Source of the DNA: Agarivorans albus
GTDB taxonomy: Bacteria; Pseudomonadota; Gammaproteobacteria; Enterobacterales; Celerinatantimonadaceae
Direction: 5' to 3'
Length of the DNA stretch: 64,000 nt
Assembly (NCBI RefSeq): GCF_019670105.1
Contig: NZ_AP023032.1
Span: 2,784,972 to 2,848,971 of the forward strand
Part shown: positions 1-64,000 of the stretch, in pieces
Layout: every line of letters begins with the position of its first letter
Position numbering within the stretch: position 1 is the stretch's first letter
Made by a program: the position numbers and the translations under genes
Notes under the pieces: generated by a model
Database searches by the model: none
What the model was told of the DNA's origin: nothing
The model's input: only the letters and a program-made list of their open reading frames with translations

Positions 1-142
<142 letters not shown>

Positions 143-328
143 TTAGTTTAATTTTTTGCTTGCCGCATCATAGCAAAACCAGCGCACGGGTAAACCACCG
201 ATCGCGTTTTCAAGGGCTATTTCAGGGCTGTTTTTACTAAAAGCTTTAATTTTGCAAAGGGTTTGCTTAACACTCGAAACAAAGCAGTAAGCTGAAGACG
301 AAATTACCAGTTTGCAGATATAGCTAGG

Positions 329-359
329 TAGTCACCGAAAGCCTTAGTTTCGGTGACTA
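329..359 (-). terminator. Strong hairpin downstream of tyrR, no T-run
   Basis: Perfect 12-bp arms, TAGTCACCGAAA (329-340) and TTTCGGTGACTA (348-359), enclose a 7-nt loop. It lies 23 bp past the tyrR stop, with a small CATACT/AGTATG hairpin (367-380) in between. Neither strand has a T-tract after the stem, so it may be a 3'-end stabiliser or a factor-assisted terminator rather than a classical intrinsic one. Confidence 0.5.
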
Positions 360-381
360 ACGCTAACATACTAAAGTATGC

Positions 382-1854
382 TTAATTATCTAAGTCGGTT
401 TTATTACGAATATTGTGTTCACGTAATTTATTGGCGATCGCGGTATGAGACAGGCCTAACTTTTTCGCTAATAGCCGCGAGCTAGGGTGCTGAGGATAAT
501 GATAACTTAACAGCAGGTGTTCGAACTCCCCCATAGCAGAGTGATAATCTTGCTGCAGCAAGCTCTCTATGCTGACATTATCTACCACTTTTTCATGATG
601 ATATTTAATGTCACTCACTTGCCATTTTTTCATACTGCCAATATCCAAGGAGTCTTGCAGCACTTGATAAAGCTGAGGAATATTACCCGGCCAACTTAAA
701 GAACCTAAGTAGCGCTTTACTTCTCTGCTTAGAGGTGGCGGAACTTCTTGGTGTTTAGCGTACTGAAAATCTAACCAAGATTGCGCCAATGGCACAATGT
801 CTTCTTTTCGCTGACGAAGTGGCGGAACATTAATGCTGTTTTTGATTAACGAGTAATAGCAGTCGCCTCCCCATAGCGCGGCCAGTTGCTCAGGCGTATA
901 GCGGCTAGAGAACAGTAGGTGTTTAATCCCGAGTTGAGGCGCGCTTAAAGAGCTAACCGCATCTTCAACTTCGCTGCTCTTTAGCTTTTCAATATTGCTT
1001 AACAACACCGTATTGGGTTGTTCAGCAGCAATTTCTGCTAGTTGCTCAGACAAACTATATTCTTGGTTATGACAGCTTACCGCATGAAAGCGCTCATCAC
1101 TGCCCATAGAAAGCTCGTTTAACAAGCGCGCTAAAAATCGCTTACCAACTCCTGCTTCCCCAAACAATAGCGTTGGCATTGGGTGTTCAACTAAACGTTT
1201 TAAGCTATTAAGAACATTGCTGGTCTCATCGCTAGTTGCAACTAAACGCCCTTCACTAATCCCAAGTTCAATTTGCGATAAATCGAAGCTAGCCTCTAAC
1301 CAATGGGCAGACTTAAACAGCATAATCGCGCCAGGTAGATGCGAAAACAGTGCTGTTTCTGACAGCGGAATAATATCAGCCATGTAGACTCGGCCGCTCA
1401 GCTGAATTTCTACTAGCTCTCGCTTACCGGAACCACTACCAAACCAACGTTGGACACTAAATCCACGCAAAAATTTGCTTATATCGCTGTTGGTAAGAGG
1501 ATGAGGTGTATCACCGCAGGATTGCTCAAAAGCTTGATTAAACTGGCGAATTTCTCCAGATTTATCAATCAGCACCACTGGGTAAGGTACGTTGTCTAAT
1601 AAAATTTGAACTTCTTTGTGTTCAACTTCAGAAGGCAAGGCCGACACAATACGCGCATCAGAAACACCATTGAGGCAACGAAATTCACTAAGCAATTGCT
1701 GTGTTAGAGGAAGCTCTAATTCGGTAAGGTGAAGAAACAAGTGCCCAGTGTCGACACTCTGCATGGCTTGTAGCGCTAAACCATGTTTAACTAAAACGCC
1801 GAGAACCGCGCTAAAAACTTCGGTGTTTTGTTGGCAGTTTAACTCTATGCGCAT
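382..1854 (-). CDS. tyrR: TyrR-type transcriptional regulator with eroded AAA+ domain
   Basis: A 490-residue homologue of TyrR, the regulator of aromatic amino acid synthesis and transport. The order is an ACT-like domain (about 1-75, MRIELNC start), a PAS domain (about 80-185), a central AAA+ domain (about 205-420) and a TyrR-type helix-turn-helix at the C-terminus (SSRLLAKKLGLSHTAIANKL). Walker A is readable (GEAGVGK). The Walker B region reads TVLLSNIEKL, so the usual acidic residues are absent or shifted. The segment that normally carries ESELFGH...GAF/YTGA is missing and the domain is shortened. The sensor-type PPLRQR and WPGNI motifs remain. Family membership is secure. Whether it is the canonical TyrR or a diverged paralogue is not, and ATP hydrolysis is doubtful. 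Confidence 0.85.
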   Translation of the reverse strand: MRIELNCQQNTEVFSAVLGVLVKHGLALQAMQSVDTGHLFLHLTELELPLTQQLLSEFRCLNGVSDARIVSALPSEVEHKEVQILLDNVPYPVVLIDKSGEIRQFNQAFEQSCGDTPHPLTNSDISKFLRGFSVQRWFGSGSGKRELVEIQLSGRVYMADIIPLSETALFSHLPGAIMLFKSAHWLEASFDLSQIELGISEGRLVATSDETSNVLNSLKRLVEHPMPTLLFGEAGVGKRFLARLLNELSMGSDERFHAVSCHNQEYSLSEQLAEIAAEQPNTVLLSNIEKLKSSEVEDAVSSLSAPQLGIKHLLFSSRYTPEQLAALWGGDCYYSLIKNSINVPPLRQRKEDIVPLAQSWLDFQYAKHQEVPPPLSREVKRYLGSLSWPGNIPQLYQVLQDSLDIGSMKKWQVSDIKYHHEKVVDNVSIESLLQQDYHSAMGEFEHLLLSYHYPQHPSSRLLAKKLGLSHTAIANKLREHNIRNKTDLDN

Positions 1855-1993
1855 GTTGTTGCCGCTTGCTCTTTTAGTGATGCAGACAGCAGCTGTAGGG
1901 CCTGTAAAAACTCACAGCAACACCACATACCGCCTTCTCCAACTATCCATACTAAACGCAAAAAGCACTCCTATTTCCCTATCGGACCAGTGA

Positions 1994-2032
1994 GTTAGAC
2001 TGTCCAATTGTGTATATACTTCTTTAGTCTAA
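1994..2032. repeat. Inverted repeat GTTAGACT/AGTCTAAC between tyrR and pspC
   Basis: Perfect 8-bp inverted arms (1994-2001 and 2025-2032) flank a 23-bp AT-rich spacer containing TGTATATACT. It lies about 140 bp upstream of the tyrR start and 80 bp downstream of the pspC stop. It could be a split operator for tyrR or the 3' end of the psp transcript. It does not match the TyrR box TGTAAA-N6-TTTACA. Confidence 0.35.
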
Positions 2033-2114
2033 CCAAAAAAGTAAGCTTAACCCAAGCGTCATTTAACATTCACTTGAGTTAATTTGAACTAGGTATTTGC
2101 AAGATGCGCTTGAA

Positions 2115-2489
2115 TTAGAGGTTTTTAAACTGACTATGAAGCTCGAAATCTCGTGCTGTGACCACTTTTTCTACTTTGCGTAAACGCTGTTCAAAATCAT
2201 CAAACTGGTGCTCTAGCTCGCTAACTGCTTGACTAGGCGTTTCGCCACGTTGCCACACTTTTGACTTAATGGTTACTCCCTCATCCCCTCTTAAATTACT
2301 GGGGCGTTTATCCATAAACAACCACGCTGCACCATAGATAATAAAAAATAGTCCGAGGTTAGTAATTGCCAAAGTCACAGCAATGATTCGAATTAACCAT
2401 GTTTCGGCGCCAAGGCTATGTGCTAAACCAGCACACACCCCTGCAATTTTTCCTTTTTGTGGGTCGCGATATAGCGGTTTATCAAACAT
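2115..2489 (-). CDS. pspC: Phage shock protein C
   Basis: An inner-membrane partner of PspB that signals envelope stress to PspA/PspF. The N-terminus has the PspC signature (FDKPLYRDPQKGKIAGVCAGLAH), followed by a hydrophobic segment around residues 35-60 and a charged C-terminal region likely to form a coiled coil. I chose the ATG at 2489 over an in-frame ATG at 2504. It overlaps the pspB stop by one base (TAATG), and the protein then starts directly at the conserved MFDKPLYRDP. About 124 residues is normal for the family. It is the last gene of the pspABC operon. Confidence 0.93.
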   Translation of the reverse strand: MFDKPLYRDPQKGKIAGVCAGLAHSLGAETWLIRIIAVTLAITNLGLFFIIYGAAWLFMDKRPSNLRGDEGVTIKSKVWQRGETPSQAVSELEHQFDDFEQRLRKVEKVVTARDFELHSQFKNL

Positions 2490-2713
2490 TAGCGCTCCCT
2501 CCAATGCGGCACGCTTTCATCTAAAATATTCTCTAAAGCATGAATGCGCGCTGACATATCTTTGGCTCGAGTAGCTAAAGCATTTAGCTGCTCGCGCTCT
2601 TGTTCACTAATTCCATGTTCTACCTGACGCTTACTCTTGTAATGTAAAATAAGCCACAGTGGGGCCACTATGGCCATAAACAAAATTAATGGCGTCACCA
2701 ATACGGTAAGCAT
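2489..2713 (-). CDS. pspB: Phage shock protein B
   Basis: A 74-residue membrane protein with one N-terminal transmembrane helix (about 1-25) and a cytoplasmic amphipathic or coiled-coil tail (EQEREQLNALATRAKDMSAR). This is the usual PspB size and plan. With PspC it senses inner-membrane stress and relieves PspA inhibition of PspF. It lies 8 bp after pspA and overlaps pspC by one base. Confidence 0.93.
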   Translation of the reverse strand: MLTVLVTPLILFMAIVAPLWLILHYKSKRQVEHGISEQEREQLNALATRAKDMSARIHALENILDESVPHWRER

Positions 2714-2721
2714 AAATTCTC

Positions 2722-3390
2722 CTATTTTTGCTCTAACTTGGCTTTAAGCTTGTCTAGCTCGTCGGCAATTTCAGCATCAGCACTTAACTCAGCAAATTGC
2801 TTGTTTAAGTCAGGGTTGTTATCACCTTCCTTACCAAATACCTCTGCGCGCGCTTCTAGTTGATCGATCTTAGCTTGAAACTGTTCAAATTTTTCTCGCG
2901 TTTTTAGCGCGCGTTCGTTATCTAGCTGCTGCCTTACTGCATGGCGGTTTTTAGCTGTTGTTTGACGAGCTAATAAACCAGCTTGACGATTTCTTGATTC
3001 GCTTAATTTAAGCTCTAGCTGCTCAATTTCTTGCTGCAACTGCAACAAACTATCGTCCACTAAGCCTAGTTCTTTTTGCTGTTGCTTAATTGATTCTTGT
3101 AAGTGTTTTTTCTCAACTAATGCCAAGCGCGCTAAATCTTCTCGTTCTCGGCTTAAGGCAAGTTCAGCTTTAGCTTGCCAATCTTCAGCTTGCTCTTCTA
3201 AATGCTCAATTTTACGTATCAGCTGTTTTTTATCGGCCAATACTTTTGCAGTACTAGCACGCACTTCCACCAAGGTGTCTTCCATTTCTTGAATGATAAG
3301 GCGTAGCATCTTTTGCGGATCTTCAGCTTTATCCAACATGGTGCTGATGTTGGAGTTAATAATATCTGTTAAGCGGCTAAACATTCCCAT
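2722..3390 (-). CDS. pspA: Phage shock protein A
   Basis: A 222-residue PspA/IM30 family protein of the usual length. It starts MGMFSRLTDIINSNISTMLD, the amphipathic membrane-binding helix. The rest is almost entirely long charged coiled coil (EQAEDWQAKAELALSRERED and following). PspA binds and inhibits PspF in the absence of stress. Under stress it forms oligomers on the inner membrane that limit proton leakage. It is the first gene of pspABC and is transcribed divergently from pspF, with a sigma-54-type promoter about 60 bp upstream. Confidence 0.96.
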   Translation of the reverse strand: MGMFSRLTDIINSNISTMLDKAEDPQKMLRLIIQEMEDTLVEVRASTAKVLADKKQLIRKIEHLEEQAEDWQAKAELALSREREDLARLALVEKKHLQESIKQQQKELGLVDDSLLQLQQEIEQLELKLSESRNRQAGLLARQTTAKNRHAVRQQLDNERALKTREKFEQFQAKIDQLEARAEVFGKEGDNNPDLNKQFAELSADAEIADELDKLKAKLEQK

Positions 3391-3446
3391 GGGGGACTCC
3401 TAATAAGGTCGAATAAAGATCAATGTATGTTTTCGAGATAATTGTT

Positions 3447-3463
3447 TACAAGTCGCATGCCAA
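3447..3463 (-). promoter_or_regulatory. Candidate sigma-54 promoter of pspABC
   Basis: On the minus strand the sequence reads TTGGCATGCGACTTGTA. It has GG at -24 and GT at -12 separated by exactly 10 bp, matching TGGCAC-N5-TTGC except at the last base of each element. The predicted start near 3436 gives a leader of about 45 nt before the pspA ATG. psp operons are known to use sigma-54 with PspF as activator, which fits the divergent pspF. Confidence 0.78.
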
Positions 3464-3562
3464 GTTAACAAACCAATGATACTTATGGATTTTATAGATA
3501 AATGACAAAACTCAATAATGACTATATAGTTATACTAATCAACTTTTAGTCAGAGAGACCAA

Positions 3563-4543
3563 ATGGATTCCCCTAGCCTATTAGGTAAGGCACCTAGCTT
3601 TTTGGAGGTGTTAGACAAGGTATCACTCTTAGCTCCGCTAAACCGACCAGTACTGGTTATTGGTGAAAGGGGCACCGGTAAAGAGCTGATTGCTGAACGC
3701 TTACATTTTTTGTCGGAGCGCTGGGACAAACACTATTTAAGCTTAAACTGCGCAAGCTTGAACCCAAACTTGATTGAATCTGAGCTATTTGGGCATCAAG
3801 CCGGCGCATATACCGGGGCATCTCAGCAACGTATTGGCCGATTTGAACAAGCAGATAAAGGCACCTTGTTCTTAGATGAACTAGCCAACATGCCAAATGA
3901 AGTGCAAGAGAAGCTATTACGCACCATTGAGTACAATAAAATTGAGCGCCTTGGCAGTAATAAATCAATTGAGGTAGATGTTCGATTAGTGTGTGCCACT
4001 AACCAAGATCTGCCAGAGTTAGTGGAGCAAGGGGATTTTAGAGCTGATTTGCTAGACCGATTATCTTTCGCAGTGATTACCTTGCCACCATTACGCCACC
4101 GCGTTGAAGATATTCAGCTATTAGCCGAGCATTTTGCTCACAAAATGGCCAGAGAACTCAATTTTTCCCAGGTCCCTAGTTTTAGCCCAACGGTGCTAAC
4201 ACAACTAAATGATTATACTTGGCCTGGCAATATTCGTGAACTTAAAAACGTTGTAGAGCGAGCGGTGGTAGAGAACAGTGATAACCAAGGTTTAGTTGAT
4301 GCAATAAACCTAGACCCTTTTGCTTCGCCATGGCGACCACTAAAGCAAGCTCCACAAGATTCGCAGATTAGGCCCAAGCAGCTCGATTTTAATCAACAAG
4401 TAGCCGACTTTGAGAAGCAATTAATTAGTGAAACCTTAGCAAACCATCATTACAAACAAACAGCCAGCGCTAAAGCCTTACAGATCAGCTACCATCAACT
4501 AAGGGGTTTGATCAAAAAACATCACATTAATACTCAAGGCTAA
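3563..4543 (+). CDS. pspF: PspF, sigma-54 enhancer-binding activator of the psp operon
   Basis: A 326-residue activator with no N-terminal receiver domain, as expected for PspF. The AAA+ core shows Walker A (GERGTGKE), the sigma-54-contacting loop as GAYTGA (a tolerated variant of GAFTGA), Walker B (GTLFLDEL) and the WPGNIRELKN segment. A Fis-type helix-turn-helix ends the protein (TASAKALQISYHQLRGLIKK). It is divergent from pspA with 172 bp between them, which holds the sigma-54 site and presumably PspF enhancer sites. An AGAGAGA ribosome-binding site precedes the ATG. A TATACT element about 30 bp upstream of the ATG may be its own -10. Confidence 0.96.
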   Translation: MDSPSLLGKAPSFLEVLDKVSLLAPLNRPVLVIGERGTGKELIAERLHFLSERWDKHYLSLNCASLNPNLIESELFGHQAGAYTGASQQRIGRFEQADKGTLFLDELANMPNEVQEKLLRTIEYNKIERLGSNKSIEVDVRLVCATNQDLPELVEQGDFRADLLDRLSFAVITLPPLRHRVEDIQLLAEHFAHKMARELNFSQVPSFSPTVLTQLNDYTWPGNIRELKNVVERAVVENSDNQGLVDAINLDPFASPWRPLKQAPQDSQIRPKQLDFNQQVADFEKQLISETLANHHYKQTASAKALQISYHQLRGLIKKHHINTQG

Positions 4544-4615
4544 GCCTTTCATTGGTTGAGATAAGCAGATGGTTAATGGTAAATTATCAAGCAGTTATCA
4601 GGATATCAGCTTCTC

Positions 4616-6214
4616 ATGAATGCATTCTCAATTGGCACAGTGATGTGTCTGGCTTTTTTGCTACTTGGCTGTGACCAGCAAAAAGACGTAAAAAAGCTTG
4701 GTTTAGTCTATTGTACCGAAACCGCACCGCATACTTTTAATCCACAACTTGAAAGCTCAATCAATGCGATTGCGGTGACATCGCGACACCTTTATGACCG
4801 CTTAGTTGAAGTTGATCCAATTACTCAGCAACTGGTTGGCGGTGTTGCTAATAACTGGCAGGTAAGCGAAGACGGGCTGCGTTATCGTTTCTATTTACGT
4901 CAAGGTATTCATTTTCATAAAACCGATTACTTTAGCCCATCGCGCAACTTAAATGCCGATGATGTGATGCTAAGCTTCGAACGCATTCTTGACCCCGAAC
5001 ATCCTCTATACATCTTGGCTAACGGCGATTATCCCTTTTTCAATAATATTGGTTTTGGCAGCAATATTCGTAAACTCACTAAGCTGTCTGATAGCAGTGT
5101 TGAATTTGAGTTAAAGCGACCAGATGCGGCATTTTTGGCAAACCTAGCCAGCGACTATGCTGTAATTCTATCAGCTGAATATGCCGATAAGCTCAGCCAA
5201 GCAAACCAACTTGGGCTGCTCGACCAGCTGCCTATTGGCAGCGGGCCGTTTTATTACGTTAACCAGCGTAAAGACCACTTTATTCGATACTACCGTCATT
5301 GGTTACACTGGCGTGGTGCGCCGCCGATGCAGCAGTTGGTATTTGATATAACCCCAACCTCTTCTATTCGCTTAGCCAAATTGCTAACTGGTCAATGCGA
5401 TATTATGGCGCAGCCAGCAGCAAACCAGCTTGAAGTGCTTAAAGCCCGTGAAGAACTGTTGGTCTCTGTGCAGGCTGGACTCAACGTTTCTTACTTAGCA
5501 TTCAATACTCAAAAGCCTCCTTTTGCCGACGTACGAATTCGCCGAAATGTAGCTGGGCTGGTAAATAAGCAGCGGATTCTAGACTCGGTCTATTTATCAA
5601 CTGCAGACATTGCCAATGGAGTTCTTTCTCCTTCTTCTTGGGCTTACCGCCATCAATCTCGCTCACCAGAGCAAGACCACCTGGTTTACCCCTACATTGA
5701 AAAAGCCAAGCAACAACCCATAGAGTTGTGGGTATTAAATGAAGCTAAAAGCTATAACCCACAACCACGAAAAACGGCTGAATTAATCCGAAACGATTTG
5801 GTGAATGATGGCTATCAAGTCAACGTACGTTTGTTAGATTGGCAAGTATTACGCCGTTATTTGCGCGCGCCAGAAGTAAACTACGATTTATTATTGGTTG
5901 GCTGGTCTACCGACAATAGTGACCCCGATGACTTTTTCAGACAGCAATTCTCATGTGATGCGGTAGAACAAGGGTATAACTTTAGCCGTTGGTGTAATGG
6001 TCACTTTGAACAGCTACTCAATGCTGCAACCGCCTCTCCGCGCCTTGCCGACCGAGTAAGAAACTATTACAAGATCCAAAAAATAATCGAACAAGATGTG
6101 CCTATTTTGCCTTTAACCCATGCATTAAAAATGTATTCCTATAACGACAGCGTTCACGGTATTACTTGGAACCCATTTGGAGGCGTTTCGTTCAACAACG
6201 CCTATAGGAAGTAA
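4616..6214 (+). CDS. sapA: SapA, ABC transporter substrate-binding lipoprotein
   Basis: A 532-residue extracellular solute-binding protein of family 5 (DppA/OppA/SapA type). A lipoprotein signal is clear: hydrophobic segment then LLLGC, with Cys19 as the lipidation site. Conserved family stretches include LVEVDPITQQLVGGVANNW and the C-terminal DNSDPDDFF. Sap systems have been linked to antimicrobial peptide uptake and resistance in enteric bacteria, and SapBCDF to putrescine export in E. coli, so the substrate here is open. It is the first gene of sapABCDF, directly after pspF on the same strand. The psp/sap neighbourhood is also found in enterics. Confidence 0.92.
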   Translation: MNAFSIGTVMCLAFLLLGCDQQKDVKKLGLVYCTETAPHTFNPQLESSINAIAVTSRHLYDRLVEVDPITQQLVGGVANNWQVSEDGLRYRFYLRQGIHFHKTDYFSPSRNLNADDVMLSFERILDPEHPLYILANGDYPFFNNIGFGSNIRKLTKLSDSSVEFELKRPDAAFLANLASDYAVILSAEYADKLSQANQLGLLDQLPIGSGPFYYVNQRKDHFIRYYRHWLHWRGAPPMQQLVFDITPTSSIRLAKLLTGQCDIMAQPAANQLEVLKAREELLVSVQAGLNVSYLAFNTQKPPFADVRIRRNVAGLVNKQRILDSVYLSTADIANGVLSPSSWAYRHQSRSPEQDHLVYPYIEKAKQQPIELWVLNEAKSYNPQPRKTAELIRNDLVNDGYQVNVRLLDWQVLRRYLRAPEVNYDLLLVGWSTDNSDPDDFFRQQFSCDAVEQGYNFSRWCNGHFEQLLNAATASPRLADRVRNYYKIQKIIEQDVPILPLTHALKMYSYNDSVHGITWNPFGGVSFNNAYRK

Positions 6215-6217
6215 GCC

Positions 6218-7183
6218 ATGCTCCGATATTTGATTCGCCGCATTAACCTACTGGTGATTACATTTTTAATCATCAACCTAATTGCTTTTATTTTTCAGCA
6301 GAATCAAAACCTGTTAGTTGAATCCGATGATTTTTGGTTTAAACAATACGCATTGTTTGTTTTGCAAAATATCAATGGTGACTTAGGTGTATCTAGCATT
6401 AGCGGCAAGCCGGTATTTGATGAACTGGTAAGTTTTCTCCCTGCTACCTTAGAGCTTTGTTTTTCGGCTTTTTTGCTGTCGTTTATTATTGGGATCCCGT
6501 TGGGTACCCTAGCCGGAATTTACCATCAGCACTGGATTAGAAACCTAATTTTAAGCGTGACAATGGTGGGTTACAGTATTCCAGTCTTTTGGCTTGCGCT
6601 ACTCCTAGTCATGAACTCCTCCTTAATGCTGGGATGGTTCCCCGTATCAGGGCGTTATGACTTGCTATTGGAAATTCCCCAAGTAACCGGTTTTGGCATT
6701 ATTGACGTGATGTGGTTAGAGCCTCAAGCCCGCTGGCCAGCACTAATGAGCATATTAAGCCACTTAGCTTTGCCTACCCTAGTACTGGCTGTAGTGCCCA
6801 CTACAGAGGTTATTCGCCAGCTATCCAACTCTATGGCTAAAGTAATGAGTGAGAATTACATTAAAGCCGCTGCTACAAAGGGCTTGTCGAAATGGCAAAT
6901 AGTCACTCGCCATGCCTTACACAATGCGCTCCCCCCTATTCTTCCTAGCTTAGGTTTGCAATTTGGCAACGTGCTAACTATGGCAATGGTGCTAGAAGTG
7001 GTATTTGCTTGGCCGGGCATTGGGCGTTGGTTAATTTCAAGCATCTATCAGCAAGATTATATTGCCATTCAAGGCGGTATGTTAGCTGTAGCAACCTTAG
7101 TGATTATCACCTTTGTTTTAACCGATTTATTTACCGCACTCATCCACCCACTGCGTCGAAGAGAAGTTTATGCTCAGCACTAA
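6218..7183 (+). CDS. sapB: SapB, ABC transporter permease
   Basis: A 321-residue inner-membrane permease of the DppB/OppB type with about six hydrophobic segments, starting at LLVITFLIINLIAFIF. The permease EAA-type loop appears near ENYIKAAATKGLSKWQIVTRHALHNALPP. Length equals that of enteric SapB. It starts 3 bp after sapA and overlaps sapC by 14 bp, so the two permeases are probably translationally coupled. Confidence 0.93.
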   Translation: MLRYLIRRINLLVITFLIINLIAFIFQQNQNLLVESDDFWFKQYALFVLQNINGDLGVSSISGKPVFDELVSFLPATLELCFSAFLLSFIIGIPLGTLAGIYHQHWIRNLILSVTMVGYSIPVFWLALLLVMNSSLMLGWFPVSGRYDLLLEIPQVTGFGIIDVMWLEPQARWPALMSILSHLALPTLVLAVVPTTEVIRQLSNSMAKVMSENYIKAAATKGLSKWQIVTRHALHNALPPILPSLGLQFGNVLTMAMVLEVVFAWPGIGRWLISSIYQQDYIAIQGGMLAVATLVIITFVLTDLFTALIHPLRRREVYAQH

Positions 7184-8057
7184 TGTATTTTCTGAAACGA
7201 CTATTTCCAGTGCCTTGCAGCAGGTACTGATCCGTTTTAGAGACAACTCTGTTGCGATGGTTGGTTTTTGGGTGTTACTCGGCTTTTTAGTGCTGGCCTT
7301 GTTCGGCCCGCTGCTTGCGCCCTACCCACTGGATTATCAAGGTGACAACTTATTACAGCCTCCATCTTGGAATCAGCAGGGCCATGTAGATAACTTTTTA
7401 GGCACTGATGACTTAGGCAGAGATCTACTCAGCCGCTTAATCTATGGTTGCCAATTAACCTTTGGTGGCGGCTTTATAGTAGTAACGCTTGCCGCTTTAA
7501 TTGGTATTCCCGTAGGCATTCTTTCTGGCATGAGCCGTGGAATTAAATCGAGTGTGCTACACCACGTGATGGATACCGCGTTATCGATTCCTTCCCTGTT
7601 AATTGCAATTATGGTGGTGTCTTTTCTCGGAACCGGCTTAGAGAATACATTGATTGCGATTGCATTGGCGCAGATCCCGCAGTTTATTCGTTTTACCTAT
7701 ATTGCTGTTTCAAGCGAAATTCAAAAGGAGTACATTACGGCGATTCGCCTAGATGGTGCTACTAACTACCGTATTTTGAAAAATGGCGTGCTCCCTAATA
7801 TTGCTGACTCAATTGTATTTCAAATTAGTCGCAGCTTTTCTTCATCACTTATCGATATTACCGCCCTTGGATTTATTGGCATTGGTGCACAAGCGCCACT
7901 GCCAGAATGGGGCGCCATGTTAGGTGGAAGTAAAGATTTACTCTTTTCTGCGCCTTGGACCGTTACCCTACCCGGCTTCGTCATCATGACCAGTATTCTT
8001 AGTGTGAATATGGTAGGTGAAGGTTTACGCCAAGCGATGATTCAAGGAGTCGACTAA
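7170..8057 (+). CDS. sapC: SapC, ABC transporter permease
   Basis: A 295-residue DppC/OppC-type permease and partner of SapB. It has an N-terminal transmembrane helix ([20 protein letters not shown]), a periplasmic loop with GTDDLGRD, and a membrane core with the EAA-loop stretch [20 protein letters not shown]. It overlaps sapB by 14 bp and sapD by one base (TAATG). The sapD Shine-Dalgarno (AAGGAG) lies inside the last sapC codons. Confidence 0.93.
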
Positions 8058-9064
8058 TGGCTTTACTAGATATTCGCAACCTAACTATTGAAATCAACAC
8101 ACCCGCAGGAATAGTTAAAGCGGTAGATCGAGTTAGCCTTACCATGGCAGAGGGCGAAATAAAGGCCTTAGTCGGTGAATCTGGTTCAGGCAAAAGCTTG
8201 ATAGCCAAAGCATTATTAGGGGTAACTAAACCCAGCTGGACCATCAAAGCCGACCGCATGCGCCTGGGTGACGTAGACCTAATGTCCTTAACTACCCGCC
8301 AACGGCGCAAAGTGCTAGGCCATGAAATTGCGATGATATTTCAAGAACCTAGCTCATGTTTAGACCCCTCGGAAGAGGTTGGTAAACAAATTGAGGAAGC
8401 CATTCCCTGCCACAATATTAAAGGTGGATTTTGGCGACGTTTCCAGTGGCGAAAAAAGCAAGCGCAAGCCTTACTGCATAAAGTAGGTGTTAAAGATCAC
8501 CACAAGGTAATGCGCAGCTACCCTTATGAGCTATCGGATGGGCTTTGCCAAAAAGTTATGATTGCCATGGCCATTGCAGGGCAGCCTAAGCTATTAGTTG
8601 CCGATGAACCAACTACAGCCATGGAAGTGACCACAGCCAGCCAAATATTACGCTTATTACACAAACTTAATAAACTGAATAACACCGCCATTTTGTTGAT
8701 TAGTCATGACTTAAACACACTGTCCGACTTAGCTGACACCATCAGCGTAATTTATTGCGGCCAAATGGTAGAAGTGGGTCGTTCTGATCAAGTGGTAGGA
8801 AGTTCAAGGCACCCTTATACCTCAGCTTTACTGAGCTCAGCACCACAATTTAATAAACCTTTTGAGCGCAAAGCGTTTTTACCTGGCCTACCCGGCTCAA
8901 TTCCCGCTTTACAACACTTGCCGATTGGCTGTCGACTTGGCCCGCGTTGCCCAAAAGCGCAGCGAAAATGTGTTACTCAACCCAAACTTAAAAAGGTGAA
9001 AGGTCATCAATATGCTTGCCACTACCCTTTAAACTTAGAGAAAAAGGTAAGCAATAATGGCTAA
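8057..9064 (+). CDS. sapD: SapD, ABC transporter ATP-binding protein
   Basis: A 335-residue ATPase of the oligopeptide-transporter class. Walker A is GESGSGKS and Walker B is LLVADEPT. The signature reads LSDGLCQK instead of LSGGQ, a SapD-typical variant also found in enterics. The switch histidine is present (ISHDL). A C-terminal oligopeptide-transporter extension carries a Cys-rich segment ([15 protein letters not shown]). It overlaps sapF by 8 bp. It forms a heterodimeric ATPase with SapF. Confidence 0.93.
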
Positions 9065-9836
9065 TTTGCTGCACGTAAAAAACTTATCTCAACACGTTTA
9101 TGTTCACAAAGGTTGGTTGAGCAGGCAACGTTTTGCAGCCATCGATGACATAAGTTTCGAGCTAAACATGGGTGAAAGCTTAGCGATAATTGGTGAGTCA
9201 GGTTCAGGTAAATCTAGCTTGGCAAAAGTATTAGCGGGCATCAACAAACCGAGTAACGGGGATATTTTTGTTAACGGCGAGGCTTTAAAGTTTGGCGACT
9301 ACACCCGCAGGTGCCGCTTAATCAGAATGATATTTCAAGATCCAAATAGCTCGCTCAACCCGCGTTCTAACATCGGTCGAATTTTGTCTGCACCACTTAT
9401 TCTAAATACCGCACTTTCCCAGCAAGAGCAGCAACAAAAGGTAATTGCTACCTTAAAATTAGTGGGTTTATTAGAAGAGCATGCCGAGTTTTTCCCCAGT
9501 ATGCTATCTAGCGGTCAGAAACAGCGTATTGCGGTTGCTAGAGCGTTAATTTTAAGCCCCAAGATCATTGTTATTGATGAAAGTATTGCGGCCCTTGATG
9601 TCTCGGTGAGAGCCCAAATCATTAACCTATTGCTAGAGCTGCAGCAACGATTTGCAATCAGCTATATCTTTGTATCCAATGACTTAGGGTTAGTTCGACA
9701 TTTTTCAGATAAGGTTCTGGTGATGCAACAAGGCAAAGCCGTAGAATTTAAGCATACCGAAGAGTTCTTTACTCAGCCCGAACACGAGCTGAGTCAACGA
9801 CTGATAAATGCCTATCAAAATGCCTTTCGTAAATAG
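9057..9836 (+). CDS. sapF: SapF, ABC transporter ATP-binding protein with altered H-loop
   Basis: A 259-residue ATPase partner of SapD. Walker A (GESGSGKS), signature (LSSGQKQR) and a Walker B with glutamate (IIVIDES) are intact. The H-loop reads VSNDLG, whereas most ABC ATPases have S/T-x-H or SHDL here, so no histidine occupies the switch position. If real, this site of the SapD-SapF heterodimer would be degenerate, as in asymmetric ABC exporters. It is the last gene of the operon and ends 9 bp from the convergent acyltransferase gene, with no room for a terminator between them. Confidence 0.9.
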
Positions 9837-9845
9837 CGAGAGGTA

Positions 9846-10709
9846 TTAAGAATTACCACGATACAGAATACTTTCTTGCGCACCCACCACTTGTGACATA
9901 GAAAGAGAAGCGTTAACTTCGCGCTCGATCATATTCATTAATGGTCTTAAGGTAATGGGCAAATCACTGCGGATCTTTTCAGCAGTAATATAATATGGCG
10001 CGCGTTGTCCATGGTACTCAACAACGGGACCAATTTGTTGAAATTTAATGCCCAACAGCGCGGTGCTTCGAGCTAAGCGAGGCTCCATCATCACATAAGC
10101 ATGTTTGATATTATGTCGCTCTACCAACACTGTAGCGGCTAGATACATACTAGCAGTGATAAAAGGAAAGCAGCGCAGCTCTTCTTCATAGAGCTCGTTG
10201 ATGTTAATCCCACCTACCGCTGAGTCTTTAAACTTGTCGGCTTTACGTCGTCTAAATGTTGCTCTTAATGCTAAACGGGAAATTTCACAAACGTCTTCTC
10301 GAGCAAAATTTTGCGGATGTAATTCCTCATCGGTAATAGCACCTTCGCAATACTTTTCCAAAGGTAGTAATTGCTCGCCTGACGGGGCCACAACTCGCAC
10401 GGTACTAGCATAGGTATTTGAAGACTTGTGTCGCACTAAGCAATAGTCGGAGTAATCGTCAAATTCATCGCGTTCTACTTTTTGCGGGTTAACCGGCTCA
10501 AAGCCTAACTCTTCACAATAAACATCGTGACGAAGGTGATAGACACTTTCTACATCTTCGTCGCTGAGCGCGACAAGTGGATGAAAATAGGTTTCATAAT
10601 GCTTGGCAATCTCTGCAGCTTTCTTTTTAGCAGCATGCTGAGTGGTTTTACTGGTGGGTAAACCAACCACCTTTCCTTTAATGCTGGTCGGCAATATTTT
10701 ACTTTTCAA
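9846..10709 (-). CDS. PEP-CTERM/exosortase-type N-acyl amino acid synthase-like acyltransferase
   Basis: A 287-residue protein of the FeeM/autoinducer-synthase-like GNAT group, closest by motif to the PEP-CTERM/exosortase-associated acyltransferases. Visible hallmarks are YHLRHDVYCEELGFE, a DEFDDYSDYCLV block, STVRVV, LPLEKYC and EISRLALRATFRRR. Relatives move an acyl chain from acyl-ACP to an amino group. No exosortase or PEP-CTERM gene is in the window, so the acceptor is unknown. I take the start at TTG (10707-10709) because AAGGG sits 8-9 nt upstream and no ATG occurs in the first half of the frame. Its 5' end faces divergent fabV. Its 3' end nearly touches sapF. Confidence 0.8.
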   Translation of the reverse strand: MKSKILPTSIKGKVVGLPTSKTTQHAAKKKAAEIAKHYETYFHPLVALSDEDVESVYHLRHDVYCEELGFEPVNPQKVERDEFDDYSDYCLVRHKSSNTYASTVRVVAPSGEQLLPLEKYCEGAITDEELHPQNFAREDVCEISRLALRATFRRRKADKFKDSAVGGININELYEEELRCFPFITASMYLAATVLVERHNIKHAYVMMEPRLARSTALLGIKFQQIGPVVEYHGQRAPYYITAEKIRSDLPITLRPLMNMIEREVNASLSMSQVVGAQESILYRGNS

Positions 10710-11003
10710 AAGCTTAACCCTTATTCCCTTAAGTGTCTTTAGTCTTATTTTTTTATCGCGTTATGTTATTGATACTACCTAAATAAGATAATGTATAGTT
10801 CTTTTGATAATAAATTTACATCGCCTAAGCAAGGGGCTATAAACTAACGACACAATAAAACCAAATTCCTCCCTATTTAACTGCTCTGATCAGCTAGGCT
10901 AAATGCAACTTTAGCGGTAAACATGCTAGAATCACTGCATTTTTTAGCGCTATAACAATCATGTATTCAGCGCCTTATTATCGGACACCTTAAAGGAATT
11001 AGT

Positions 11004-12206
11004 ATGATCATCAAACCCAAGATCCGAGGCTTTATCTGTACCACCACTCACCCGGTAGGCTGTGCGGCTAATGTACAAGAGCAAATCGATTACACCAAAC
11101 AGCAAGGCAAAGTAAGTAATGGCCCTAAGCGAGTATTGGTGGTTGGTTCTTCAAGCGGATATGGTTTGTCATCGCGCATCGCGGCAGCTTTTGGTAGCGA
11201 TGCCGCAACTATTGGCGTGTTTTTCGAAAAGCCTGCCACTGAAAAGAAACCTGGTACTGCAGGTTGGTACAATGCTGCTGCATTTGACCAAAAAGCGCGT
11301 GAAGCCGGCCTTTATGCTAAAAGCATCAATGGTGACGCCTTCTCACATCAAGCAAAACAAGCCGCTGTTGACTTAATTAAACAAGATCTTGGACAGATTG
11401 ACCTTGTGGTTTATTCGCTAGCCTCTCCAGTTCGTAAATTACCAGACAGCGGAGAACTGATTCGCTCTAGCTTAAAACCTATCGGTGAAACTTACACAGC
11501 AACAGCTGTTGATACCAATAAAGATACCATTATCGAAGCGAGCGTGGAGCCAGCAACCGAGCAAGAAATCGCTGATACAGTAACGGTAATGGGTGGTGAA
11601 GACTGGGAGCTTTGGATTAAAGCCTTAGATGAAGCCGGCGTGCTAGCTGAAGGTTGTAAAACCGTTGCCTACAGTTACATTGGCACCGCGCTAACTTGGC
11701 CAATCTATTGGGATGGCGCTTTAGGTAAAGCGAAAATGGACCTAGATCGCGCTGCAACAGCACTTAATGAAAAACTAAGCAGTAAGCAAGGCTCAGCCAA
11801 CGTTGCAGTGCTTAAGAGTGTAGTCACTCAAGCTAGCTCTGCAATTCCTGTGATGCCTTTATACATCTCGATGGTTTTCAAAATCATGAAAGAACAAGGT
11901 CTGCACGAAGGCTGTATGGAGCAAATCTATCGTTTATTCAATGAACGTTTGTACCTAGAAGGTGAACAAGCTCCTGTAGATGAGCAGAATCGTCTGCGTT
12001 TAGATGATTGGGAATTACGTGAAGATATTCAACAAGCTTGTGTTGACCTATGGCCACAAATTACCACCGAGAACCTGAAAGAACATACTGACTATGAATA
12101 CTATAAAGCGGAGTTTTTGAAGCTATTTGGCTTCGGGGTTGACGGTGTTGATTACGAAGAAGATGTTGCAACAGCAGTGCCGTTTGAAGTAGTAACCTTA
12201 GACTAA
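11004..12206 (+). CDS. fabV: FabV, NADH-dependent trans-2-enoyl-ACP reductase
   Basis: A 400-residue enoyl-ACP reductase of the FabV type, which completes the fatty acid elongation cycle and is known for intrinsic triclosan resistance. The N-terminus ([20 protein letters not shown]) and the NAD-binding glycine region ([15 protein letters not shown]) are typical. The active-site Y-x8-K motif is present as Tyr235 ([10 protein letters not shown]) to Lys244, exactly the family numbering. A ribosome-binding site (AAAGGAA) precedes the ATG. The upstream 294 bp separates it from the divergent acyltransferase. A TAGAAT element near 10926 is a possible -10. A terminator follows directly. Confidence 0.96.
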
Positions 12207-12225
12207 TAACTAGCTTAACAACCAC

Positions 12226-12260
12226 AAAAGCCCTTAACCGTTGCAGTTAAGGGCTTTTTT
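12226..12260 (+). terminator. Intrinsic terminator of fabV (possibly bidirectional)
   Basis: AAAAGCCCTTAAC (12226-12238) pairs with GTTAAGGGCTTTT (12246-12258) around a 7-nt loop, followed by T residues. It is 20 bp past the fabV stop and reaches the stop of the converging small gene, so it can serve both strands. Confidence 0.9.
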
Positions 12261-12618
12261 AATTGATTCTTTGATAACGAATACGCCCTGCTCTTGGCAA
12301 GTATGCATCCAATGTCTGACCATCTTTTGAAATGCGGTATTCAATCACTTTATCCGCTGAGGTCACTACCACGCGATTGCCATTTATCTTGTATTTGGTC
12401 GCTACCCGGCTGCCAGATTTAACTTGGCCATCTTCTGAGAATACAAGGCGTTCTTTCTTGCCATAAAAATCATGCTCTGCTTCCCAGGTACCTACAATAG
12501 GGTTTACTTTAAGCTCAGGCTCTATGCCAACCAACTCTGGATAAGCAAAGTAAACAAAAGATGTTACGCCTAAACCAATACCAAGAAGTGCTATAAGCAG
12601 CACAATGGATTTCTTCAC
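12259..12618 (-). CDS. Small membrane-anchored protein, DUF2850-like
   Basis: About 119 residues with one N-terminal hydrophobic segment (IVLLIALLGIGLGVTSFVYF), then a soluble domain with GTWEAEHDFYGKKERLVFSEDG and a C-terminal beta-rich stretch. The pattern resembles the vibrio-type DUF2850 family, but this is from memory of motif layout, not a search. Function is unknown. The longer frame would need a TTG at 12630. I prefer the GTG at 12618 because GGAG lies 6 nt upstream and the protein then begins MKKSIVLL. The ppiD terminator lies immediately upstream, which leaves little space for a separate promoter. Confidence 0.7.
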   Translation of the reverse strand: MKKSIVLLIALLGIGLGVTSFVYFAYPELVGIEPELKVNPIVGTWEAEHDFYGKKERLVFSEDGQVKSGSRVATKYKINGNRVVVTSADKVIEYRISKDGQTLDAYLPRAGRIRYQRIN

Positions 12619-12634
12619 ATTGTTCTCCAAAACT

Positions 12635-12661
12635 AAAAAAGGACGTAAAACGTCCTTTTTT
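12635..12661 (-). terminator. Intrinsic terminator of ppiD
   Basis: GGACGT (12641-12646) pairs with ACGTCC (12650-12655) around an AAA loop, with six A and six T residues on either side, so it works on either strand. It lies between the ppiD stop and the GGAG of the next minus-strand gene. Confidence 0.85.
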
Positions 12662-12685
12662 CAGTATCTTACGTAAGCACTAAGC

Positions 12686-14554
12686 TTACAACAAGTTTTG
12701 GATTTCTGCTTTGCTTTTTAAGACATCAATCAATACTTGATAACTTGCTTCAGTTTTAACGTTGCTAAGTTGTTGTAACCATTGATTAGTTTCACTGGCA
12801 TCAACGGTTTCTGCTTCGTTAACTGCTGTTAATTGAATAACCAGTTGGTCACCGCTCATGGTAGTAATACGGCTCGCTACTTTTTGCTCTGAAGGTTTTG
12901 CCATCATAAATAAATGACGCACCACTTGAGGCTCAAAATCTTGGCTATCGCGAGCTACCTTAAACTTAGAGTCCAGTTTAAGTTGCTGCTCATACAACAA
13001 AGCATCTATGCCTTCACCGCTCTCAAGCGCAGCAATTAGGCTATCTGCATAATCTTGTGCGGCCTTTGTTGAACGAGACTGAGTAAGTGCAGTGTTTATT
13101 TGTGCTTTAACCTCTTCATAAGGTTTAACTTCTGAAGCTTGGTGAGCCATAACACGAACAACAATTGAACTGTTGTCTGACAACTGGATTGCATCACTAT
13201 TTAAGCCTTCAGCGATGAAGTCTAAGTTAAATAGTTGATTAATGACCTGAGGCTCACCTAAGGCACCATTGGCACTAGCGCGAGTTAAACCTTTAACAGT
13301 TTCAACTTCTAAGCCCGTTTCGCTAGCAACATCAACTAATGAATCTGGAATTTCGAAAGATACTTCAGCAAGACGCTGAGCTTGCTCATAGAACGCATCT
13401 TGTGCTTGTTCTTGTTGCAGGCGCTGACTAATTTGCTCTTTCACTTCTTCTAAAGGTTGTGCTTGAGATTCTTGAACATCTAGCAATTTAATCAGATGAT
13501 AACCAAACTCAGTTTTAACAACTTCACTTACGTCACCGTTATTAACAAGTGCGAATGAAGCAGCATCGAACTCAGGAGCCATTACGCCACTTTCAAACCA
13601 ATCTAGTTCACCACCTTCCTGACCACTAAAAGTATCTTCAGATTCAGCAGCGGCTAGCGTCGCAAATTCTTCACCTTGATTGATTTTAGCTAACAGCTCT
13701 TCAGCTTTAGCTTCATCAGCAACCAAAATGTGGGCAACTTTACGCTTCTCTGGTTGTGAATAAGTTAGCTGATTTGCATCGTAAAATTGTTGAATGTCTT
13801 CTTCGCTAACTTCTATGCTTGCAGCAATTTTCTCTGCATCAACTACGATGTACTCAACATCTACCGACTCTTCAGTGCGGAAAGTGTTTTTACGTTCTTC
13901 GTAGTAAGCCAATAAGTCTTCTTCGCTTGGCGCTTCTTGGTTAGCAAACTGAGCCACAGGAATCGTAACGTAGCGCACGTCACGAGTTTGTTGATTTAGC
14001 TTAACCAGCAACTCAGCTTCACTTGGTAGCGCAAACTCACTACCTAACAAAGCTTGCTGCAATTGACGACGGGTTAAGTCGTTGCGAATCATATCGCGAA
14101 ATTGAGCAGGTTGGAGGTTGGCGCGGTAAAGAACAGCTAAGTAACGCTCGTTATCAAAACGACCATCAACTTGGAATTCTTGCATGCCTAAAATTTGTGA
14201 TTTAACTTGCGCGTCGCTTACTCGTAAACCATAGCTTTCTGCAGCTTGGTCTAACAAGCGCTCACCAATCATTCGGTCTAATACGTTACTTCTAAACTGG
14301 GCCATGTAGCTTGGGTCGGCGGCTAGTTGATTAAACGCAGCACCAAACTGGCTTTCTAAGCGGGCACGCTCGTTTTGATAAGCTTGATCAAACTCTGCAC
14401 GGCTAATGGACTCACCATTAACTTCAGCGGCTAATTGCTCACTAGGGCTTGCGATGTAGCTACCTACACCAGCCAGAGCGAAAGATAATATGACCAAACC
14501 TAGGATGATTTTGGCTACCGGACCTTGGCTTCCTTCACGGAGCTTTTCCAACAT
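12686..14554 (-). CDS. ppiD: PpiD, membrane-anchored periplasmic folding factor
   Basis: A 622-residue protein, essentially the length of enteric PpiD. A short cytoplasmic start (MLEKLREGSQGPVAKIILG) leads into one transmembrane helix, then a SurA-like N-terminal chaperone region, one parvulin domain around residues 265-360 (RKVAHILVADEAKAEELL, GGELDWFESGVMAPEFD), and a C-terminal chaperone part. PpiD sits at the Sec translocon exit and assists outer-membrane and periplasmic proteins; its prolyl isomerase activity is weak or absent in E. coli. It follows hupB and lon in the same order as in E. coli. Confidence 0.95.
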   Translation of the reverse strand: MLEKLREGSQGPVAKIILGLVILSFALAGVGSYIASPSEQLAAEVNGESISRAEFDQAYQNERARLESQFGAAFNQLAADPSYMAQFRSNVLDRMIGERLLDQAAESYGLRVSDAQVKSQILGMQEFQVDGRFDNERYLAVLYRANLQPAQFRDMIRNDLTRRQLQQALLGSEFALPSEAELLVKLNQQTRDVRYVTIPVAQFANQEAPSEEDLLAYYEERKNTFRTEESVDVEYIVVDAEKIAASIEVSEEDIQQFYDANQLTYSQPEKRKVAHILVADEAKAEELLAKINQGEEFATLAAAESEDTFSGQEGGELDWFESGVMAPEFDAASFALVNNGDVSEVVKTEFGYHLIKLLDVQESQAQPLEEVKEQISQRLQQEQAQDAFYEQAQRLAEVSFEIPDSLVDVASETGLEVETVKGLTRASANGALGEPQVINQLFNLDFIAEGLNSDAIQLSDNSSIVVRVMAHQASEVKPYEEVKAQINTALTQSRSTKAAQDYADSLIAALESGEGIDALLYEQQLKLDSKFKVARDSQDFEPQVVRHLFMMAKPSEQKVASRITTMSGDQLVIQLTAVNEAETVDASETNQWLQQLSNVKTEASYQVLIDVLKSKAEIQNLL

Positions 14555-14585
14555 GCTTAATTACTCTTTACCACATTAAATAATG

Positions 14586-14609
14586 AAAAAGCGCATCGAA
14601 TGGATGCGC
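14586..14609 (-). terminator. Intrinsic terminator of hupB
   Basis: On the minus strand GCGCATC/GATGCGC (14603-14609 and 14591-14597) form a stem with a 5-nt loop, followed by five T residues. It lies between hupB and ppiD, so ppiD probably has its own promoter or relies on readthrough. Confidence 0.85.
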
Positions 14610-14638
14610 CTTTGACAGATCGCAATTGCGTCTGACAG

Positions 14639-14911
14639 TTAGTTTACAGCGTCTTTTAACGCTTTACCTGCTTTAAACGACGGTACGTTAGCAGCGGCAA
14701 TTTGGATCTCTGCACCAGTCTGAGGGTTACGACCAGTACGGGCAGAACGTTCTTTAACTTGGAAAGTACCGAAACCTACCAAAGCAACGTTGTCACCTTC
14801 TTTAAGTGTGTCTGAAATCGCGTCAATGAAAGAATCCAGCGCACGACCTGCAGCGGCCTTAGAAATGTCAGCGCCTTCAGCGATTTTGTCTACGAGTTGA
14901 GCTTTATTCAC
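14639..14911 (-). CDS. hupB: HU family DNA-binding protein, beta-type
   Basis: A 90-residue HU protein of standard length. It shows [19 protein letters not shown], the [21 protein letters not shown] segment that forms the DNA-gripping arm, and the C-terminal [14 protein letters not shown] bends and compacts DNA and acts in replication, repair and regulation. The position between lon and ppiD matches hupB of E. coli rather than hupA. A 212-bp gap to lon leaves room for its own promoter, and a terminator follows. Confidence 0.97.
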
Positions 14912-15043
14912 AATTGGTTCCCCTTGTTGTTATTCCTTTTCTTCTCACCGCAGGGAAGCTTCCCTAATAATCGCGGCTCAGAATGAGGTTCGTCAGTCTA
15001 CATTTAGTTAAAATATACCATCAATATTGTTATCAACGGCTTC

Positions 15044-15085
15044 CTTGCCAGCCTTAGGCTATAGCCCTTGAACAAGGCTGGCAAG
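15044..15085 (-). terminator. Large hairpin downstream of lon with nested palindrome
   Basis: Perfect 12-bp arms CTTGCCAGCCTT (15044-15055) and AAGGCTGGCAAG (15074-15085) flank an 18-nt loop that itself contains the palindrome GGCTATAGCC (15057-15066). It begins about 40 bp past the lon stop and has no T-run. It could end or protect the lon transcript, or be a cruciform or binding site upstream of hupB. Confidence 0.5.
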
Positions 15086-15123
15086 TACTATTTCACGATT
15101 GAATATCGTTTATTTGCATTGAC

Positions 15124-17472
15124 TCAAGCTTTTACTTCAAAGCCTTCAGGATTTTGCTCTAAAGCCGCTTCCAGAACCTGCTCAATCCAGCGAACTGGAA
15201 TGATTTTAAGGTCGCCAATAACATTTTCTGGTATCTCTTCTAAATCACGTTCATTTTCTTGTGGAATAAGAACGGTTTTAATTCCACCACGATGCGCAGC
15301 CAATAGCTTCTCTTTCAAGCCACCAATCGGCAATACTTCACCACGTAAGGTAATTTCACCGGTCATCGCGACTTCAGCTTTTACCGGATTACCGGTTAGG
15401 CTAGAAACTAAAGCAGTACACATTGCAATACCGGCACTTGGACCATCTTTTGGTGTTGCACCTTCCGGTACGTGTACGTGAATATCACGTTTCTCATAGA
15501 AGTCGCTGTTAATGCGCCACTTATCCGCGCGAGCTCTAACCACAGTCATGGCTGCTTGAATAGATTCTTGCATCACATCACCAAGAGAACCGGTATAGCT
15601 AAGTTTACCTTTACCTGGCACCGATGCTGTTTCGATAGTTAACAAGTCACCGCCCACTTCAGTCCAAGCAAGGCCTGTTACCATACCAACACGGTTGTTC
15701 TCATCGGCTTTGCCATAATCACAACGCTGCACACCAAGGTACTCACTGAGGTTATCTTGGCGTATTTCTACTTTCTTGGTGTCTTTGTTTAGCAAGATTT
15801 CTTTCACTGCTTTGCGACACAACTTTGAGATTTCACGCTCTAAGCTACGCACACCAGCTTCACGGGTGTAGTAACGAATAATGCCAGTGATAGCGCTGTC
15901 TTCGATAACTATTTCGTGCTCTTTCAAGCCATTGCGCTTGATCTGTTTGCTAATTAAGTGCTGTTTAGCAATATTTAGTTTTTCGTCTTCGGTATAGCCC
16001 GACAAACGAATCACTTCCATACGGTCAAGCAATGGACCTGGAATATTCATTGAGTTTGAAGTAGCAACGAACATTACATCTGATAAGTCGTAATCGACTT
16101 CAAGGTAATGATCGTTAAAGCTATTGTTTTGCTCTGGGTCTAATACTTCTAGCAATGCAGAGGCAGGGTCGCCGCGCATGTCAGATGCCATCTTGTCAAT
16201 TTCATCAAGCAAGAATAGTGGGTTTTTCACCGCCACTTTAGACATTTTTTGAATCAGCTTACCCGGCATAGAACCAATATACGTTCTACGGTGCCCGCGA
16301 ATCTCAGCTTCATCACGCACGCCACCTAAGGCCATACGTACGTATTTACGTCCGGTTGATTTGGCGATAGATTGGCCCAGCGAAGTTTTACCTACACCTG
16401 GCGGACCAACTAAACAAAGGATAGGACCTTTAAGTTTGTTGACTCGGCTTTGCACTGCCAAGTATTCCAAAATACGTTCTTTTACTTTCTCTAAACCGTA
16501 GTGGTCTTGATTAAGCACCTGCTCGGCTTTGGCTAAATCACGCTTCACTTTTGAGCGTTTCACCCAAGGAACACTAAGCATCCAATCAACATAACCGCGA
16601 ACCACTGTAGCTTCTGCCGACATTGGCGACATCATTTTAAGCTTGTTGAGTTCGGCAAGCGTTTTCTCTTTTGCCTCTTCAGGCATTTTGGCTTCATCGA
16701 TGCGTTGAGAAAGCTGCTCAAATTCGTCTTGACCATCTTCCGACTCACCCAATTCTTTTTGGATGGCCTTCATTTGCTCGTTTAAGTAATACTCACGCTG
16801 GCTTTTTTCCATTTGCTTTTTCACACGTCCGCGGATCTTTTTCTCAACGTGTAGCAAATCGATTTCGGACTCCATCATTGCCATTAGGTATTCAAGGCGT
16901 TCTGGAATACTGGCGATTTCAAGCACCGACTGTTTGTCTTCTAACTTGAGCGGCATGTGAGCAGCCATGGTGTCGGCTAAACGCGCTGCATCATCGATGC
17001 CAGAAACAGAAGTAAGCACTTCAGGCGGAATCTTCTTGTTTAGCTTGATATAGCCTTCAAACTGGCTAATGGCAGAGCGCACCATCACTTCTTGCTCTTT
17101 TTCATCGGGCTGTGCAGATACTACATACTCAGCGGCAGCTACATAGTACTCTTCTTCTTGAACAATTTGCTCGAGCTTAGCGCGCTGACTGCCTTCAACC
17201 AGTACTTTAACGGTACCATCAGGCAGCTTAAGTAATTGAAGAATATTAGCAACGGTACCTACTGTGTATAGGTCGTCAACCTGCGGGTCGTCATTGCTTG
17301 CGTCCTTTTGAGCCACTAGCAATACTTGCTTGTCTTGGCTCATTGCACTTTCTAAGCAACGGATAGATTTTTCACGACCAACAAACAATGGAATAACCAT
17401 GTGCGGATACACCACCACGTCGCGCAGCGGTAATACGGGAATTTCGAAACGTTCTGAACGCTCTAAGGTCAT
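15124..17472 (-). CDS. lon: Lon ATP-dependent protease
   Basis: A 782-residue LonA serine protease, close to the 784 of E. coli. The N-terminal substrate-binding domain (IPVLPLRDVVVYPHMVIPLF) and coiled coil come first. The AAA+ module follows, with Walker A GPPGVGKTS and Walker B FLLDEIDKM. The protease domain carries the catalytic Ser in PKDGPSAG and a Lys in GGLKEKLLAA. Lon removes damaged proteins and specific regulators. It sits in the usual lon-hupB-ppiD order, but clpPX is not upstream; ruvC and yebC are. A good sigma-32-type promoter lies in front of it. Confidence 0.98.
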   Translation of the reverse strand: MTLERSERFEIPVLPLRDVVVYPHMVIPLFVGREKSIRCLESAMSQDKQVLLVAQKDASNDDPQVDDLYTVGTVANILQLLKLPDGTVKVLVEGSQRAKLEQIVQEEEYYVAAAEYVVSAQPDEKEQEVMVRSAISQFEGYIKLNKKIPPEVLTSVSGIDDAARLADTMAAHMPLKLEDKQSVLEIASIPERLEYLMAMMESEIDLLHVEKKIRGRVKKQMEKSQREYYLNEQMKAIQKELGESEDGQDEFEQLSQRIDEAKMPEEAKEKTLAELNKLKMMSPMSAEATVVRGYVDWMLSVPWVKRSKVKRDLAKAEQVLNQDHYGLEKVKERILEYLAVQSRVNKLKGPILCLVGPPGVGKTSLGQSIAKSTGRKYVRMALGGVRDEAEIRGHRRTYIGSMPGKLIQKMSKVAVKNPLFLLDEIDKMASDMRGDPASALLEVLDPEQNNSFNDHYLEVDYDLSDVMFVATSNSMNIPGPLLDRMEVIRLSGYTEDEKLNIAKQHLISKQIKRNGLKEHEIVIEDSAITGIIRYYTREAGVRSLEREISKLCRKAVKEILLNKDTKKVEIRQDNLSEYLGVQRCDYGKADENNRVGMVTGLAWTEVGGDLLTIETASVPGKGKLSYTGSLGDVMQESIQAAMTVVRARADKWRINSDFYEKRDIHVHVPEGATPKDGPSAGIAMCTALVSSLTGNPVKAEVAMTGEITLRGEVLPIGGLKEKLLAAHRGGIKTVLIPQENERDLEEIPENVIGDLKIIPVRWIEQVLEAALEQNPEGFEVKA

Positions 17473-17512
17473 GTCGTCCTCTTTACCTTAGCTAATAATC
17501 TCTATCAGCAAT

Positions 17513-17540
17513 ATATTGGGTCAAACTTGGTGGTTTCAAT
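17513..17540 (-). promoter_or_regulatory. Candidate heat-shock (sigma-32) promoter of lon
   Basis: On the minus strand ATTGAAA (-35) is followed after 13 bp by CCCAATAT (-10), close to the consensus CTTGAAA-N(11-16)-CCCCATnT. The predicted start near 17505 gives a leader of about 33 nt before the lon ATG. Heat-shock control of lon is established in E. coli. Confidence 0.75.
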
Positions 17541-17597
17541 TAGTTACGCAGAATAATTCAAAAAAAACTTCTGACTGTTGTTTTTTCATACAATAAA

Positions 17598-18119
17598 TTA
17601 ACGTAGTCGACGCCTCACTGTACCTCGAACTTTGCCCGCCATACCAATTAAGCTTTGTCTGGTATGGCAATGACATAAAGCGACAGCAAGGGCATCAGCA
17701 GCGTCTGCTTGTGGGCTTGCCGACAAGTTTAGAAGTTGGGTCACCATGTGTTGAACTTGTGATTTATCTGCAGCTCCGGTTCCTACCACTGCTTGTTTTA
17801 TTTGCCGTGCCGAGTACTCTGCCACAGGCAAGTCTTGGCTTACCGCGGATACAATCGCCGCGCCACGAGCTTGACCAAGCTTTAACGCTGAATCAGCATT
17901 CTTGGCCATAAAAACCTGTTCTATGGCAAACTCGTCGGGCGAGAATTGAGTGATAATTTCACTTACTCCAGCGTGGATTTGTTTTAACCTTAGCGGTAAG
18001 GCTTTTTCATTGGTGCGAATACAACCACTACCCAAATACTCTATTCGTCCATGGGCTTGTTTAACAAGTCCGTATCCGGTGATCCGCGAGCCGGGATCAA
18101 TGCCTAAAATAATGCTCAC
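17598..18119 (-). CDS. ruvC: RuvC, Holliday junction resolvase
   Basis: A 173-residue endonuclease that cuts Holliday junctions; the length equals that of E. coli RuvC. The acidic active site is visible: Asp in [15 protein letters not shown], Glu in [11 protein letters not shown], and the Asp pair in [14 protein letters not shown]. It follows yebC by 6 bp as in most gammaproteobacteria. The usual ruvAB genes do not follow; the next gene is lon. Its partners RuvA and RuvB must therefore be encoded elsewhere. Confidence 0.97.
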
Positions 18120-18125
18120 GGTTAA

Positions 18126-18869
18126 TTAAAGCTGCGCTGCAACATCATCGGATATCTCGCCGTTGTGATAGACCTCTTGAACATCGTCATCATCTTCTAG
18201 CATGTCTATTAGCCGCAGCAGCTTAGGTGCGGTGTTTGCGTCTAGCTCGGCCTGTGTTGATGCAACCATGGTAACCTCAGAGTTAATAGCCACGATACCA
18301 GTGGCATCTAGCGCATCCTTAACTCCACCAAACTCCTCTGGGCTCGTATACACATCAACGCTTCCATCATCATGGCTGAGTACGTCATCGGCACCAGCTT
18401 CCAAAGCCACCTCCATAATTGCGTCTTCGTCACTGCCTGCTGGGTAGGATATCACCCCTTTCTTTTCAAAAAGGTATGAAACGCTACCATCGGTGCCAAG
18501 GTTGCCACCACTTTTAGAAAAAGCATGTCGAACACTTGATACGGTGCGATTGCGATTATCAGTCATTGTTTCTACTAAAACCGCTGTCCCTCCAGGCCCA
18601 TAGCCTTCGTAGATAACAGTTTCCAACTGTTGTCCGTCGAGTTCACCAGCACCTCGTTGTACTGCACGATTAATGGTGTCGCGCGTCATATTGTTCGACA
18701 AAGACTTATCAATAGCTGCACGAAGTCTAGGGTTAGCATCGGGATCAGAGCCTCCCTCTCTAGCAGCTACTGTTAACTCTCTAATAAACTTAGTAAACAC
18801 TTTACCGCGTTTAGCATCTTGAGCAGCTTTACGGTGTTTTATATTGGCCCATTTACTGTGACCCGCCAT
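18126..18869 (-). CDS. yebC: YebC/TACO1 family protein
   Basis: A 247-residue protein that starts with the family signature [21 protein letters not shown] and has [12 protein letters not shown] in the middle. Members were long annotated as transcriptional regulators. More recent work on the family supports a role in translation of difficult (proline-rich) sequences. It forms a two-gene unit with ruvC. Upstream is a 395-bp gap and a divergent three-gene block that separates it from aspS, its usual neighbour. Confidence 0.95.
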
Positions 18870-19264
18870 CGAATTCCCCTAAGCTTGGTTTAGCCAAGAT
18901 GATAAACGCTAAGAATATGACAAGCCTAGGATTAATTAATTGAACAATGATCTAGCTCGATAAAGAGCTTTAAGACTGAAGGCATAGACATGAAACAAAC
19001 TAATCGGCAATTTTAGCTGAAAGCACTAACCACATAAAGTGTAATGCCATTCAAATATATTACATAATTATGAGATAACATTTAACTTAAGAAGCACCCT
19101 TTCTATTGATAATTCTAATAAAAACATTAACAAGCCAAGACTTCCTGTTGGATATTTAAACAATGCTAAACAAAAAATCATTTAGCTTAACTTATTGAAA
19201 AAATTAGCCTATATTTAAAGACATAATCTTTAACACAATAGTTATGAGCTAACCACGGAAGGCT
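18870..19264. other. 395-bp AT-rich intergenic region, no gene seen
   Basis: This divergent gap must hold the yebC promoter (minus) and the promoter of the PstS-like gene (plus). It is clearly more AT-rich than its surroundings. A weak AGCTC/GAGCT hairpin lies at about 18953-18968. I found no convincing open frame, tRNA or known operator. Confidence 0.6.
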
Positions 19265-19729
19265 ATGATTGTAATTTATTGGCGCAAATTATCTCAGTTT
19301 TTAAAACGGCGGGCGATTGCTGTAAAAATTGTTGCGTTATTCTCTTTAGTCAGTATTAGCATACCCATTCATGCCGAGGTGTGGCTACTTACTCACTCAA
19401 GCCAACAGGCTGAGCTAAGTGCTAAGCAGATCCGTGCCATTTTCTCACTAAGACAAAAAAACTGGCCTGATGGTCAAATCATCGAACTGGTCGTTATGGA
19501 TGACAACAACGAGTTACATAAACAGTTTTGTTTAGACGCACTCAAATTGTTTCCCTATCAGCTAACCCGAATTTGGGAACGCCAAATTTACACGGGTACC
19601 GCTATTGCTCCAACCATCGTGAACTCTGAACAAGAAATGTTAGACACCATAAAAAATAATCCCAACGCTATTGGATACACCAGCCAAGAGGTGAGCAATG
19701 AAGAACTTCATTCTACTGTTGTTGACTAG
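19265..19729 (+). CDS. Small PstS-like periplasmic binding protein
   Basis: 154 residues. A long basic N-terminus leads into a hydrophobic signal segment (IVALFSLVSISIPIHA, likely cleaved before EVWLL). A short PBP-like domain follows (QAELSAKQIRAIFSLRQKNWPDG, then QLTRIWERQIYTG and NPNAIGYTS), resembling truncated PstS/phosphate-binding proteins common in marine gammaproteobacteria. It is about half the size of a transporter PstS and has no permease or ATPase nearby, so a sensing or accessory role is more likely than phosphate uptake. Its 3' end overlaps the next gene by 32 bp. A GGAAGG precedes the ATG with short spacing. Confidence 0.75.
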   Translation: MIVIYWRKLSQFLKRRAIAVKIVALFSLVSISIPIHAEVWLLTHSSQQAELSAKQIRAIFSLRQKNWPDGQIIELVVMDDNNELHKQFCLDALKLFPYQLTRIWERQIYTGTAIAPTIVNSEQEMLDTIKNNPNAIGYTSQEVSNEELHSTVVD

Positions 19730-20891
19730 CTTGAGCGTTGTCATTTTTCCCGCTCAGGCTAAAGGTAAACTCTCTTGGGGCGGCTTTGTGTCTGCCAGTT
19801 ATATCGACGTAAACGCAAACAATTATTACGGTTATAACTCCGGTGATAGTGGCCCATTGTTCGAAGCAGGTCTTCGAGGCTTTTGGTATATCAACCCAAA
19901 TTGGTCTGTTTCAGGACTAGTGATTGCCCAAGAAAGCGGCGATTGGTTCGAATCTGGTTTAGATGTAGATTATTTAAGCCTTAACTACAAAGTTCCTACA
20001 AACGAAGACTGGGAAGTTGGCTTTAAGTTTGGCCGTTTCAAAATTTCCAACGGGATTTATGGTGAAACCCGAGACGTGCCTTTTACTCGCCCCAGTATTG
20101 TACTGCCGCTATCGGTTTACCCGCACATCCTTAAAGAACAGAGTTTAAGGGCCGATGGCGTAAGACTAGATTTAGACTATTTCACCCTAAGTGGCCAACA
20201 ATACACATTCGCGGCATCCATTGGTAAAGAAGCCTTTGATGAAAGCTTTAGTCGGCGCTTTTTTGGACAAGACCAAGGTGGCACTTTTGAAAGTGAGTGG
20301 AATAGTTCAATACACTTTTCAGCTCGCCCCAACGCCAATTGGTACTTGGGCCTAGAGTATCGTCGTTTAAAAATGCACTTAAAAGACTCGATAGATTTGG
20401 CACCACCGGCAAGTCCGGTGCGTTTACCTTTCGATTTCACTATTGATACCGATCAGTACATTGCCTCGCTACAGTATTCGCAACAGCGCTACGAGCTAAC
20501 GGGTGAATTTACCATGCGACGTGGCGGTACTTATGCTGAAGGAAAAAACGATGCTGCTAAACCCTTAGCGCCAATTTTTGATGGCAGCATCGATATGAAT
20601 GCCTATTATCTGCAAGGTATTTTCATTGTAAATCAGCAGTGGAATTTGCTCGCTCGCTACGATAACAGCCATTTTATTGATGATGACATTGAAACCAACT
20701 TACGCGATCTCGAAGATTTTACCATTGGAGCAACGTGGAATTTCCATCGCAATTTTCAGCTAAAACTGGAACATCATTGGTTTGTAGGAACCTCAATGCT
20801 TCCCCCTGTTCGAGACCTAAACCCCACTCGAACTAATAATCCTGAACGGTATTGGCGCTTGTTTGCAATGCAACTAAGTTACCGCTTTTGA
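19698..20891 (+). CDS. Outer-membrane beta-barrel (porin-like) protein
   Basis: 397 residues with a classical signal peptide (MKNFILLLLTSLSVVIFPAQA). Alternating aromatic and polar strands follow, such as WSVSGLVIAQESGDWFESG and WEVGFKFGRFKI, and the protein ends in QLSYRF. The C-terminal Phe is the usual Bam recognition signal for barrels. It looks like the porin-like or DcaP/phosphate-selective-porin type, but I cannot name the family. A strong GAGGTGAGC ribosome-binding site lies inside the upstream gene and the two frames overlap by 32 bp, so they are very likely co-translated. The GGDEF-EAL gene follows 75 bp later. Confidence 0.75.
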   Translation: MKNFILLLLTSLSVVIFPAQAKGKLSWGGFVSASYIDVNANNYYGYNSGDSGPLFEAGLRGFWYINPNWSVSGLVIAQESGDWFESGLDVDYLSLNYKVPTNEDWEVGFKFGRFKISNGIYGETRDVPFTRPSIVLPLSVYPHILKEQSLRADGVRLDLDYFTLSGQQYTFAASIGKEAFDESFSRRFFGQDQGGTFESEWNSSIHFSARPNANWYLGLEYRRLKMHLKDSIDLAPPASPVRLPFDFTIDTDQYIASLQYSQQRYELTGEFTMRRGGTYAEGKNDAAKPLAPIFDGSIDMNAYYLQGIFIVNQQWNLLARYDNSHFIDDDIETNLRDLEDFTIGATWNFHRNFQLKLEHHWFVGTSMLPPVRDLNPTRTNNPERYWRLFAMQLSYRF

Positions 20892-20966
20892 TATTTCACT
20901 CTATGCTTAGTAAGTAAGCAATTAATTAGTCACTTATTGCCTTATGCTAAATCAATGGAATAGCCA

Positions 20967-23441
20967 ATGAAGTTAAGCAAGTTCCCCTTGGTGGATCTAA
21001 AAAATCGCTACGTTAGCGTGCGACTAAAACTCACTTTGGTGCTCATTCTCGCGGCGGGCATTGTTGTCTCTATTTTTGGTTTAACCGCAATGGAGCACTA
21101 TCAAAAACAACAAGCCCAATTAAAATTAAGCTATTTAGATAACTACGCTTTAGAATTCAACGACCAAATAGAACGCTTAAGCGATAGCATCACATACATT
21201 TTTGAAGCTCAAACCCTTCTGAGCCAAGCAGAAAGCATGCAAGACCTGGAACGTTACCTAAATAGGCAGTTACCAGATTTACAATGGTTAATGCCAATTG
21301 CTAACGGTTGTACGGTATTTGCCATAGATAATTATGCCTGTAGCGTACTTGACTCTCCTCCTCCCAAAGAGCTACTTGAACAAGTCACCTTGCGCTCTAA
21401 ACCAATGCGCCTCATCGAATGTTTCGAAGTATGTCATTTATGGATTTCCCTGCCAATTAGAACCCGCAACGCGGAGCAAGGGGTTTTAGCCTTTCAACTT
21501 GAATTAGCAGATGCCTTAATTAACGTAACCCAGCGTGATGATATTGAGCTGGCGATAGTCGATTTAGACCGCCCCTTATACAAAAGCATATTGTTAGCCA
21601 CCAATACTCAGGTATTAAGCCAGCAATGGTTCGACAGCGCCATAGAGTATCGGCATCACGACAATATGGAGTTTAAAGTAGAAGATAAAACCATTGTTGG
21701 TAAGCTCTACCTCATTAAAGACAGTTCAAATAGTACCCTTAAGTTGGTGATTCTTAAGGATTGGAGCGAACAAGTTTTCTTACAAACTCGCTTCGAAAAC
21801 CAGCTAACTATGCTGCTATTGTTTACCATGGCCCTGGCCATTGCGATTGGCCTTTTGCTGATGCGCCGCCCACTGAGTAACCTGCGCTACCATACCGCCA
21901 GTTTACCGACTATTTTAGAGAACGAAAGCTACAAGCCACAAAACAAGTTACACCTATTTAATGATGAATTTGATTCCCTAGACCACATATCTATTGAGCT
22001 TGCCAACAGCTTTTCAGAAATGCGCTCAAGCATCGCGGCTAATACCAAAGTTCTTGAGAAAATGGCCATGGAAGATCCACTCACAGAGTTGCCTAATCGA
22101 ACGGCTTTTTTGAAGCAACTTAGTGAAGCATTAGAAGAAGCCGCTAAGCAAGGCGAAGAGCTCAGCCTGATTTACATTGATCTCGACAACTTCAAAACCA
22201 TTAACGATACCTTAGGCCATGACTTTGGTGATTTACTATTAGTACAAGTGGCCAAGCGCATTATGCGACTCAGTCAATTCGCTTCAAGTACGTTCCGACT
22301 TGGCGGCGATGAGTTCACTCTACTTATCAATCAAAAAGACAAAGACAGTGTATTGGGCTTTGCTTATAGCCTGGCTCAAGAGATATCTCGCGACATTACT
22401 ATTTCCGGTATTTCGATGAAAGTGACTCTAAGTATTGGTATTGCCACCGCCAAGCAAGCCGAATACGAGCCGCAACTGTTAGTAAAATATGCTGACTTAG
22501 CCATGTATTCTTCAAAACGTAAAGGTAGGAACTGCTGCACCCATTTTGATATTGAATTAGCTCGTCAGAACGACATGGTGTTCACCATCGAGAACCAATT
22601 TCAAAATGCCATGAGTAACAATGAACTAGAGCTATACTTGCAACCACAAGTGTCTATGCAACACCAGCGAGTCACCGGCTTTGAATTACTACTCCGCTGG
22701 AATCATCCTACTCAAGGTCTGATGAATCCCGGCCAGTTCCTCGATACCGTTGAATCCGGCCGACACATACTGCCGTTGGGTTACTGGGTAATCGACAAAT
22801 CATTAGCCTTGCTTGAAGAGCTTACCAGCAAGGGCTACGAAGAGTTAACCATTGCCTTCAATATCAGCGGCCGACAATTTGAAGATAAACACTTCGCTCA
22901 AAAACTCATCAGCAAATTTAAAACCGTAAACGTAGGTAGTAATTACCTAGAACTTGAAATTACCGAAAGTGTTGCAGTACAAAGCTATCAGCAAGTTAAA
23001 TCCCAACTCAATGAAATTAGAGCCGCAGGTATTCGCGTAGCCTTTGATGACTTTGGTAAAGGCTTTACTTCACTCAGCTACTTAAGCAACCTAGCCTGTG
23101 ACAAAATTAAGTTTGACCGTGAGTTTGGTCATAACGCCATTACCTCTGTGTCTACCCAAAATATTGTATTAAGTATGCGTACGCTAATGGACACTCTCGA
23201 TTACGAAATACTGGTAGAGGGAGTGGAGACTCTAGAGCATGCCAATTGGCTAAAGAAAAATGGCTTTGACAAAGTACAAGGTTACTTCTTTGGTCGACCG
23301 CAAACTAAGCAAGAAGCCTTGGCCTTTTATCAACAATGTAACGAGAAAGGCGCATTATTGGATAAAGATGGCAATGTTTTGCACTTGCATCCCTTGTTCA
23401 AAATCCCTCAAACGCCGAGTCACTCTAGTCACAGTAGTTAA
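20967..23441 (+). CDS. Membrane GGDEF-EAL c-di-GMP enzyme with periplasmic sensor
   Basis: 824 residues. TM1 is at about 21-42, a periplasmic domain of roughly 235 residues follows, then TM2 at about 279-300, a linker, a GGDEF domain and an EAL domain. The GGDEF motif is intact (446-450, RLGGDEF) and no RxxD inhibitory site precedes it. The EAL motif reads ELL (Glu573). The other metal and catalytic positions are present: NISGRQF, LEITES, FDDFGKG, KIKFD, VEGVET and QGYFFG. Both cyclase and phosphodiesterase activity are therefore possible. The binding protein and barrel genes just upstream on the same strand suggest that the periplasmic domain receives a signal from them. Confidence 0.9.
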   Translation: MKLSKFPLVDLKNRYVSVRLKLTLVLILAAGIVVSIFGLTAMEHYQKQQAQLKLSYLDNYALEFNDQIERLSDSITYIFEAQTLLSQAESMQDLERYLNRQLPDLQWLMPIANGCTVFAIDNYACSVLDSPPPKELLEQVTLRSKPMRLIECFEVCHLWISLPIRTRNAEQGVLAFQLELADALINVTQRDDIELAIVDLDRPLYKSILLATNTQVLSQQWFDSAIEYRHHDNMEFKVEDKTIVGKLYLIKDSSNSTLKLVILKDWSEQVFLQTRFENQLTMLLLFTMALAIAIGLLLMRRPLSNLRYHTASLPTILENESYKPQNKLHLFNDEFDSLDHISIELANSFSEMRSSIAANTKVLEKMAMEDPLTELPNRTAFLKQLSEALEEAAKQGEELSLIYIDLDNFKTINDTLGHDFGDLLLVQVAKRIMRLSQFASSTFRLGGDEFTLLINQKDKDSVLGFAYSLAQEISRDITISGISMKVTLSIGIATAKQAEYEPQLLVKYADLAMYSSKRKGRNCCTHFDIELARQNDMVFTIENQFQNAMSNNELELYLQPQVSMQHQRVTGFELLLRWNHPTQGLMNPGQFLDTVESGRHILPLGYWVIDKSLALLEELTSKGYEELTIAFNISGRQFEDKHFAQKLISKFKTVNVGSNYLELEITESVAVQSYQQVKSQLNEIRAAGIRVAFDDFGKGFTSLSYLSNLACDKIKFDREFGHNAITSVSTQNIVLSMRTLMDTLDYEILVEGVETLEHANWLKKNGFDKVQGYFFGRPQTKQEALAFYQQCNEKGALLDKDGNVLHLHPLFKIPQTPSHSSHSS

Positions 23442-23466
23442 CTGGTTTTTAAGGGTTAATCGATAC

Positions 23467-23497
23467 AAAAAAGGCGAGCTAAATGCTCACCTTTTTT
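23467..23497. terminator. Bidirectional terminator between GGDEF-EAL gene and aspS
   Basis: AAAAAAGG-c-GAGC (23467-23479) pairs with GCTC-a-CCTTTTTT (23485-23497) around TAAAT, with one internal mismatch. It lies between two converging stops and has T-runs on both strands. Confidence 0.85.
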
Positions 23498-23510
23498 ACT
23501 TTGCTTAAAA

Positions 23511-25271
23511 CTATTCAGGCAGTTTTACATTTAATGCTAACTCTTCGAGAGCTACCGGGTTAGCTGCACTAGGTGCACTAGTTAGCGGACAAGCCGCAGT
23601 GGCAGTTTTAGGGAAAGCCATCACGTCGCGAATTGAGCTTGCACCAGTCATTAACATCACTAAGCGGTCTAAACCAAAAGCTAAACCTGCGTGAGGTGGA
23701 GCACCGTATTGTAGAGCTTCTAACAAGAAACCAAACTTCTCTTGTGCTTCCTCATCACTAATACCTAGCACTTTAAAGGCCGCAGCTTGCATATCTTGTT
23801 TGTGAATACGCACACTACCACCACCAAGCTCACAGCCATTTAGCACCATATCATAGGCATTAGATAATACACCTGCTGGAGACGCGGCCAATTGCTCGGC
23901 CGATACACCAGCTACTGGAGCGGTGAATGGGTGGTGAATCGCGTGGAATTGACCATCCACCTCTTCAAACATTGGGAAATCTACAACCCAAAGCGGCTTC
24001 CACTCATCAGATACTAAGCCTAAGTCTTCACCCACTTTCAAACGAAGTGCGCCCATCGCTTCACATACAACGTTAGCTTTATCTGCGCCAAACAAAATTA
24101 AATCACCATCTTGCGCACCACTGCGCTCAACAATGCCTTTGGCAACCTCTTCGTTTAAGAACTTAAGAATAGGAGATTGTAAGCCCTCAACACCTGCAGC
24201 TAAGTCATTCACCTTCATCCAGGCAAGACCTTTAGCCCCATAAATCCCAACATATTTGCCGTAATCATCAATTTGCTTACGAGAAAGAGTTGCGCCACCC
24301 GGTACACGTAATACCGCTACACGGCCTTTTTCGTCATTTGCAGGGCCTGAAAATACTTTAAACTCAACATCTTTAAGTAAGTCAGCAACGTCTACCAACT
24401 GCATAGGGTTTCGTAAATCAGGCTTGTCTGAACCGTACAAACGCATTGCTTCTGCGTAAGTCATTTGCGGGAACTCACCAAGATCTATGTCTAACATCGA
24501 AACAAACAGCTCACGAACCATTTGCTCGGTAACAGCCATTACTTCGTCTGAGCTCATGAATGAAGTTTCAATATCAATCTGCGTAAATTCAGGTTGGCGA
24601 TCAGCACGTAAGTCTTCATCACGGAAACATTTTACAATTTGGTAGTAACGATCCATGCCCGACATCATTAGCAATTGCTTAAAGATTTGCGGTGACTGAG
24701 GCAAGGCAAAAAACTGGCCTTTGTGAGTACGGCTTGGCACCAAGTAATCACGCGCACCTTCTGGCGTAGCTTTAGTAAGAATTGGCGTCTCAATATCTAA
24801 GAAGCCATTGTCTTCCATAAAACGACGAACAAAGCCGGTTACTTTGGCGCGAAACACCATACGCTCGCTCATTTCAGGGCGACGTAAATCTAAGTAGCGG
24901 TATTTTAAGCGCTGCTCTTCCGAGTTATCTTGATTGCTATCTAATGGCAATGGTGCTGAGCGGTTTAAAATCTCAAGCTCTAAACCTAACAACTCAACTT
25001 CACCAGTACGCATATCGCTATTTATCTGGCTATCTGGACGAGCACGCACACGACCTTTTAGTCGAACACAAAACTCATTACGCAAGCTATTTGCTGTGCT
25101 AAATACGTCTTCACGATCGGGATCAAACACCACTTGCACAATGCCTTCACGGTCACGTAAATCGATGAAGATTACACCGCCCAAATCACGGCGTCGATTT
25201 ATCCAACCCACTAAATTTATTTCTTGATCAACTAGCTCTTTGGTTACTTGTCCACAGTAAACAGTGCGCAT
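23511..25271 (-). CDS. aspS: Aspartyl-tRNA synthetase
   Basis: A 586-residue class IIb synthetase of bacterial type that charges tRNA-Asp. It begins with an OB-fold anticodon-binding domain ([23 protein letters not shown]). The catalytic core follows with class II motif 2 ([18 protein letters not shown]), a bacterial GAD insertion and motif 3 ([27 protein letters not shown]). The length is normal. It is divergent from cmoA, as expected from the conserved aspS-cmoA-cmoB region. On its other side a foreign-looking trio separates it from yebC. Confidence 0.97.
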
Positions 25272-25518
25272 TTGGCCTTTCCCGTTTTACGTTTTAAAAT
25301 TTCAGCGAATAATCATCTTGAGCAAAGCACTTGTTAGCTTTGTTCAGTGAAAGGGCGATAGTATAAAGGAAAGCGACTACAAATAAGAATAGTGATAGAG
25401 CAATAAATCTAGCGAAGGACTTAAATTTGCCAAAGACAAGCAGGAATTTGCTGGTTACAATAGCTCGCTTTACGATTATTAGCGCTTAATTCACACACGT
25501 TTTCTACGAGACTCCGCC

Positions 25519-26247
25519 ATGCAAGGCAAAGATAAACTTTTCTCTCAACCCATTACTCAGCTGGGCGAATTTAAATTTGATGATCAAGTTGCGGAAGTAT
25601 TCCCCGACATGATTCAACGTTCTGTGCCTGGTTACAGCAACATCATTTCCACCATTGGACACTTAACTGAACAATTCCACCAGCCTAATAGCAAGCTGTA
25701 TGATTTAGGCTGTTCTTTAGGCGCAGCCACACTTGCGATGCGCCGTGCGGTAAAACAAGAAAACGTAGAGATTGTTGCCGTAGATAACTCCCCTGCCATG
25801 GTTGAGCGCTGCCAAAAGCATTTAGATGCTTTTCGTGGCTCTGTGCCAGTCGCCGTTATCTGCGAGGATATTTGCGATATTGAAATAAGCGAGGCGTCTG
25901 TAGTCGTACTTAACTTCACTTTGCAGTTTGTTGCCCAAGAGCAACGTTTAACGTTGCTGAAAAAAATCTACAAAGGTATGAAGGCTGGCGGAATATTGAT
26001 TGTGAGTGAAAAATTTCACTTTAGCCAAGCAAGTATTCAAGGCTTAATTAGCGAACTTCATCTAGATTTCAAGCGAGCCAATGGCTACAGCGAATTAGAA
26101 ATCAGCCAAAAACGCAGCTCTTTAGACAATGTATTGGTACCAGATACCATAGAGCAACATAAACAACGTTTTGCCGACGCAGGTTTTTCGGCCAGTGAAC
26201 TTTGGTTTCAATGTTTTAATTTTGGCTCATTGGTAGCCATTAAATAA
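25519..26247 (+). CDS. cmoA: CmoA, carboxy-S-adenosylmethionine synthase
   Basis: A 242-residue Rossmann-fold enzyme that converts SAM and prephenate to carboxy-SAM, used by CmoB to make cmo5U at tRNA position 34. The N-terminus ([19 protein letters not shown]), the SAM motif I ([19 protein letters not shown]) and [10 protein letters not shown] are typical. CmoA and CmoB are normally adjacent; here cmoB lies about 6 kb downstream, separated by five unrelated genes. Confidence 0.96.
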
Positions 26248-26265
26248 CTTGGTTCTAGTTAGCCA

Positions 26266-26291
26266 AGCCTGCTCTTAAATAAAGGCAGGCT
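26266..26291. terminator. Hairpin between converging cmoA and HIT gene
   Basis: AGCCTGC (26266-26272) and GCAGGCT (26285-26291) flank a 12-nt AT-rich loop. It lies between two converging stops, so a termination role is plausible, but there is no clear T-run. Confidence 0.4.
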
Positions 26292-26306
26292 CTAGCTATC
26301 ATGTCG

Positions 26307-26726
26307 TTAACTTGCCAACAAGGCTGAGATTTTATCTGCAAAAGGTTGCAGGCTTTCATTGTCCACCATGTTTCTAGCATGGCTGCGCGCTTCGGCTAAA
26401 GAGCCAGGAACAATATGGAAATGAATATGAGGAACCGTTTGCCCTGCAGCGGCACCATTAAATTGCACTAAACTCACACCTTCAGCACCCATGGCCTGCT
26501 TAACCGCTTTAGCCACTTTTTTCACCGTTTTAATGGTGGCAGCAGCGGCGTCATCAGACAGCTCGAGTAAGGTCTCAGCAGCTTCTTTAGGAATAACTAA
26601 GGTGTGGCCATCTGCTTGCGGCATAATATCCATAAACGCCAAGGTGTGTTCATCTTCATAAACTTTTAAGCAGCTCATTTCACCACGTAAGATTTTGGCG
26701 AAGATATTGTTGTTATCGTAACTCAT
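26307..26726 (-). CDS. HIT family nucleotide hydrolase
   Basis: 139 residues with the histidine triad HIHFHIVPG near the C-terminal third and the N-terminal NIFAKILRGEMSCLKVYED stretch. HIT (HinT-like) proteins hydrolyse nucleoside phosphoramidates and related AMP conjugates. It is the first gene of an insertion between cmoA and cmoB and reads towards cmoA. No operon partner is evident; the next gene on this strand (the lipoprotein) ends about 58 bp upstream of it. Confidence 0.92.
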   Translation of the reverse strand: MSYDNNNIFAKILRGEMSCLKVYEDEHTLAFMDIMPQADGHTLVIPKEAAETLLELSDDAAAATIKTVKKVAKAVKQAMGAEGVSLVQFNGAAAGQTVPHIHFHIVPGSLAEARSHARNMVDNESLQPFADKISALLAS

Positions 26727-26784
26727 AGTCTTTATTCCTAAATATTTTATATAGTTAGCAAGGTACTAAAGGAAGTGTAAGGCA

Positions 26785-28224
26785 TTATTGCACACCTAAA
26801 TCTTCTAACAAGTAAGCTTGGTCAAAATACCGTTCGCCAACAAAGCTTATTGCATGGTCACCAAAGCGACGCAAACTGCCCGGTTGCTTTACTCCCATTG
26901 GCCAAAAAAACCAACGCTCCAAGCGCTGCGAGCCATAAACATAGCCCTGCCTATCAAATACGCTTTTTGTCAGTTCAGCTTTAGCCAATAAATTTAACTG
27001 TTGCCAAGCTAAAGACTGGTATTCAATGGTTTTCAGCTCAGTATTTTCTTCCGCCGGAGCTAATCCCACAATTTGATGCGTATCGGCACTAATGCTAATG
27101 CGCATTTTAGTTTGAGCATCCACCCTATGCATCAATACTGGCTCTTGGGCACTATCTTGAAAAGCTTGATAGGGTTGGCCATTTGGCAGCATGAGGGTAT
27201 ACCAGCAGCCACAAAGATGAATACTATCGTAAGCCACTATGTCTAACTGAGGTGTTAAGTGAATACGAAAAATAACTGCATCGTGCTGCCCTGCCACCCA
27301 ATCAACAGCGCTAAGTTTAGGGCGCTGCTTAAACCACATAACATAATTGAGTTGAATGGTGGTTTGCTGCTGGTATCTGCCATAGCTAATAAGTGAAAAA
27401 CTAGTGGCTATATCGGTATCTACTTGCAACTGTTCGCCCTGCCAAGCTGGCTTACCGGGCAGGTTGTCTTGACTCGAATTTTCAATTAGCCACTGTGGCG
27501 CAAACTTATTCAGCAAGTGCTGAGCTTGCTGCTCATTGCTTAACTGTCCTAAGTGATTAAGGCTTAATGGCGTTGCCAAGCCATGTTTAAGCGGTTTAGG
27601 GATATATAGGACAGCTTGTTCTTGCTTAAACCCAGAATGGGCTTTTAGTGACGCTTGCTGCCAATGCTCTTTTAAGCTCTGCTGCTCTTTTGTAACGGCG
27701 CTAGAAAATACTTTGGAGCTAATAGGATAAATGCCAAAAAATTTTGCGGTATCTGAGTAATCATCATCTGGTAATAAGCGATTAAGCAGCTCTGCGCTTT
27801 GAGCTGATTGAGCTAAATATTGCTGTTTAGCTTTTGCCACACAGCTTTCAATAAAAGTATTTTGTGAATACTCTGGATAACGTTGCTTCCATTCACCCAT
27901 TTGTTGACTAGTTAGGTTCTGCCACTCTAGCAATAAACCCATTTTAGCGGCATCGCTCATATAGCTGATAAGATCTTGCTGGCCAATATTTAAGCTACTA
28001 TCTCGCTCATTAATAAAGCTGTAAATAAACCGGTCGTAGCGCAAACCAGGATGCTTGGGTATACGCTTGGCATTGAGCGTTCCAACCTCGCTACTAAGCA
28101 AGTGGTCTAAGTCAGTTAAGGCCCCTTCACAAGAATACCACTCAGGCTTAGTACTACAGGCTTGCATCAGCAAGATACCGAAAATTAATAGCCAATGCTT
28201 TAAGGCACTATTATTAGCATTCAT
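26785..28224 (-). CDS. Lipoprotein of unknown function
   Basis: 479 residues with a lipoprotein signal (hydrophobic run, then LMQAC with lipidated Cys at about 23). The remainder is soluble, rich in Gln and aromatic residues, with no domain I recognise. Notable stretches are LDIVAYDSIHLCGCWYTLMLP and a C-terminal RFGDHAISFVGERYFDQAYLLED. The spacing to the HIT gene is 58 bp, so co-transcription is possible. It is divergent from chrA with about 146 bp between. Function cannot be assigned. Confidence 0.7.
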   Translation of the reverse strand: MNANNSALKHWLLIFGILLMQACSTKPEWYSCEGALTDLDHLLSSEVGTLNAKRIPKHPGLRYDRFIYSFINERDSSLNIGQQDLISYMSDAAKMGLLLEWQNLTSQQMGEWKQRYPEYSQNTFIESCVAKAKQQYLAQSAQSAELLNRLLPDDDYSDTAKFFGIYPISSKVFSSAVTKEQQSLKEHWQQASLKAHSGFKQEQAVLYIPKPLKHGLATPLSLNHLGQLSNEQQAQHLLNKFAPQWLIENSSQDNLPGKPAWQGEQLQVDTDIATSFSLISYGRYQQQTTIQLNYVMWFKQRPKLSAVDWVAGQHDAVIFRIHLTPQLDIVAYDSIHLCGCWYTLMLPNGQPYQAFQDSAQEPVLMHRVDAQTKMRISISADTHQIVGLAPAEENTELKTIEYQSLAWQQLNLLAKAELTKSVFDRQGYVYGSQRLERWFFWPMGVKQPGSLRRFGDHAISFVGERYFDQAYLLEDLGVQ

Positions 28225-28370
28225 GAAAAACGACCTATTCCTTTATTTCGTTCAATGCCAATTAAGCTTATTTCACTGCAGCAACTAAGTACATGCTAAA
28301 CAATTTGCTAGAGGAAATATTCCTGTAACAAAAGCTTCATAAAATTCGATTTTTGCTTATTACATTAAGA

Positions 28371-29537
28371 ATGATGACAGCAATAATAGAAGTATTTATC
28401 ACCTTTCTTCGCTTGGGTTTGGTCAGTTTTGGTGGCCCAGCTGCGCATATTGGCTTTTTTAAACAAGAGTTTGTTGATAACCGAAACTGGATGAGTCAGC
28501 AAGAATATGCAAACTTGGTTGCTTTAAGCCAGTTCCTACCCGGCCCAGGCTCTTCGCAAGTGGGTTTTGCTATAGGTTTGCGCCGAGCCGGAAAGCTAGG
28601 TGCAATAGCGGCTTTTATTGGCTTTACCCTGCCCTCAGCAGTCCTCATGACAGCCTTGGCTCTAGCGGCAAACTATAGCAATAATAATCCTTTAGTGTTG
28701 GGGCTAATCGCTGGTTTAAAGATTGCTGCTTTGGTTGTTGTAGTGGATGCTGTGCGCCAAATGTACGGTCAGTTTTGTAGTAATTTATATTTAAGTTGTG
28801 CTTGTTTTATCACTGCTTCTGTTTTGTTACTGCTTCCAAACTTGAGTACTCAATTACTGTGTTTGGCTATTGCGGCAATTGCCGGTTTGTTCTTACACAA
28901 GAAACTACTCGCGCTTAAGCCCTTAGAACCCAAACAAAATAAATCATCCGGCTCCATTAAACTGGCTTACTTAGTGGCATTTTGTGCTTTGCTTTTACTG
29001 GCCTTTTTAGACCTGCCACAGCTAGCGGCCAGCTTTAGTCAATTTTATCAAGCAGGCAGTTGGGTATTTGGTGGTGGTCATGTTGTTCTGCCATTGCTAC
29101 AACAAACCTTGGTTAACGAAGTAAATCAAGAACAGTTTTTAACCGCCTATGCTGCAGCCCAAGCGGTGCCAGGCCCGATGTTCACCATTGCGAGTTACCT
29201 TGGGGCAATAGTTGGTGAACAAAGTCCTATGATTTATGCCTTAGTTGCCACAATAGCAATTTTTCTACCTGGTTTTCTTTTGGTTTTGGCCTTTGTTGAT
29301 GCCTGGCAAGCCCTAGCCAATCAGGCTAAGTTCTCTGCTGCAATGCAAATGGTGAACGCGGCAGTGGTTGGGTTACTTGTTGCGGCGCTATATCAACCTA
29401 TTTTCACCAGCGCTATCCACTCTAACTTAGAAGTAGTATTAGCCCTGTTAGGTTTTTGCTTGTTGCGAGTGTTTAAATTGCCGCTGTATGTAATGTTAAT
29501 TTGCCTTGGCGGCGCAGGGTTAGTATTTTTGAGTTAA
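28371..29537 (+). CDS. chrA: ChrA family chromate/anion transporter
   Basis: About 389 residues forming a two-domain (long-chain) CHR transporter. Each half repeats the family signature: FLRLGLVSFGGPAAHIGFF and FLPGPGSSQVGFAIG in the first, YQAGSWVFGGGHVVLPLLQ and AVPGPMFTIASYLG in the second. Ten or more hydrophobic segments are visible. ChrA proteins export chromate, in exchange or with protons; some may handle other oxyanions. The frame is open from a TTG at 28353, but the paired ATGs at 28371 and 28374 are the natural start. A clear terminator follows. No chrB regulator is nearby. Confidence 0.9.
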   Translation: MMTAIIEVFITFLRLGLVSFGGPAAHIGFFKQEFVDNRNWMSQQEYANLVALSQFLPGPGSSQVGFAIGLRRAGKLGAIAAFIGFTLPSAVLMTALALAANYSNNNPLVLGLIAGLKIAALVVVVDAVRQMYGQFCSNLYLSCACFITASVLLLLPNLSTQLLCLAIAAIAGLFLHKKLLALKPLEPKQNKSSGSIKLAYLVAFCALLLLAFLDLPQLAASFSQFYQAGSWVFGGGHVVLPLLQQTLVNEVNQEQFLTAYAAAQAVPGPMFTIASYLGAIVGEQSPMIYALVATIAIFLPGFLLVLAFVDAWQALANQAKFSAAMQMVNAAVVGLLVAALYQPIFTSAIHSNLEVVLALLGFCLLRVFKLPLYVMLICLGGAGLVFLS

Positions 29538-29541
29538 ACCA

Positions 29542-29567
29542 AAAAGGCCTGCTTTCGCAGGCCTTTT
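29542..29567. terminator. Bidirectional terminator between chrA and chemoreceptor gene
   Basis: AAAAGGCCTGC (29542-29552) pairs perfectly with GCAGGCCTTTT (29557-29567) around a TTTC loop. It sits between converging stops. Confidence 0.92.
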
Positions 29568-29579
29568 ATAATGAAACAC

Positions 29580-31448
29580 CTATATTTTAAACGCGCCCAC
29601 TTCTTTATGTAACTTGTCAGCGATTTCATCTAGTTCGGTCGCCCGCTGCGAGCTACCAGCAGCTTGTTCAGCGAGCTCTAAAGATGCATCTTGAATACCT
29701 TGAGTATTGCGCCCAACCTCTTCGGTGACCGCTCTTTGTTCCTCAGCAGCACTAGAGATCTGCGTGGCCATATCACTAATGTGGGTAATTGAGTTAGTAA
29801 TATTCTCCAGCATTTCTGCAGCTTTAGTAGCTTCTTCAACGCTTATTTTTACTAACTGCTGACTTTCGTCCATGGTTTGAACAGTGCTATGGGTATTGCC
29901 CTGCAAACGCTCTAACATCGCTTTAATTTCTTCAGTTGAACTTTGTGTACGTTGCGACAAATTACGTACCTCATCAGCAACAACGGCAAATCCGCGCCCT
30001 TGCTCGCCGGCGCGTGCAGCCTCAATAGCAGCATTTAACGCCAATAAGTTGGTTTGTTCAGCAATACCCTGAATCGTCGATAAAATGTCGCTAATTTCCT
30101 GGGTATTTCGCTCTAGCTCTTGCACGGTTTCAGCCGCACCATCTAGCTGACCTGCCAAACTATTCACTTGCTGTTGGTTTCGTCCAATTAATACTTTACC
30201 TTGTTCACAAGAATCTGCAGATTCACGTGCCGCTTCAGCTGTTTGTTCAGCATTGTTTGCTACTTCATTGGCTGTAGCAGCCATCTCATTAACAGCGGTT
30301 GCTACTTGAGTCACTTCAGCTTGCTGGCGTTCAATCTGCAAGTTAGATTCACTGGTTGAATTATTAGTAAGCGCCGCCGCTTGCTGCAATCGATCTGCGT
30401 CTTGGGCGATATCTTTCATCAGATCATGTAATTGACCGATAAAACGGTCAACGCCATCTGCTAGCGCGCCTATCTCATCATTACGCTGCATGTTAATTCG
30501 CTTGGTTAAATCGCCGTCACCTGATGAGAGCTCACTAATCGCCTCGCCTAACACTTCGATTGGCTTCAGCATCGCAGATATCACTTTAAGCATAACCACA
30601 GCAATGATGACAAAAAGAATGACCGCAAAAATCACCGAACTTTGCACCATCGCCTGAACGGGTGCCAATGCCAATTTCTTGTCATAAACAAACATCAAGT
30701 ACCATTCGGTACCTTCAATTGGGCTTATACTTACAAAGCTATCTTTGCCGCTAACCTGTAATTCACTCAATTCGGCTGTGCGGGCAACTTGCTCAATAAA
30801 ACTCGCACTAAGTTCAGGAGACAACTCTGTGGCTTTCTTAAGCACCATGTTGTTATCACCATGAATCACCACTAAACCTTGCTGGTCAACAATTACCGGA
30901 TAAACTTGTTCGCTGGCTAGGTTTAACACGCGTTGAGTCACAACATCTAAACCTAAATCACCAGCGTAAACGCCGCCACTGACTCTTTGCGCCACCGATA
31001 TAACCATTTGCCCAGAGGTGGCATCAACATAAGGGTCCGAGACAAACGAACCATTAGCCTGCGCCCCCTTATACCAAGGCCGGGTTCTTGGATCGTATCC
31101 GTCTGGCAGGGTTTCGTTCGGGTCATGCATGGTCATTTCACCTTGGCTACTGCCAAAGTAGAAATAAATGAAATCGCCACTTTGCTTGGCTTGCACTAAA
31201 TCAGATACAAAGCTTGATGAATTTGGGTCCGACGACATTCCTCTTGCAATCGCAAGTTTAGAGTCGAACCACAGGCTTACTTGGTCGGTAGCGGCTTGAG
31301 CTAACTGCTTTGCATCTCCCGCAATATCTAAACGTGTTTCTTGAGATAAGGTTCTTGCTTGGAACCAAGCTTGCACACCACTTAACACCGCTAACAGGAT
31401 TAAGATTGTTAAGATTAAACGTTGTTTAATCGATAAATTACCCATCAA
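29580..31448 (-). CDS. Methyl-accepting chemotaxis protein with amino-acid-type dCache domain
   Basis: 622 residues: TM1 (about 10-28), a periplasmic double-Cache domain, TM2 (about 275-295), HAMP, and a signalling domain with the highly conserved hairpin tip ([20 protein letters not shown]). In the Cache domain the residues reported to define amino-acid receptors are visible: Tyr118-x4-Arg123-x-Trp125-Tyr126, Tyr140-x-Asp142, and an Asp at 164 or 168. It is therefore likely to sense amino acids. No che genes are nearby, as is common for scattered receptors. It ends next to the chrA terminator. Confidence 0.94.
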
Positions 31449-31541
31449 TTACCCCTTGCCAGCTTCCTGCTGCATTTATTGTTGACCATTTGTCTTGTTA
31501 CTTAGAATTTGTGCTAGCATCATTGTGTTCACACTAACCCT

Positions 31542-32276
31542 ATGTATTTAATTATGATTTTTATAGAAAGAGTTTTAGCCTCAGTTGCGTTACTTAGCTT
31601 TAGCGTTCAAGTTCAGGCCACTGTGCAAGTGGAGCAACTGGATTATGACTCACTGCTCATCAATGATTGTTCTCAGTCTGCTGTCACCATCAGCGCTACT
31701 CAGTCATCTGTGATGACTCAGCTTGAGACGCTTTCAGCTGAAGCGCGCTCTACAATTAATGATAGTATCTTGGTGGCTACTCTTCCCTCTTTAAATATCG
31801 ACGCACAGCAACAAAACTATAGAACTTATTCACCTAACAACAAAAAGATAAACTTCAACTCAAGTAAAAGTGCTCACTTCCCCATATCTTACGCTTGGCA
31901 AGAACAAAATTTTGAATGGTTTAGCGCTTATAATTCTAACCAAAGCCAGCTAAAACCGGCCCCCTACTTAGCACTTGCCCGATATCAGGGACAAACATTG
32001 GCACTAGCAAGTATCAGTAGCAATGATAACCAGGAGCTACTTAGCGCTTTACGTGATGACTTCATCGCTCAACGCAGCCCTTTAGTTTTATTTGTTAGAA
32101 CGAACGAGCCGCTAAATAACTCCGCTATCAACGCATTTCACCAGCTGGGCATGCGCCTTCACTTTAAAGATCAACTCATCATCGCAAGCAAAGCTATAGA
32201 TGCCTGTGATAGCGGTAACTGGAGAGATGAAAACGGGCAAAGTATAAATTGGATAAAAATCGACAAGGTGAATTAG
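31542..32276 (+). CDS. Secreted protein of unknown function
   Basis: 244 residues with a signal peptide ending near VQVQA-TVQVEQ. The mature part has no domain I recognise. It is rich in Ser, Asn and Gln in its first half, and the second half reads like a mixed alpha/beta fold (YLALARYQGQTLALASISSNDNQELLSALRDDF). Two cysteines (in NDCSQS and DACDSG) could pair in the periplasm. It is divergent from the chemoreceptor gene by 93 bp. A strong hairpin follows. Confidence 0.65.
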   Translation: MYLIMIFIERVLASVALLSFSVQVQATVQVEQLDYDSLLINDCSQSAVTISATQSSVMTQLETLSAEARSTINDSILVATLPSLNIDAQQQNYRTYSPNNKKINFNSSKSAHFPISYAWQEQNFEWFSAYNSNQSQLKPAPYLALARYQGQTLALASISSNDNQELLSALRDDFIAQRSPLVLFVRTNEPLNNSAINAFHQLGMRLHFKDQLIIASKAIDACDSGNWRDENGQSINWIKIDKVN

Positions 32277-32313
32277 AACAATTAGTGAACAAATGCCCAT
32301 TTTAGCCAAGTAT

Positions 32314-32345
32314 CTTTAGCGCTTTATCACCAATAAGCGCTAAAG
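32314..32345 (+). terminator. Perfect hairpin upstream of cmoB, no T-run
   Basis: CTTTAGCGCTT (32314-32324) pairs with AAGCGCTAAAG (32335-32345) around a 10-nt loop, 38 bp past the preceding stop and 52 bp before the cmoB ATG. No T-tract follows. It may separate the secreted-protein gene from cmoB. Confidence 0.5.
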
Positions 32346-32396
32346 CTTGCTACAATTAGCCGCATATACCTACGTAATATCAAGCTCTTGTAACCA

Positions 32397-33371
32397 ATGA
32401 TAGACTTCTCTGACTTTTACCAAATAATTGCCAAAAACCGCCTTAAGCATTGGCTTTATACACTACCCGCACAATTAGGAGACTGGCAAAAAGAACATGC
32501 TCATGGCGACTTCCCACGCTGGCAGCGTGTACTTAATAAATTTCCTCAACAAACAACTGCTCACATAGAACTTAAAGATAAAGTCAGTATTGGTAAAGCT
32601 GAAGAAATGCCTGAAGGTGAGCGAAAAAAAATTGAGAGTTTGCTGCGCCACTTACACCCTTGGCGTAAAGGCCCATTTGATGTTTATGGGATTAATATCG
32701 ACACAGAATGGCGTTCCGATTGGAAGTGGGAGCGCATCCGTAATCATATCTCTCCACTTAAACATCGCTATGTATTAGACGTAGGTTGTGGTAGCGGTTA
32801 TCACATGTGGCGAATGCTAGGAGATGATGCAGAGTTTGTAGTAGGCATCGACCCTTCCACCCTATTCCTCATGCAATTTGAAGCCATTCGCAATTTTGCC
32901 AACAATGACCAACGCGTTCACTTATTGCCTTTAGGTATTCAAGAGCTCCCTAAACTGCGCGCCTTTGATACGGTATTTTCGATGGGAGTGCTTTATCATC
33001 GCCGCTCGCCAATGGACCACCTTATTCAATTAAAAGAACAACTACACAAAGGCGGAGAATTAGTACTTGAAACCTTGGTTGTAGATGGCGACGAAAACCA
33101 AGTGCTCGTGCCTGCTGGCCGGTACGGCAAAATGCCCAATGTTTGGTTTTTGCCAAGTACCGCAGCCTTAAAATTATGGCTAGAAAAAGTCGGCTTTGTT
33201 GATGTACGAATTGTCGATATTGACGTTACCTCAACCAAAGAACAAAGAAGTACCTCATGGATGACTCACGAGTCACTCGAAGACTACTTAGACCCAAATG
33301 ATAATTCGAAAACTGTAGAAGGGCTACCGGCTCCCAAACGTGCTGTTTTAATTGCAATTAATCCAGACTAA
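32397..33371 (+). CDS. cmoB: CmoB, tRNA U34 carboxymethyltransferase
   Basis: 324 residues, the family length. CmoB transfers the carboxymethyl group of carboxy-SAM to 5-hydroxyuridine at tRNA position 34. Visible features are the N-terminal [13 protein letters not shown], the core [33 protein letters not shown] with the SAM motif, and [20 protein letters not shown]. It is separated from cmoA by an insertion. The retropepsin/transglutaminase/ATP-grasp operon begins 72 bp downstream on the same strand. Confidence 0.97.
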
Positions 33372-33443
33372 ACAGTTTTCATACGCTATGCTAAAACAAA
33401 CACTTAAACCGCAGTTTTTACTTTTGCCTAATGGATTTGAACT

Positions 33444-34157
33444 ATGAAAAAGCTTTCGATAATTTCATTGTCTCTTGCACTTACCGCTTGTGCGAGCCAA
33501 CAAGCCTCTCAATCTAACGACCAAACTCTGGAACAATTATCAGCGCTTTCGGCTCAGCAGGCTTCAGTGTTAAGCCAATGCGAGTCAATTTCTGAGCAAC
33601 TAGAAGCTCAACAGCAACGTTTTGATCAACTTGAAGATAAAGTGGTGGCAATAGCCCCAGTGCCAGTTGCAACCTCCAAATCAACCCCGCAGAGCTGCAG
33701 CAAGCAAACAAGCTACAAGCTTGGCAACAAAACCGTGTTAGGTGAATCTGAATGGGTAAGTTTAGAAGGGCAAAAAAATGCCTTCCAAGCACGTATTGAT
33801 ACTGGTGCGGCAACATCATCACTTAACGCAACCGACATTGTGAAATTTGAACGAGATGGTAAGAACTGGGTACGCTTTAACATGCGCCACAATACGCTTG
33901 ATAGCGATATTATTGTAGAGCGCCCTGTAGTGCGCACAGCAGAAGTTACTCAATCATCAACCAACAAAGTAGATAAACGCCCAGTTGTTTCGATGTTAGT
34001 TAAGTTAGGTCCAATTTCAGAAAAGACCCAATTTACCCTAACCGACCGCAACCACCTTAGTTACCCAGTGCTACTAGGACGTAGCTTTCTAAAAGATATA
34101 AGTGTGGTAGATATAAGCCAAAAGTTTACCCAAGCGAAGCCGACATTTAAGGATTAA
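33444..34157 (+). CDS. Retropepsin-like (RimK-associated) aspartyl protease, lipoprotein
   Basis: 237 residues. A lipoprotein signal ends in LTAC (Cys16). A Gln-rich coiled coil follows (about 25-70), then a retropepsin-like domain (PF05618 type, often mis-named ATP-dependent zinc protease) with the catalytic motif RIDTGAATSSLNA, Asp119-Thr-Gly-Ala. The C-terminal YPVLLGRSFLKDISVVD is the typical flap and dimer region. Single-motif retropepsins work as dimers. It is the first gene of a three-gene operon with an inactive transglutaminase/TM protein and a RimK-like ligase, with one-base overlaps. I infer a periplasmic or outer-membrane location and a role in cleaving or trimming the ligase-dependent product. 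Confidence 0.85.
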   Translation: MKKLSIISLSLALTACASQQASQSNDQTLEQLSALSAQQASVLSQCESISEQLEAQQQRFDQLEDKVVAIAPVPVATSKSTPQSCSKQTSYKLGNKTVLGESEWVSLEGQKNAFQARIDTGAATSSLNATDIVKFERDGKNWVRFNMRHNTLDSDIIVERPVVRTAEVTQSSTNKVDKRPVVSMLVKLGPISEKTQFTLTDRNHLSYPVLLGRSFLKDISVVDISQKFTQAKPTFKD

Positions 34158-35686
34158 TGCCCATGAGTTCTCGCAACATATTTTACTTTATTGTCACCCT
34201 GTGCATGCTGATAGGAATAAGCATGACACTCTACCGCCATGTTCAATTTGAAGTGCCTTGGTTTCCTGGCGAAAAGCGCCAGATTTGGTCAATCGAAGCC
34301 AAGGTAGAATTTGACGCCAAAGGCGAAAGCGTTGAAGCAGTGCTTGCTTTACCTTTAACCCAACGTGGCTATACACGTATTCATGAATCAACAGCGTCAT
34401 TAGCTTATGGCTTATCTTTTGTAAACGACCAAGATAACCCTCGCGCCATCTGGACTAAGCGCACAGCCGACGGCCATCAAGAGATGTACTATAAAGTAGA
34501 CTTCTTGGTAGACCCTAAAGCGGCAGATATTTATCAGCCGAAGATGCCTGATACACCATTTACCGAATATCCAGAACCCTACTTCACCGCTGCTAATCAC
34601 TTAGCGAAGCAAGCCGAAGAAGTTTCAGCTGATGCCTATAGCTTTACTCGCGAGTTAATTAAAGCTCTGACCGGTGAAACTGCCAGTAAAAGCCAAAATA
34701 CCGGTTTAATTTTAGATTACAAACCTAAAAACCGTTTAGTGGTAGACCTACTAAATAATGCCGATGTGCCTGCACGTATTGTTCGAGGCTTACAGCTAGA
34801 AGATGGCCGCCGCCGTCAAGGCATTACTGAATACATTCAGGTTTTTAAAGACGAAAATGACTGGCAGATTTTTGACTTAGCAACCGGAACTCAAGGCCGG
34901 CCAGACAACACCCTATTGTGGGAATACAATGGCAATAGCTTGCTAGAAGTTGTTGGCGGTAAAGATTCACAAGTGACTTTCTCAATGTTACTGGTTGAGC
35001 AAAGTGCCCAGTCAGCCGTTGCCCCTAAAATCAGCGAAGCTGATTTTCTTAACTTCTCAATTGATAGCTTACCTTTAGAAGAGCAAGCGCTATTTAAAGG
35101 CATTTTGCTTATTCCAATTGGCGTATTAATGGTGGTTTTGCTACGTGTACTTGTTGGCCTTAAAACCTCGGGTACCTTTATGCCAGTGCTAATCGCCATG
35201 GCATTTATGCAAACCTCACTAATGACTGGTTTAATCGGATTCCTACTGGTAGTTGGAACAGGCCTAGTGATTCGTGGCTACCTCTCCCATCTGAATTTGC
35301 TGCTGGTATCGCGAATATCCGCGGTGATTATTACGGTGATCGGTATTATCTCTATCTTCAGCGTAATGAGTTTTAAAGTAGGCTTAACGGAAGGTTTGAA
35401 AATCACCTTCTTCCCAATGATTATTCTTTCCTGGACCATCGAACGGATGTCGGTACTGTGGGAAGAAGAAGGCCCTAAAGAAGTAGTTATGCAGGGTGGC
35501 GGTAGTTTACTAGTAGCCGTTCTCGCTTTCCTAGCGATGAACAACGAATACGTTCGCCACTTAACCTTTAACTTCATGGGCATTCAATTCATTGTACTAG
35601 GTATTATTTTGATTCTTGGTAACTACACTGGATACCGCCTATTAGAACTACGTCGCTTTAAGCCTCTCGCGGATAAGGAGGGCTAA
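34157..35686 (+). CDS. Inactive transglutaminase fused to multi-TM domain
   Basis: 509 residues. An N-terminal TM (about 6-25) is followed by a periplasmic region with an inactive transglutaminase fold (about 30-290) and a hydrophobic C-terminal domain from about 310 with roughly six to seven helices (PF14400/PF14402 layout). The transglutaminase core DLLNNADVPARIVRG...EYIQVFKD..WQIFDLATG keeps the final Asp. The usual His position reads Glu-Tyr, and no Cys is seen at the nucleophile position, so catalysis is unlikely. It overlaps both neighbours by one base (TAATG). The probable role is a membrane receptor or scaffold for a peptide or polyglutamate-like product of the ligase. Confidence 0.87.
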   Translation: MPMSSRNIFYFIVTLCMLIGISMTLYRHVQFEVPWFPGEKRQIWSIEAKVEFDAKGESVEAVLALPLTQRGYTRIHESTASLAYGLSFVNDQDNPRAIWTKRTADGHQEMYYKVDFLVDPKAADIYQPKMPDTPFTEYPEPYFTAANHLAKQAEEVSADAYSFTRELIKALTGETASKSQNTGLILDYKPKNRLVVDLLNNADVPARIVRGLQLEDGRRRQGITEYIQVFKDENDWQIFDLATGTQGRPDNTLLWEYNGNSLLEVVGGKDSQVTFSMLLVEQSAQSAVAPKISEADFLNFSIDSLPLEEQALFKGILLIPIGVLMVVLLRVLVGLKTSGTFMPVLIAMAFMQTSLMTGLIGFLLVVGTGLVIRGYLSHLNLLLVSRISAVIITVIGIISIFSVMSFKVGLTEGLKITFFPMIILSWTIERMSVLWEEEGPKEVVMQGGGSLLVAVLAFLAMNNEYVRHLTFNFMGIQFIVLGIILILGNYTGYRLLELRRFKPLADKEG

Positions 35687-36642
35687 TGCTTAGTCAATTC
35701 ACTAGCCCTTTTAAACTTGCCCGCAAGGGCATCATGGGGATGAACCAACGCAACACTGGCTATATCGCCCGGTACAACCCGCGTAAACTTTATCCACTAG
35801 TCGACAATAAACTTAAAACCAAGATTATTGCTCAGCGAGATGATGTCACCATACCAGCACTTATTGGCGTAGTGCGCACTCAACACGATATTCAATCAAT
35901 CATTCCCTTACTGCACAAACACCCTGGCTTTGTGATAAAGCCAGCTAAAGGCTCTGGTGGTAAAGGTATATTGGTGATTACTAAGCAAGAGTCTGGGGTG
36001 TTTTTTAAACCCAGTGGAGCACCCGCTCATGAAGAAGATGTGAAGCGTCATTGCTCTAACATCTTAGCCGGTTTGTTCTCACTTGGCGGCAGCCCCGATG
36101 TTGCAGTAATTGAAGCACTAATTGAGTTTGACTCATGTTTTGATGGGTTTAGCTTTGAAGGTGTGCCAGATGTTCGAGTAATCGTTTTTCAAGGTTACCC
36201 GGTGATGGCGATGATGCGTCTGTCTACAGCAGCTTCAGACGGTAAGGCTAACCTACACCAAGGCGCTGTAGGTGTTGGTATCGATATCGGTTCTGGGCGA
36301 GCTTTACATGCAGTTCAATTTGATAGGCCGATAGAAAAACACCCTGATACAGACCGACCACTTAAAGAATTAGTGGTTCCTCATTGGCAGCGTTTGCTTG
36401 AACTGGCATCTAGTTGTTATGAGATGTCGGGAATGGGTTATTTAGGTACCGACATGGTACTGGATAAATCGAATGGCCCAATGCTGTTAGAACTTAATGC
36501 CCGACCAGGCCTGGCTATCCAAATAGCCAATGGCGAAGGTATTTTGCCTCGTCTTAAACTTGTAGAAAAGATCATTGCCGAAGGTATTGAACGCAATCCG
36601 CTTGAGCGAGTTGAATTTAGTAAAACTGAATTTTCTAGGTAG
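35686..36642 (+). CDS. RimK-like alpha-L-glutamate ligase family ATP-grasp protein
   Basis: 318 residues with an ATP-grasp fold. The nucleotide-binding lysine is in HPGFVIKPAKGSGGKGILVI, and the metal-binding C-terminal motif is MLLELNARPGLAIQIANGEGI. Members of this group add amino acids (glutamate or similar) to a peptide or metabolite carboxylate. No signal peptide or membrane segment is visible, so it acts in the cytoplasm, while its two operon partners face the periplasm. This three-gene set was noted in comparative genomics of amidoligases (Iyer, Aravind and colleagues, 2009). The substrate is unknown to me. A strong bidirectional terminator follows. Confidence 0.87.
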   Translation: MLSQFTSPFKLARKGIMGMNQRNTGYIARYNPRKLYPLVDNKLKTKIIAQRDDVTIPALIGVVRTQHDIQSIIPLLHKHPGFVIKPAKGSGGKGILVITKQESGVFFKPSGAPAHEEDVKRHCSNILAGLFSLGGSPDVAVIEALIEFDSCFDGFSFEGVPDVRVIVFQGYPVMAMMRLSTAASDGKANLHQGAVGVGIDIGSGRALHAVQFDRPIEKHPDTDRPLKELVVPHWQRLLELASSCYEMSGMGYLGTDMVLDKSNGPMLLELNARPGLAIQIANGEGILPRLKLVEKIIAEGIERNPLERVEFSKTEFSR

Positions 36643-36664
36643 ATTTTCACTTAAGGCCAAAAAC

Positions 36665-36693
36665 AAAAAAGCACCCATAATGGGTGCTTTTTT
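36665..36693. terminator. Bidirectional terminator between ATP-grasp gene and purF
   Basis: GCACCCA (36671-36677) and TGGGTGC (36681-36687) with a TAA loop, flanked by six A and six T residues, lie between converging stops. Confidence 0.93.
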
Positions 36694-36716
36694 ATTCTAG
36701 AGCAATATCAAAAGTA

Positions 36717-38240
36717 TTAGCTACCTTCGTTATGCAACTCTAGGTTTGCTACTTCTTCGTGAGCCTGAACAGCCTTTGCATCATTGTTGCGTAGCTGATC
36801 CAAATAGTTCAAGTAGTCTTGGTCAATATCGTTAGTTACATATTTCCCATTGAATACTGAGGTTTCAAAAGTTTGGATCTCAGGATTACTTTCACGACAA
36901 GCCACAATTAGGTCTTCTAAGTCTTGGAAAATAAGACCGTCAGCGCCAATTAACTGGCAAATTTCGTCAACTTCGCGACCATGGGCAACCAACTCGTTAG
37001 CCGAAGGCATATCAATACCATATACGTTCGGGAAACGGATTTCAGGAGACGCTGAAGCAAAGTAAACTTTGTTTGCACCTGCTTCACGAGCCATTTCAAT
37101 AATCTGCTCTGAAGTAGTACCACGAACAATCGAGTCGTCAACTAACAGTACGTTTTTACCTTTAAACTCTACATCAATCGCGTTCAACTTACGGCGAACC
37201 GATTTACGACGCTGGGTTTGACCCGGCATAATAAAGGTACGGCCAATATAGCGGTTTTTAACGAAACCTTGGCGATACGGTAAATCAAGATGCATGGCAA
37301 TTTGCAGAGCCGTGTCACATGATGTCTCAGGAATTGGGATTACAACATCAATATCTAAATCATCCCATTCGCGTGCAATCTTCTCGCCTAACTTGGTGCC
37401 CATGTTAACACGAGCGCCATATACCGAAATTTTATCGATGATTGAATCAGGGCGAGCAAAATATACATACTCAAAAATACATGGGTTGTGAGCCGCATTT
37501 TCGGCACATTGCTGAGTGAATAACTGACCATCTTCAGTTACGTACACAGCTTCACCTGGCGCTACGCTGCGCACAAACTCAAAACCAACGGCATCAAGTG
37601 CAACACTTTCTGATGCCACCATGTATTCCATTTTCTCTGGATTTTCATCGCTGGTTTTCTTACCCAGTACCAAAGGACGAATACCGTTAGGGTCACGGAA
37701 TGCCACCATACCTTGGCCAATGATTAACGCAGCTACAGCGTAAGCACCACGAATTTTCTTGTGTACACGGCTAACCGCTGTGAACACTTGTTTTTCGCAT
37801 AACTCATCTTCCACAATGCTATCTAGCTCATGGGCTAGTACATTAAGCAGCACTTCTGAATCAGAGGTGGTGTTGATGTGACGTCGAGCGCGCTTAGCCA
37901 TCTCTTCGCGTAACTCTTTAGCATTGGTTAAGTTGCCATTGTGTGCCAAGGCTAAACCAAAAGGAGAGTTAACATAAAAAGGCTGAGCTTCTGCTGCACT
38001 AGAGCTACCTGCGGTTGGATAACGCACGTGACCAATACCCAAATTACCACGTAAACGCTGCATGTGTTTAACTTCAAACACATCTCTTACCAATCCGTTG
38101 GCTTTGCGTTGTTTAAACATACCTTCGGTAATAGTAACGATACCCGCAGCATCCTGACCACGATGCTGTAAAACTGTTAGCGCATCATAAATCGCTTGGT
38201 TAACGGGACTAGCACCGACAATGCCGACAATACCACACAT
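36717..38240 (-). CDS. purF: Amidophosphoribosyltransferase
   Basis: 507 residues. First committed enzyme of purine synthesis, transferring glutamine nitrogen to PRPP. The N-terminal catalytic Cys2 (MCGIVGIVG) marks the Ntn glutaminase domain. The PRPP-binding loop is visible as [18 protein letters not shown]. It is the last gene of fabB-to-purF and 14 bp after cvpA, as in E. coli. I saw no convincing PurR operator upstream of cvpA. Confidence 0.98.
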
Positions 38241-38254
38241 GAAGCTTTTCCTTA

Positions 38255-38746
38255 TTAAGATTGGTAGTTATGTAAAAAACTAGAAGAATCTTTTAAAAAC
38301 TCAAAAAACCATTGAACAATCACGGTGAATTCGGGAATCAATAACGACCCTTTCCACCATGAGGATTCTGGAAAACCGGTAAACGACAATACAAACAGCA
38401 AAGCGCTTACCACTAATGCCCCTCGGATAGCCCCAAAACAGATCCCCAGTACCCTATCGGTACCGGTTAAACCCGTTGAGTTGACCAAGTGACTAAATAA
38501 GTAATTAACCAGCGCACCAAGTACAAGGGTGGCTATAAACAGCAAAACAATGGCTACGCCACTGCGATAATAGGGATTTTCAATGAGAGTGAAGTAACTG
38601 GATAGATCGTGATAAAACTGCGATGCGATGAAAAAAGCCGCTACCCAAGAGACCAGCGACAGGGCCTCTTTAACGAAGCCGCGAACCAAGCTAATTAATG
38701 CCGACAATACTATTACGCCGATGATGACGTAGTCTACCCAAGCCAT
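38255..38746 (-). CDS. cvpA: CvpA family membrane protein
   Basis: 163 residues with four hydrophobic segments ([20 protein letters not shown], then [32 protein letters not shown], and [13 protein letters not shown]), as in enteric CvpA. It is needed for colicin V production in E. coli and has been linked to bile and envelope stress resistance in other species. It is directly upstream of purF, and dedD lies 77 bp upstream. Confidence 0.95.
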
Positions 38747-38823
38747 AAATTTTCTACTTGTTGAAAAACGCTGCGAATTCTACCAGAAACAAAAATAAAA
38801 TGCGTGCTTGTATTTTTTCATAC

Positions 38824-39393
38824 TTACTTAAACAAAGGATCAAACTCGCGAATTTTTCCGCTTAAGCCTGTGAGTTCCTTCAATTTACTTTGTTGCTGTT
38901 CTAATGTTTTTTTAGATACGTTTGGCCCCACAAACACCCTGTTTAGCTCCCCTTCTACAGCAGGCTCTGGATATGAGTGAGCTTGAAAACCGGCTTCTCT
39001 TAGCTTTGCAACCAAACGCGTAACATTTTGAGAGTTTTTAAACGTGCCCAGTTGAACAATATAGGCCGGCTTAGCAAATTCAAGCTGTGGTGCATCCACT
39101 GGCTCAGTGGCTGGCTTTGTTTCACTAACTGTCGAAGTGCTCGTTGCCTGTTCCGAATTAGCTGTTTGCTCAGGGCTATTTTCATCACCTGCAACCTCAG
39201 TAACTAACTCTTGTTCATTAGGCAAGTCGATAAGCAGAGGGGGGAGTGAATCAACTTTAGGCGCAAAAGGGATCGCATTGAACTCTTCTTCAACTCGCGT
39301 TTTTTTACCATCAAGAATATCGGGAATAATAATTACTCCCAACGCGACCAAAAAGATGGTGCCCACTAAGCGGTTTTTAAACTGTGCAGTCAA
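38824..39393 (-). CDS. dedD: DedD, SPOR-domain division protein
   Basis: 189 residues: a short cytoplasmic start, one TM (LVGTIFLVALGVIIIPDIL), a variable Pro/Glu/Ser/Thr-rich linker, and a C-terminal SPOR domain (YIVQLGTFKNSQNVTRLVAKLREAG...RVFVGPNVSKK). SPOR domains bind denuded glycan strands at the septum. DedD promotes FtsWI function in E. coli. It follows folC by 2 bp. It is somewhat shorter than the E. coli protein, mainly in the linker. Confidence 0.94.
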   Translation of the reverse strand: MTAQFKNRLVGTIFLVALGVIIIPDILDGKKTRVEEEFNAIPFAPKVDSLPPLLIDLPNEQELVTEVAGDENSPEQTANSEQATSTSTVSETKPATEPVDAPQLEFAKPAYIVQLGTFKNSQNVTRLVAKLREAGFQAHSYPEPAVEGELNRVFVGPNVSKKTLEQQQSKLKELTGLSGKIREFDPLFK

Positions 39394-39395
39394 TG

Positions 39396-40667
39396 TTAAC
39401 TCTCTGCTGTTGCTGAAGAAGACAATTCTAATATCTCGGCCACGGTAAAAAAAGAACCAAACACAATTAACATGGCGTTATCGTCTAATAGTTTGAGGGC
39501 AGCAGAATAAGCCTGAGCCAACTGCGGGTAACGAGTTAAGCTTGCTTGAGAGGCTAAGCAACTCGCCAATGCACTACCATCGTCACCACGAGGTCCAGCT
39601 AAACCGCTAATATGCCACTGCTCTACCATGCCAACTAAAGGTTGTACCGACTGTTGCATATCTTTATCACCCAGCATCGCGCACAGCGCAATAATTTTAC
39701 GGCCATTAGCTAGCGAGGGTAATTGAGAGGCTAAGTAATTAGCAGACTGCGGATTATGCGCCACATCTACCACGACCAAAGGCTTGTGTGAAATGACTTG
39801 CAAGCGACCAGCCAGTTGCCACTCTTTGATTGCTTTCGACAAATCGGCGCTAGGTATTTCAAGCCCAAGGTGTTCTAAGGTAGCAATAGCGGCGCCTGCA
39901 TTCACTACAGGCAAACGAGGATAAGGCAGACCTTGGTAAGTCAGCTTTACGCCACGATAAGCCCAGCTATCCGCCTCTTTTTCCAGCTGATATTCTTTCC
40001 CAGCGGCTAGTTGATTACAGTTGAGTTGTGCCGAACATTCCAATACGCTGGCAACTATATTACTGTCCCCTACTACCACGTTACCGTTTTCACGAAATAT
40101 ACCGGCTTTCTCGCGACCAATTTGCTGTATGTCGTCACCTAACCAATCTACATGGTCAACGGCAACGGTTGTAACCACACTCACATCAGGCTCAACAATA
40201 TTGGTAGCATCTAAACGTCCGCCTAAGCCGACTTCTAAAATGACGTAATCCAAAGGCTGCTGGGCAAACATCCAAACGGCAGCAAGCGTACCAAACTCAA
40301 AATAACTTAAACTGGTTTCTTGGCGAAGTTCTTCAATGGCAGAAAATGACTGGCAAAATGCTTCGGCTTCGGGCAGCTGACCGTTTATTCTGACTCGCTC
40401 TCGATAATCAAGGATATGTGGTGAGCTATAAACACCAACTTGATACCCTTGCGCAACCAAAATCTGTTCAAGTAGCGCGCAGGTAGACCCTTTACCATTA
40501 GTGCCGGCCACGGTAATCACCGTAGCATCTAAATGACGTAGTTCTGCGTGCTCAGCCACTTTGGCAACCCGCTCTAAACCTAAATCAATCGCGCTATGAT
40601 GCTGGGCTTCTAAATAACAAAGCCAGTCTGCAAGAGACCGGCTTTGAGCTTCTTTCTTAGACGACAT
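39396..40667 (-). CDS. folC: Bifunctional folylpolyglutamate/dihydrofolate synthase
   Basis: 423 residues of the Mur ligase fold. The ATP-binding loop is TVAGTNGKGSTCALLEQIL. Further family motifs are YSSPHILDYRERVRING and VVVDVAHNPQSANYLA. FolC adds glutamate to dihydropteroate and to folates. It lies one base after accD, so the two are tightly linked, as in E. coli (accD-folC-dedD-cvpA-purF). Confidence 0.97.
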   Translation of the reverse strand: MSSKKEAQSRSLADWLCYLEAQHHSAIDLGLERVAKVAEHAELRHLDATVITVAGTNGKGSTCALLEQILVAQGYQVGVYSSPHILDYRERVRINGQLPEAEAFCQSFSAIEELRQETSLSYFEFGTLAAVWMFAQQPLDYVILEVGLGGRLDATNIVEPDVSVVTTVAVDHVDWLGDDIQQIGREKAGIFRENGNVVVGDSNIVASVLECSAQLNCNQLAAGKEYQLEKEADSWAYRGVKLTYQGLPYPRLPVVNAGAAIATLEHLGLEIPSADLSKAIKEWQLAGRLQVISHKPLVVVDVAHNPQSANYLASQLPSLANGRKIIALCAMLGDKDMQQSVQPLVGMVEQWHISGLAGPRGDDGSALASCLASQASLTRYPQLAQAYSAALKLLDDNAMLIVFGSFFTVAEILELSSSATAES

Positions 40668-40668
40668 A

Positions 40669-41601
40669 TTATTCTTTTTCGTTGGCAGAAATAGTCGGCC
40701 CTAAGTCTTCATCAGCATCGATAGGCTCAACCAACACCTCGGTATCTGTGCTTACAATGCCCATCATTTTTGAAGCCATTCCAGCAATGCGGTCACGCAT
40801 GTTACGGCGGTCAATAATGATGTCGATAGCGCCTTTCTCAAGCAAAAACTCACTGCGCTGGAATCCTTCAGGTAGTTTCTCGCGAACGGTTTGTTCAATA
40901 ACGCGAGGACCAGCAAAACCAATTAACGCTTTTGGCTCGGCAATATTAATATCACCCAGCATTGCAAAGCTGGCAGATACACCACCCATCGTCGGATCCG
41001 TAAGCACTGAGAAATAAGGTAAACCTTTTTCACGCATTTTAGCCAACGCCGCCGAGGTTTTCGCCATTTGCATTAGCGAGAACAAGGCTTCTTGCATGCG
41101 TGCACCACCGCTGGCAGAAAAACAAATCAAAGCGCGGTTTTCTGATAGGCACTTATCTACTGCGGCTACAAAGCGTGCTCCCACTACCGAGCCCATAGAG
41201 CCACCCATATAGGCAAACTCAAAGGCACAAGCCACTACAGGCAAACCCTTCAGCTCACCTTTCATTACTACTAATGCGTCTTTTTCACCAGTATTGCGCT
41301 GAGCGCTAGCAATACGGTCTTTGTATTTTTTGCTGTCTTTAAACTTAAGCTTATCGCGAGGCTCTAGCTCTGCCGCTAATTCTTCACGACCATCTTGGTC
41401 TAAGAAGGCTTCTAAGCGGTCACGAGCACCAATCCGCATATGGTGGTCACACTTGGGACAAACATTGTGGTTACGTTCTACCTCTGCACGGTATAAAGTT
41501 TGCTCACAGGAAGCACACTTGGTCCATACACCTTCTGGAATATTGCGTCGCTTACCAGAAGCACTTTTACTTTTCGGAAGAATTTTCTCTAACCAACTCA
41601 T
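40669..41601 (-). CDS. accD: Acetyl-CoA carboxylase carboxyltransferase subunit beta
   Basis: 310 residues. The N-terminal C4 zinc ribbon is visible ([23 protein letters not shown]), followed by the crotonase-like carboxyltransferase fold with [19 protein letters not shown] and [20 protein letters not shown]. It pairs with AccA to transfer carboxyl from biotin to acetyl-CoA, the first step of fatty acid synthesis. It heads the accD-folC-dedD-cvpA-purF string. Confidence 0.98.
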
Positions 41602-41735
41602 CGGGAACCTTACTTCTCAATAGGCGATAAAATCGCCGTGATAACAGAATGCATTGAATGGCGGCAATTAAACCACAATTGGCCAAAATATTTTACATAA
41701 AACTGGTCTAACCCTTCATTATCGTACAGTTTTTT

Positions 41736-42524
41736 TTAACTTGCTGGCAAAAACAACGGTCCGATGGGCAAATTTGGTAATTCAAATTCTTCAGGATAAT
41801 CAACTTGAACTAAATACAAACCAGCCGCTTTGGCAGTGGCTGCAGCTTGAGCGCGATCTTTTACTGCCAATAACTCAGCAATCCATTCTACTGGTCGCTC
41901 TTGCTGGCCTACTTTCAATAAACTACCAACAATATTTCTAACCATGTGATGCACAAAAGCATTGGCTTTAATGTCCACCACTACATAATCGTTGTAGCGG
42001 CTCACTTTTAGATGTTCAACTCGGCGGAATGGACTGCGGCTTTGACACTGCACAGCACGAAAAGAGGTGAAGTCTTGTTCCCCTAGCAGCGCTTGCCCTG
42101 CTTGTTCCATCAACTCTATATCTAGCGGCTGATGATAAAAGCTCAAGCCTTGATTAAGGATTGCTGGGCGAAATCGGCTGTTATAGATAACGTAGCGATA
42201 GCGACGGGCAGTAGCGCTAAAACGCGCATGAAATTGGTCGCTAACCGGTTTAGCCCAGCGCACGGCAACATTTTTTGGCATGTTAGCATTTACGCCTAAA
42301 GTCCAAGCCGCCATTTTGCGCTCAACGGGTGAATCAAAATGTACCACTTGTCCGGTTGCATGAACGCCGGCATCGGTTCTACCTGCACATTGCACCTCGA
42401 TCGGGCTATTAGCCACGATAGATAGGCTAGATTCTAATTCTTGCTGGATTGATTGAACGTCTCGTTGGCGTTGCCAACCAAAATATCCGGCACCATCATA
42501 TTCGATGCCTAAAGCGATGCGCAT
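41736..42524 (-). CDS. truA: tRNA pseudouridine(38-40) synthase
   Basis: 262 residues. The catalytic Asp lies in [19 protein letters not shown], and the start ([19 protein letters not shown]) is typical. TruA isomerises uridines 38-40 in the anticodon stem. It lies downstream of fimV, from which it is separated by a terminator, and has 134 bp before accD. Confidence 0.97.
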
Positions 42525-42618
42525 AAATTACCACTGATTGTATCTTTGGCGGCTATGATAAAAAAATGACAGCACAAAGTCACCGCTTTATCAGCACCCT
42601 CTGTTGAATAGCAGATAC

Positions 42619-42650
42619 AAAAAAGGCAGTGATAAGATCACTGCCTTTTT
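42619..42650 (-). terminator. Intrinsic terminator of fimV
   Basis: GGCAGTGAT (42625-42633) pairs with ATCACTGCC (42637-42645) around AAG. On the minus strand six T residues follow. It lies 16 bp past the fimV stop. Confidence 0.92.
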
Positions 42651-42665
42651 CCGTATAACTAAGTT

Positions 42666-45005
42666 TTAGCTAAAGCGAGAAAGTAACTCCTCGGCTTCTT
42701 TCTTCAAACTTTTATCTTCGCTAATTAGTACTTCTTGAAGAATTTTCTTAGCGCCGTCTTGATCGTCGATCTCCAAATAGGCTCTCGCTAAATCAAGCTT
42801 GGAAGCCATTTCGGCATTTGCGTCAACATCAACGGCAGGTTGCTCTTGCGGTAGTACATCAGGGAACGAATCAAGCTCTACGTCCAGGCTTGGGCTGTCA
42901 TAAGGATCGGCTTCGTCAGTACTGTCTTCGTCTGCATCATTTAAAAGCATATCGATGTCGACAAACTCTCGCTCTTCGATGTCGCTACGAGAAGGAAGTT
43001 CATCTTGCTCAGTGGCTTCAGCGTTTTCATTGAAAGCATCTGAACCAAAACTGGCAAACATGCTATCAATGTCATCGTCAGAAACTTCATCTTCTTTATC
43101 TTTCGTATCGTCACTAAGTGAATCTGTGGACAGCTCAGGCGTCTCTTCCTCAGCCAGAGGCTCGAGCGCTAGGTCTTCAAGCTCGCTTTCAAAATCACCG
43201 ATATCGGTAACGTTATCGGTAACGGCTTCAGCAGCTTCCTCCGCAGCCTCAATAGATGGATCTTCAAGTTCCAGTTCGGTTAAATCAACAAAATCATCAT
43301 CTAAGTCAAAAGCTTCTGGTTCTTCGCCAGCAGAACTCTCAGACTCTGTAGCTTCACTTACTTCTTCGGAAGCACTTAATGCTGCTAAGTCAGCGGCGGC
43401 ATCTTCAAGCGTTCCTGATCCACCCTCTAAATTCTCAAACTCATCTTCTAGGCTAGCAGTTGGGTCTTCAAGCGTAGTTAACTCGTCTTCATCTAGTTCT
43501 GCTGATAAATCAATGTTGTCTAAATCGACCTTTTCTTGCTCACTAACTTCCGATAACTCAGCTTCCATTTCTTGCTGCTGTTTAAGTGCATCTTCAAATG
43601 AAAGCTCATCGTCATCAGCCGGACCTTCTTCGCTCACTTCAAACAAGTCTTCCTCGTCGTCCATGGCTAAGGCAGCGGCAAGGTCATCGGCGCTAATTAC
43701 CGCATCTGGATCTTCTTCCGCTGGACTTTCTTCCTCAAGTGCATCATCTAGAGAGGGAACAAGGTCGTCAGATTCAAAGGCATCTAAAGCCGCCATTTCA
43801 CTGTCGTCTAAAGAAATCTCACTAATCGGGTCAGCTTCTTCTTGCGCAGCAGCAAAGTCTTCAAAGCTAGCTTCTTCAATTTCGGGCTCTAAATCATCGG
43901 TATCATCTTCAAACGATTCAGGCTCTGGGATCGTTTCATCAACACTTAGGTCTGGCTCATCTTCTTCAAACTGACTGTTTAAGTCCTCAGTTTGCTCATC
44001 TTCAGGTTCTAAGTTATCGCTAAATAGCTGTGAAAATTCATCATTTTCATCATCCATCATATTGATGGTTGATTCAGCCATTTCCTTATCTTGCTCTTCT
44101 AGCTCTTTTTTGGCCTTACGTCTAAACAGCAAGGTAATCACTAGTGCAATAAGCAGAATTGGAATAAAAATCACTAAGCCAATATTTAATGGTGAAGAAA
44201 AGAAGCCCGAGCTGCTTTCTTTGTCCATCTCACTGGCGTCAATTTTTGGTTTTTCTAGCAGTTGCAATATTTGAGTTTGATTGCGACGGTTTTCGTTTAA
44301 CTCTTCACGAATACTGGCCAGCTCATCGCTTAGCTCTTGAATACGCATTTTCATGCGATGGTTTACTTCAGCCAAACCTACCATCTGCTGGCTAGATTCA
44401 TCCATTTGCTGTTTTAGTACATCAAATTCTTGACGTTTTAACTGCTCTAGCTCGTCAATTCTCGTTTCTAGGCGATCACGTAAGGAGTCTAAATCTTTTT
44501 GGGTTTTTTCTAAGGCTCCTGCATCTGCCATTGGGCGAGCGGGAGTAACCGCTTTAGGCGTAGCAACTGGCGTAGTCGTGGTGGTAGTTGTTTGTGCCGC
44601 CGGCTTATTTACAACCACTTTAGTGGTTTTCTTCGGCGCTAAGGCTCTTACTGCAGCTTGATGGTTAACCGCTTGCGCTTCTTCCAGCGTAGGAAGCGAA
44701 AGATAGCTACCGTTGATAATTGAGTTGATATTGCCGTTATTAAAGGCTTGTGGGTTTTTGTTCAATATTGCGAACATCATTTGATACACGCTGATTGAAC
44801 GGGAAGGACGATTTAAACTCGCAATAGCCCATAAAGTGTCATTGCTGCGCACCGGCCCATATGTTTGTTGTTCAGGTTCACCAACAACTTCGTCTGGCCC
44901 CACTAACTCAACATAAAAGGTACCCGTTTCTTGTGCGATGGCTGTACTGAGAGTTGAAAATGATAAAACAGCCGACAATGCAACGAGGGAAATCTTCCGC
45001 CCCAT
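42666..45005 (-). CDS. fimV: FimV/HubP-like polar landmark protein
   Basis: 779 residues. A signal peptide (ALSAVLSFSTLSTAIA) is followed by a LysM-like periplasmic segment (RSNDTLWAIASLNRPSRSISVYQMMFAIL), a coiled coil (about 165-250) and one TM (NIGLVIFIPILLIALVITLLF). A very acidic repeat-rich cytoplasmic region of about 400 residues follows, then the conserved FimV C-terminal TPR-like motif (SKLDLARAYLEIDDQDGAKKIL). In vibrios and Shewanella HubP organises chromosome origin, chemotaxis and flagella at the pole; in Pseudomonas FimV serves twitching motility. The truA-fimV-usg position is standard. Confidence 0.93.
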   Translation of the reverse strand: MGRKISLVALSAVLSFSTLSTAIAQETGTFYVELVGPDEVVGEPEQQTYGPVRSNDTLWAIASLNRPSRSISVYQMMFAILNKNPQAFNNGNINSIINGSYLSLPTLEEAQAVNHQAAVRALAPKKTTKVVVNKPAAQTTTTTTTPVATPKAVTPARPMADAGALEKTQKDLDSLRDRLETRIDELEQLKRQEFDVLKQQMDESSQQMVGLAEVNHRMKMRIQELSDELASIREELNENRRNQTQILQLLEKPKIDASEMDKESSSGFFSSPLNIGLVIFIPILLIALVITLLFRRKAKKELEEQDKEMAESTINMMDDENDEFSQLFSDNLEPEDEQTEDLNSQFEEDEPDLSVDETIPEPESFEDDTDDLEPEIEEASFEDFAAAQEEADPISEISLDDSEMAALDAFESDDLVPSLDDALEEESPAEEDPDAVISADDLAAALAMDDEEDLFEVSEEGPADDDELSFEDALKQQQEMEAELSEVSEQEKVDLDNIDLSAELDEDELTTLEDPTASLEDEFENLEGGSGTLEDAAADLAALSASEEVSEATESESSAGEEPEAFDLDDDFVDLTELELEDPSIEAAEEAAEAVTDNVTDIGDFESELEDLALEPLAEEETPELSTDSLSDDTKDKEDEVSDDDIDSMFASFGSDAFNENAEATEQDELPSRSDIEEREFVDIDMLLNDADEDSTDEADPYDSPSLDVELDSFPDVLPQEQPAVDVDANAEMASKLDLARAYLEIDDQDGAKKILQEVLISEDKSLKKEAEELLSRFS

Positions 45006-45189
45006 AGTTTTTCCTTGTTTTCTTCCTGGAGACTGAATCGCTTCAATCCTTTGTTATTGCTTTAATATAACCAGCTAACAATCAGCGATCTAGCGAAACA
45101 ACTAACAGTTTACGCCTAGATCGCATTTTACTACGCTTTTCCTCAACTAGAGTTATCGGCGCATTGACAATTATCTAAACATAAATCGC

Positions 45190-46215
45190 TTAAATATATT
45201 GTTTTATTAAAGTTTCTGCGATTAAAGCGGCGTTCGCTACCACACCTGATTGCGGGTTATTGGCCATTAAAGTTAAGTTAACACCATTTTCTGTATTTGG
45301 ATTTTGGCGTAAACGGCTTAGAACTATCGATTCGCTGTTTGCAATGTTACTTACCGGCGTAACCAGTTCATCTTCTACTAGTTCAAAGGCTTGGTGGTTC
45401 GTTAACCATTCTTTAATGCTTAGCAAATCTAAGGAATAGGTTCCGTACAAATGCAGTGACAAAGTATCGCCGTAGAATACCGGAACATGTTGCGCACTGA
45501 CATTGATGTTAAGCTCAGGAGACTGCAACATAGCTCGACACTGCTCACTTAACTCAGCCTCAAATTGGCTAGCACCCAGTAACGCTTCCTCGCCCTGCTC
45601 TGGCAATAGGTTAAACGCAAGTTGTTGAGCAAACAGTTTAGGCTCAACCGGCAAACCGTTTAGCAAACGCGCTGTTTGACCTGCTAGTTCATCAACACCT
45701 AGCTTGCCTTTATTCGCCGCGCTCAGCATGGCATTTACTTCTACTCGTTCTAACTCAACATCTTGTTGGATTATGTGCAGTAGCAAGGCTAATTGTCCGG
45801 CTAAACTACTTGGGCAATTTAACCAACGCTCAGACAAACCTTCAGCCACTTGTTCAGGGTTAACCGCGGCATGCACCCATGAATAAGCTTCTTGGTTGGC
45901 ATGCGCCATGTCGATAATTACACAACCAAGTTGGCGGGCCTGTTCAGCCATATCAACGGCTGCTTCTTCACTAGAGAGCAACCAAGCTACACTCACTTCC
46001 GACCAGTTAACTAACGGTGCCTCAGCAATTTCAAGGCTTTGACCTTGCCACTTTAAGCGACTTTCCTGCTCTTCTTCGTCGAGCTCTTCTGCTACGTCGA
46101 TGTTTAAAGGAAAAATCTGCGCAGCAGGAAACTCTCTTTGCTCTAGTAGGCTTAGCAACTGCTGACTTTGCTCACTTTCTGCGCCGATAATTGCGACATT
46201 ATGAAACTGTTGCAT
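45190..46215 (-). CDS. usg: Usg-like aspartate-semialdehyde dehydrogenase homologue
   Basis: 341 residues of the ASADH fold, in the position of usg between pdxB and truA. The N-terminal nucleotide-binding loop, normally GATGxVG, reads GAESEQSQQLL, so the glycine motif is eroded. The active-site region keeps a cysteine (LNCPSSLAGQLALLLH). A catalytic role in lysine/threonine synthesis is unlikely; a true asd gene is expected elsewhere. The start overlaps the pdxB stop by one base. A 184-bp gap separates it from fimV. Confidence 0.85.
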   Translation of the reverse strand: MQQFHNVAIIGAESEQSQQLLSLLEQREFPAAQIFPLNIDVAEELDEEEQESRLKWQGQSLEIAEAPLVNWSEVSVAWLLSSEEAAVDMAEQARQLGCVIIDMAHANQEAYSWVHAAVNPEQVAEGLSERWLNCPSSLAGQLALLLHIIQQDVELERVEVNAMLSAANKGKLGVDELAGQTARLLNGLPVEPKLFAQQLAFNLLPEQGEEALLGASQFEAELSEQCRAMLQSPELNINVSAQHVPVFYGDTLSLHLYGTYSLDLLSIKEWLTNHQAFELVEDELVTPVSNIANSESIVLSRLRQNPNTENGVNLTLMANNPQSGVVANAALIAETLIKQYI

Positions 46216-47339
46216 TACTTGTTCTCTTGAATGTTAAAGCCAAGCGCACCTAGGTTTGCTTGCTTATGTTGATTAACCACCTGCAGCGCAGAAAACTCTC
46301 TGCGTTGCGGATAAAATTTGCGGAGCTTATCAAACCCTGAAGGGCTTGCTCCATGCTGGCGAAAACGGCGATCGTCAGCAAAAATGTTGTAAACCAGTTG
46401 GGTCAATTTTGTTAGCTGAGAATCAGTTAACTCCCCTTTGAGGGTGATCTGCGAAAACTCAGGCACAGGTAACAACTGCTCACTTAAATCGTTAGCTTCA
46501 ATCTTTAATGCTTGGCACATGGCTTGGTACACCATACTGGTGCCACGCATTTTCCCCTCTAAGCTATAACCAGCAATATGCGGAGTGGCAATAAAGGCAT
46601 ACTTCACTAGCGGCTCAAGTATAGTGGGTTCACCTTCCCATACGTCCAATACCAACAACGGTGATTTCCCTTGCGCTGCAAATTCTAGCAAGGCTTGGTT
46701 ATCTATGACCTCCCCACGACAAGCATTAACCAAAATCTGCTCTGGTGTGAGTTTGCTAAGTACCTGTTGATTAAACAGATGATATGTGGGGTGCTTACCA
46801 TTTTTAGTTGATGGTACATGTAAACTAATAACGTCTGCATCAAGTACCTGCTCAAAGCTTACCGAATTAGCGAGAGTTCCTTGCTCGGCAGCCGGTGGAT
46901 CATAAAGCATTACTTGCATACCTAAAGCTGCAGCACGCTTTGCCACTTGTGACCCCGTATTTCCGGCACCAACAATCGCAATGGTTTTTCCAACTAATGA
47001 TTGATAACGATACTCAGTGGCAGCTAACAAAGCAGTTGCTACATACTCTCCTACGGCAATCGCATTGCAGCCTGGCGCGCTAGCAAAAGCAATGCCTCGC
47101 TCAGCTAAGTAGTTTTGCTCTACATGTTCGGTGCCAATGGTGGCGGTACCAACAAACTTTAATTTGTTAGCTTGAGCAAGGAGCTGCTGATTTACCTTGG
47201 TCACTGAGCGAACTAATAAAGCGTCAACATCAACTAACTGCTGCGGCTGCATAGTTCGGCCATCTACGGCCACAACTTCACCGTGTTGGCTTAAAATTTG
47301 TTGAGCAAAGGGGATATTTTCGTCGACAACTATCTTCAT
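46215..47339 (-). CDS. pdxB: Erythronate-4-phosphate dehydrogenase
   Basis: 374 residues of the D-2-hydroxyacid dehydrogenase family; second step of pyridoxal phosphate synthesis from erythrose-4-phosphate. It shows the NAD-binding GAGNTGSQVAKRAAALG, the catalytic Arg/Glu/His regions (VNACRGEVIDN, DVWEGEP, TPHIAGYS) and the C-terminal PdxB dimerisation domain (DRRFRQHGASPSGFDKLR). It is upstream of usg and downstream of the fabB terminator. Confidence 0.97.
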   Translation of the reverse strand: MKIVVDENIPFAQQILSQHGEVVAVDGRTMQPQQLVDVDALLVRSVTKVNQQLLAQANKLKFVGTATIGTEHVEQNYLAERGIAFASAPGCNAIAVGEYVATALLAATEYRYQSLVGKTIAIVGAGNTGSQVAKRAAALGMQVMLYDPPAAEQGTLANSVSFEQVLDADVISLHVPSTKNGKHPTYHLFNQQVLSKLTPEQILVNACRGEVIDNQALLEFAAQGKSPLLVLDVWEGEPTILEPLVKYAFIATPHIAGYSLEGKMRGTSMVYQAMCQALKIEANDLSEQLLPVPEFSQITLKGELTDSQLTKLTQLVYNIFADDRRFRQHGASPSGFDKLRKFYPQRREFSALQVVNQHKQANLGALGFNIQENK

Positions 47340-47406
47340 TGCGTATGCTATTGGAGGCTACCTAAATTTTGAGGTGGGCAATCTTACCACGCGTTATAAA
47401 TTCCAT

Positions 47407-47437
47407 AAAAAAAAAGCTGCCTAAAGGCAGCTTTTTT
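47407..47437 (-). terminator. Intrinsic terminator of fabB
   Basis: AGCTGCC (47415-47421) pairs with GGCAGCT (47426-47432) around TAAA, with an A-run and T-run on either side. It lies between fabB and pdxB, 14 bp past the fabB stop. Confidence 0.92.
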
Positions 47438-47451
47438 CAAACAAAATTGAT

Positions 47452-48669
47452 TTAGTCTTGGAAACGTTCGATTACAAGCGTGGCGTTAGTACCACCAAAA
47501 CCAAAGCTGTTAGACATTACGCGATTTAACTTCGCGCTCTTGGCTTCATTAGCCACAATGTTCAAACCTTCGGCTTTTTCATCCAAGGTATTGATGTTAA
47601 TGCTTGGTGCAACGAAGTCATTTTCCATCATAAGCAAAGAGTAAATTGCTTCGTGAACCCCTGCCGCGCCTAATGCGTGACCAGTCATCGCTTTAGTTGC
47701 GCTAATTAATGGGCTGTTGCCACCAAACACTTCTTGAATTGCACCCAACTCTTTCACATCGCCTACCGGCGTTGAAGTACCGTGGGTATTTACATAATCA
47801 ATGTCACCTTCTAGCCCTTGCATAGCTTGACGCATACAACGCACTGCGCCCTCACCAGATGGCGCAACCATATCGTAACCATCAGACGTTGCACCATAAC
47901 CCACTACTTCACCGTAGATTTTGGCACCACGTGCAAGCGCATGCTCAAGCTCTTCAACCACAACCATGCCGCCGCCGCCAGAGATAACAAAACCATCGCG
48001 GTCTGCATCATAAGTACGCGAGGCAAGTTCTGGGTTGTCGTTGTATTTAGTCGACAATGCGCCCATAGCATCAAATTCCATGGCTAGGGTCCAGTGAAGC
48101 TCTTCACCGCCACCAGCAAAAACAACGTCTTGCTTGCCTAATTGAATAAGCTCTAAAGCATGGCCAATACAGTGAGCACTGGTTGCACAAGCGCTGCTAA
48201 TGGAATAGTTTACCCCCTTGATTTTGAACGGTGTCGCTAAGCAAGCAGAGGTGGTGCTCGACATGGTTCTAGGTACCATGTAAGGGCCAACACGACGTAC
48301 GCCTTTGGCACGTAAAATATCAGCCGCTTCTACTTGGTTTTTAGACGACGCACCGCCAGAGCCAACAACTAAACCTGTGCGCTCGTTTGATACTAAGTCT
48401 TCGGCTAGCTTGGCATCTTCAATAGCTTGTTGCATTGAAAGGTAAGAAAATGCTGCAGCGTCGCCCATGAAGCGCATGGTTTTGCGATCAACATGCTCAG
48501 CTGGGTTAATTTTTAAATCACCCCATACTTGGCTACGTAAGTTTTGCTCGGCAAACTCAGGTGAATGGGTAATTCCCGATTTACCTGCTTGTAAGGATGC
48601 TAATACTTCTTCTTTATTGTTACCGATACTAGATATAATGCCTAGCCCGGTGATAACTGCTCTTTTCAT
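47452..48669 (-). CDS. fabB: 3-oxoacyl-ACP synthase I
   Basis: 405 residues, the length of E. coli FabB. The Cys-His-His active site is visible: the cysteine in [13 protein letters not shown], and histidines in [12 protein letters not shown] and [10 protein letters not shown]. FabB elongates both saturated and unsaturated intermediates and is required for unsaturated fatty acids. It is divergent from mnmC, with a FabR-type operator in the 114-bp gap. Confidence 0.97.
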
Positions 48670-48734
48670 CAGATGGTCTCACGGGTTGTATTTGCTGCTA
48701 TGTTACCGATTTTGCAGCCTAATCTGGTCGGATG

Positions 48735-48752
48735 AGAGTACACGTGTACGCT
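48735..48752. promoter_or_regulatory. FabR-type operator between fabB and mnmC
   Basis: AGAGTACACGTGTACGCT is an 18-bp palindrome with one mismatched pair (read on the minus strand AGCGTACACGTGTACTCT). It fits the AGCGTACAnnTGTACGCT pattern I recall for FabR, the repressor of fabA and fabB in E. coli. It lies 66-83 bp upstream of the fabB ATG, and 31 bp before the mnmC start. Confidence 0.75.
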
Positions 48753-48783
48753 TAAATTTTCTAGTAAAACTCGAGGTAAAGTT

Positions 48784-50826
48784 TTGTCTTCATCGGATAA
48801 TGTGAATAACACCACAACAGCCACGATTCATTGGAATCCAGAAGGTACCCCTGTGGCTACCGATTACGACGATGTCTATTTTTCTGTAGACAATGGTTTG
48901 GCCGAAAGCCGTTACGTTTTTATTGAACAAAATCAACTCACTGAGCGCTGGCAAAACCATCAAACCGCTAGCTACGTTATCGCCGAGACAGGCTTTGGCA
49001 CTGGCTTAAACTTTTTGGCGGCATGGCAGCATTACCAGCAATTTCTCGAAACAAACCCCGATACGGCGTTAACTCGACTACATTTTATTAGCTTTGAAAA
49101 GCACCCTTTATCACTAAACGATCTAAGCCAAGCCCTAAAACAATGGCCTGAACTTAAAGAGTTCGGTGACCAGCTAATTGCATTCTACCCTCAGATTATG
49201 ACGCCAGGATGTCATCGAATTGCCTTTCACCACCCGGTCCCCATTACCTTAGACATTTGGATCGGCGATGTGCACCACAACCTGCCAGAAGTCCCGAACA
49301 TCAGCGGAGGCTTGGTTAACTCTTGGTTTTTAGATGGCTTCGCTCCCAGCAAAAATCCTGATATGTGGACACAAAAATTATTTGAGGGCATGGCTGTACT
49401 TTCGGCTGAAGATGCTTCCTTAGCCACCTTTACCGCAGCAGGCTTTGTGAGAAGAGGTTTGATTGAAGTAGGCTTTGATACGCAAAAAGCAAAAGGTTTT
49501 GGCCGAAAGCGTGACATGTTAGTGGGCCGTTTTAAACAGCAAACAGCGCCTCAAAGCCTAAACTCCCGACTATACAGCCGCAAAGGGATTAGAGCGGGAG
49601 AAGACATCGCAATTATTGGCGCGGGCATTGCTGGTGTTAGCCTCGCCTATGCTTTAGTTAAACGTGGAATAAACGTTAGTTTATATGAAAAAAATAGCGC
49701 TGCGGCTTTAGAGGCCTCCGGCAATCGACAAGGCGCAGTGTATCCTTTACTTAGCCCTAACCAACCTCATGTTAGTGAGTTTTTTCAGCATGCCTTTAAT
49801 TATCATCATCAAGTGTTGGCGCAATTGGCACAACAGCAATTAGAAGTTGAACACGATTACTGCGGCTTATTGCAATTGGCTTACAACGAAAAGTCTCAAG
49901 CAAAAAATCTCAATATTGCACAAGCTGGCTACCCTAAAAACTTGGTTTACCCGGTAGATAAGGCTACCGCCAGCGAGCTTGCTGGCGTGAGTTTAGATGA
50001 TGAAGCTTTATTTTATCCTCACGCAGGCTGGGTGAATGCAAAACAATGTGTGCAAACCATTCTAAAAGCAGCGGAGCAATCTGGTCTGTTAAGTGTGCAC
50101 TACGAGCATGAGTTAAGCGAATTTGAACTGGAGAACAAAGGCTGTAGACTACATTTGGGCTCACAAGTAAAACAACACAACAATATAGTTTTCTGTCAGT
50201 CTCACCATCTATTGAATTTGCCCCAAGCGGAGCAGCTTCCCATCACCCCTGTGCGTGGGCAAGTCAGCCATATCGAAACAACGCCGCAATTAAGTAAGCT
50301 CAGTAAAGTATTGTGTTACGAAGGTTACTTAACACCTGCCAATCAACAGCAGCATTGCATTGGTGCCAGTTACATTCGCAATGATTTAAGCCTTGAGCTA
50401 AAAGCCAACGAAGCAAAGAGCAACTTAAAGGCAATTAGAAAGTGTCAGCCCCAACCGTGGAATGAGCAACTAAAGCTGGCAAATATACCAGGCCGAGCAG
50501 CAACCCGCTGCGCAGTGCGCGACCACTTCCCATTGATAGGCCAATTGCCAAATTTGGAACAATTATTTAGTGAGCAATACCAACAGCAATGGCAAGAGGT
50601 GAACCCTCCAAGTTATGGTGGAGTATTTGTTGCTATTGGTTTTGGTTCAAGAGGAATATGCAGCGCACCATTTGCTACGGAGTTGTTAGCCGCCCAACTA
50701 TGTAACGAACCGATACCACTTAAGCAAAGTACTTTAAATTGCGTTCATCCACATCGTTTTTGGAACAGACGTTTAGTAAAAAATCGCCCGTTAGCCTTAA
50801 ATTATCGTGAATTCAAAAATAGATAA
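48784..50826 (+). CDS. mnmC: MnmC, bifunctional tRNA 5-methylaminomethyl-2-thiouridine biosynthesis protein
   Basis: 680 residues. The N-terminal methyltransferase half (MnmC2) shows TPVATDYDDVYFSVDNGLAESRYVF written here in part, ETGFGTGLNFL and WFLDGFAPSKNPDMW. The C-terminal FAD oxidase half (MnmC1) begins at about residue 270 with the dinucleotide motif AIIGAGIAGVSLAYAL. It completes mnm5(s2)U34 from cmnm5U. The start is a TTG at 48784, chosen because GAGGTA lies about 7 nt upstream and the protein then aligns at the family N-terminus. It is divergent from fabB, as in E. coli. Confidence 0.95.
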   Translation: MSSSDNVNNTTTATIHWNPEGTPVATDYDDVYFSVDNGLAESRYVFIEQNQLTERWQNHQTASYVIAETGFGTGLNFLAAWQHYQQFLETNPDTALTRLHFISFEKHPLSLNDLSQALKQWPELKEFGDQLIAFYPQIMTPGCHRIAFHHPVPITLDIWIGDVHHNLPEVPNISGGLVNSWFLDGFAPSKNPDMWTQKLFEGMAVLSAEDASLATFTAAGFVRRGLIEVGFDTQKAKGFGRKRDMLVGRFKQQTAPQSLNSRLYSRKGIRAGEDIAIIGAGIAGVSLAYALVKRGINVSLYEKNSAAALEASGNRQGAVYPLLSPNQPHVSEFFQHAFNYHHQVLAQLAQQQLEVEHDYCGLLQLAYNEKSQAKNLNIAQAGYPKNLVYPVDKATASELAGVSLDDEALFYPHAGWVNAKQCVQTILKAAEQSGLLSVHYEHELSEFELENKGCRLHLGSQVKQHNNIVFCQSHHLLNLPQAEQLPITPVRGQVSHIETTPQLSKLSKVLCYEGYLTPANQQQHCIGASYIRNDLSLELKANEAKSNLKAIRKCQPQPWNEQLKLANIPGRAATRCAVRDHFPLIGQLPNLEQLFSEQYQQQWQEVNPPSYGGVFVAIGFGSRGICSAPFATELLAAQLCNEPIPLKQSTLNCVHPHRFWNRRLVKNRPLALNYREFKNR

Positions 50827-50848
50827 GCGTGTTGAATCAGCGTTCTAA

Positions 50849-50879
50849 TTGGCCAAGCTAACGAAATAGTCTTGGCCAA
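50849..50879. terminator. Hairpin between converging mnmC and DUF922-like gene
   Basis: TTGGCCAAG (50849-50857) and CTTGGCCAA (50871-50879) are perfect arms around a 13-nt loop, placed between two converging stops. There is no T-run on either strand. Confidence 0.45.
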
Positions 50880-50892
50880 AATTGCTGATAAC

Positions 50893-51465
50893 TTAAGGTA
50901 TTGTTAAACCTAAAGACTCGCCATGACGTGTTTGACGCTGATACGTACGAACCTTTTGTTGTGCGCTAGCTAAAGCCGCTCTGCCTTTGGCATTGATTAG
51001 CGCTTCTAGTTTGTCGCACTCTGTTGCACTTAAGCCTTGAGTTTGCTGAATAAAGCGGTCGACACTTTGTTCTATTAAACGGGTGATTTTTTGGTGGTAC
51101 TGCTGAGCAGCTGCAATATAGCCAATCCAAGATTGCTGGGCTGCAAAATCTGCATTACTTTGGCTTATCCAACGAGGCATCACTAAATCAGCACTTAGCT
51201 GTAACTCCGGTTGAAGGGCCTCACAACGGTCGTTACGAATTTGCACCTTAGGTGTCCAATTCATTCTATATTGCGCAGCAATACTGTAACGATTTCCTTG
51301 TTTTTGGGGACCTTGCGCTTTCAGCTGATTACGTAATTGGTTTAAATCATGAGCGCTAACATCATAATACTCTATACTACTTTGCACCGAGGCAGACTGT
51401 GCGCATACAGAAAACAGTATACAAACGGCCACTACTCCTTGCCTGATCCATCTTGCTGGTTTCAC
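50893..51465 (-). CDS. DUF922-like secreted protein lacking the HExxH motif
   Basis: About 190 residues with a signal peptide (VVAVCILFSVCAQSA). The mature part follows the DUF922 layout: SIEYYDVSAHDLNQLRNQL, a WTPKVQIRNDRCE stretch, LVMPRWIS and an aromatic helix before the expected zinc site. Active members carry HExxH there; this one reads YHQKITRLIEQ, so the metal site looks lost. The frame extends upstream, but the GTG at 51465 is the likely start because AGAGGAAC lies just before it. Two cysteines (NDRCE, ATECD) could form a disulfide. Function unknown. Confidence 0.7.
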   Translation of the reverse strand: MKPARWIRQGVVAVCILFSVCAQSASVQSSIEYYDVSAHDLNQLRNQLKAQGPQKQGNRYSIAAQYRMNWTPKVQIRNDRCEALQPELQLSADLVMPRWISQSNADFAAQQSWIGYIAAAQQYHQKITRLIEQSVDRFIQQTQGLSATECDKLEALINAKGRAALASAQQKVRTYQRQTRHGESLGLTIP

Positions 51466-51754
51466 TTTAGTTCCTCTAAAAGTCCACTTCCGTTTATTAG
51501 CTTTAACGCTAATTAATAGATTTATTTTTATATTTTGACCCTGCAGCATAACAGACAGTCAGCACAAGTTTGAAACTTTAACTAATAATCAATAACTTCT
51601 CGACTAAACTTATCTTTACACCGAACTACAGAACAGTTTTTGTGAATCACCTCAAAGCGCGGCATACAAATCTCTGTTTTTTATCAATTGAGACTTAGCA
51701 AGGTTGGCATTTAGCTTCATACTGTCAGCATACAAGGAGAGTTAATAGTAAATT

Positions 51755-52801
51755 ATGTCGTTACCAATTCTCATATGCGATGACTCCAACCTCGCAAGAA
51801 AGCAAATGGCCCGCAGCCTTCCACCAGGCTGGGATGTAGAGATAAGCTTCGCCAAACATGGCCAAGAAGGGGTTGACTTGATCCGTCAAGGTAAAGGAGA
51901 CGTGGTTTTCCTCGATCTCAACATGCCAGTAATGGACGGATATGAAGTACTGGAAGAAGTGCAGAAGAACGATTTACCGGCACTGATTATTGTGGTGTCT
52001 GGCGATGTTCAACCCGAAGCCTATACCCGAGTTAAACAACTTGGAGCCCTCGATTTCATTAAAAAGCCCACTAACAAAGCTAAAATTGGTGAAATCTTGG
52101 TTGCCTACGGCATTGTTGAATCGCAGCAACTGCTTGAGCTTGAAAACGACTTAGCCGCTTTAGATAAAATGCCGGCACCGGTCAACGATACGCTTTCACC
52201 AAAAATTGTCGATTTTAGGGACCACTACCAAGAGATTGCCAACGTAGCGATGGGACGAGCAGCCGACTTACTAGCGCGCTTACTCGATGCATTTATCGTT
52301 TTACCTATCCCTAACGTTAATATTCTTGAAACTAGTGAATTGCATATGGCGCTGACTTCGGTTGAAGAAAACGAAGCGATGTCGGCGGTTTGCCAAGGCT
52401 TTATTGGCTCTGGTATCGCCGGAGAAGCGCTGCTTTTGTTCCATGATTCTAGTTTCGCTGATATGTCTAAGCTTATGAATTATCAAGGCGAATTAGATGA
52501 CAATGGGCAACTAGAAGTGCTAATGGACATTGCCAACATTCTTATCGGTGCTTGCCTGAAAGGTGTATCCGACCAACTAGATGTTGGCTTTTCACAAGGC
52601 CACCCCGTGGTATTGGGACAACATTGTAATATCGGCGACTTGATAAACAGTAATACCCAACGCTGGCAAAAAACTTTGGCAATTGAAATCAACTACACTA
52701 TTGAAAAGCACAACATTCAATGTGACTTATTATTGCTGATTACTGAAGATTCGCTGCCAACTCTAAATAACAAAATTTCTTACTTATTTGAGCACCAATG
52801 A
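51755..52801 (+). CDS. Response regulator with CheC/CheX-like phosphatase domain
   Basis: 348 residues. The N-terminal receiver has the acidic pair (ICDDSN), phospho-acceptor Asp54 (FLDLNMPVMDG), VVSGD and the Lys in FIKKPTN. The C-terminal half resembles CheC/CheX/FliY phosphatases: LMDIANILIGAC followed 22 residues later by Pro, matching the D/S-x3-E-x2-N-x22-P pattern, but with Asp in place of the Glu. It overlaps the downstream diguanylate cyclase gene by four bases (ATGA). The sensor kinase is not nearby. A role in tuning phospho-signalling to c-di-GMP output is my inference. Confidence 0.85.
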   Translation: MSLPILICDDSNLARKQMARSLPPGWDVEISFAKHGQEGVDLIRQGKGDVVFLDLNMPVMDGYEVLEEVQKNDLPALIIVVSGDVQPEAYTRVKQLGALDFIKKPTNKAKIGEILVAYGIVESQQLLELENDLAALDKMPAPVNDTLSPKIVDFRDHYQEIANVAMGRAADLLARLLDAFIVLPIPNVNILETSELHMALTSVEENEAMSAVCQGFIGSGIAGEALLLFHDSSFADMSKLMNYQGELDDNGQLEVLMDIANILIGACLKGVSDQLDVGFSQGHPVVLGQHCNIGDLINSNTQRWQKTLAIEINYTIEKHNIQCDLLLLITEDSLPTLNNKISYLFEHQ

Positions 52802-53769
52802 GCCAACATCAAAATGAAATGAACGAGTTCCACTGGATGCTGGACATGATACAAACTATCGATGTCGGACTAGTGGTGCTCGATAAAGACTACCAAGTAC
52901 AAGTGTGGAACAACTTCATGGAAACCCACAGTGGCTTGCGTCCCGACCAAGCCCAAGGTAAAAAGCTGTTCTCGCTATTTCCTCAGCTTCCAGAAGATTG
53001 GCTGCGCCACAAAATTGATTCGGTGTTTTTTCTAAAAAACCGCGCATTTACCACCTGGGAACAGCGACCGCACGTATTCCCCTTTAAAAACTATCGCCCA
53101 ATCACCGGTACGGTAGATTTTATGTACCAAAACATCACCATCATTCCGCTTACGTCATTAACCGGTATCGTTACTCATATTAGTTTAATTATTTATGATG
53201 TTACCGATAACGCGGTGAATAAACTTGAAGCGCAAAAGGTCAATGAAGAGCTAAAAATACTAAGCCGTACCGACAAGCTTACTCAGTTATACAACCGAGG
53301 GTACTGGCAAGATAGATTAGAACAAGAGTTTAATCGCTTTGTACGAAACACCGCACCTAGCTCTCTAGTGATGTTTGATATTGACCACTTTAAACAAGTG
53401 AACGATACCTACGGTCATCCGGCTGGCGATAAAATTATTACTTTAGTGGGTGATACATTACGCAAGGTTATGCGTAAAACCGATATTGCAGGGCGTTATG
53501 GCGGCGAAGAATTTGGCGTTATTTTAACCGATACAGATTCAGAACATGCCAAAATCTTTTGTGAACGCTTACGAACCGCGATTGAGGCCTTAAAACCAGT
53601 AGTAGATGGAGTGGAAATTCCATTTACTGTGAGTTTGGGAGTGGCAGAGCTAGATGATCAAACTGCCAGTGCTAAAGACTGGTTAGCTAATACCGACCAA
53701 GCCTTATATCAAAGTAAACACAACGGTCGAAACCAAACCAGTCTGTTTGCTCATAAAACACCTGATTAA
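52798..53769 (+). CDS. PAS-GGDEF diguanylate cyclase
   Basis: 323 residues: an N-terminal PAS domain (about 10-135, TIDVGLVVLDKDYQVQVWNN), then GGDEF. The active site reads GGEEF (RYGGEEFGVIL). An RxxD inhibitory site (RKTD) lies exactly five residues before it, so product inhibition is likely. No TM segment, so it is cytoplasmic. Four-base overlap with the receiver/CheC gene indicates coupled translation. A strong terminator follows. Confidence 0.93.
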   Translation: MSQHQNEMNEFHWMLDMIQTIDVGLVVLDKDYQVQVWNNFMETHSGLRPDQAQGKKLFSLFPQLPEDWLRHKIDSVFFLKNRAFTTWEQRPHVFPFKNYRPITGTVDFMYQNITIIPLTSLTGIVTHISLIIYDVTDNAVNKLEAQKVNEELKILSRTDKLTQLYNRGYWQDRLEQEFNRFVRNTAPSSLVMFDIDHFKQVNDTYGHPAGDKIITLVGDTLRKVMRKTDIAGRYGGEEFGVILTDTDSEHAKIFCERLRTAIEALKPVVDGVEIPFTVSLGVAELDDQTASAKDWLANTDQALYQSKHNGRNQTSLFAHKTPD

Positions 53770-53787
53770 TACTCAGGGAAACAAACT

Positions 53788-53817
53788 AAAAAAGCAAAGC
53801 CGAAGCTTTGCTTTTTT
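53788..53817. terminator. Terminator after the REC-CheC/GGDEF operon
   Basis: AAAAAAGCAAAGC (53788-53800) pairs with GCTTTGCTTTTTT (53805-53817) around a CGAA tetraloop. It serves the plus-strand operon and could also act for the converging gene. Confidence 0.92.
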
Positions 53818-53835
53818 GATTCTTTACTTAATCAC

Positions 53836-54138
53836 TTAGGCTACAGCAGAAACAACTTGCTGTTGACTATCAGCAAACGAAATAGCATCGCGCCATAAAG
53901 CCTCTACCTGCGATTGCATAGTTTCGTCTGTTTCACCGTCAAAGTGAGCATCCAACAAGGCAATATGCATTTGTGATTTTAAGCAATGCACCATTGGGCG
54001 ACCACTTAATTCAGTTAGTGTTGCAACAACCCCAAGATGATCACTTAGGTATTGAATAACATTTTTTGGTGGAGCATTTAGATTAGTGTCGTGGCTGTTC
54101 AGGTAAGTCTGCAGCAGGGTGACATAATTCTTGAGCAT
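53836..54138 (-). CDS. Hypothetical protein, about 100 residues
   Basis: I do not recognise this protein. It is soluble, with no signal or TM, and looks mostly helical (MLKNYVTLLQTYLNSHD, then TMQSQVEALWRDAISFADSQQQ). I place the start at the ATG at 54138, because GAGGT lies about 5 nt upstream, rather than at the in-frame ATG at 54150. The 5' end overlaps the 3' end of the ATP-NAD kinase-like gene by 56 bp, so the two are almost certainly co-translated. It is the last of the epmC/kinase-like/hypothetical set. Confidence 0.7.
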   Translation of the reverse strand: MLKNYVTLLQTYLNSHDTNLNAPPKNVIQYLSDHLGVVATLTELSGRPMVHCLKSQMHIALLDAHFDGETDETMQSQVEALWRDAISFADSQQQVVSAVA

Positions 54139-55258
54139 CGGTAACCTCATTTTCAGGGTTCGATACTCGATACATAATATAATCTCGGTAACCAGTAATT
54201 ACCTTGATGCTTCCAGATAAATTCTTATCTAGTTCTGTATCGCCAGTATCAACAATCAACGGGCGTCCATGCAAAGATTTAAGTTTAGTTTTTGTTGCTA
54301 CAACTACAATGTTTTCCCGGCCAAGCTTGCGAATAACCGCAGGGCTTAGTTGTTGATTGCCACGGCCAAATAAATGTCCCTGACCACCAATGGGTGTAAT
54401 CAATAGCTTAGTTTTTACGTTGCTTATTCTATTAATCAGCTCAGCTTCGGTCAAATCCTCTTGGACGATTTGGTGATCTTTAACCAAATCTACTCCTAGA
54501 AGAGTATTAGGCAGTGATAACTCCTGCATAATAGCGGCTACAGTGGAGCCTGATCCTGCGATAAACTGCTCATCTTCTAACAACTCTATCACTTCGGCGG
54601 CAATATCTTGTAAAACCAGCTCTTCAGATTCAATACCACTTTGCTTAACCGACTGAACATAACGCAATTCATCTGGCACAAGCATCTCGCCAAAACACTT
54701 AGCACGCACTCTTCCTTGGCGAAAAGCTTGCTCATCAATATCCATTACATCGGCGCTTTTAAGGCTTAGCATTTCGCCTTTAACTAGCTTCTCAATAACA
54801 ATGCCACTAGCGGCAGGCGTAACGCCATAAACGCCAGAATGAATCTTACAACCAGCTGGAATACCTAAACACTTAGTCCCCTCACCCACAGCACTAAGCA
54901 CGTCTCGAGCGGTACCATCTCCGCCCGCAAAAATGAGTAGCTCTAAACCAAGCTTAGCCAGCTGCTGCGCGGCTTGTTGAGTATCAAGCGCATCTGAGGG
55001 TTGATTAGCTTGATAAATCACTTCATGAGGCAAGGATAGCTTTTGACACAAGTCTTCACCCATTTCGCCAGACGCGGTGTAAACAATAAACGCTTGTTGA
55101 ACTTGGCTTAGCGCCTGCAAAGCTTGTTCGGCGCGCAAGTTGGCTTTTTTTGTTGCACCCTTAGCAAGTGCCTGGTCACTCACACCGTCAGAGCCTTTTA
55201 GCGCAACGCTACCACCAACACCAGCAATAGGATTTACAATCAAACCCAGTTTAATCAT
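54083..55258 (-). CDS. ATP-NAD kinase-like protein
   Basis: About 391 residues. The N-terminal diacylglycerol/NAD-kinase fold is clear: GLIVNPIAGVGG, LLIFAGGDGTARDVLSAVG (the GGDGT motif) and LGIPAGCKIHSGVYGVTP. The remainder matches the long ATP-NAD kinase family of gammaproteobacteria, whose substrate is not established; a separate nadK is expected elsewhere. I start at the ATG at 55258 (MIKLGLIVNPIAG), which overlaps the epmC stop by 8 bp, rather than at 55270. Confidence 0.88.
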   Translation of the reverse strand: MIKLGLIVNPIAGVGGSVALKGSDGVSDQALAKGATKKANLRAEQALQALSQVQQAFIVYTASGEMGEDLCQKLSLPHEVIYQANQPSDALDTQQAAQQLAKLGLELLIFAGGDGTARDVLSAVGEGTKCLGIPAGCKIHSGVYGVTPAASGIVIEKLVKGEMLSLKSADVMDIDEQAFRQGRVRAKCFGEMLVPDELRYVQSVKQSGIESEELVLQDIAAEVIELLEDEQFIAGSGSTVAAIMQELSLPNTLLGVDLVKDHQIVQEDLTEAELINRISNVKTKLLITPIGGQGHLFGRGNQQLSPAVIRKLGRENIVVVATKTKLKSLHGRPLIVDTGDTELDKNLSGSIKVITGYRDYIMYRVSNPENEVTDAQELCHPAADLPEQPRH

Positions 55259-55763
55259 TTGCAACCTCAACCAATGCTTGCTTTGCCTTGTTTAACACCG
55301 TCATGAATTTTTGAGCCCTTGCCGGGAAGCCTTGCTGCAAATATAGCTGATACTGCTCTTCAACCGCAGCAGCAAACGCATGGCGGTCACTTTGAAAGCC
55401 AGATAAGTTATCAACACTCACTTGAAAAGTACGTCCTGCAGCGCGCGCTAAGCCACACTCCACGGCTTGTGGCTTATATTCCACTTTTTCAAAGTCCAAT
55501 TGCTGCTGCTGGTTTCGCCCATCGGCCTTATACCAATAACCATAATCTTCTAGCTGTCGGCGCTGCTCACCGGCAATGCACCAATGAGCAATCTCGTGTA
55601 AGGCACTGGCATAAAAACCATGAGCAAACACTATTTGGTGCTTAACCCTGCCTTCTCCTGCTGGTAGATAAATCGGCTCATCTTCTCCAGCAACTAGCTC
55701 AGTATTAAAATCAGCAAAGGTTTCATTAAACAGTAAAATAAGCTGCTTTACGTCATCCAGCAT
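55251..55763 (-). CDS. epmC: EpmC, elongation factor P hydroxylase
   Basis: 170 residues of the YfcM/EpmC family. It hydroxylates the lysyl-lysine of modified EF-P; EpmA and EpmB, which act first, are not in the window. The iron-binding HEIAHW motif and FAHGFYASALHEIAHWCIAGE block are typical. It is upstream of, and overlapping, the ATP-NAD kinase-like gene, and downstream of aroC after a terminator. Confidence 0.93.
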   Translation of the reverse strand: MLDDVKQLILLFNETFADFNTELVAGEDEPIYLPAGEGRVKHQIVFAHGFYASALHEIAHWCIAGEQRRQLEDYGYWYKADGRNQQQQLDFEKVEYKPQAVECGLARAAGRTFQVSVDNLSGFQSDRHAFAAAVEEQYQLYLQQGFPARAQKFMTVLNKAKQALVEVAND

Positions 55764-55791
55764 CGCTATTCTCTCGTTCTCGCTATGCTAC

Positions 55792-55823
55792 AAAAAAGCC
55801 CCTAAATGCAACATTTAAGGGCT
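55792..55823 (-). terminator. Intrinsic terminator of aroC
   Basis: On the minus strand AGCCCTTAAATG (55823-55812) pairs with CATTTAGGGGCT (55808-55797) through one G-T wobble, with a TTG loop and six T residues after. It lies 21 bp past the aroC stop. Confidence 0.9.
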
Positions 55824-55843
55824 TACTGTTAAAGGCTATATGC

Positions 55844-56932
55844 TTAACGCAGGATAGGCGTTTCTGTCGCAACAGCGCCGTTTTGGCCGCGCTGGCGTAA
55901 ACAATGATCCATTAACACAATCGCTAACATTGCTTCAGCAATCGGTACCGCGCGAATACCAACACATGGATCGTGGCGCCCTTTGGTCACAACTTCTACC
56001 GGCTTGCCATATTTATCAATAGTTTGCCCGGGTACGGTAATACTTGAAGTGGGTTTTAAGGCAATATGTGCAACCACATCTTGACCAGACGAAATGCCCC
56101 CCAACACACCACCGGCATGGTTAGAACTAAAGCCCTCAGGCATCATTTCATCGCGATGCTCACTACCACGTTGGTTAACGACCGCAAAGCCGTCACCAAT
56201 TTCTACCGCTTTAACTGCATTAATGCCCATTAGTGCATGCGCAATGTCAGCATCTAAACGATCAAATACTGGCTCACCTAAGCCAACTGGAACTTGCTTA
56301 GCAACAATACTTAAACGCGCGCCAATTGAATCACCTTCTTTTTTCAGCGCTCGCATAAACTCATCAAGCTCTTCCAACTTGCTTTCGTCAGGAAAGAAAA
56401 ACGGGTTCTGCTCAATTTGAGAAAAGTCGATATTCTCAGCTTTTACTGGGCCGAGTTCACTCAAGTAACCGTGGATCTCTACACCGTGGTGTTGCTTCAA
56501 ATATTCTTTAGCGATTACACCCGCAGCTACCCGCATAGCGGTTTCACGAGCAGAAGAGCGACCACCACCACGGTAATCTCGGGTACCGTACTTTTGATGA
56601 TAGGTGTAGTCTGCATGGCCAGGGCGGAACATATCTTTAATATTGGAGTAATCTTTAGAACGCTGATCGGTGTTCTCAATCATTAAGCCAATCGAGGTAC
56701 CGGTAGTCTTTCCTTCAAATACACCTGCAAGAATTTTAACTTGGTCAGGTTCACGACGCTGGGTGGTATAGCGTGACGTGCCCGGTCTACGACGATCCAA
56801 ATCTTTTTGGATCATTGCTTCGTTAATTTCTAGTCCCGGTGGACACCCATCAATAATACAACCCAGTGCAACACCGTGGCTTTCACCAAAGGTTGTTACG
56901 CGAAAGAGCTGGCCAATGCTGTTTCCTGCCAT
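55844..56932 (-). CDS. aroC: Chorismate synthase
   Basis: 362 residues. Last step of the shikimate pathway, using reduced FMN. It shows the family signatures [35 protein letters not shown] and the C-terminal [17 protein letters not shown]. It follows prmB by 11 bp in the usual smrB/prmB-aroC-epmC arrangement. Confidence 0.98.
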
Positions 56933-56943
56933 TAATTCTATCC

Positions 56944-57867
56944 TTACTGTTCAAATTGCGAGCGGCAAGCAAGCAATTGCTCGCGGCTAATAATAAATAC
57001 TCCGTGCCCGCCGTTGGTAAACTCTATCCATGTAAACGGAACATCGGGAAACTGTTGCTGCATATGCACTTGGCTATTGCCAATTTCTACAATTAACAAA
57101 CCATTTGGGGTTAAGTGATCTGCGGCATCAGCCAAAATCTTTTTAGTTAACTCTAAGCCATCAAAACCCGATGCCAAGCCTAACTCAGGCTCATGCATAA
57201 ACTCATCTGGCAAGTTACTCATGTCTTCAGCATCAACATAGGGTGGATTGCTGACAATTAGATCATAAGTATGCCCTTTCAACTCATTTAAGCCATCAGA
57301 CAAAATAGGCGTAACTTGTTGCTCTAAGCCATGCCCTTGAATATTAATCTCGGCTACTGCTAGGGCGTCTTCCGAAATATCAACCGCATCTACTTCTGCT
57401 TCGGGGAAAGCATAAGCGCAACCAATAGCTATACAAGCGCTGCCCGTGCATAAATCTAGTATCCGCTTGGGCTCTTCTAGCAACCACGGCGAGAATTGGG
57501 TTTCAATAAGTTCAGCAAAAGGAGAACGAGGCACAAGCACTCTTTCGTCCACGTAAAACTCTAAACCAGCAAACCATGCTTTATTGGTTAAGTAAGCCAC
57601 AGGTAAGCGCTCTTGAACACGCTTAACCACCAGCTCAACCAATAAACTACGTTCTTGACGAGTTAAACGCGCATGCCTTACTTCTGGATCAACATCCAAT
57701 GGTAAATGAAGACTAGGCAAAATTAGTTGCACCGCTTCGTCCCAAGCGTTGTCAGTTCCATGACCATAGAAAACGCCAGAAGCATTAAATCGACTCACCG
57801 CCCAGCGGATCATATCTTGAATAGTATGTAACTCATCGATTGCTTCTTCGATAAATATCTTTTCCAA
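56944..57867 (-). CDS. prmB: PrmB, ribosomal protein uL3 glutamine methyltransferase
   Basis: About 307 residues. It methylates a glutamine of ribosomal protein L3. The SAM motif ([19 protein letters not shown]) and the catalytic NPPY ([15 protein letters not shown]) are visible. The frame extends to a GTG at 57894, but GGAGG lies 5 nt before a TTG at 57867, after which the protein reads [19 protein letters not shown], aligning with the E. coli start. I therefore choose TTG. It is divergent from smrB. Confidence 0.95.
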
Positions 57868-57930
57868 TTTGGCCTCCAGATTAAGTACAATCACCCACTA
57901 TATGGCTTCAGGCACAACTGATAATAAAAG

Positions 57931-58455
57931 ATGAAAAAACCAACTGACGAAGATTTCGCTGCTTTCAAAGAAGCGCTCAAAGGCGTTCGCCAGATAAAAC
58001 AAGATAAAATAAGTCTTGAGCCCACTCGAATCAAGCAAAAAAGCCAACAAAGGGAAAAACAGCAACGTGCGGCCTTAAATAATAGCCAATTCTTCTTTTC
58101 TGATGAGTATCACCCTTTGCTACCAGACGAAGGGCCAATGCGTTGGCAAAGTGATGAATGCGATCCCTATGAGCTAAAAAAGCTCCGTCGTGGAGATTAT
58201 TCCCCAGAGATTCTACTCGACTTACACGGCCTTACTCAGCTCCAAGCAAAACAAGAAATCGCCGCGTTAATCATTGAGTGCAAGCAACAGCACTACCACG
58301 TTGCCTCCATAATGCATGGTCATGGTCAACAAATTCTCAAAACTAAAGTACCTCAGTGGCTGGCTCAACACCCAGAAGTACTCGCCTTTCATCAGGCTCC
58401 CAAAATACACGGCGGCTCTAGTGCGCTGCTAGTATTAATTAGTTCTCCAAACTAA
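57931..58455 (+). CDS. smrB: SmrB, ribosome-collision endonuclease
   Basis: 174 residues. An N-terminal extension (EDFAAFKEALKGVRQIKQDK) precedes the Smr domain, which shows LDLHGLTQLQAKQEIAALI and IMHGHGQQILKTKVPQWL, with the C-terminal HGGSSALLVLI. In E. coli SmrB cleaves mRNA at collided ribosomes. It is divergent from prmB, with 63 bp between, as in enterics. Confidence 0.94.
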   Translation: MKKPTDEDFAAFKEALKGVRQIKQDKISLEPTRIKQKSQQREKQQRAALNNSQFFFSDEYHPLLPDEGPMRWQSDECDPYELKKLRRGDYSPEILLDLHGLTQLQAKQEIAALIIECKQQHYHVASIMHGHGQQILKTKVPQWLAQHPEVLAFHQAPKIHGGSSALLVLISSPN

Positions 58456-58478
58456 AAAACCACTCCGAAGAGTGGTTT
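58454..58478 (+). terminator. Terminator of smrB
   Basis: AAACCACTC (58457-58465) pairs with GAGTGGTTT (58470-58478) around a CGAA tetraloop, directly after the smrB stop. The downstream T-run is interrupted (TTTCTACTTTCT). Confidence 0.7.
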
Positions 58479-58502
58479 CTACTTTCTAAACAAAGCCTAT
58501 TG

Positions 58503-58712
58503 TTAAGCGGCTTTATTCTTAAATTCGTCGATGTGTTGGTTCACTTCTGCCACTGTTTGCCGGTGCTTAGTGGTTTTGTGATTTGCCAAAGTTTCTAATT
58601 TACCATTTTTAAACTCGTATGCCCCTCGTCCTTGAATATACAAGCGTCCTTTAAAAAACGCTTTAACGTAACGGGCAATTTTAACTGGAGAATAACGGGA
58701 AAATATTTTCAT
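58503..58712 (-). CDS. ytfK: YtfK-like (DUF1107) protein
   Basis: 69 residues, matching the E. coli YtfK pattern (MKIFxRY, then KYVKxxFxGRLYI, GAxEFxxGK, and an EVN near the end). Here these read MKIFSRY, RYVKAFFKGRLYI, GAYEFKNGK and AEVNQHI. YtfK in E. coli binds SpoT and tilts it towards (p)ppGpp synthesis during phosphate or fatty acid starvation. The gene stands alone between smrB and sixA, with 185 bp upstream. Confidence 0.85.
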   Translation of the reverse strand: MKIFSRYSPVKIARYVKAFFKGRLYIQGRGAYEFKNGKLETLANHKTTKHRQTVAEVNQHIDEFKNKAA

Positions 58713-58897
58713 TCATTATGTCCACTGCTGTTTTGACAAAACGAATACTACTAGGAGATATTGGCGAATTCTAAGGAAATCGGTAGCAATTCACTGTTCC
58801 GCGAAGAAGATCTCAAAAGCACAAAAAACTGGGAACCTTTGAGATTTAGAGCAATACACCAACAGTAAACAGCTAACCGGTTGATAAGTTTGTTTTA

Positions 58898-59362
58898 CTA
58901 CAAGCTTATTGGGTGTTGCAGTGAGATAAAGCTGTTTTCTTGCCCTACTTGCAACTCAGCAACAGCCGCAGTACTAAATAATGGAGCACCGGCTTCAGCC
59001 ACTAGGCCTTCAACAATAAAGCCCACTAACGGCAAATGTGATACCACTAGTAAATTACCTTGTGGTTGCTCTAAAGCAAGTTCGTTAATTAAGCTCACCA
59101 CGGCGACTTCGTCACCAGAGGGCGTTAGCTCGTTTAATTCGATCACTTTAACCGCTTCCGGTAAGCTTTGAGCCAAGCGCTGCCACGTTTGCTGTGCACG
59201 CAAATATGGGCTCACTAATACATAATCTAATTGTGCTAGTTTATCCGCTAGATAGGCCCCCATTTTACCTACTTCATTTAAGCCAGATTGGTTTAGTGCT
59301 CGCTCACTATCGCTAGCAGCGAACATTTCGGCTTCACCATGACGCATGATAAATACTTGCAT
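58898..59362 (-). CDS. sixA: SixA, phosphohistidine phosphatase
   Basis: 154 residues of the histidine phosphatase superfamily. The catalytic RHG is at the N-terminus (FIMRHGEAE) and a second histidine appears in LLVVSHLPLVG. SixA dephosphorylates phosphohistidine proteins such as NPr of the nitrogen phosphotransferase system. The position between smrB and fadJ matches E. coli, although an M16 protease gene is inserted on the other strand. Confidence 0.93.
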   Translation of the reverse strand: MQVFIMRHGEAEMFAASDSERALNQSGLNEVGKMGAYLADKLAQLDYVLVSPYLRAQQTWQRLAQSLPEAVKVIELNELTPSGDEVAVVSLINELALEQPQGNLLVVSHLPLVGFIVEGLVAEAGAPLFSTAAVAELQVGQENSFISLQHPISL

Positions 59363-59521
59363 AAAAGGGCTCTTCTTAATTAATTGAGACGTGTTAAACG
59401 TCTAAGCTTACTAATTTTGGCTGCTAATTTAATTGATATGCCACAAAACATCCATCAGAGTTTGCAAGACCAAGTTAAGCGACTGATAATCATACTATCG
59501 CCATAAACAAGGAATGTTGCC

Positions 59522-62308
59522 TTGCGCACTAGCCCTAACGATCCAAAACAATATCGTTACATAACTTTAGACAATGGTCTTAAGGTCTTGTTAGTACAAG
59601 ATGAAACAGCGCAAAAGTCTGCTGCTTCTCTCGCAGTAAATATTGGCCATTTTAACGATCCCAAGAATCGTGAAGGCTTGGCTCACTTTTTAGAGCATAT
59701 GCTTTTTTTGGGAACTGACTCTTATCCTAAAGCAGGTGAATACCAAAGTTTTATAAACCGCCATGGCGGTAGCAATAACGCGTGGACAGGCACCGAACAC
59801 ACCAATTACTATTTTGATATTGATAACGACTGGTTTGACGAAGCGCTTGACCGATTTAGCCAGTTTTTCATCTGCCCGTGTTTTAACCCAGAGCTGGTTG
59901 AGCGTGAACGACAAGCGGTTAACTCTGAATACCAACTAAAGATTAAAGACGACGTACGCCGCATTTACCAAGTACATAAAGAAACGGTAAATCCCGATCA
60001 TCCCTTTAGTCAGTTTTCTGTAGGTAGCTTAGATACCCTTAGTGATGGTGAAACATCGATTAGAGACGACCTAATCGCCTTTTATCAGCAGCATTACTCG
60101 GCCGATTTAATGTCGCTAGCGGTGCTTAGCCCCCATGAGCTTGACCAAAATGAAGCCCATGTGCGGCAACTGTTTTCCGCAATTCCAAAGATTGTTGTAA
60201 ATAAACCTAAAATAGCCCCCTTTTATTTGCCGGAGAACCTGGCATTAGAAACCCATATTCAGCCGGTTAAAGACCTGAAAAAGCTCACTTTATCTTTTGG
60301 CTTTGGCGACATGGATTCACTTTATCGACAAAAGCCTCTCACTTATATTGCGCATATTTTAGGTTATGAAGGGCCCGGCAGCTTAGTGGCTCTATTGCGC
60401 CATGCCGGTTTAATTAACTCTATGGCTGCGGGTGGCGGAGTCAGTGGCAGCAATTTTAAGGATTTTTGCATTAGCTACTCCTTAACCGATGAAGGTTTAA
60501 ACTGCATTGACTCAATCATCGACGCGAGCTTTAGTTACTTGGAAATGATTCGCCAACATGGTTTACAAGCTTGGCGCTACAGCGAAAAACAGCAAGTATT
60601 TGAACGGGCCTTCCTTTATCAGGAAAAATCACGGGCTATCGACTTAGTCTCTCACTTAGCCATTAACTTACAGCACTACCCCGCAGACGATGTTATCTAT
60701 GGCGATTACGCCATGGAGAACTACGACCAGGCTCTTATCTCGCAATGCTTAAAACAAATTGTCCCTGAGAGAATGCGTATTACTTTGGTATCACCCAATG
60801 TTAAGGGAGATAAAATAGCTAAGTGGTACCACACCCCCTATTCGGTAAAACGCATTGAACCTGAGCGAATTAAACGCTGGCAATCACCCGGTGAGTTAGA
60901 AAGTTTGCAACTACCAGCCAGCAATCCATTTTTATCTTTTAATCAATCGCCTTTGGTTGAGCCACAAGAACAAGAAGCTGAACCTAGATTACTGTTTGAT
61001 AAACCTGGCTTTCGCTTATGGTTTAGCAACGAACCGGAATTTAGAGTTCCTAAAGGGCATTTGTATGTGTCTGTAGATTCAAAACATGCGGTAGCTTCGG
61101 TGCGCAACATTGTTTGCACGCGCTTAATGGTAGAGTTAATGCTAGATCATCTTAGCGAGATGACTTACCAAGCCGAGATTGCAGGTATGTCTTACCAGCT
61201 CTATGCCCATCAAGGTGGCTACACCTTGCACCTATCTGGATTTAGTGACAAACAAATCTTGCTACTCAAGATGATCATGAATAACCGCTTATTCGGTCAT
61301 TTTGAGCGTAAGCGCTTTGGAATAATTAAACAGCAGTTAGCAAAACACTGGCAAAACCAGATGCAAGTTAAGCCTATTTCTCAACTGTTTAGCGAGCTAA
61401 CCTCGTTGCTACAACCTAACAACCCACCACCCAGCGCCTTACTCGAAGAGCTAGAAGACGTTCAGTTAGAAGAGCTGCCCGACTTTGTGGCCAAACTTTA
61501 TCAAAACATTCATATAGAAATGTTGGCTTACGGCAATTGGTCAGAACCAACAATTGAAGAGCTGGGTGAGTTTGTTCAGCAAGAAATATCTCCAGATACC
61601 AGCCCTTCAAAGGAAACACCAAGAAAGCTTATTAGTATTAAAGATCAGGGAAGCTTGTTATACGAAATAAATTGTCAGCAAAATGACTCGGCGCTAATGA
61701 TTTATTACCAAAGCCGAGACTTAAGCCCTGAGAGCATTGCCTTGTTTACCCTAAGTAACCACATTATGACCTCAACCTTCTTTAATGAGTTACGCACCAA
61801 GCAACAGCTAGGTTACATTGTGGGAACGGGCAACTTGCCGCTTAATCGCCACCCCGGCATTATTTTCTATGTGCAATCACCACATGGACAACCGCAAACA
61901 CTACTCGATGCCATTAACGACTTTTTGGATGAGTTCCCGGTGCTGATGTTTGAGCTAAGTGACGCGCAATGGCAACAAAGTAAACAAGGGCTAATTGCCC
62001 AAATACTAGAGCGCGAAAGTAATATGCGAACCCGTGCTCAGCGTTTTTGGGTAAGCATCGGCAACAAAGATTTGACCTTTAACCAGCGCCAGCGTGCAGC
62101 GGAATGCATTGAACGGCTTGAGCGAGTGGACCTCGTCAGATTTATGATGAGCTTAAAAAGCAAGCAGCGTGACCGGGTTATCGTATACAACCATGGAGCA
62201 AGTGAGCAGCAAGCAGAGCCTTTAAATACCCACCATTTAGAGACAGTGCGAGTAGTTAAAAGCCGTAGTGAGTTTCAGAGTGATTCAGCAATTTATTGCT
62301 ATAACTAA
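59522..62308 (+). CDS. M16 insulinase-family zinc protease (protease III-like)
   Basis: 928 residues. The inverted zinc motif HxxEH is visible as His55-Phe-Leu-Glu58-His59 (HFLEHMLFLGT), with a downstream Glu in VNSEYQLK. The size and the later domains (insulinase middle and C-terminal M16 lobes, FFNELRTKQQLGYIVG) fit Ptr/insulysin-type single-chain enzymes that trap and degrade small peptides. No signal peptide is visible, unlike secreted E. coli Ptr, so a cytoplasmic site is likely. The start is a TTG at 59522, 8 nt after AAGGA; an ATG at 59514 is out of frame. Confidence 0.93.
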   Translation: MRTSPNDPKQYRYITLDNGLKVLLVQDETAQKSAASLAVNIGHFNDPKNREGLAHFLEHMLFLGTDSYPKAGEYQSFINRHGGSNNAWTGTEHTNYYFDIDNDWFDEALDRFSQFFICPCFNPELVERERQAVNSEYQLKIKDDVRRIYQVHKETVNPDHPFSQFSVGSLDTLSDGETSIRDDLIAFYQQHYSADLMSLAVLSPHELDQNEAHVRQLFSAIPKIVVNKPKIAPFYLPENLALETHIQPVKDLKKLTLSFGFGDMDSLYRQKPLTYIAHILGYEGPGSLVALLRHAGLINSMAAGGGVSGSNFKDFCISYSLTDEGLNCIDSIIDASFSYLEMIRQHGLQAWRYSEKQQVFERAFLYQEKSRAIDLVSHLAINLQHYPADDVIYGDYAMENYDQALISQCLKQIVPERMRITLVSPNVKGDKIAKWYHTPYSVKRIEPERIKRWQSPGELESLQLPASNPFLSFNQSPLVEPQEQEAEPRLLFDKPGFRLWFSNEPEFRVPKGHLYVSVDSKHAVASVRNIVCTRLMVELMLDHLSEMTYQAEIAGMSYQLYAHQGGYTLHLSGFSDKQILLLKMIMNNRLFGHFERKRFGIIKQQLAKHWQNQMQVKPISQLFSELTSLLQPNNPPPSALLEELEDVQLEELPDFVAKLYQNIHIEMLAYGNWSEPTIEELGEFVQQEISPDTSPSKETPRKLISIKDQGSLLYEINCQQNDSALMIYYQSRDLSPESIALFTLSNHIMTSTFFNELRTKQQLGYIVGTGNLPLNRHPGIIFYVQSPHGQPQTLLDAINDFLDEFPVLMFELSDAQWQQSKQGLIAQILERESNMRTRAQRFWVSIGNKDLTFNQRQRAAECIERLERVDLVRFMMSLKSKQRDRVIVYNHGASEQQAEPLNTHHLETVRVVKSRSEFQSDSAIYCYN

Positions 62309-62342
62309 AAGAGGTGAGAAACTAAAAACAGTGAAGGCTGAA

Positions 62343-62540
62343 TTAAGCCTTCATTCGGCTATCGTTAAAACCTTGGCTGCGCTTTACGTTAAGCTTTTGA
62401 TGCGTCCAGAGCAGTGGCATACACAGTGGCCCAAACAATAAGCCCACCAATGTCCAACGCCATCGCGGCAAAGAAAACTTAATAGCTTCCACGTAGAAAA
62501 ATAGCCCAAAACAGACTGACAACAACAAAACGAAAAACAT
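62343..62540 (-). CDS. Small membrane protein of unknown function
   Basis: 65 residues with two hydrophobic stretches (FFVLLLSVCFGLFFYVEAI and WTLVGLLFGPLCMPLLW) joined by a short basic turn (SLPRWRW), and a basic tail. The positive-inside rule suggests a hairpin with both ends on one side. A weak GAGCGAG precedes the ATG. I do not recognise the family. It lies in the gap between the M16 protease and fadJ. Confidence 0.55.
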   Translation of the reverse strand: MFFVLLLSVCFGLFFYVEAIKFSLPRWRWTLVGLLFGPLCMPLLWTHQKLNVKRSQGFNDSRMKA

Positions 62541-62598
62541 ACTACTCGCTCTAATACAGACAGGGTGGAGATGTTAACAGAAATGTCTTAATTACACT

Positions 62599-62630
62599 AA
62601 AGCCAAGGCGAATTATTCACCTTGGCTTTT
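62599..62630 (-). terminator. Terminator downstream of fadJ
   Basis: AAAGCCAAGG (62599-62608) pairs with CCTTGGCTTT (62620-62629) around an 11-nt loop, about 20 bp past the fadJ stop. T residues occur on both strands but the runs are short. Confidence 0.7.
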
Positions 62631-62649
62631 GTTATGCTTGCTTTACAAT

Positions 62650-64000
62650 TTAAGGGTAATAGCTTTGGCCTTTATCAGCCATTGCAACCAAGGCTTCGCA
62701 AGGTTTAAAACGTTCACCGTAGCTTGATTCCATCGCTTGAAGCTCTTTCACCAAGTTAGCAATACCAATGCTATCCATAGCGCGGAATGGTCCACCTAAG
62801 AAAGGTGGGAAACCAATACCGAAAATAGCACCTAAATCACCATCTCGAGCACTGCGTATAACCCCTTCATCTAAACAGCGCGCAGCTTCATTAAGCATCA
62901 TGTAAACACAACGCTTAGACAGGGTAGCTGTATCGAGCGAGGTTTTGGGTTTAACTCCCAAAACTGAGTACACCTTTTCGTCAACTTGCTTGGCTTTGGC
63001 TTTTTTACCTTTGCCGTAGAGATAGAAACCTCGACCGTTTTTCTTACCTAAGCGCTTATCGTCGATAAGTTTGGCAAATGCATCTGGCGCTTTAAAACGC
63101 TCACCTAGCTCAGCTTCAAGAATCGGCGCAATTTTAGAACCTACATCAATGCCTACTTCGTCAAGCAAGGTCATTGGGCCAACCGGGAAGCCATAATCTA
63201 GTAGCGTTTTATCTAAATGTTCAATGCTCTGCCCTTCTAGCAACAACATGGCGGCTTCATTCATGTAAGGCGCAAGAATACGGTTTACATAAAAGCCTGC
63301 ACCATCTTTCACTACAATTGCAGTTTTACCTTGCTTACGAGCAAACTCTACCGTATCGGCTATGGTTTGCTCATTAGTGCCAGCATGCGGAATAATTTCA
63401 GCCAAAGGCATTTTTTCTACTGGACTAAAGTAATGCAGACCAATCACTTGCTCTGGACGCTCGGCTTTAGCCGCTATTTGCCCAATAGGCAATGAAGAAG
63501 TATTGCTGGCAAAAATCGTTTTTTGATTACAATTGGCTTCAATATCAGCCACCATTTGTTGCTTAAGCGCTAAATCTTCAAATACTGCTTCCACCACAAT
63601 TTGGCTATTTTGCATGCCAACAAAATCTGTTCCGCCGGTAATGTTGTTCATTTGCTGCTGCAGCTGAGCATTAGTGATAAACCGGCGTTTACGCTTTTTA
63701 TCTAACAACTTATAGGCGTAATTTAGGCCGCCTAACACACCTTTTTCGCTAATATCTTTAATACGAACTTGTGCTTTAGCTTTGGTCGCCGACACAAAAG
63801 CAATGCCCGCTCCCATTAAACCACCACCTAAAACAGCAACTTGATTAATTCTTTGTGGCGACACACCTTCAAACAAGCTTTCTTTTTTCAGTTCATTCGA
63901 CGCAAAAAACAAGCCGCGCAACGCTGCTGACTCAGGGCTTTTCACTAAGTTGGCAAAACGCTTGGCTTCTTCTTGATAAGCGGCCTCGGTATTTTTCTCA
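62650..64000 (-). CDS. fadJ: FadJ, fatty acid oxidation complex alpha subunit, C-terminal part
   Basis: The frame is open to the right edge, so only about the last 450 residues are present. An apparent start at 63945 is an internal GTG. The 3-hydroxyacyl-CoA dehydrogenase module is complete: the NAD-binding [38 protein letters not shown] and the C-terminal [18 protein letters not shown]. The N-terminal enoyl-CoA hydratase module lies outside. The short linker and sequence are closer to FadJ (anaerobic alpha subunit) than to FadB, and the sixA-fadJ neighbourhood agrees. Confidence 0.93.

Follow-up and report, generated by a model that had tools for sequence, protein, structure and literature searches.

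An ortholog of the rloABC operon encoding a predicted lipoprotein protease, a seven-helix membrane protein and a RimK-like ligase

Three adjacent genes in the window, the whole stretch of 64,000 nucleotides analyzed here, encode a retropepsin-like protease, a membrane protein and an ATP-grasp ligase, which raises the question of what these proteins make together and on which side of the membrane each of them acts. Re-reading of the open reading frames confirmed three linked frames on the + strand, as the initial annotation had described, at 33444–34157 (237 aa), 34157–35686 (509 aa) and 35686–36642 (318 aa). They are rloA-, rloB- and rloC-type genes in this order on one strand, which is the rloABC gene order. 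The features of the locus are as follows.

33444..34157, + strand: rloA-like gene, retropepsin-like aspartic peptidase and predicted lipoprotein, 237 aa (PF05618, 4.8e-42)
33444..33491, + strand: lipoprotein signal; lipobox LTAC with lipid site Cys16, followed by Ala (sequence)
33492..33734, + strand: Gln-rich stretch of about 80 residues linking the lipid anchor to the protease domain (sequence)
33798..33809, + strand: DTGA catalytic motif, residues 119–122 (sequence, alignment)
33933..34049, + strand: stretch containing Arg164, Arg179 and Arg202 (alignment, conservation)
34157..35686 (start possibly 34163), + strand: rloB-like gene with an N-terminal helix, a transglutaminase-fold domain (predicted periplasmic) and a seven-helix domain (PF14400, 3.3e-47; PF14402, 7.3e-107)
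34718..34720, + strand: Tyr188 at the transglutaminase Cys position (alignment)
35081..35635, + strand: seven-helix membrane domain (hydropathy, alignment)
35686..36642, + strand: rloC-like gene, RimK-like ATP-grasp ligase without the RimK N-terminal domain, 318 aa (PF14397, 3.3e-96; TIGR02291)
36490..36510, + strand: ELNARPG motif (Glu269 and Asn271 conserved in all 117 rows)
36665..36693, no strand assigned: terminator hairpin with A and T runs on both sides (sequence, folding)

The sequence TAATG is present at both gene junctions, which had been read as one-base overlaps. Because Met is common at residue 3 of the window RloB (36 of 49 aligned RloB sequences) and residue 1 has no common letter, translation of RloB may begin at the ATG at position 34163 rather than 34157, in which case the first junction would be a short gap without overlap. 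The strong terminator proposed to follow the third gene was recovered by folding; the hairpin has a free energy of −18 kcal/mol (z −3.9), and none of 200 shuffled sequences was equally good. The hairpin separates the convergent genes rloC and purF and could terminate both. A simple consensus scan for promoters and terminators missed the rloC hairpin, and the number of sites that it reported was not above that in shuffled sequences.

The locus is an ortholog of rloABC, a Pseudomonas aeruginosa system published in June 2025 by Lormand et al. (PMC12239564). The two share the gene order, the three domain types, a secreted protease, the catalytic Asp and the glutamate-contact residues, whereas the window RloA differs in being a lipoprotein with a long linker. 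Also unlike the P. aeruginosa proteins, the window RloA scored under all NCBIfam RloA cut-offs (RloA3, 114 against 210 bits; RloA2, 97.8 against 250; RloA, 89.9 against 280), and the window RloB matched NF052267 (RloB) at 8.3e-96 with 321.7 bits, below the 900-bit cut-off. Since the RloA, RloA2 and RloB models are of the exception type and look narrow, we call the locus an ortholog of the system rather than a model-named member. The initial annotation had regarded it as little described, a view overtaken by the 2025 study, in which P. aeruginosa RloA cleaved chains of 8 or 10 glutamates (8E and 10E) and left 6E or fewer uncut (PMC12239564). Loss of all three secreted RloA proteins prevented growth without salt, deletion of rloB or rloC restored it, and single rloB or rloC deletions had defects of their own; osmotic survival, biofilm and beta-lactam tolerance were all influenced by the system, the product of which was left open (PMC12239564). 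To this known system we add synteny, an RloB–RloC fusion, the distribution of the transglutaminase triad and residue conservation.

In RloA, a hydrophobic signal is followed by the lipobox Cys, and the lipobox and DTGA motif noted earlier were both found, with Cys16 in LTAC and the catalytic motif at residues 119–122. All 107 aligned RloA rows, among which the window RloA appears twice, keep the Asp of DTGA. A crude pattern count scored a lipobox in 75 of the 107 rows, which is probably an underestimate because several of the 32 missed rows have a plausibly placed Cys; others are Pseudomonas-like, with plain signal peptides. The linker is probably a coiled coil, as judged by eye, and the distance from Cys to Asp ranges from 72 to 131 residues among the relatives scored as lipoproteins. 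By our own count, Arg164, Arg179 and Arg202 would be equivalent to R92, R114 and R137 of P. aeruginosa RloA, which contact glutamate (PMC12239564). The published contacts are retained across the 107 rows: Arg or Lys at position 46 in 105 (Arg in the window RloA in place of Lys), R92 in 102, R114 in 106 and R137 in 105. The NCBIfam RimB model also matched the window RloA below its cut-off, and a sequence search identified 9g59, 9g58 and 2pma as related solved structures.

The transglutaminase fold of RloB lacks the Cys and His, as had been noted; Tyr and Thr occupy these positions and the Asp is retained. Our reading of the hydropathy plot, in which stretches overlap, gives one N-terminal and seven C-terminal helices, making eight, as in the Pfam name, instead of the six to seven counted previously. 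An intact Cys-His-Asp triad was found in the RloB of seven genomes, none of which has a secreted RloA, whereas Cys and His are absent in all 108 other rows carrying the domain. In 22 of these 108 rows a His occurs no more than four columns away from the His position, so misalignment is possible there; no row has a Cys within six columns of the Cys position. The protease gene adjoins rloB in 58 of 59 genomes of the triad-less group, the triad itself having been read in 29. The intact-triad relatives suggest that this domain is capable of being an enzyme; the proposed role of a dead transglutaminase as a recognition module is conjectural. RloA may have taken over the job of this domain, and the triad-intact form without secreted RloA is probably the older form of the system. 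Counting against the take-over, one genome (G204) has a triad-less RloB without an adjoining rloA, its PF05618 genes lying elsewhere. Also weighing against it, the tree, the base of which is unresolved, shows no more than a single exchange of triad for RloA.

RloC matched TIGR02291 (alpha-L-glutamate ligase-like) at 4.2e-141 with 469.5 bits, above the 314.2 cut-off, and contains the NARPG motif expected of an ATP-grasp ligase within ELNARPG, which we take to be the metal/ATP-site motif of these enzymes. K42, K85, D162, R164, R178, N189, H191, D256, E269 and N271 are present in 117 of 117 RloC rows and in all five RimK rows. RloC lacks the N-terminal domain of RimK in the alignment, and two motifs set it apart: NxRN, found in 117 of 117 rows, and HPDT, each position of which is kept in at least 115 of 117. 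The initial annotation had taken the ligase to be RimK-like yet distinct from RimK, and identity with RimK is rejected by the tree, which places the five RimK rows in a fully supported clade of their own. These results also bear on the idea that the genes are a loose cluster whose ligase is a second RimK acting on ribosomal protein S6. The RimK-like motifs would fit such an enzyme, but the separate clade, the coexistence of RimK and RloC in four genomes (G107, G346, G142 and G098) and the fusion of RloC to the membrane protein in relatives leave it very little credibility.

The three genes co-occur in other genomes, as had been predicted. In a survey that looked for rloA, rloB and rloC only, all 116 rows, which represent 114 distinct loci, had rloC directly 3′ of rloB. 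The window's own locus recurs as L007 in the survey and in the RloC and RloA alignments; L072 and L073, which share their genomes with L036 and L037, were left out of both the RloB and the RloC alignment, and in addition L104, cut at a contig start, is missing from the former and L102, with rloC split over two frames, from the latter. RloB and RloC form a single frame in G346 (669 aa) and G379 (820 aa), genomes that belong to different genera, and in both the ligase match begins 5 residues past the end of the RloB match. This fusion places the RloB C-terminus in the cytoplasm, consistent with one plus seven helices. The earlier view of a single system was right, and its layout of cytoplasmic ligase, membrane protein and envelope protease fits the published genetics and the RloB–RloC fusion; export is the part that we infer.

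We estimate a probability of about 50% that a polyglutamate-type chain is made and exported by RloC and RloB and cut by RloA in the periplasm; the nature of the product, the direction of its passage through RloB and the replacement of the transglutaminase by RloA are inferred. Cytoplasmic RloC, docked on the cytoplasmic face of RloB, would spend ATP to build a chain of glutamate, or of an acidic amino acid like it, or to couple such residues to an acceptor. The seven-helix domain would carry the product into the periplasm, where the transglutaminase-fold domain would take it up and RloA, here lipid-anchored on a long linker, would cleave it. Cutting would keep the chain short; without a cutter, the exported polyanion would damage the cell in low-salt medium. 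In the window lineage RloA would stand in for the Cys and His of RloB, whereas in the other form, which has the triad intact and lacks a secreted RloA, the transglutaminase would perhaps cut the chain. In favor of such a product, RloC has all of the RimK catalytic residues, and RimK makes polyglutamate (PMC11957791). RimBK likewise combines a retropepsin that cuts polyglutamate (RimB) with an ATP-grasp glutamate ligase (RimK), but is cytoplasmic and has no membrane partner (PMC11957791). Some observations count against the model: RloB frames in G142 and G098 lack the transglutaminase domain and keep their ligase partner, so the domain is not essential to the RloB–RloC pair, and no sequence signature marks the seven-helix domain as a channel.

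The proposed logic resembles that of the poly-gamma-glutamate synthase PgsBCA/CapBCA, in which a ligase and a membrane protein export polyglutamate and a separate hydrolase acts outside; the ligase of that system has another fold than RloC. A similar pattern of G/P motifs in the RloB membrane domain and CapC/PgsC prompted a comparison. A PF14102 (PgsC/CapC) scan of 299 genomes found no rloB gene at E 0.1. The best hhalign pairing, between nine divergent RloB rows and the first domain of CapC, gave E 0.004, a probability of 8.7% and a score of 25.5 (maximum of 25 shuffles, 18.7), and its alignment joined non-corresponding halves of the two domains. Probabilities in the remaining eight comparisons were about 0.1 to 4% (at most about 4% with the first RloB profile and 2.3% with all RloB rows), and searches of RloB, RloC and CapC sequences against solved structures returned nothing useful. 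Kinship to CapC/PgsC, judged from these profiles, is thus a lead only and not established.

RloC could instead glutamylate an envelope precursor or the cytoplasmic tail of a membrane protein, with RloB flipping or presenting the target and RloA stripping the tail to reset it. The cell-wall phenotypes (beta-lactam sensitivity and short, wide cells) and the authors' suggestion of post-translational polyglutamylation favor this reading (PMC12239564), as does the sugar-transfer-associated name of PF14397; on the other side, there is no known candidate for the target, and the survey covered rloA, rloB and rloC. We consider this reading unlikely while giving it serious weight. More doubtful is a role of RloB as a sensor or regulator, the periplasmic domain sensing peptides or osmotic state and controlling a ligase with a cytoplasmic product, while RloA cuts a periplasmic signal. 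Peptide binding has been proposed for inactive transglutaminase domains of other proteins (PMC3482391), and the RloB–RloC fusion would fit allosteric control equally well. However, a cytoplasmic product would be beyond the reach of RloA, a polyglutamate-cutting enzyme with a signal peptide, whose loss is suppressed by loss of RloB or RloC (PMC12239564); moreover, RloB without the transglutaminase domain is still paired with the ligase.

With a polyglutamate-type chain made, exported and cut in this way, the ligase would sit at the entrance to the membrane domain, and the transglutaminase domain may be an enzyme acting on the product that RloA cleaves. As a more tentative extension, RloBC might be a new vectorial polymer machine in which the ligase sits on the seven-helix domain, with polyglutamate synthesized and exported in one step as a protein-based counterpart of the osmoregulated periplasmic polymers, and in which a retropepsin in trans replaced, during evolution, a transglutaminase in cis as the cutter. 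Relatives with the RloB–RloC fusion or with an intact triad make the question of the rlo product directly testable. A further relative is hm2192 of Shewanella vesiculosa HM13, annotated as an inactive transglutaminase fused to seven helices and taken as an ortholog of the window gene from that annotation; it was the single gene of this kind of system studied there (PMC12096838). Its disruption led to 1.9-fold more vesicles, which were bigger and less uniform, and to slower growth. Together with the defects of the single rloB and rloC deletions, these phenotypes indicate that the product is not merely harmful.

Three frames, which the initial annotation had joined into one operon, were found on the + strand between CmoB upstream and a convergent purF downstream:

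33444-34157, + strand: rloA-like gene (retropepsin-like lipoprotein); PF05618 in Pfam, RloA models of NCBIfam below cut-off
34157-35686 (start probably 34163), + strand: rloB-like gene (transglutaminase-fold membrane protein); PF14400 and PF14402 in Pfam, NCBIfam RloB model below cut-off
35686-36642, + strand: rloC-like gene (RimK-like ligase); PF14397 in Pfam, TIGR02291 of NCBIfam over cut-off

TIGR02291 was the only one of these NCBIfam models to exceed its cut-off, and PF14402 occurs once in the window's genome. The terminator proposed for the operon was recovered as a hairpin at 36665-36693 (fold -18 kcal/mol, z -3.9). The TAATG-joined rloB frame stands, but translation probably starts instead at the second ATG (34163), because Met is present there in 36 of 49 aligned sequences. 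As had been claimed, the RloB transglutaminase domain lacks Cys and His, the triad equivalents being Tyr, Thr and Asp. The six to seven TMs originally counted are better read as one helix before this domain and seven after it. We conclude that the operon is genuine, forms part of a system published recently and is not new as such; the description of the system as little known does not hold, since rloABC has already been published for P. aeruginosa (PMC12239564, mBio 2025). The frame at 31542-32276 (244 aa) begins with a signal-like stretch and matches no Pfam or NCBIfam model.

The neighborhood survey comprised 116 rows (114 distinct loci including the window's own), made up of 80 named loci, the best 80 of 574 confirmed related loci, and 36 further rows. 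In 116 of 116 rows rloC lies on the same strand and directly 3′ of rloB; in a Vibrio aestivus draft (locus L102) rloC is split into two frames (4122-5110), which may be a sequencing fault. rloA precedes rloB in 106 of 116 rows, the ten others being L104 (at a contig end), L022 (genome G204), L036 and L072 (G183), L037 and L073 (G107), L068, L069, L070 and L071. Counted by whole genome, 58 of 59 members of the triad-less group have a PF05618 gene immediately 5′ of rloB (50 of 51 in one genome set, whose length-limited listing included them all, and 8 of 8 in another), the triad having been read in 29 of these genomes and the other 30 grouped by PF14402 score. The sole exception, G204, has two PF05618 genes elsewhere. 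In Moritella (L131:573-2613), two consecutive rloA genes lie ahead of rloB.

Among 116 distinct aligned RloB rows, 108 lack both Cys and His at the aligned columns, 6 carry Cys, His and Asp, and 2 have no transglutaminase domain in frame. The triad-less rows retain Asp in 27 of 108 cases; a Cys within six columns is absent from all of them, and a His within four occurs in 22. A seventh intact triad was read in G286. No PF05618 match was present in five of the seven triad-intact genomes (G071, G147, G183, G286 and G379), although single absences could be gaps, as the assemblies of all seven are 88-98% complete and mostly in many contigs, with 9% contamination in G286. In the remaining two (G107 and G346), the sole PF05618 copy has no signal peptide and adjoins or is fused to RimK. 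Similarly, the PF05618 copies of the domain-less pair (G142 and G098) are RimB-like only and occur with RimK. In G142, the transglutaminase-less rloB and rloC are preceded at a distance of about 1 kb by rimB and rimK (L070:174-1567), placing both systems in one locus. An approximately 630-aa TPR protein follows rloC at triad-intact loci of two families (L068:4294-6189, repeats by eye; L169:3144-5048, by Pfam).

A ligase tree was built from 53 RloC rows selected from those gathered and 5 RimK rows. The triad-less rows form one clade with moderate support (80/87), and the triad-intact rows fall into two groups; the tree leaves the basal RloC fork open. Long branches, which drew a program warning, connect one of these groups with the domain-less pair. 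Since regain of a lost triad is unlikely, a single triad loss together with RloA arrival would fit this tree, a suggestive reading that concerns at most one event, amounts to no statistical proof and leaves the order of the two changes open.

Two triad-intact genomes of different genera in one family, G346 and G379, encode a single frame that matches RloB and then RloC, the ligase match beginning 5 residues past the end of the RloB match in both. The 820-residue G379 protein runs from the leading helix through the transglutaminase and membrane domains to the ligase; in G346 the transglutaminase domain starts in a separate frame just upstream. Only these two of the 32 genomes of their family carry the gene. 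We found no mention of an RloB-RloC fusion in the open literature searched or in the accessible portions of PMC12239564, and as far as these searches show, both the fusion and the transglutaminase/retropepsin exchange are undescribed. They sharpen the question of the physiological rlo substrate, which that study leaves open.

RloC is, on well-founded sequence grounds, predicted to be an active ligase because its catalytic residues are shared invariantly with RimK: K42, K85, D162, R164, R178, N189, L190, H191, D256, E269, N271, P274 and G275 are invariant in 117 RloC rows and identical in all five RimK rows. In contrast, RimK has about 90 N-terminal residues that RloC lacks, and N20-R22-N23 and W234 (117 of 117) and HPDT at 219-222 (115 to 117) are special to RloC.

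Published RloA contacts were mapped through the P. fluorescens chain, counting from a catalytic Asp taken as 48. R92, R114 and R137 correspond to window residues 164, 179 and 202, and are Arg in 102, 106 and 105 of 107 RloA rows; at position 46 the window has Arg, and 105 of 107 rows have Lys or Arg. A lipid anchor with a long linker was scored in 75 of 107 rows, probably an undercount, and the rows of Pseudomonas-like type are compact proteins that carry ordinary signal peptides. By the usual rule on the residue after Cys (here Ala), the anchor would be at the outer membrane. PF05618 matched four proteins in the window's genome:

the window RloA
a 184-aa protein with a signal-like N-terminus (by eye)
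a 647-aa protein outside the window (G000:C1:3935402-3937342; survey loci L003, L004, L006) with a signal-like N-terminus (by eye) and three separate PF05618 matches
a 142-aa RimB-like protein without a signal-like N-terminus

P. aeruginosa has the same number, three secreted and one cytoplasmic. Frames of 632-667 aa with PF05618 occur in at least seven relatives. The RimB-like gene of the window's genome (L002) has no RimK within its 1.5 kb flanks; its neighbors, named by eye, look like an aspartoacylase-type deacylase and a small membrane protein.

The three secreted P. aeruginosa retropepsins are redundant and jointly required in salt-free medium, a requirement partly relieved by sucrose; RloA cleaves glutamate runs of 8 or 10 residues and leaves those of 6 or fewer uncut (PMC12239564). 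RimB is likewise a polyglutamate endopeptidase and also stimulates poly-alpha-glutamate synthesis by RimK (PMC11957791). From the RimK match and the RloA cleavage specificity, we infer that the RloC substrate is glutamate. The growth defect is fully rescued by rloB or rloC deletion, each of which causes milder defects of its own (PMC12239564), and this epistasis places RloB and RloC upstream of RloA. With RloA outside and RloC inside, the product has to pass through the membrane, for which RloB would be the obvious carrier; the fusion implies direct RloB-RloC contact. A long periplasmic polyanion may draw water and counter-ions in low-salt medium, which would explain both the harm from loss of the cutter and the relief by sucrose.

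The main rivals are that the system modifies an envelope molecule and that RloB has a sensory role.

Shewanella vesiculosa without an inactive transglutaminase-7TM protein releases 1.9-fold more vesicles, which are larger and less uniform, and grows more slowly (PMC12096838); in V. cholerae, rloABC ranks with the loci that VxrB upregulates most (PMC12239564). Transposon hits are listed in PA1766 to PA1768 (PMC7314104), which, judging from their descriptions and the use of PA1768 in the methods of PMC12239564, would be rloC, rloB and rloA.

Proteins of about 1080 aa in genomes of family f27 (L074:2987-6226, L038-L042) carry a tandem pair of CapC (PF14102) domains and, after these, a long non-membrane region; at L074 a response-regulator-like gene lies just ahead.
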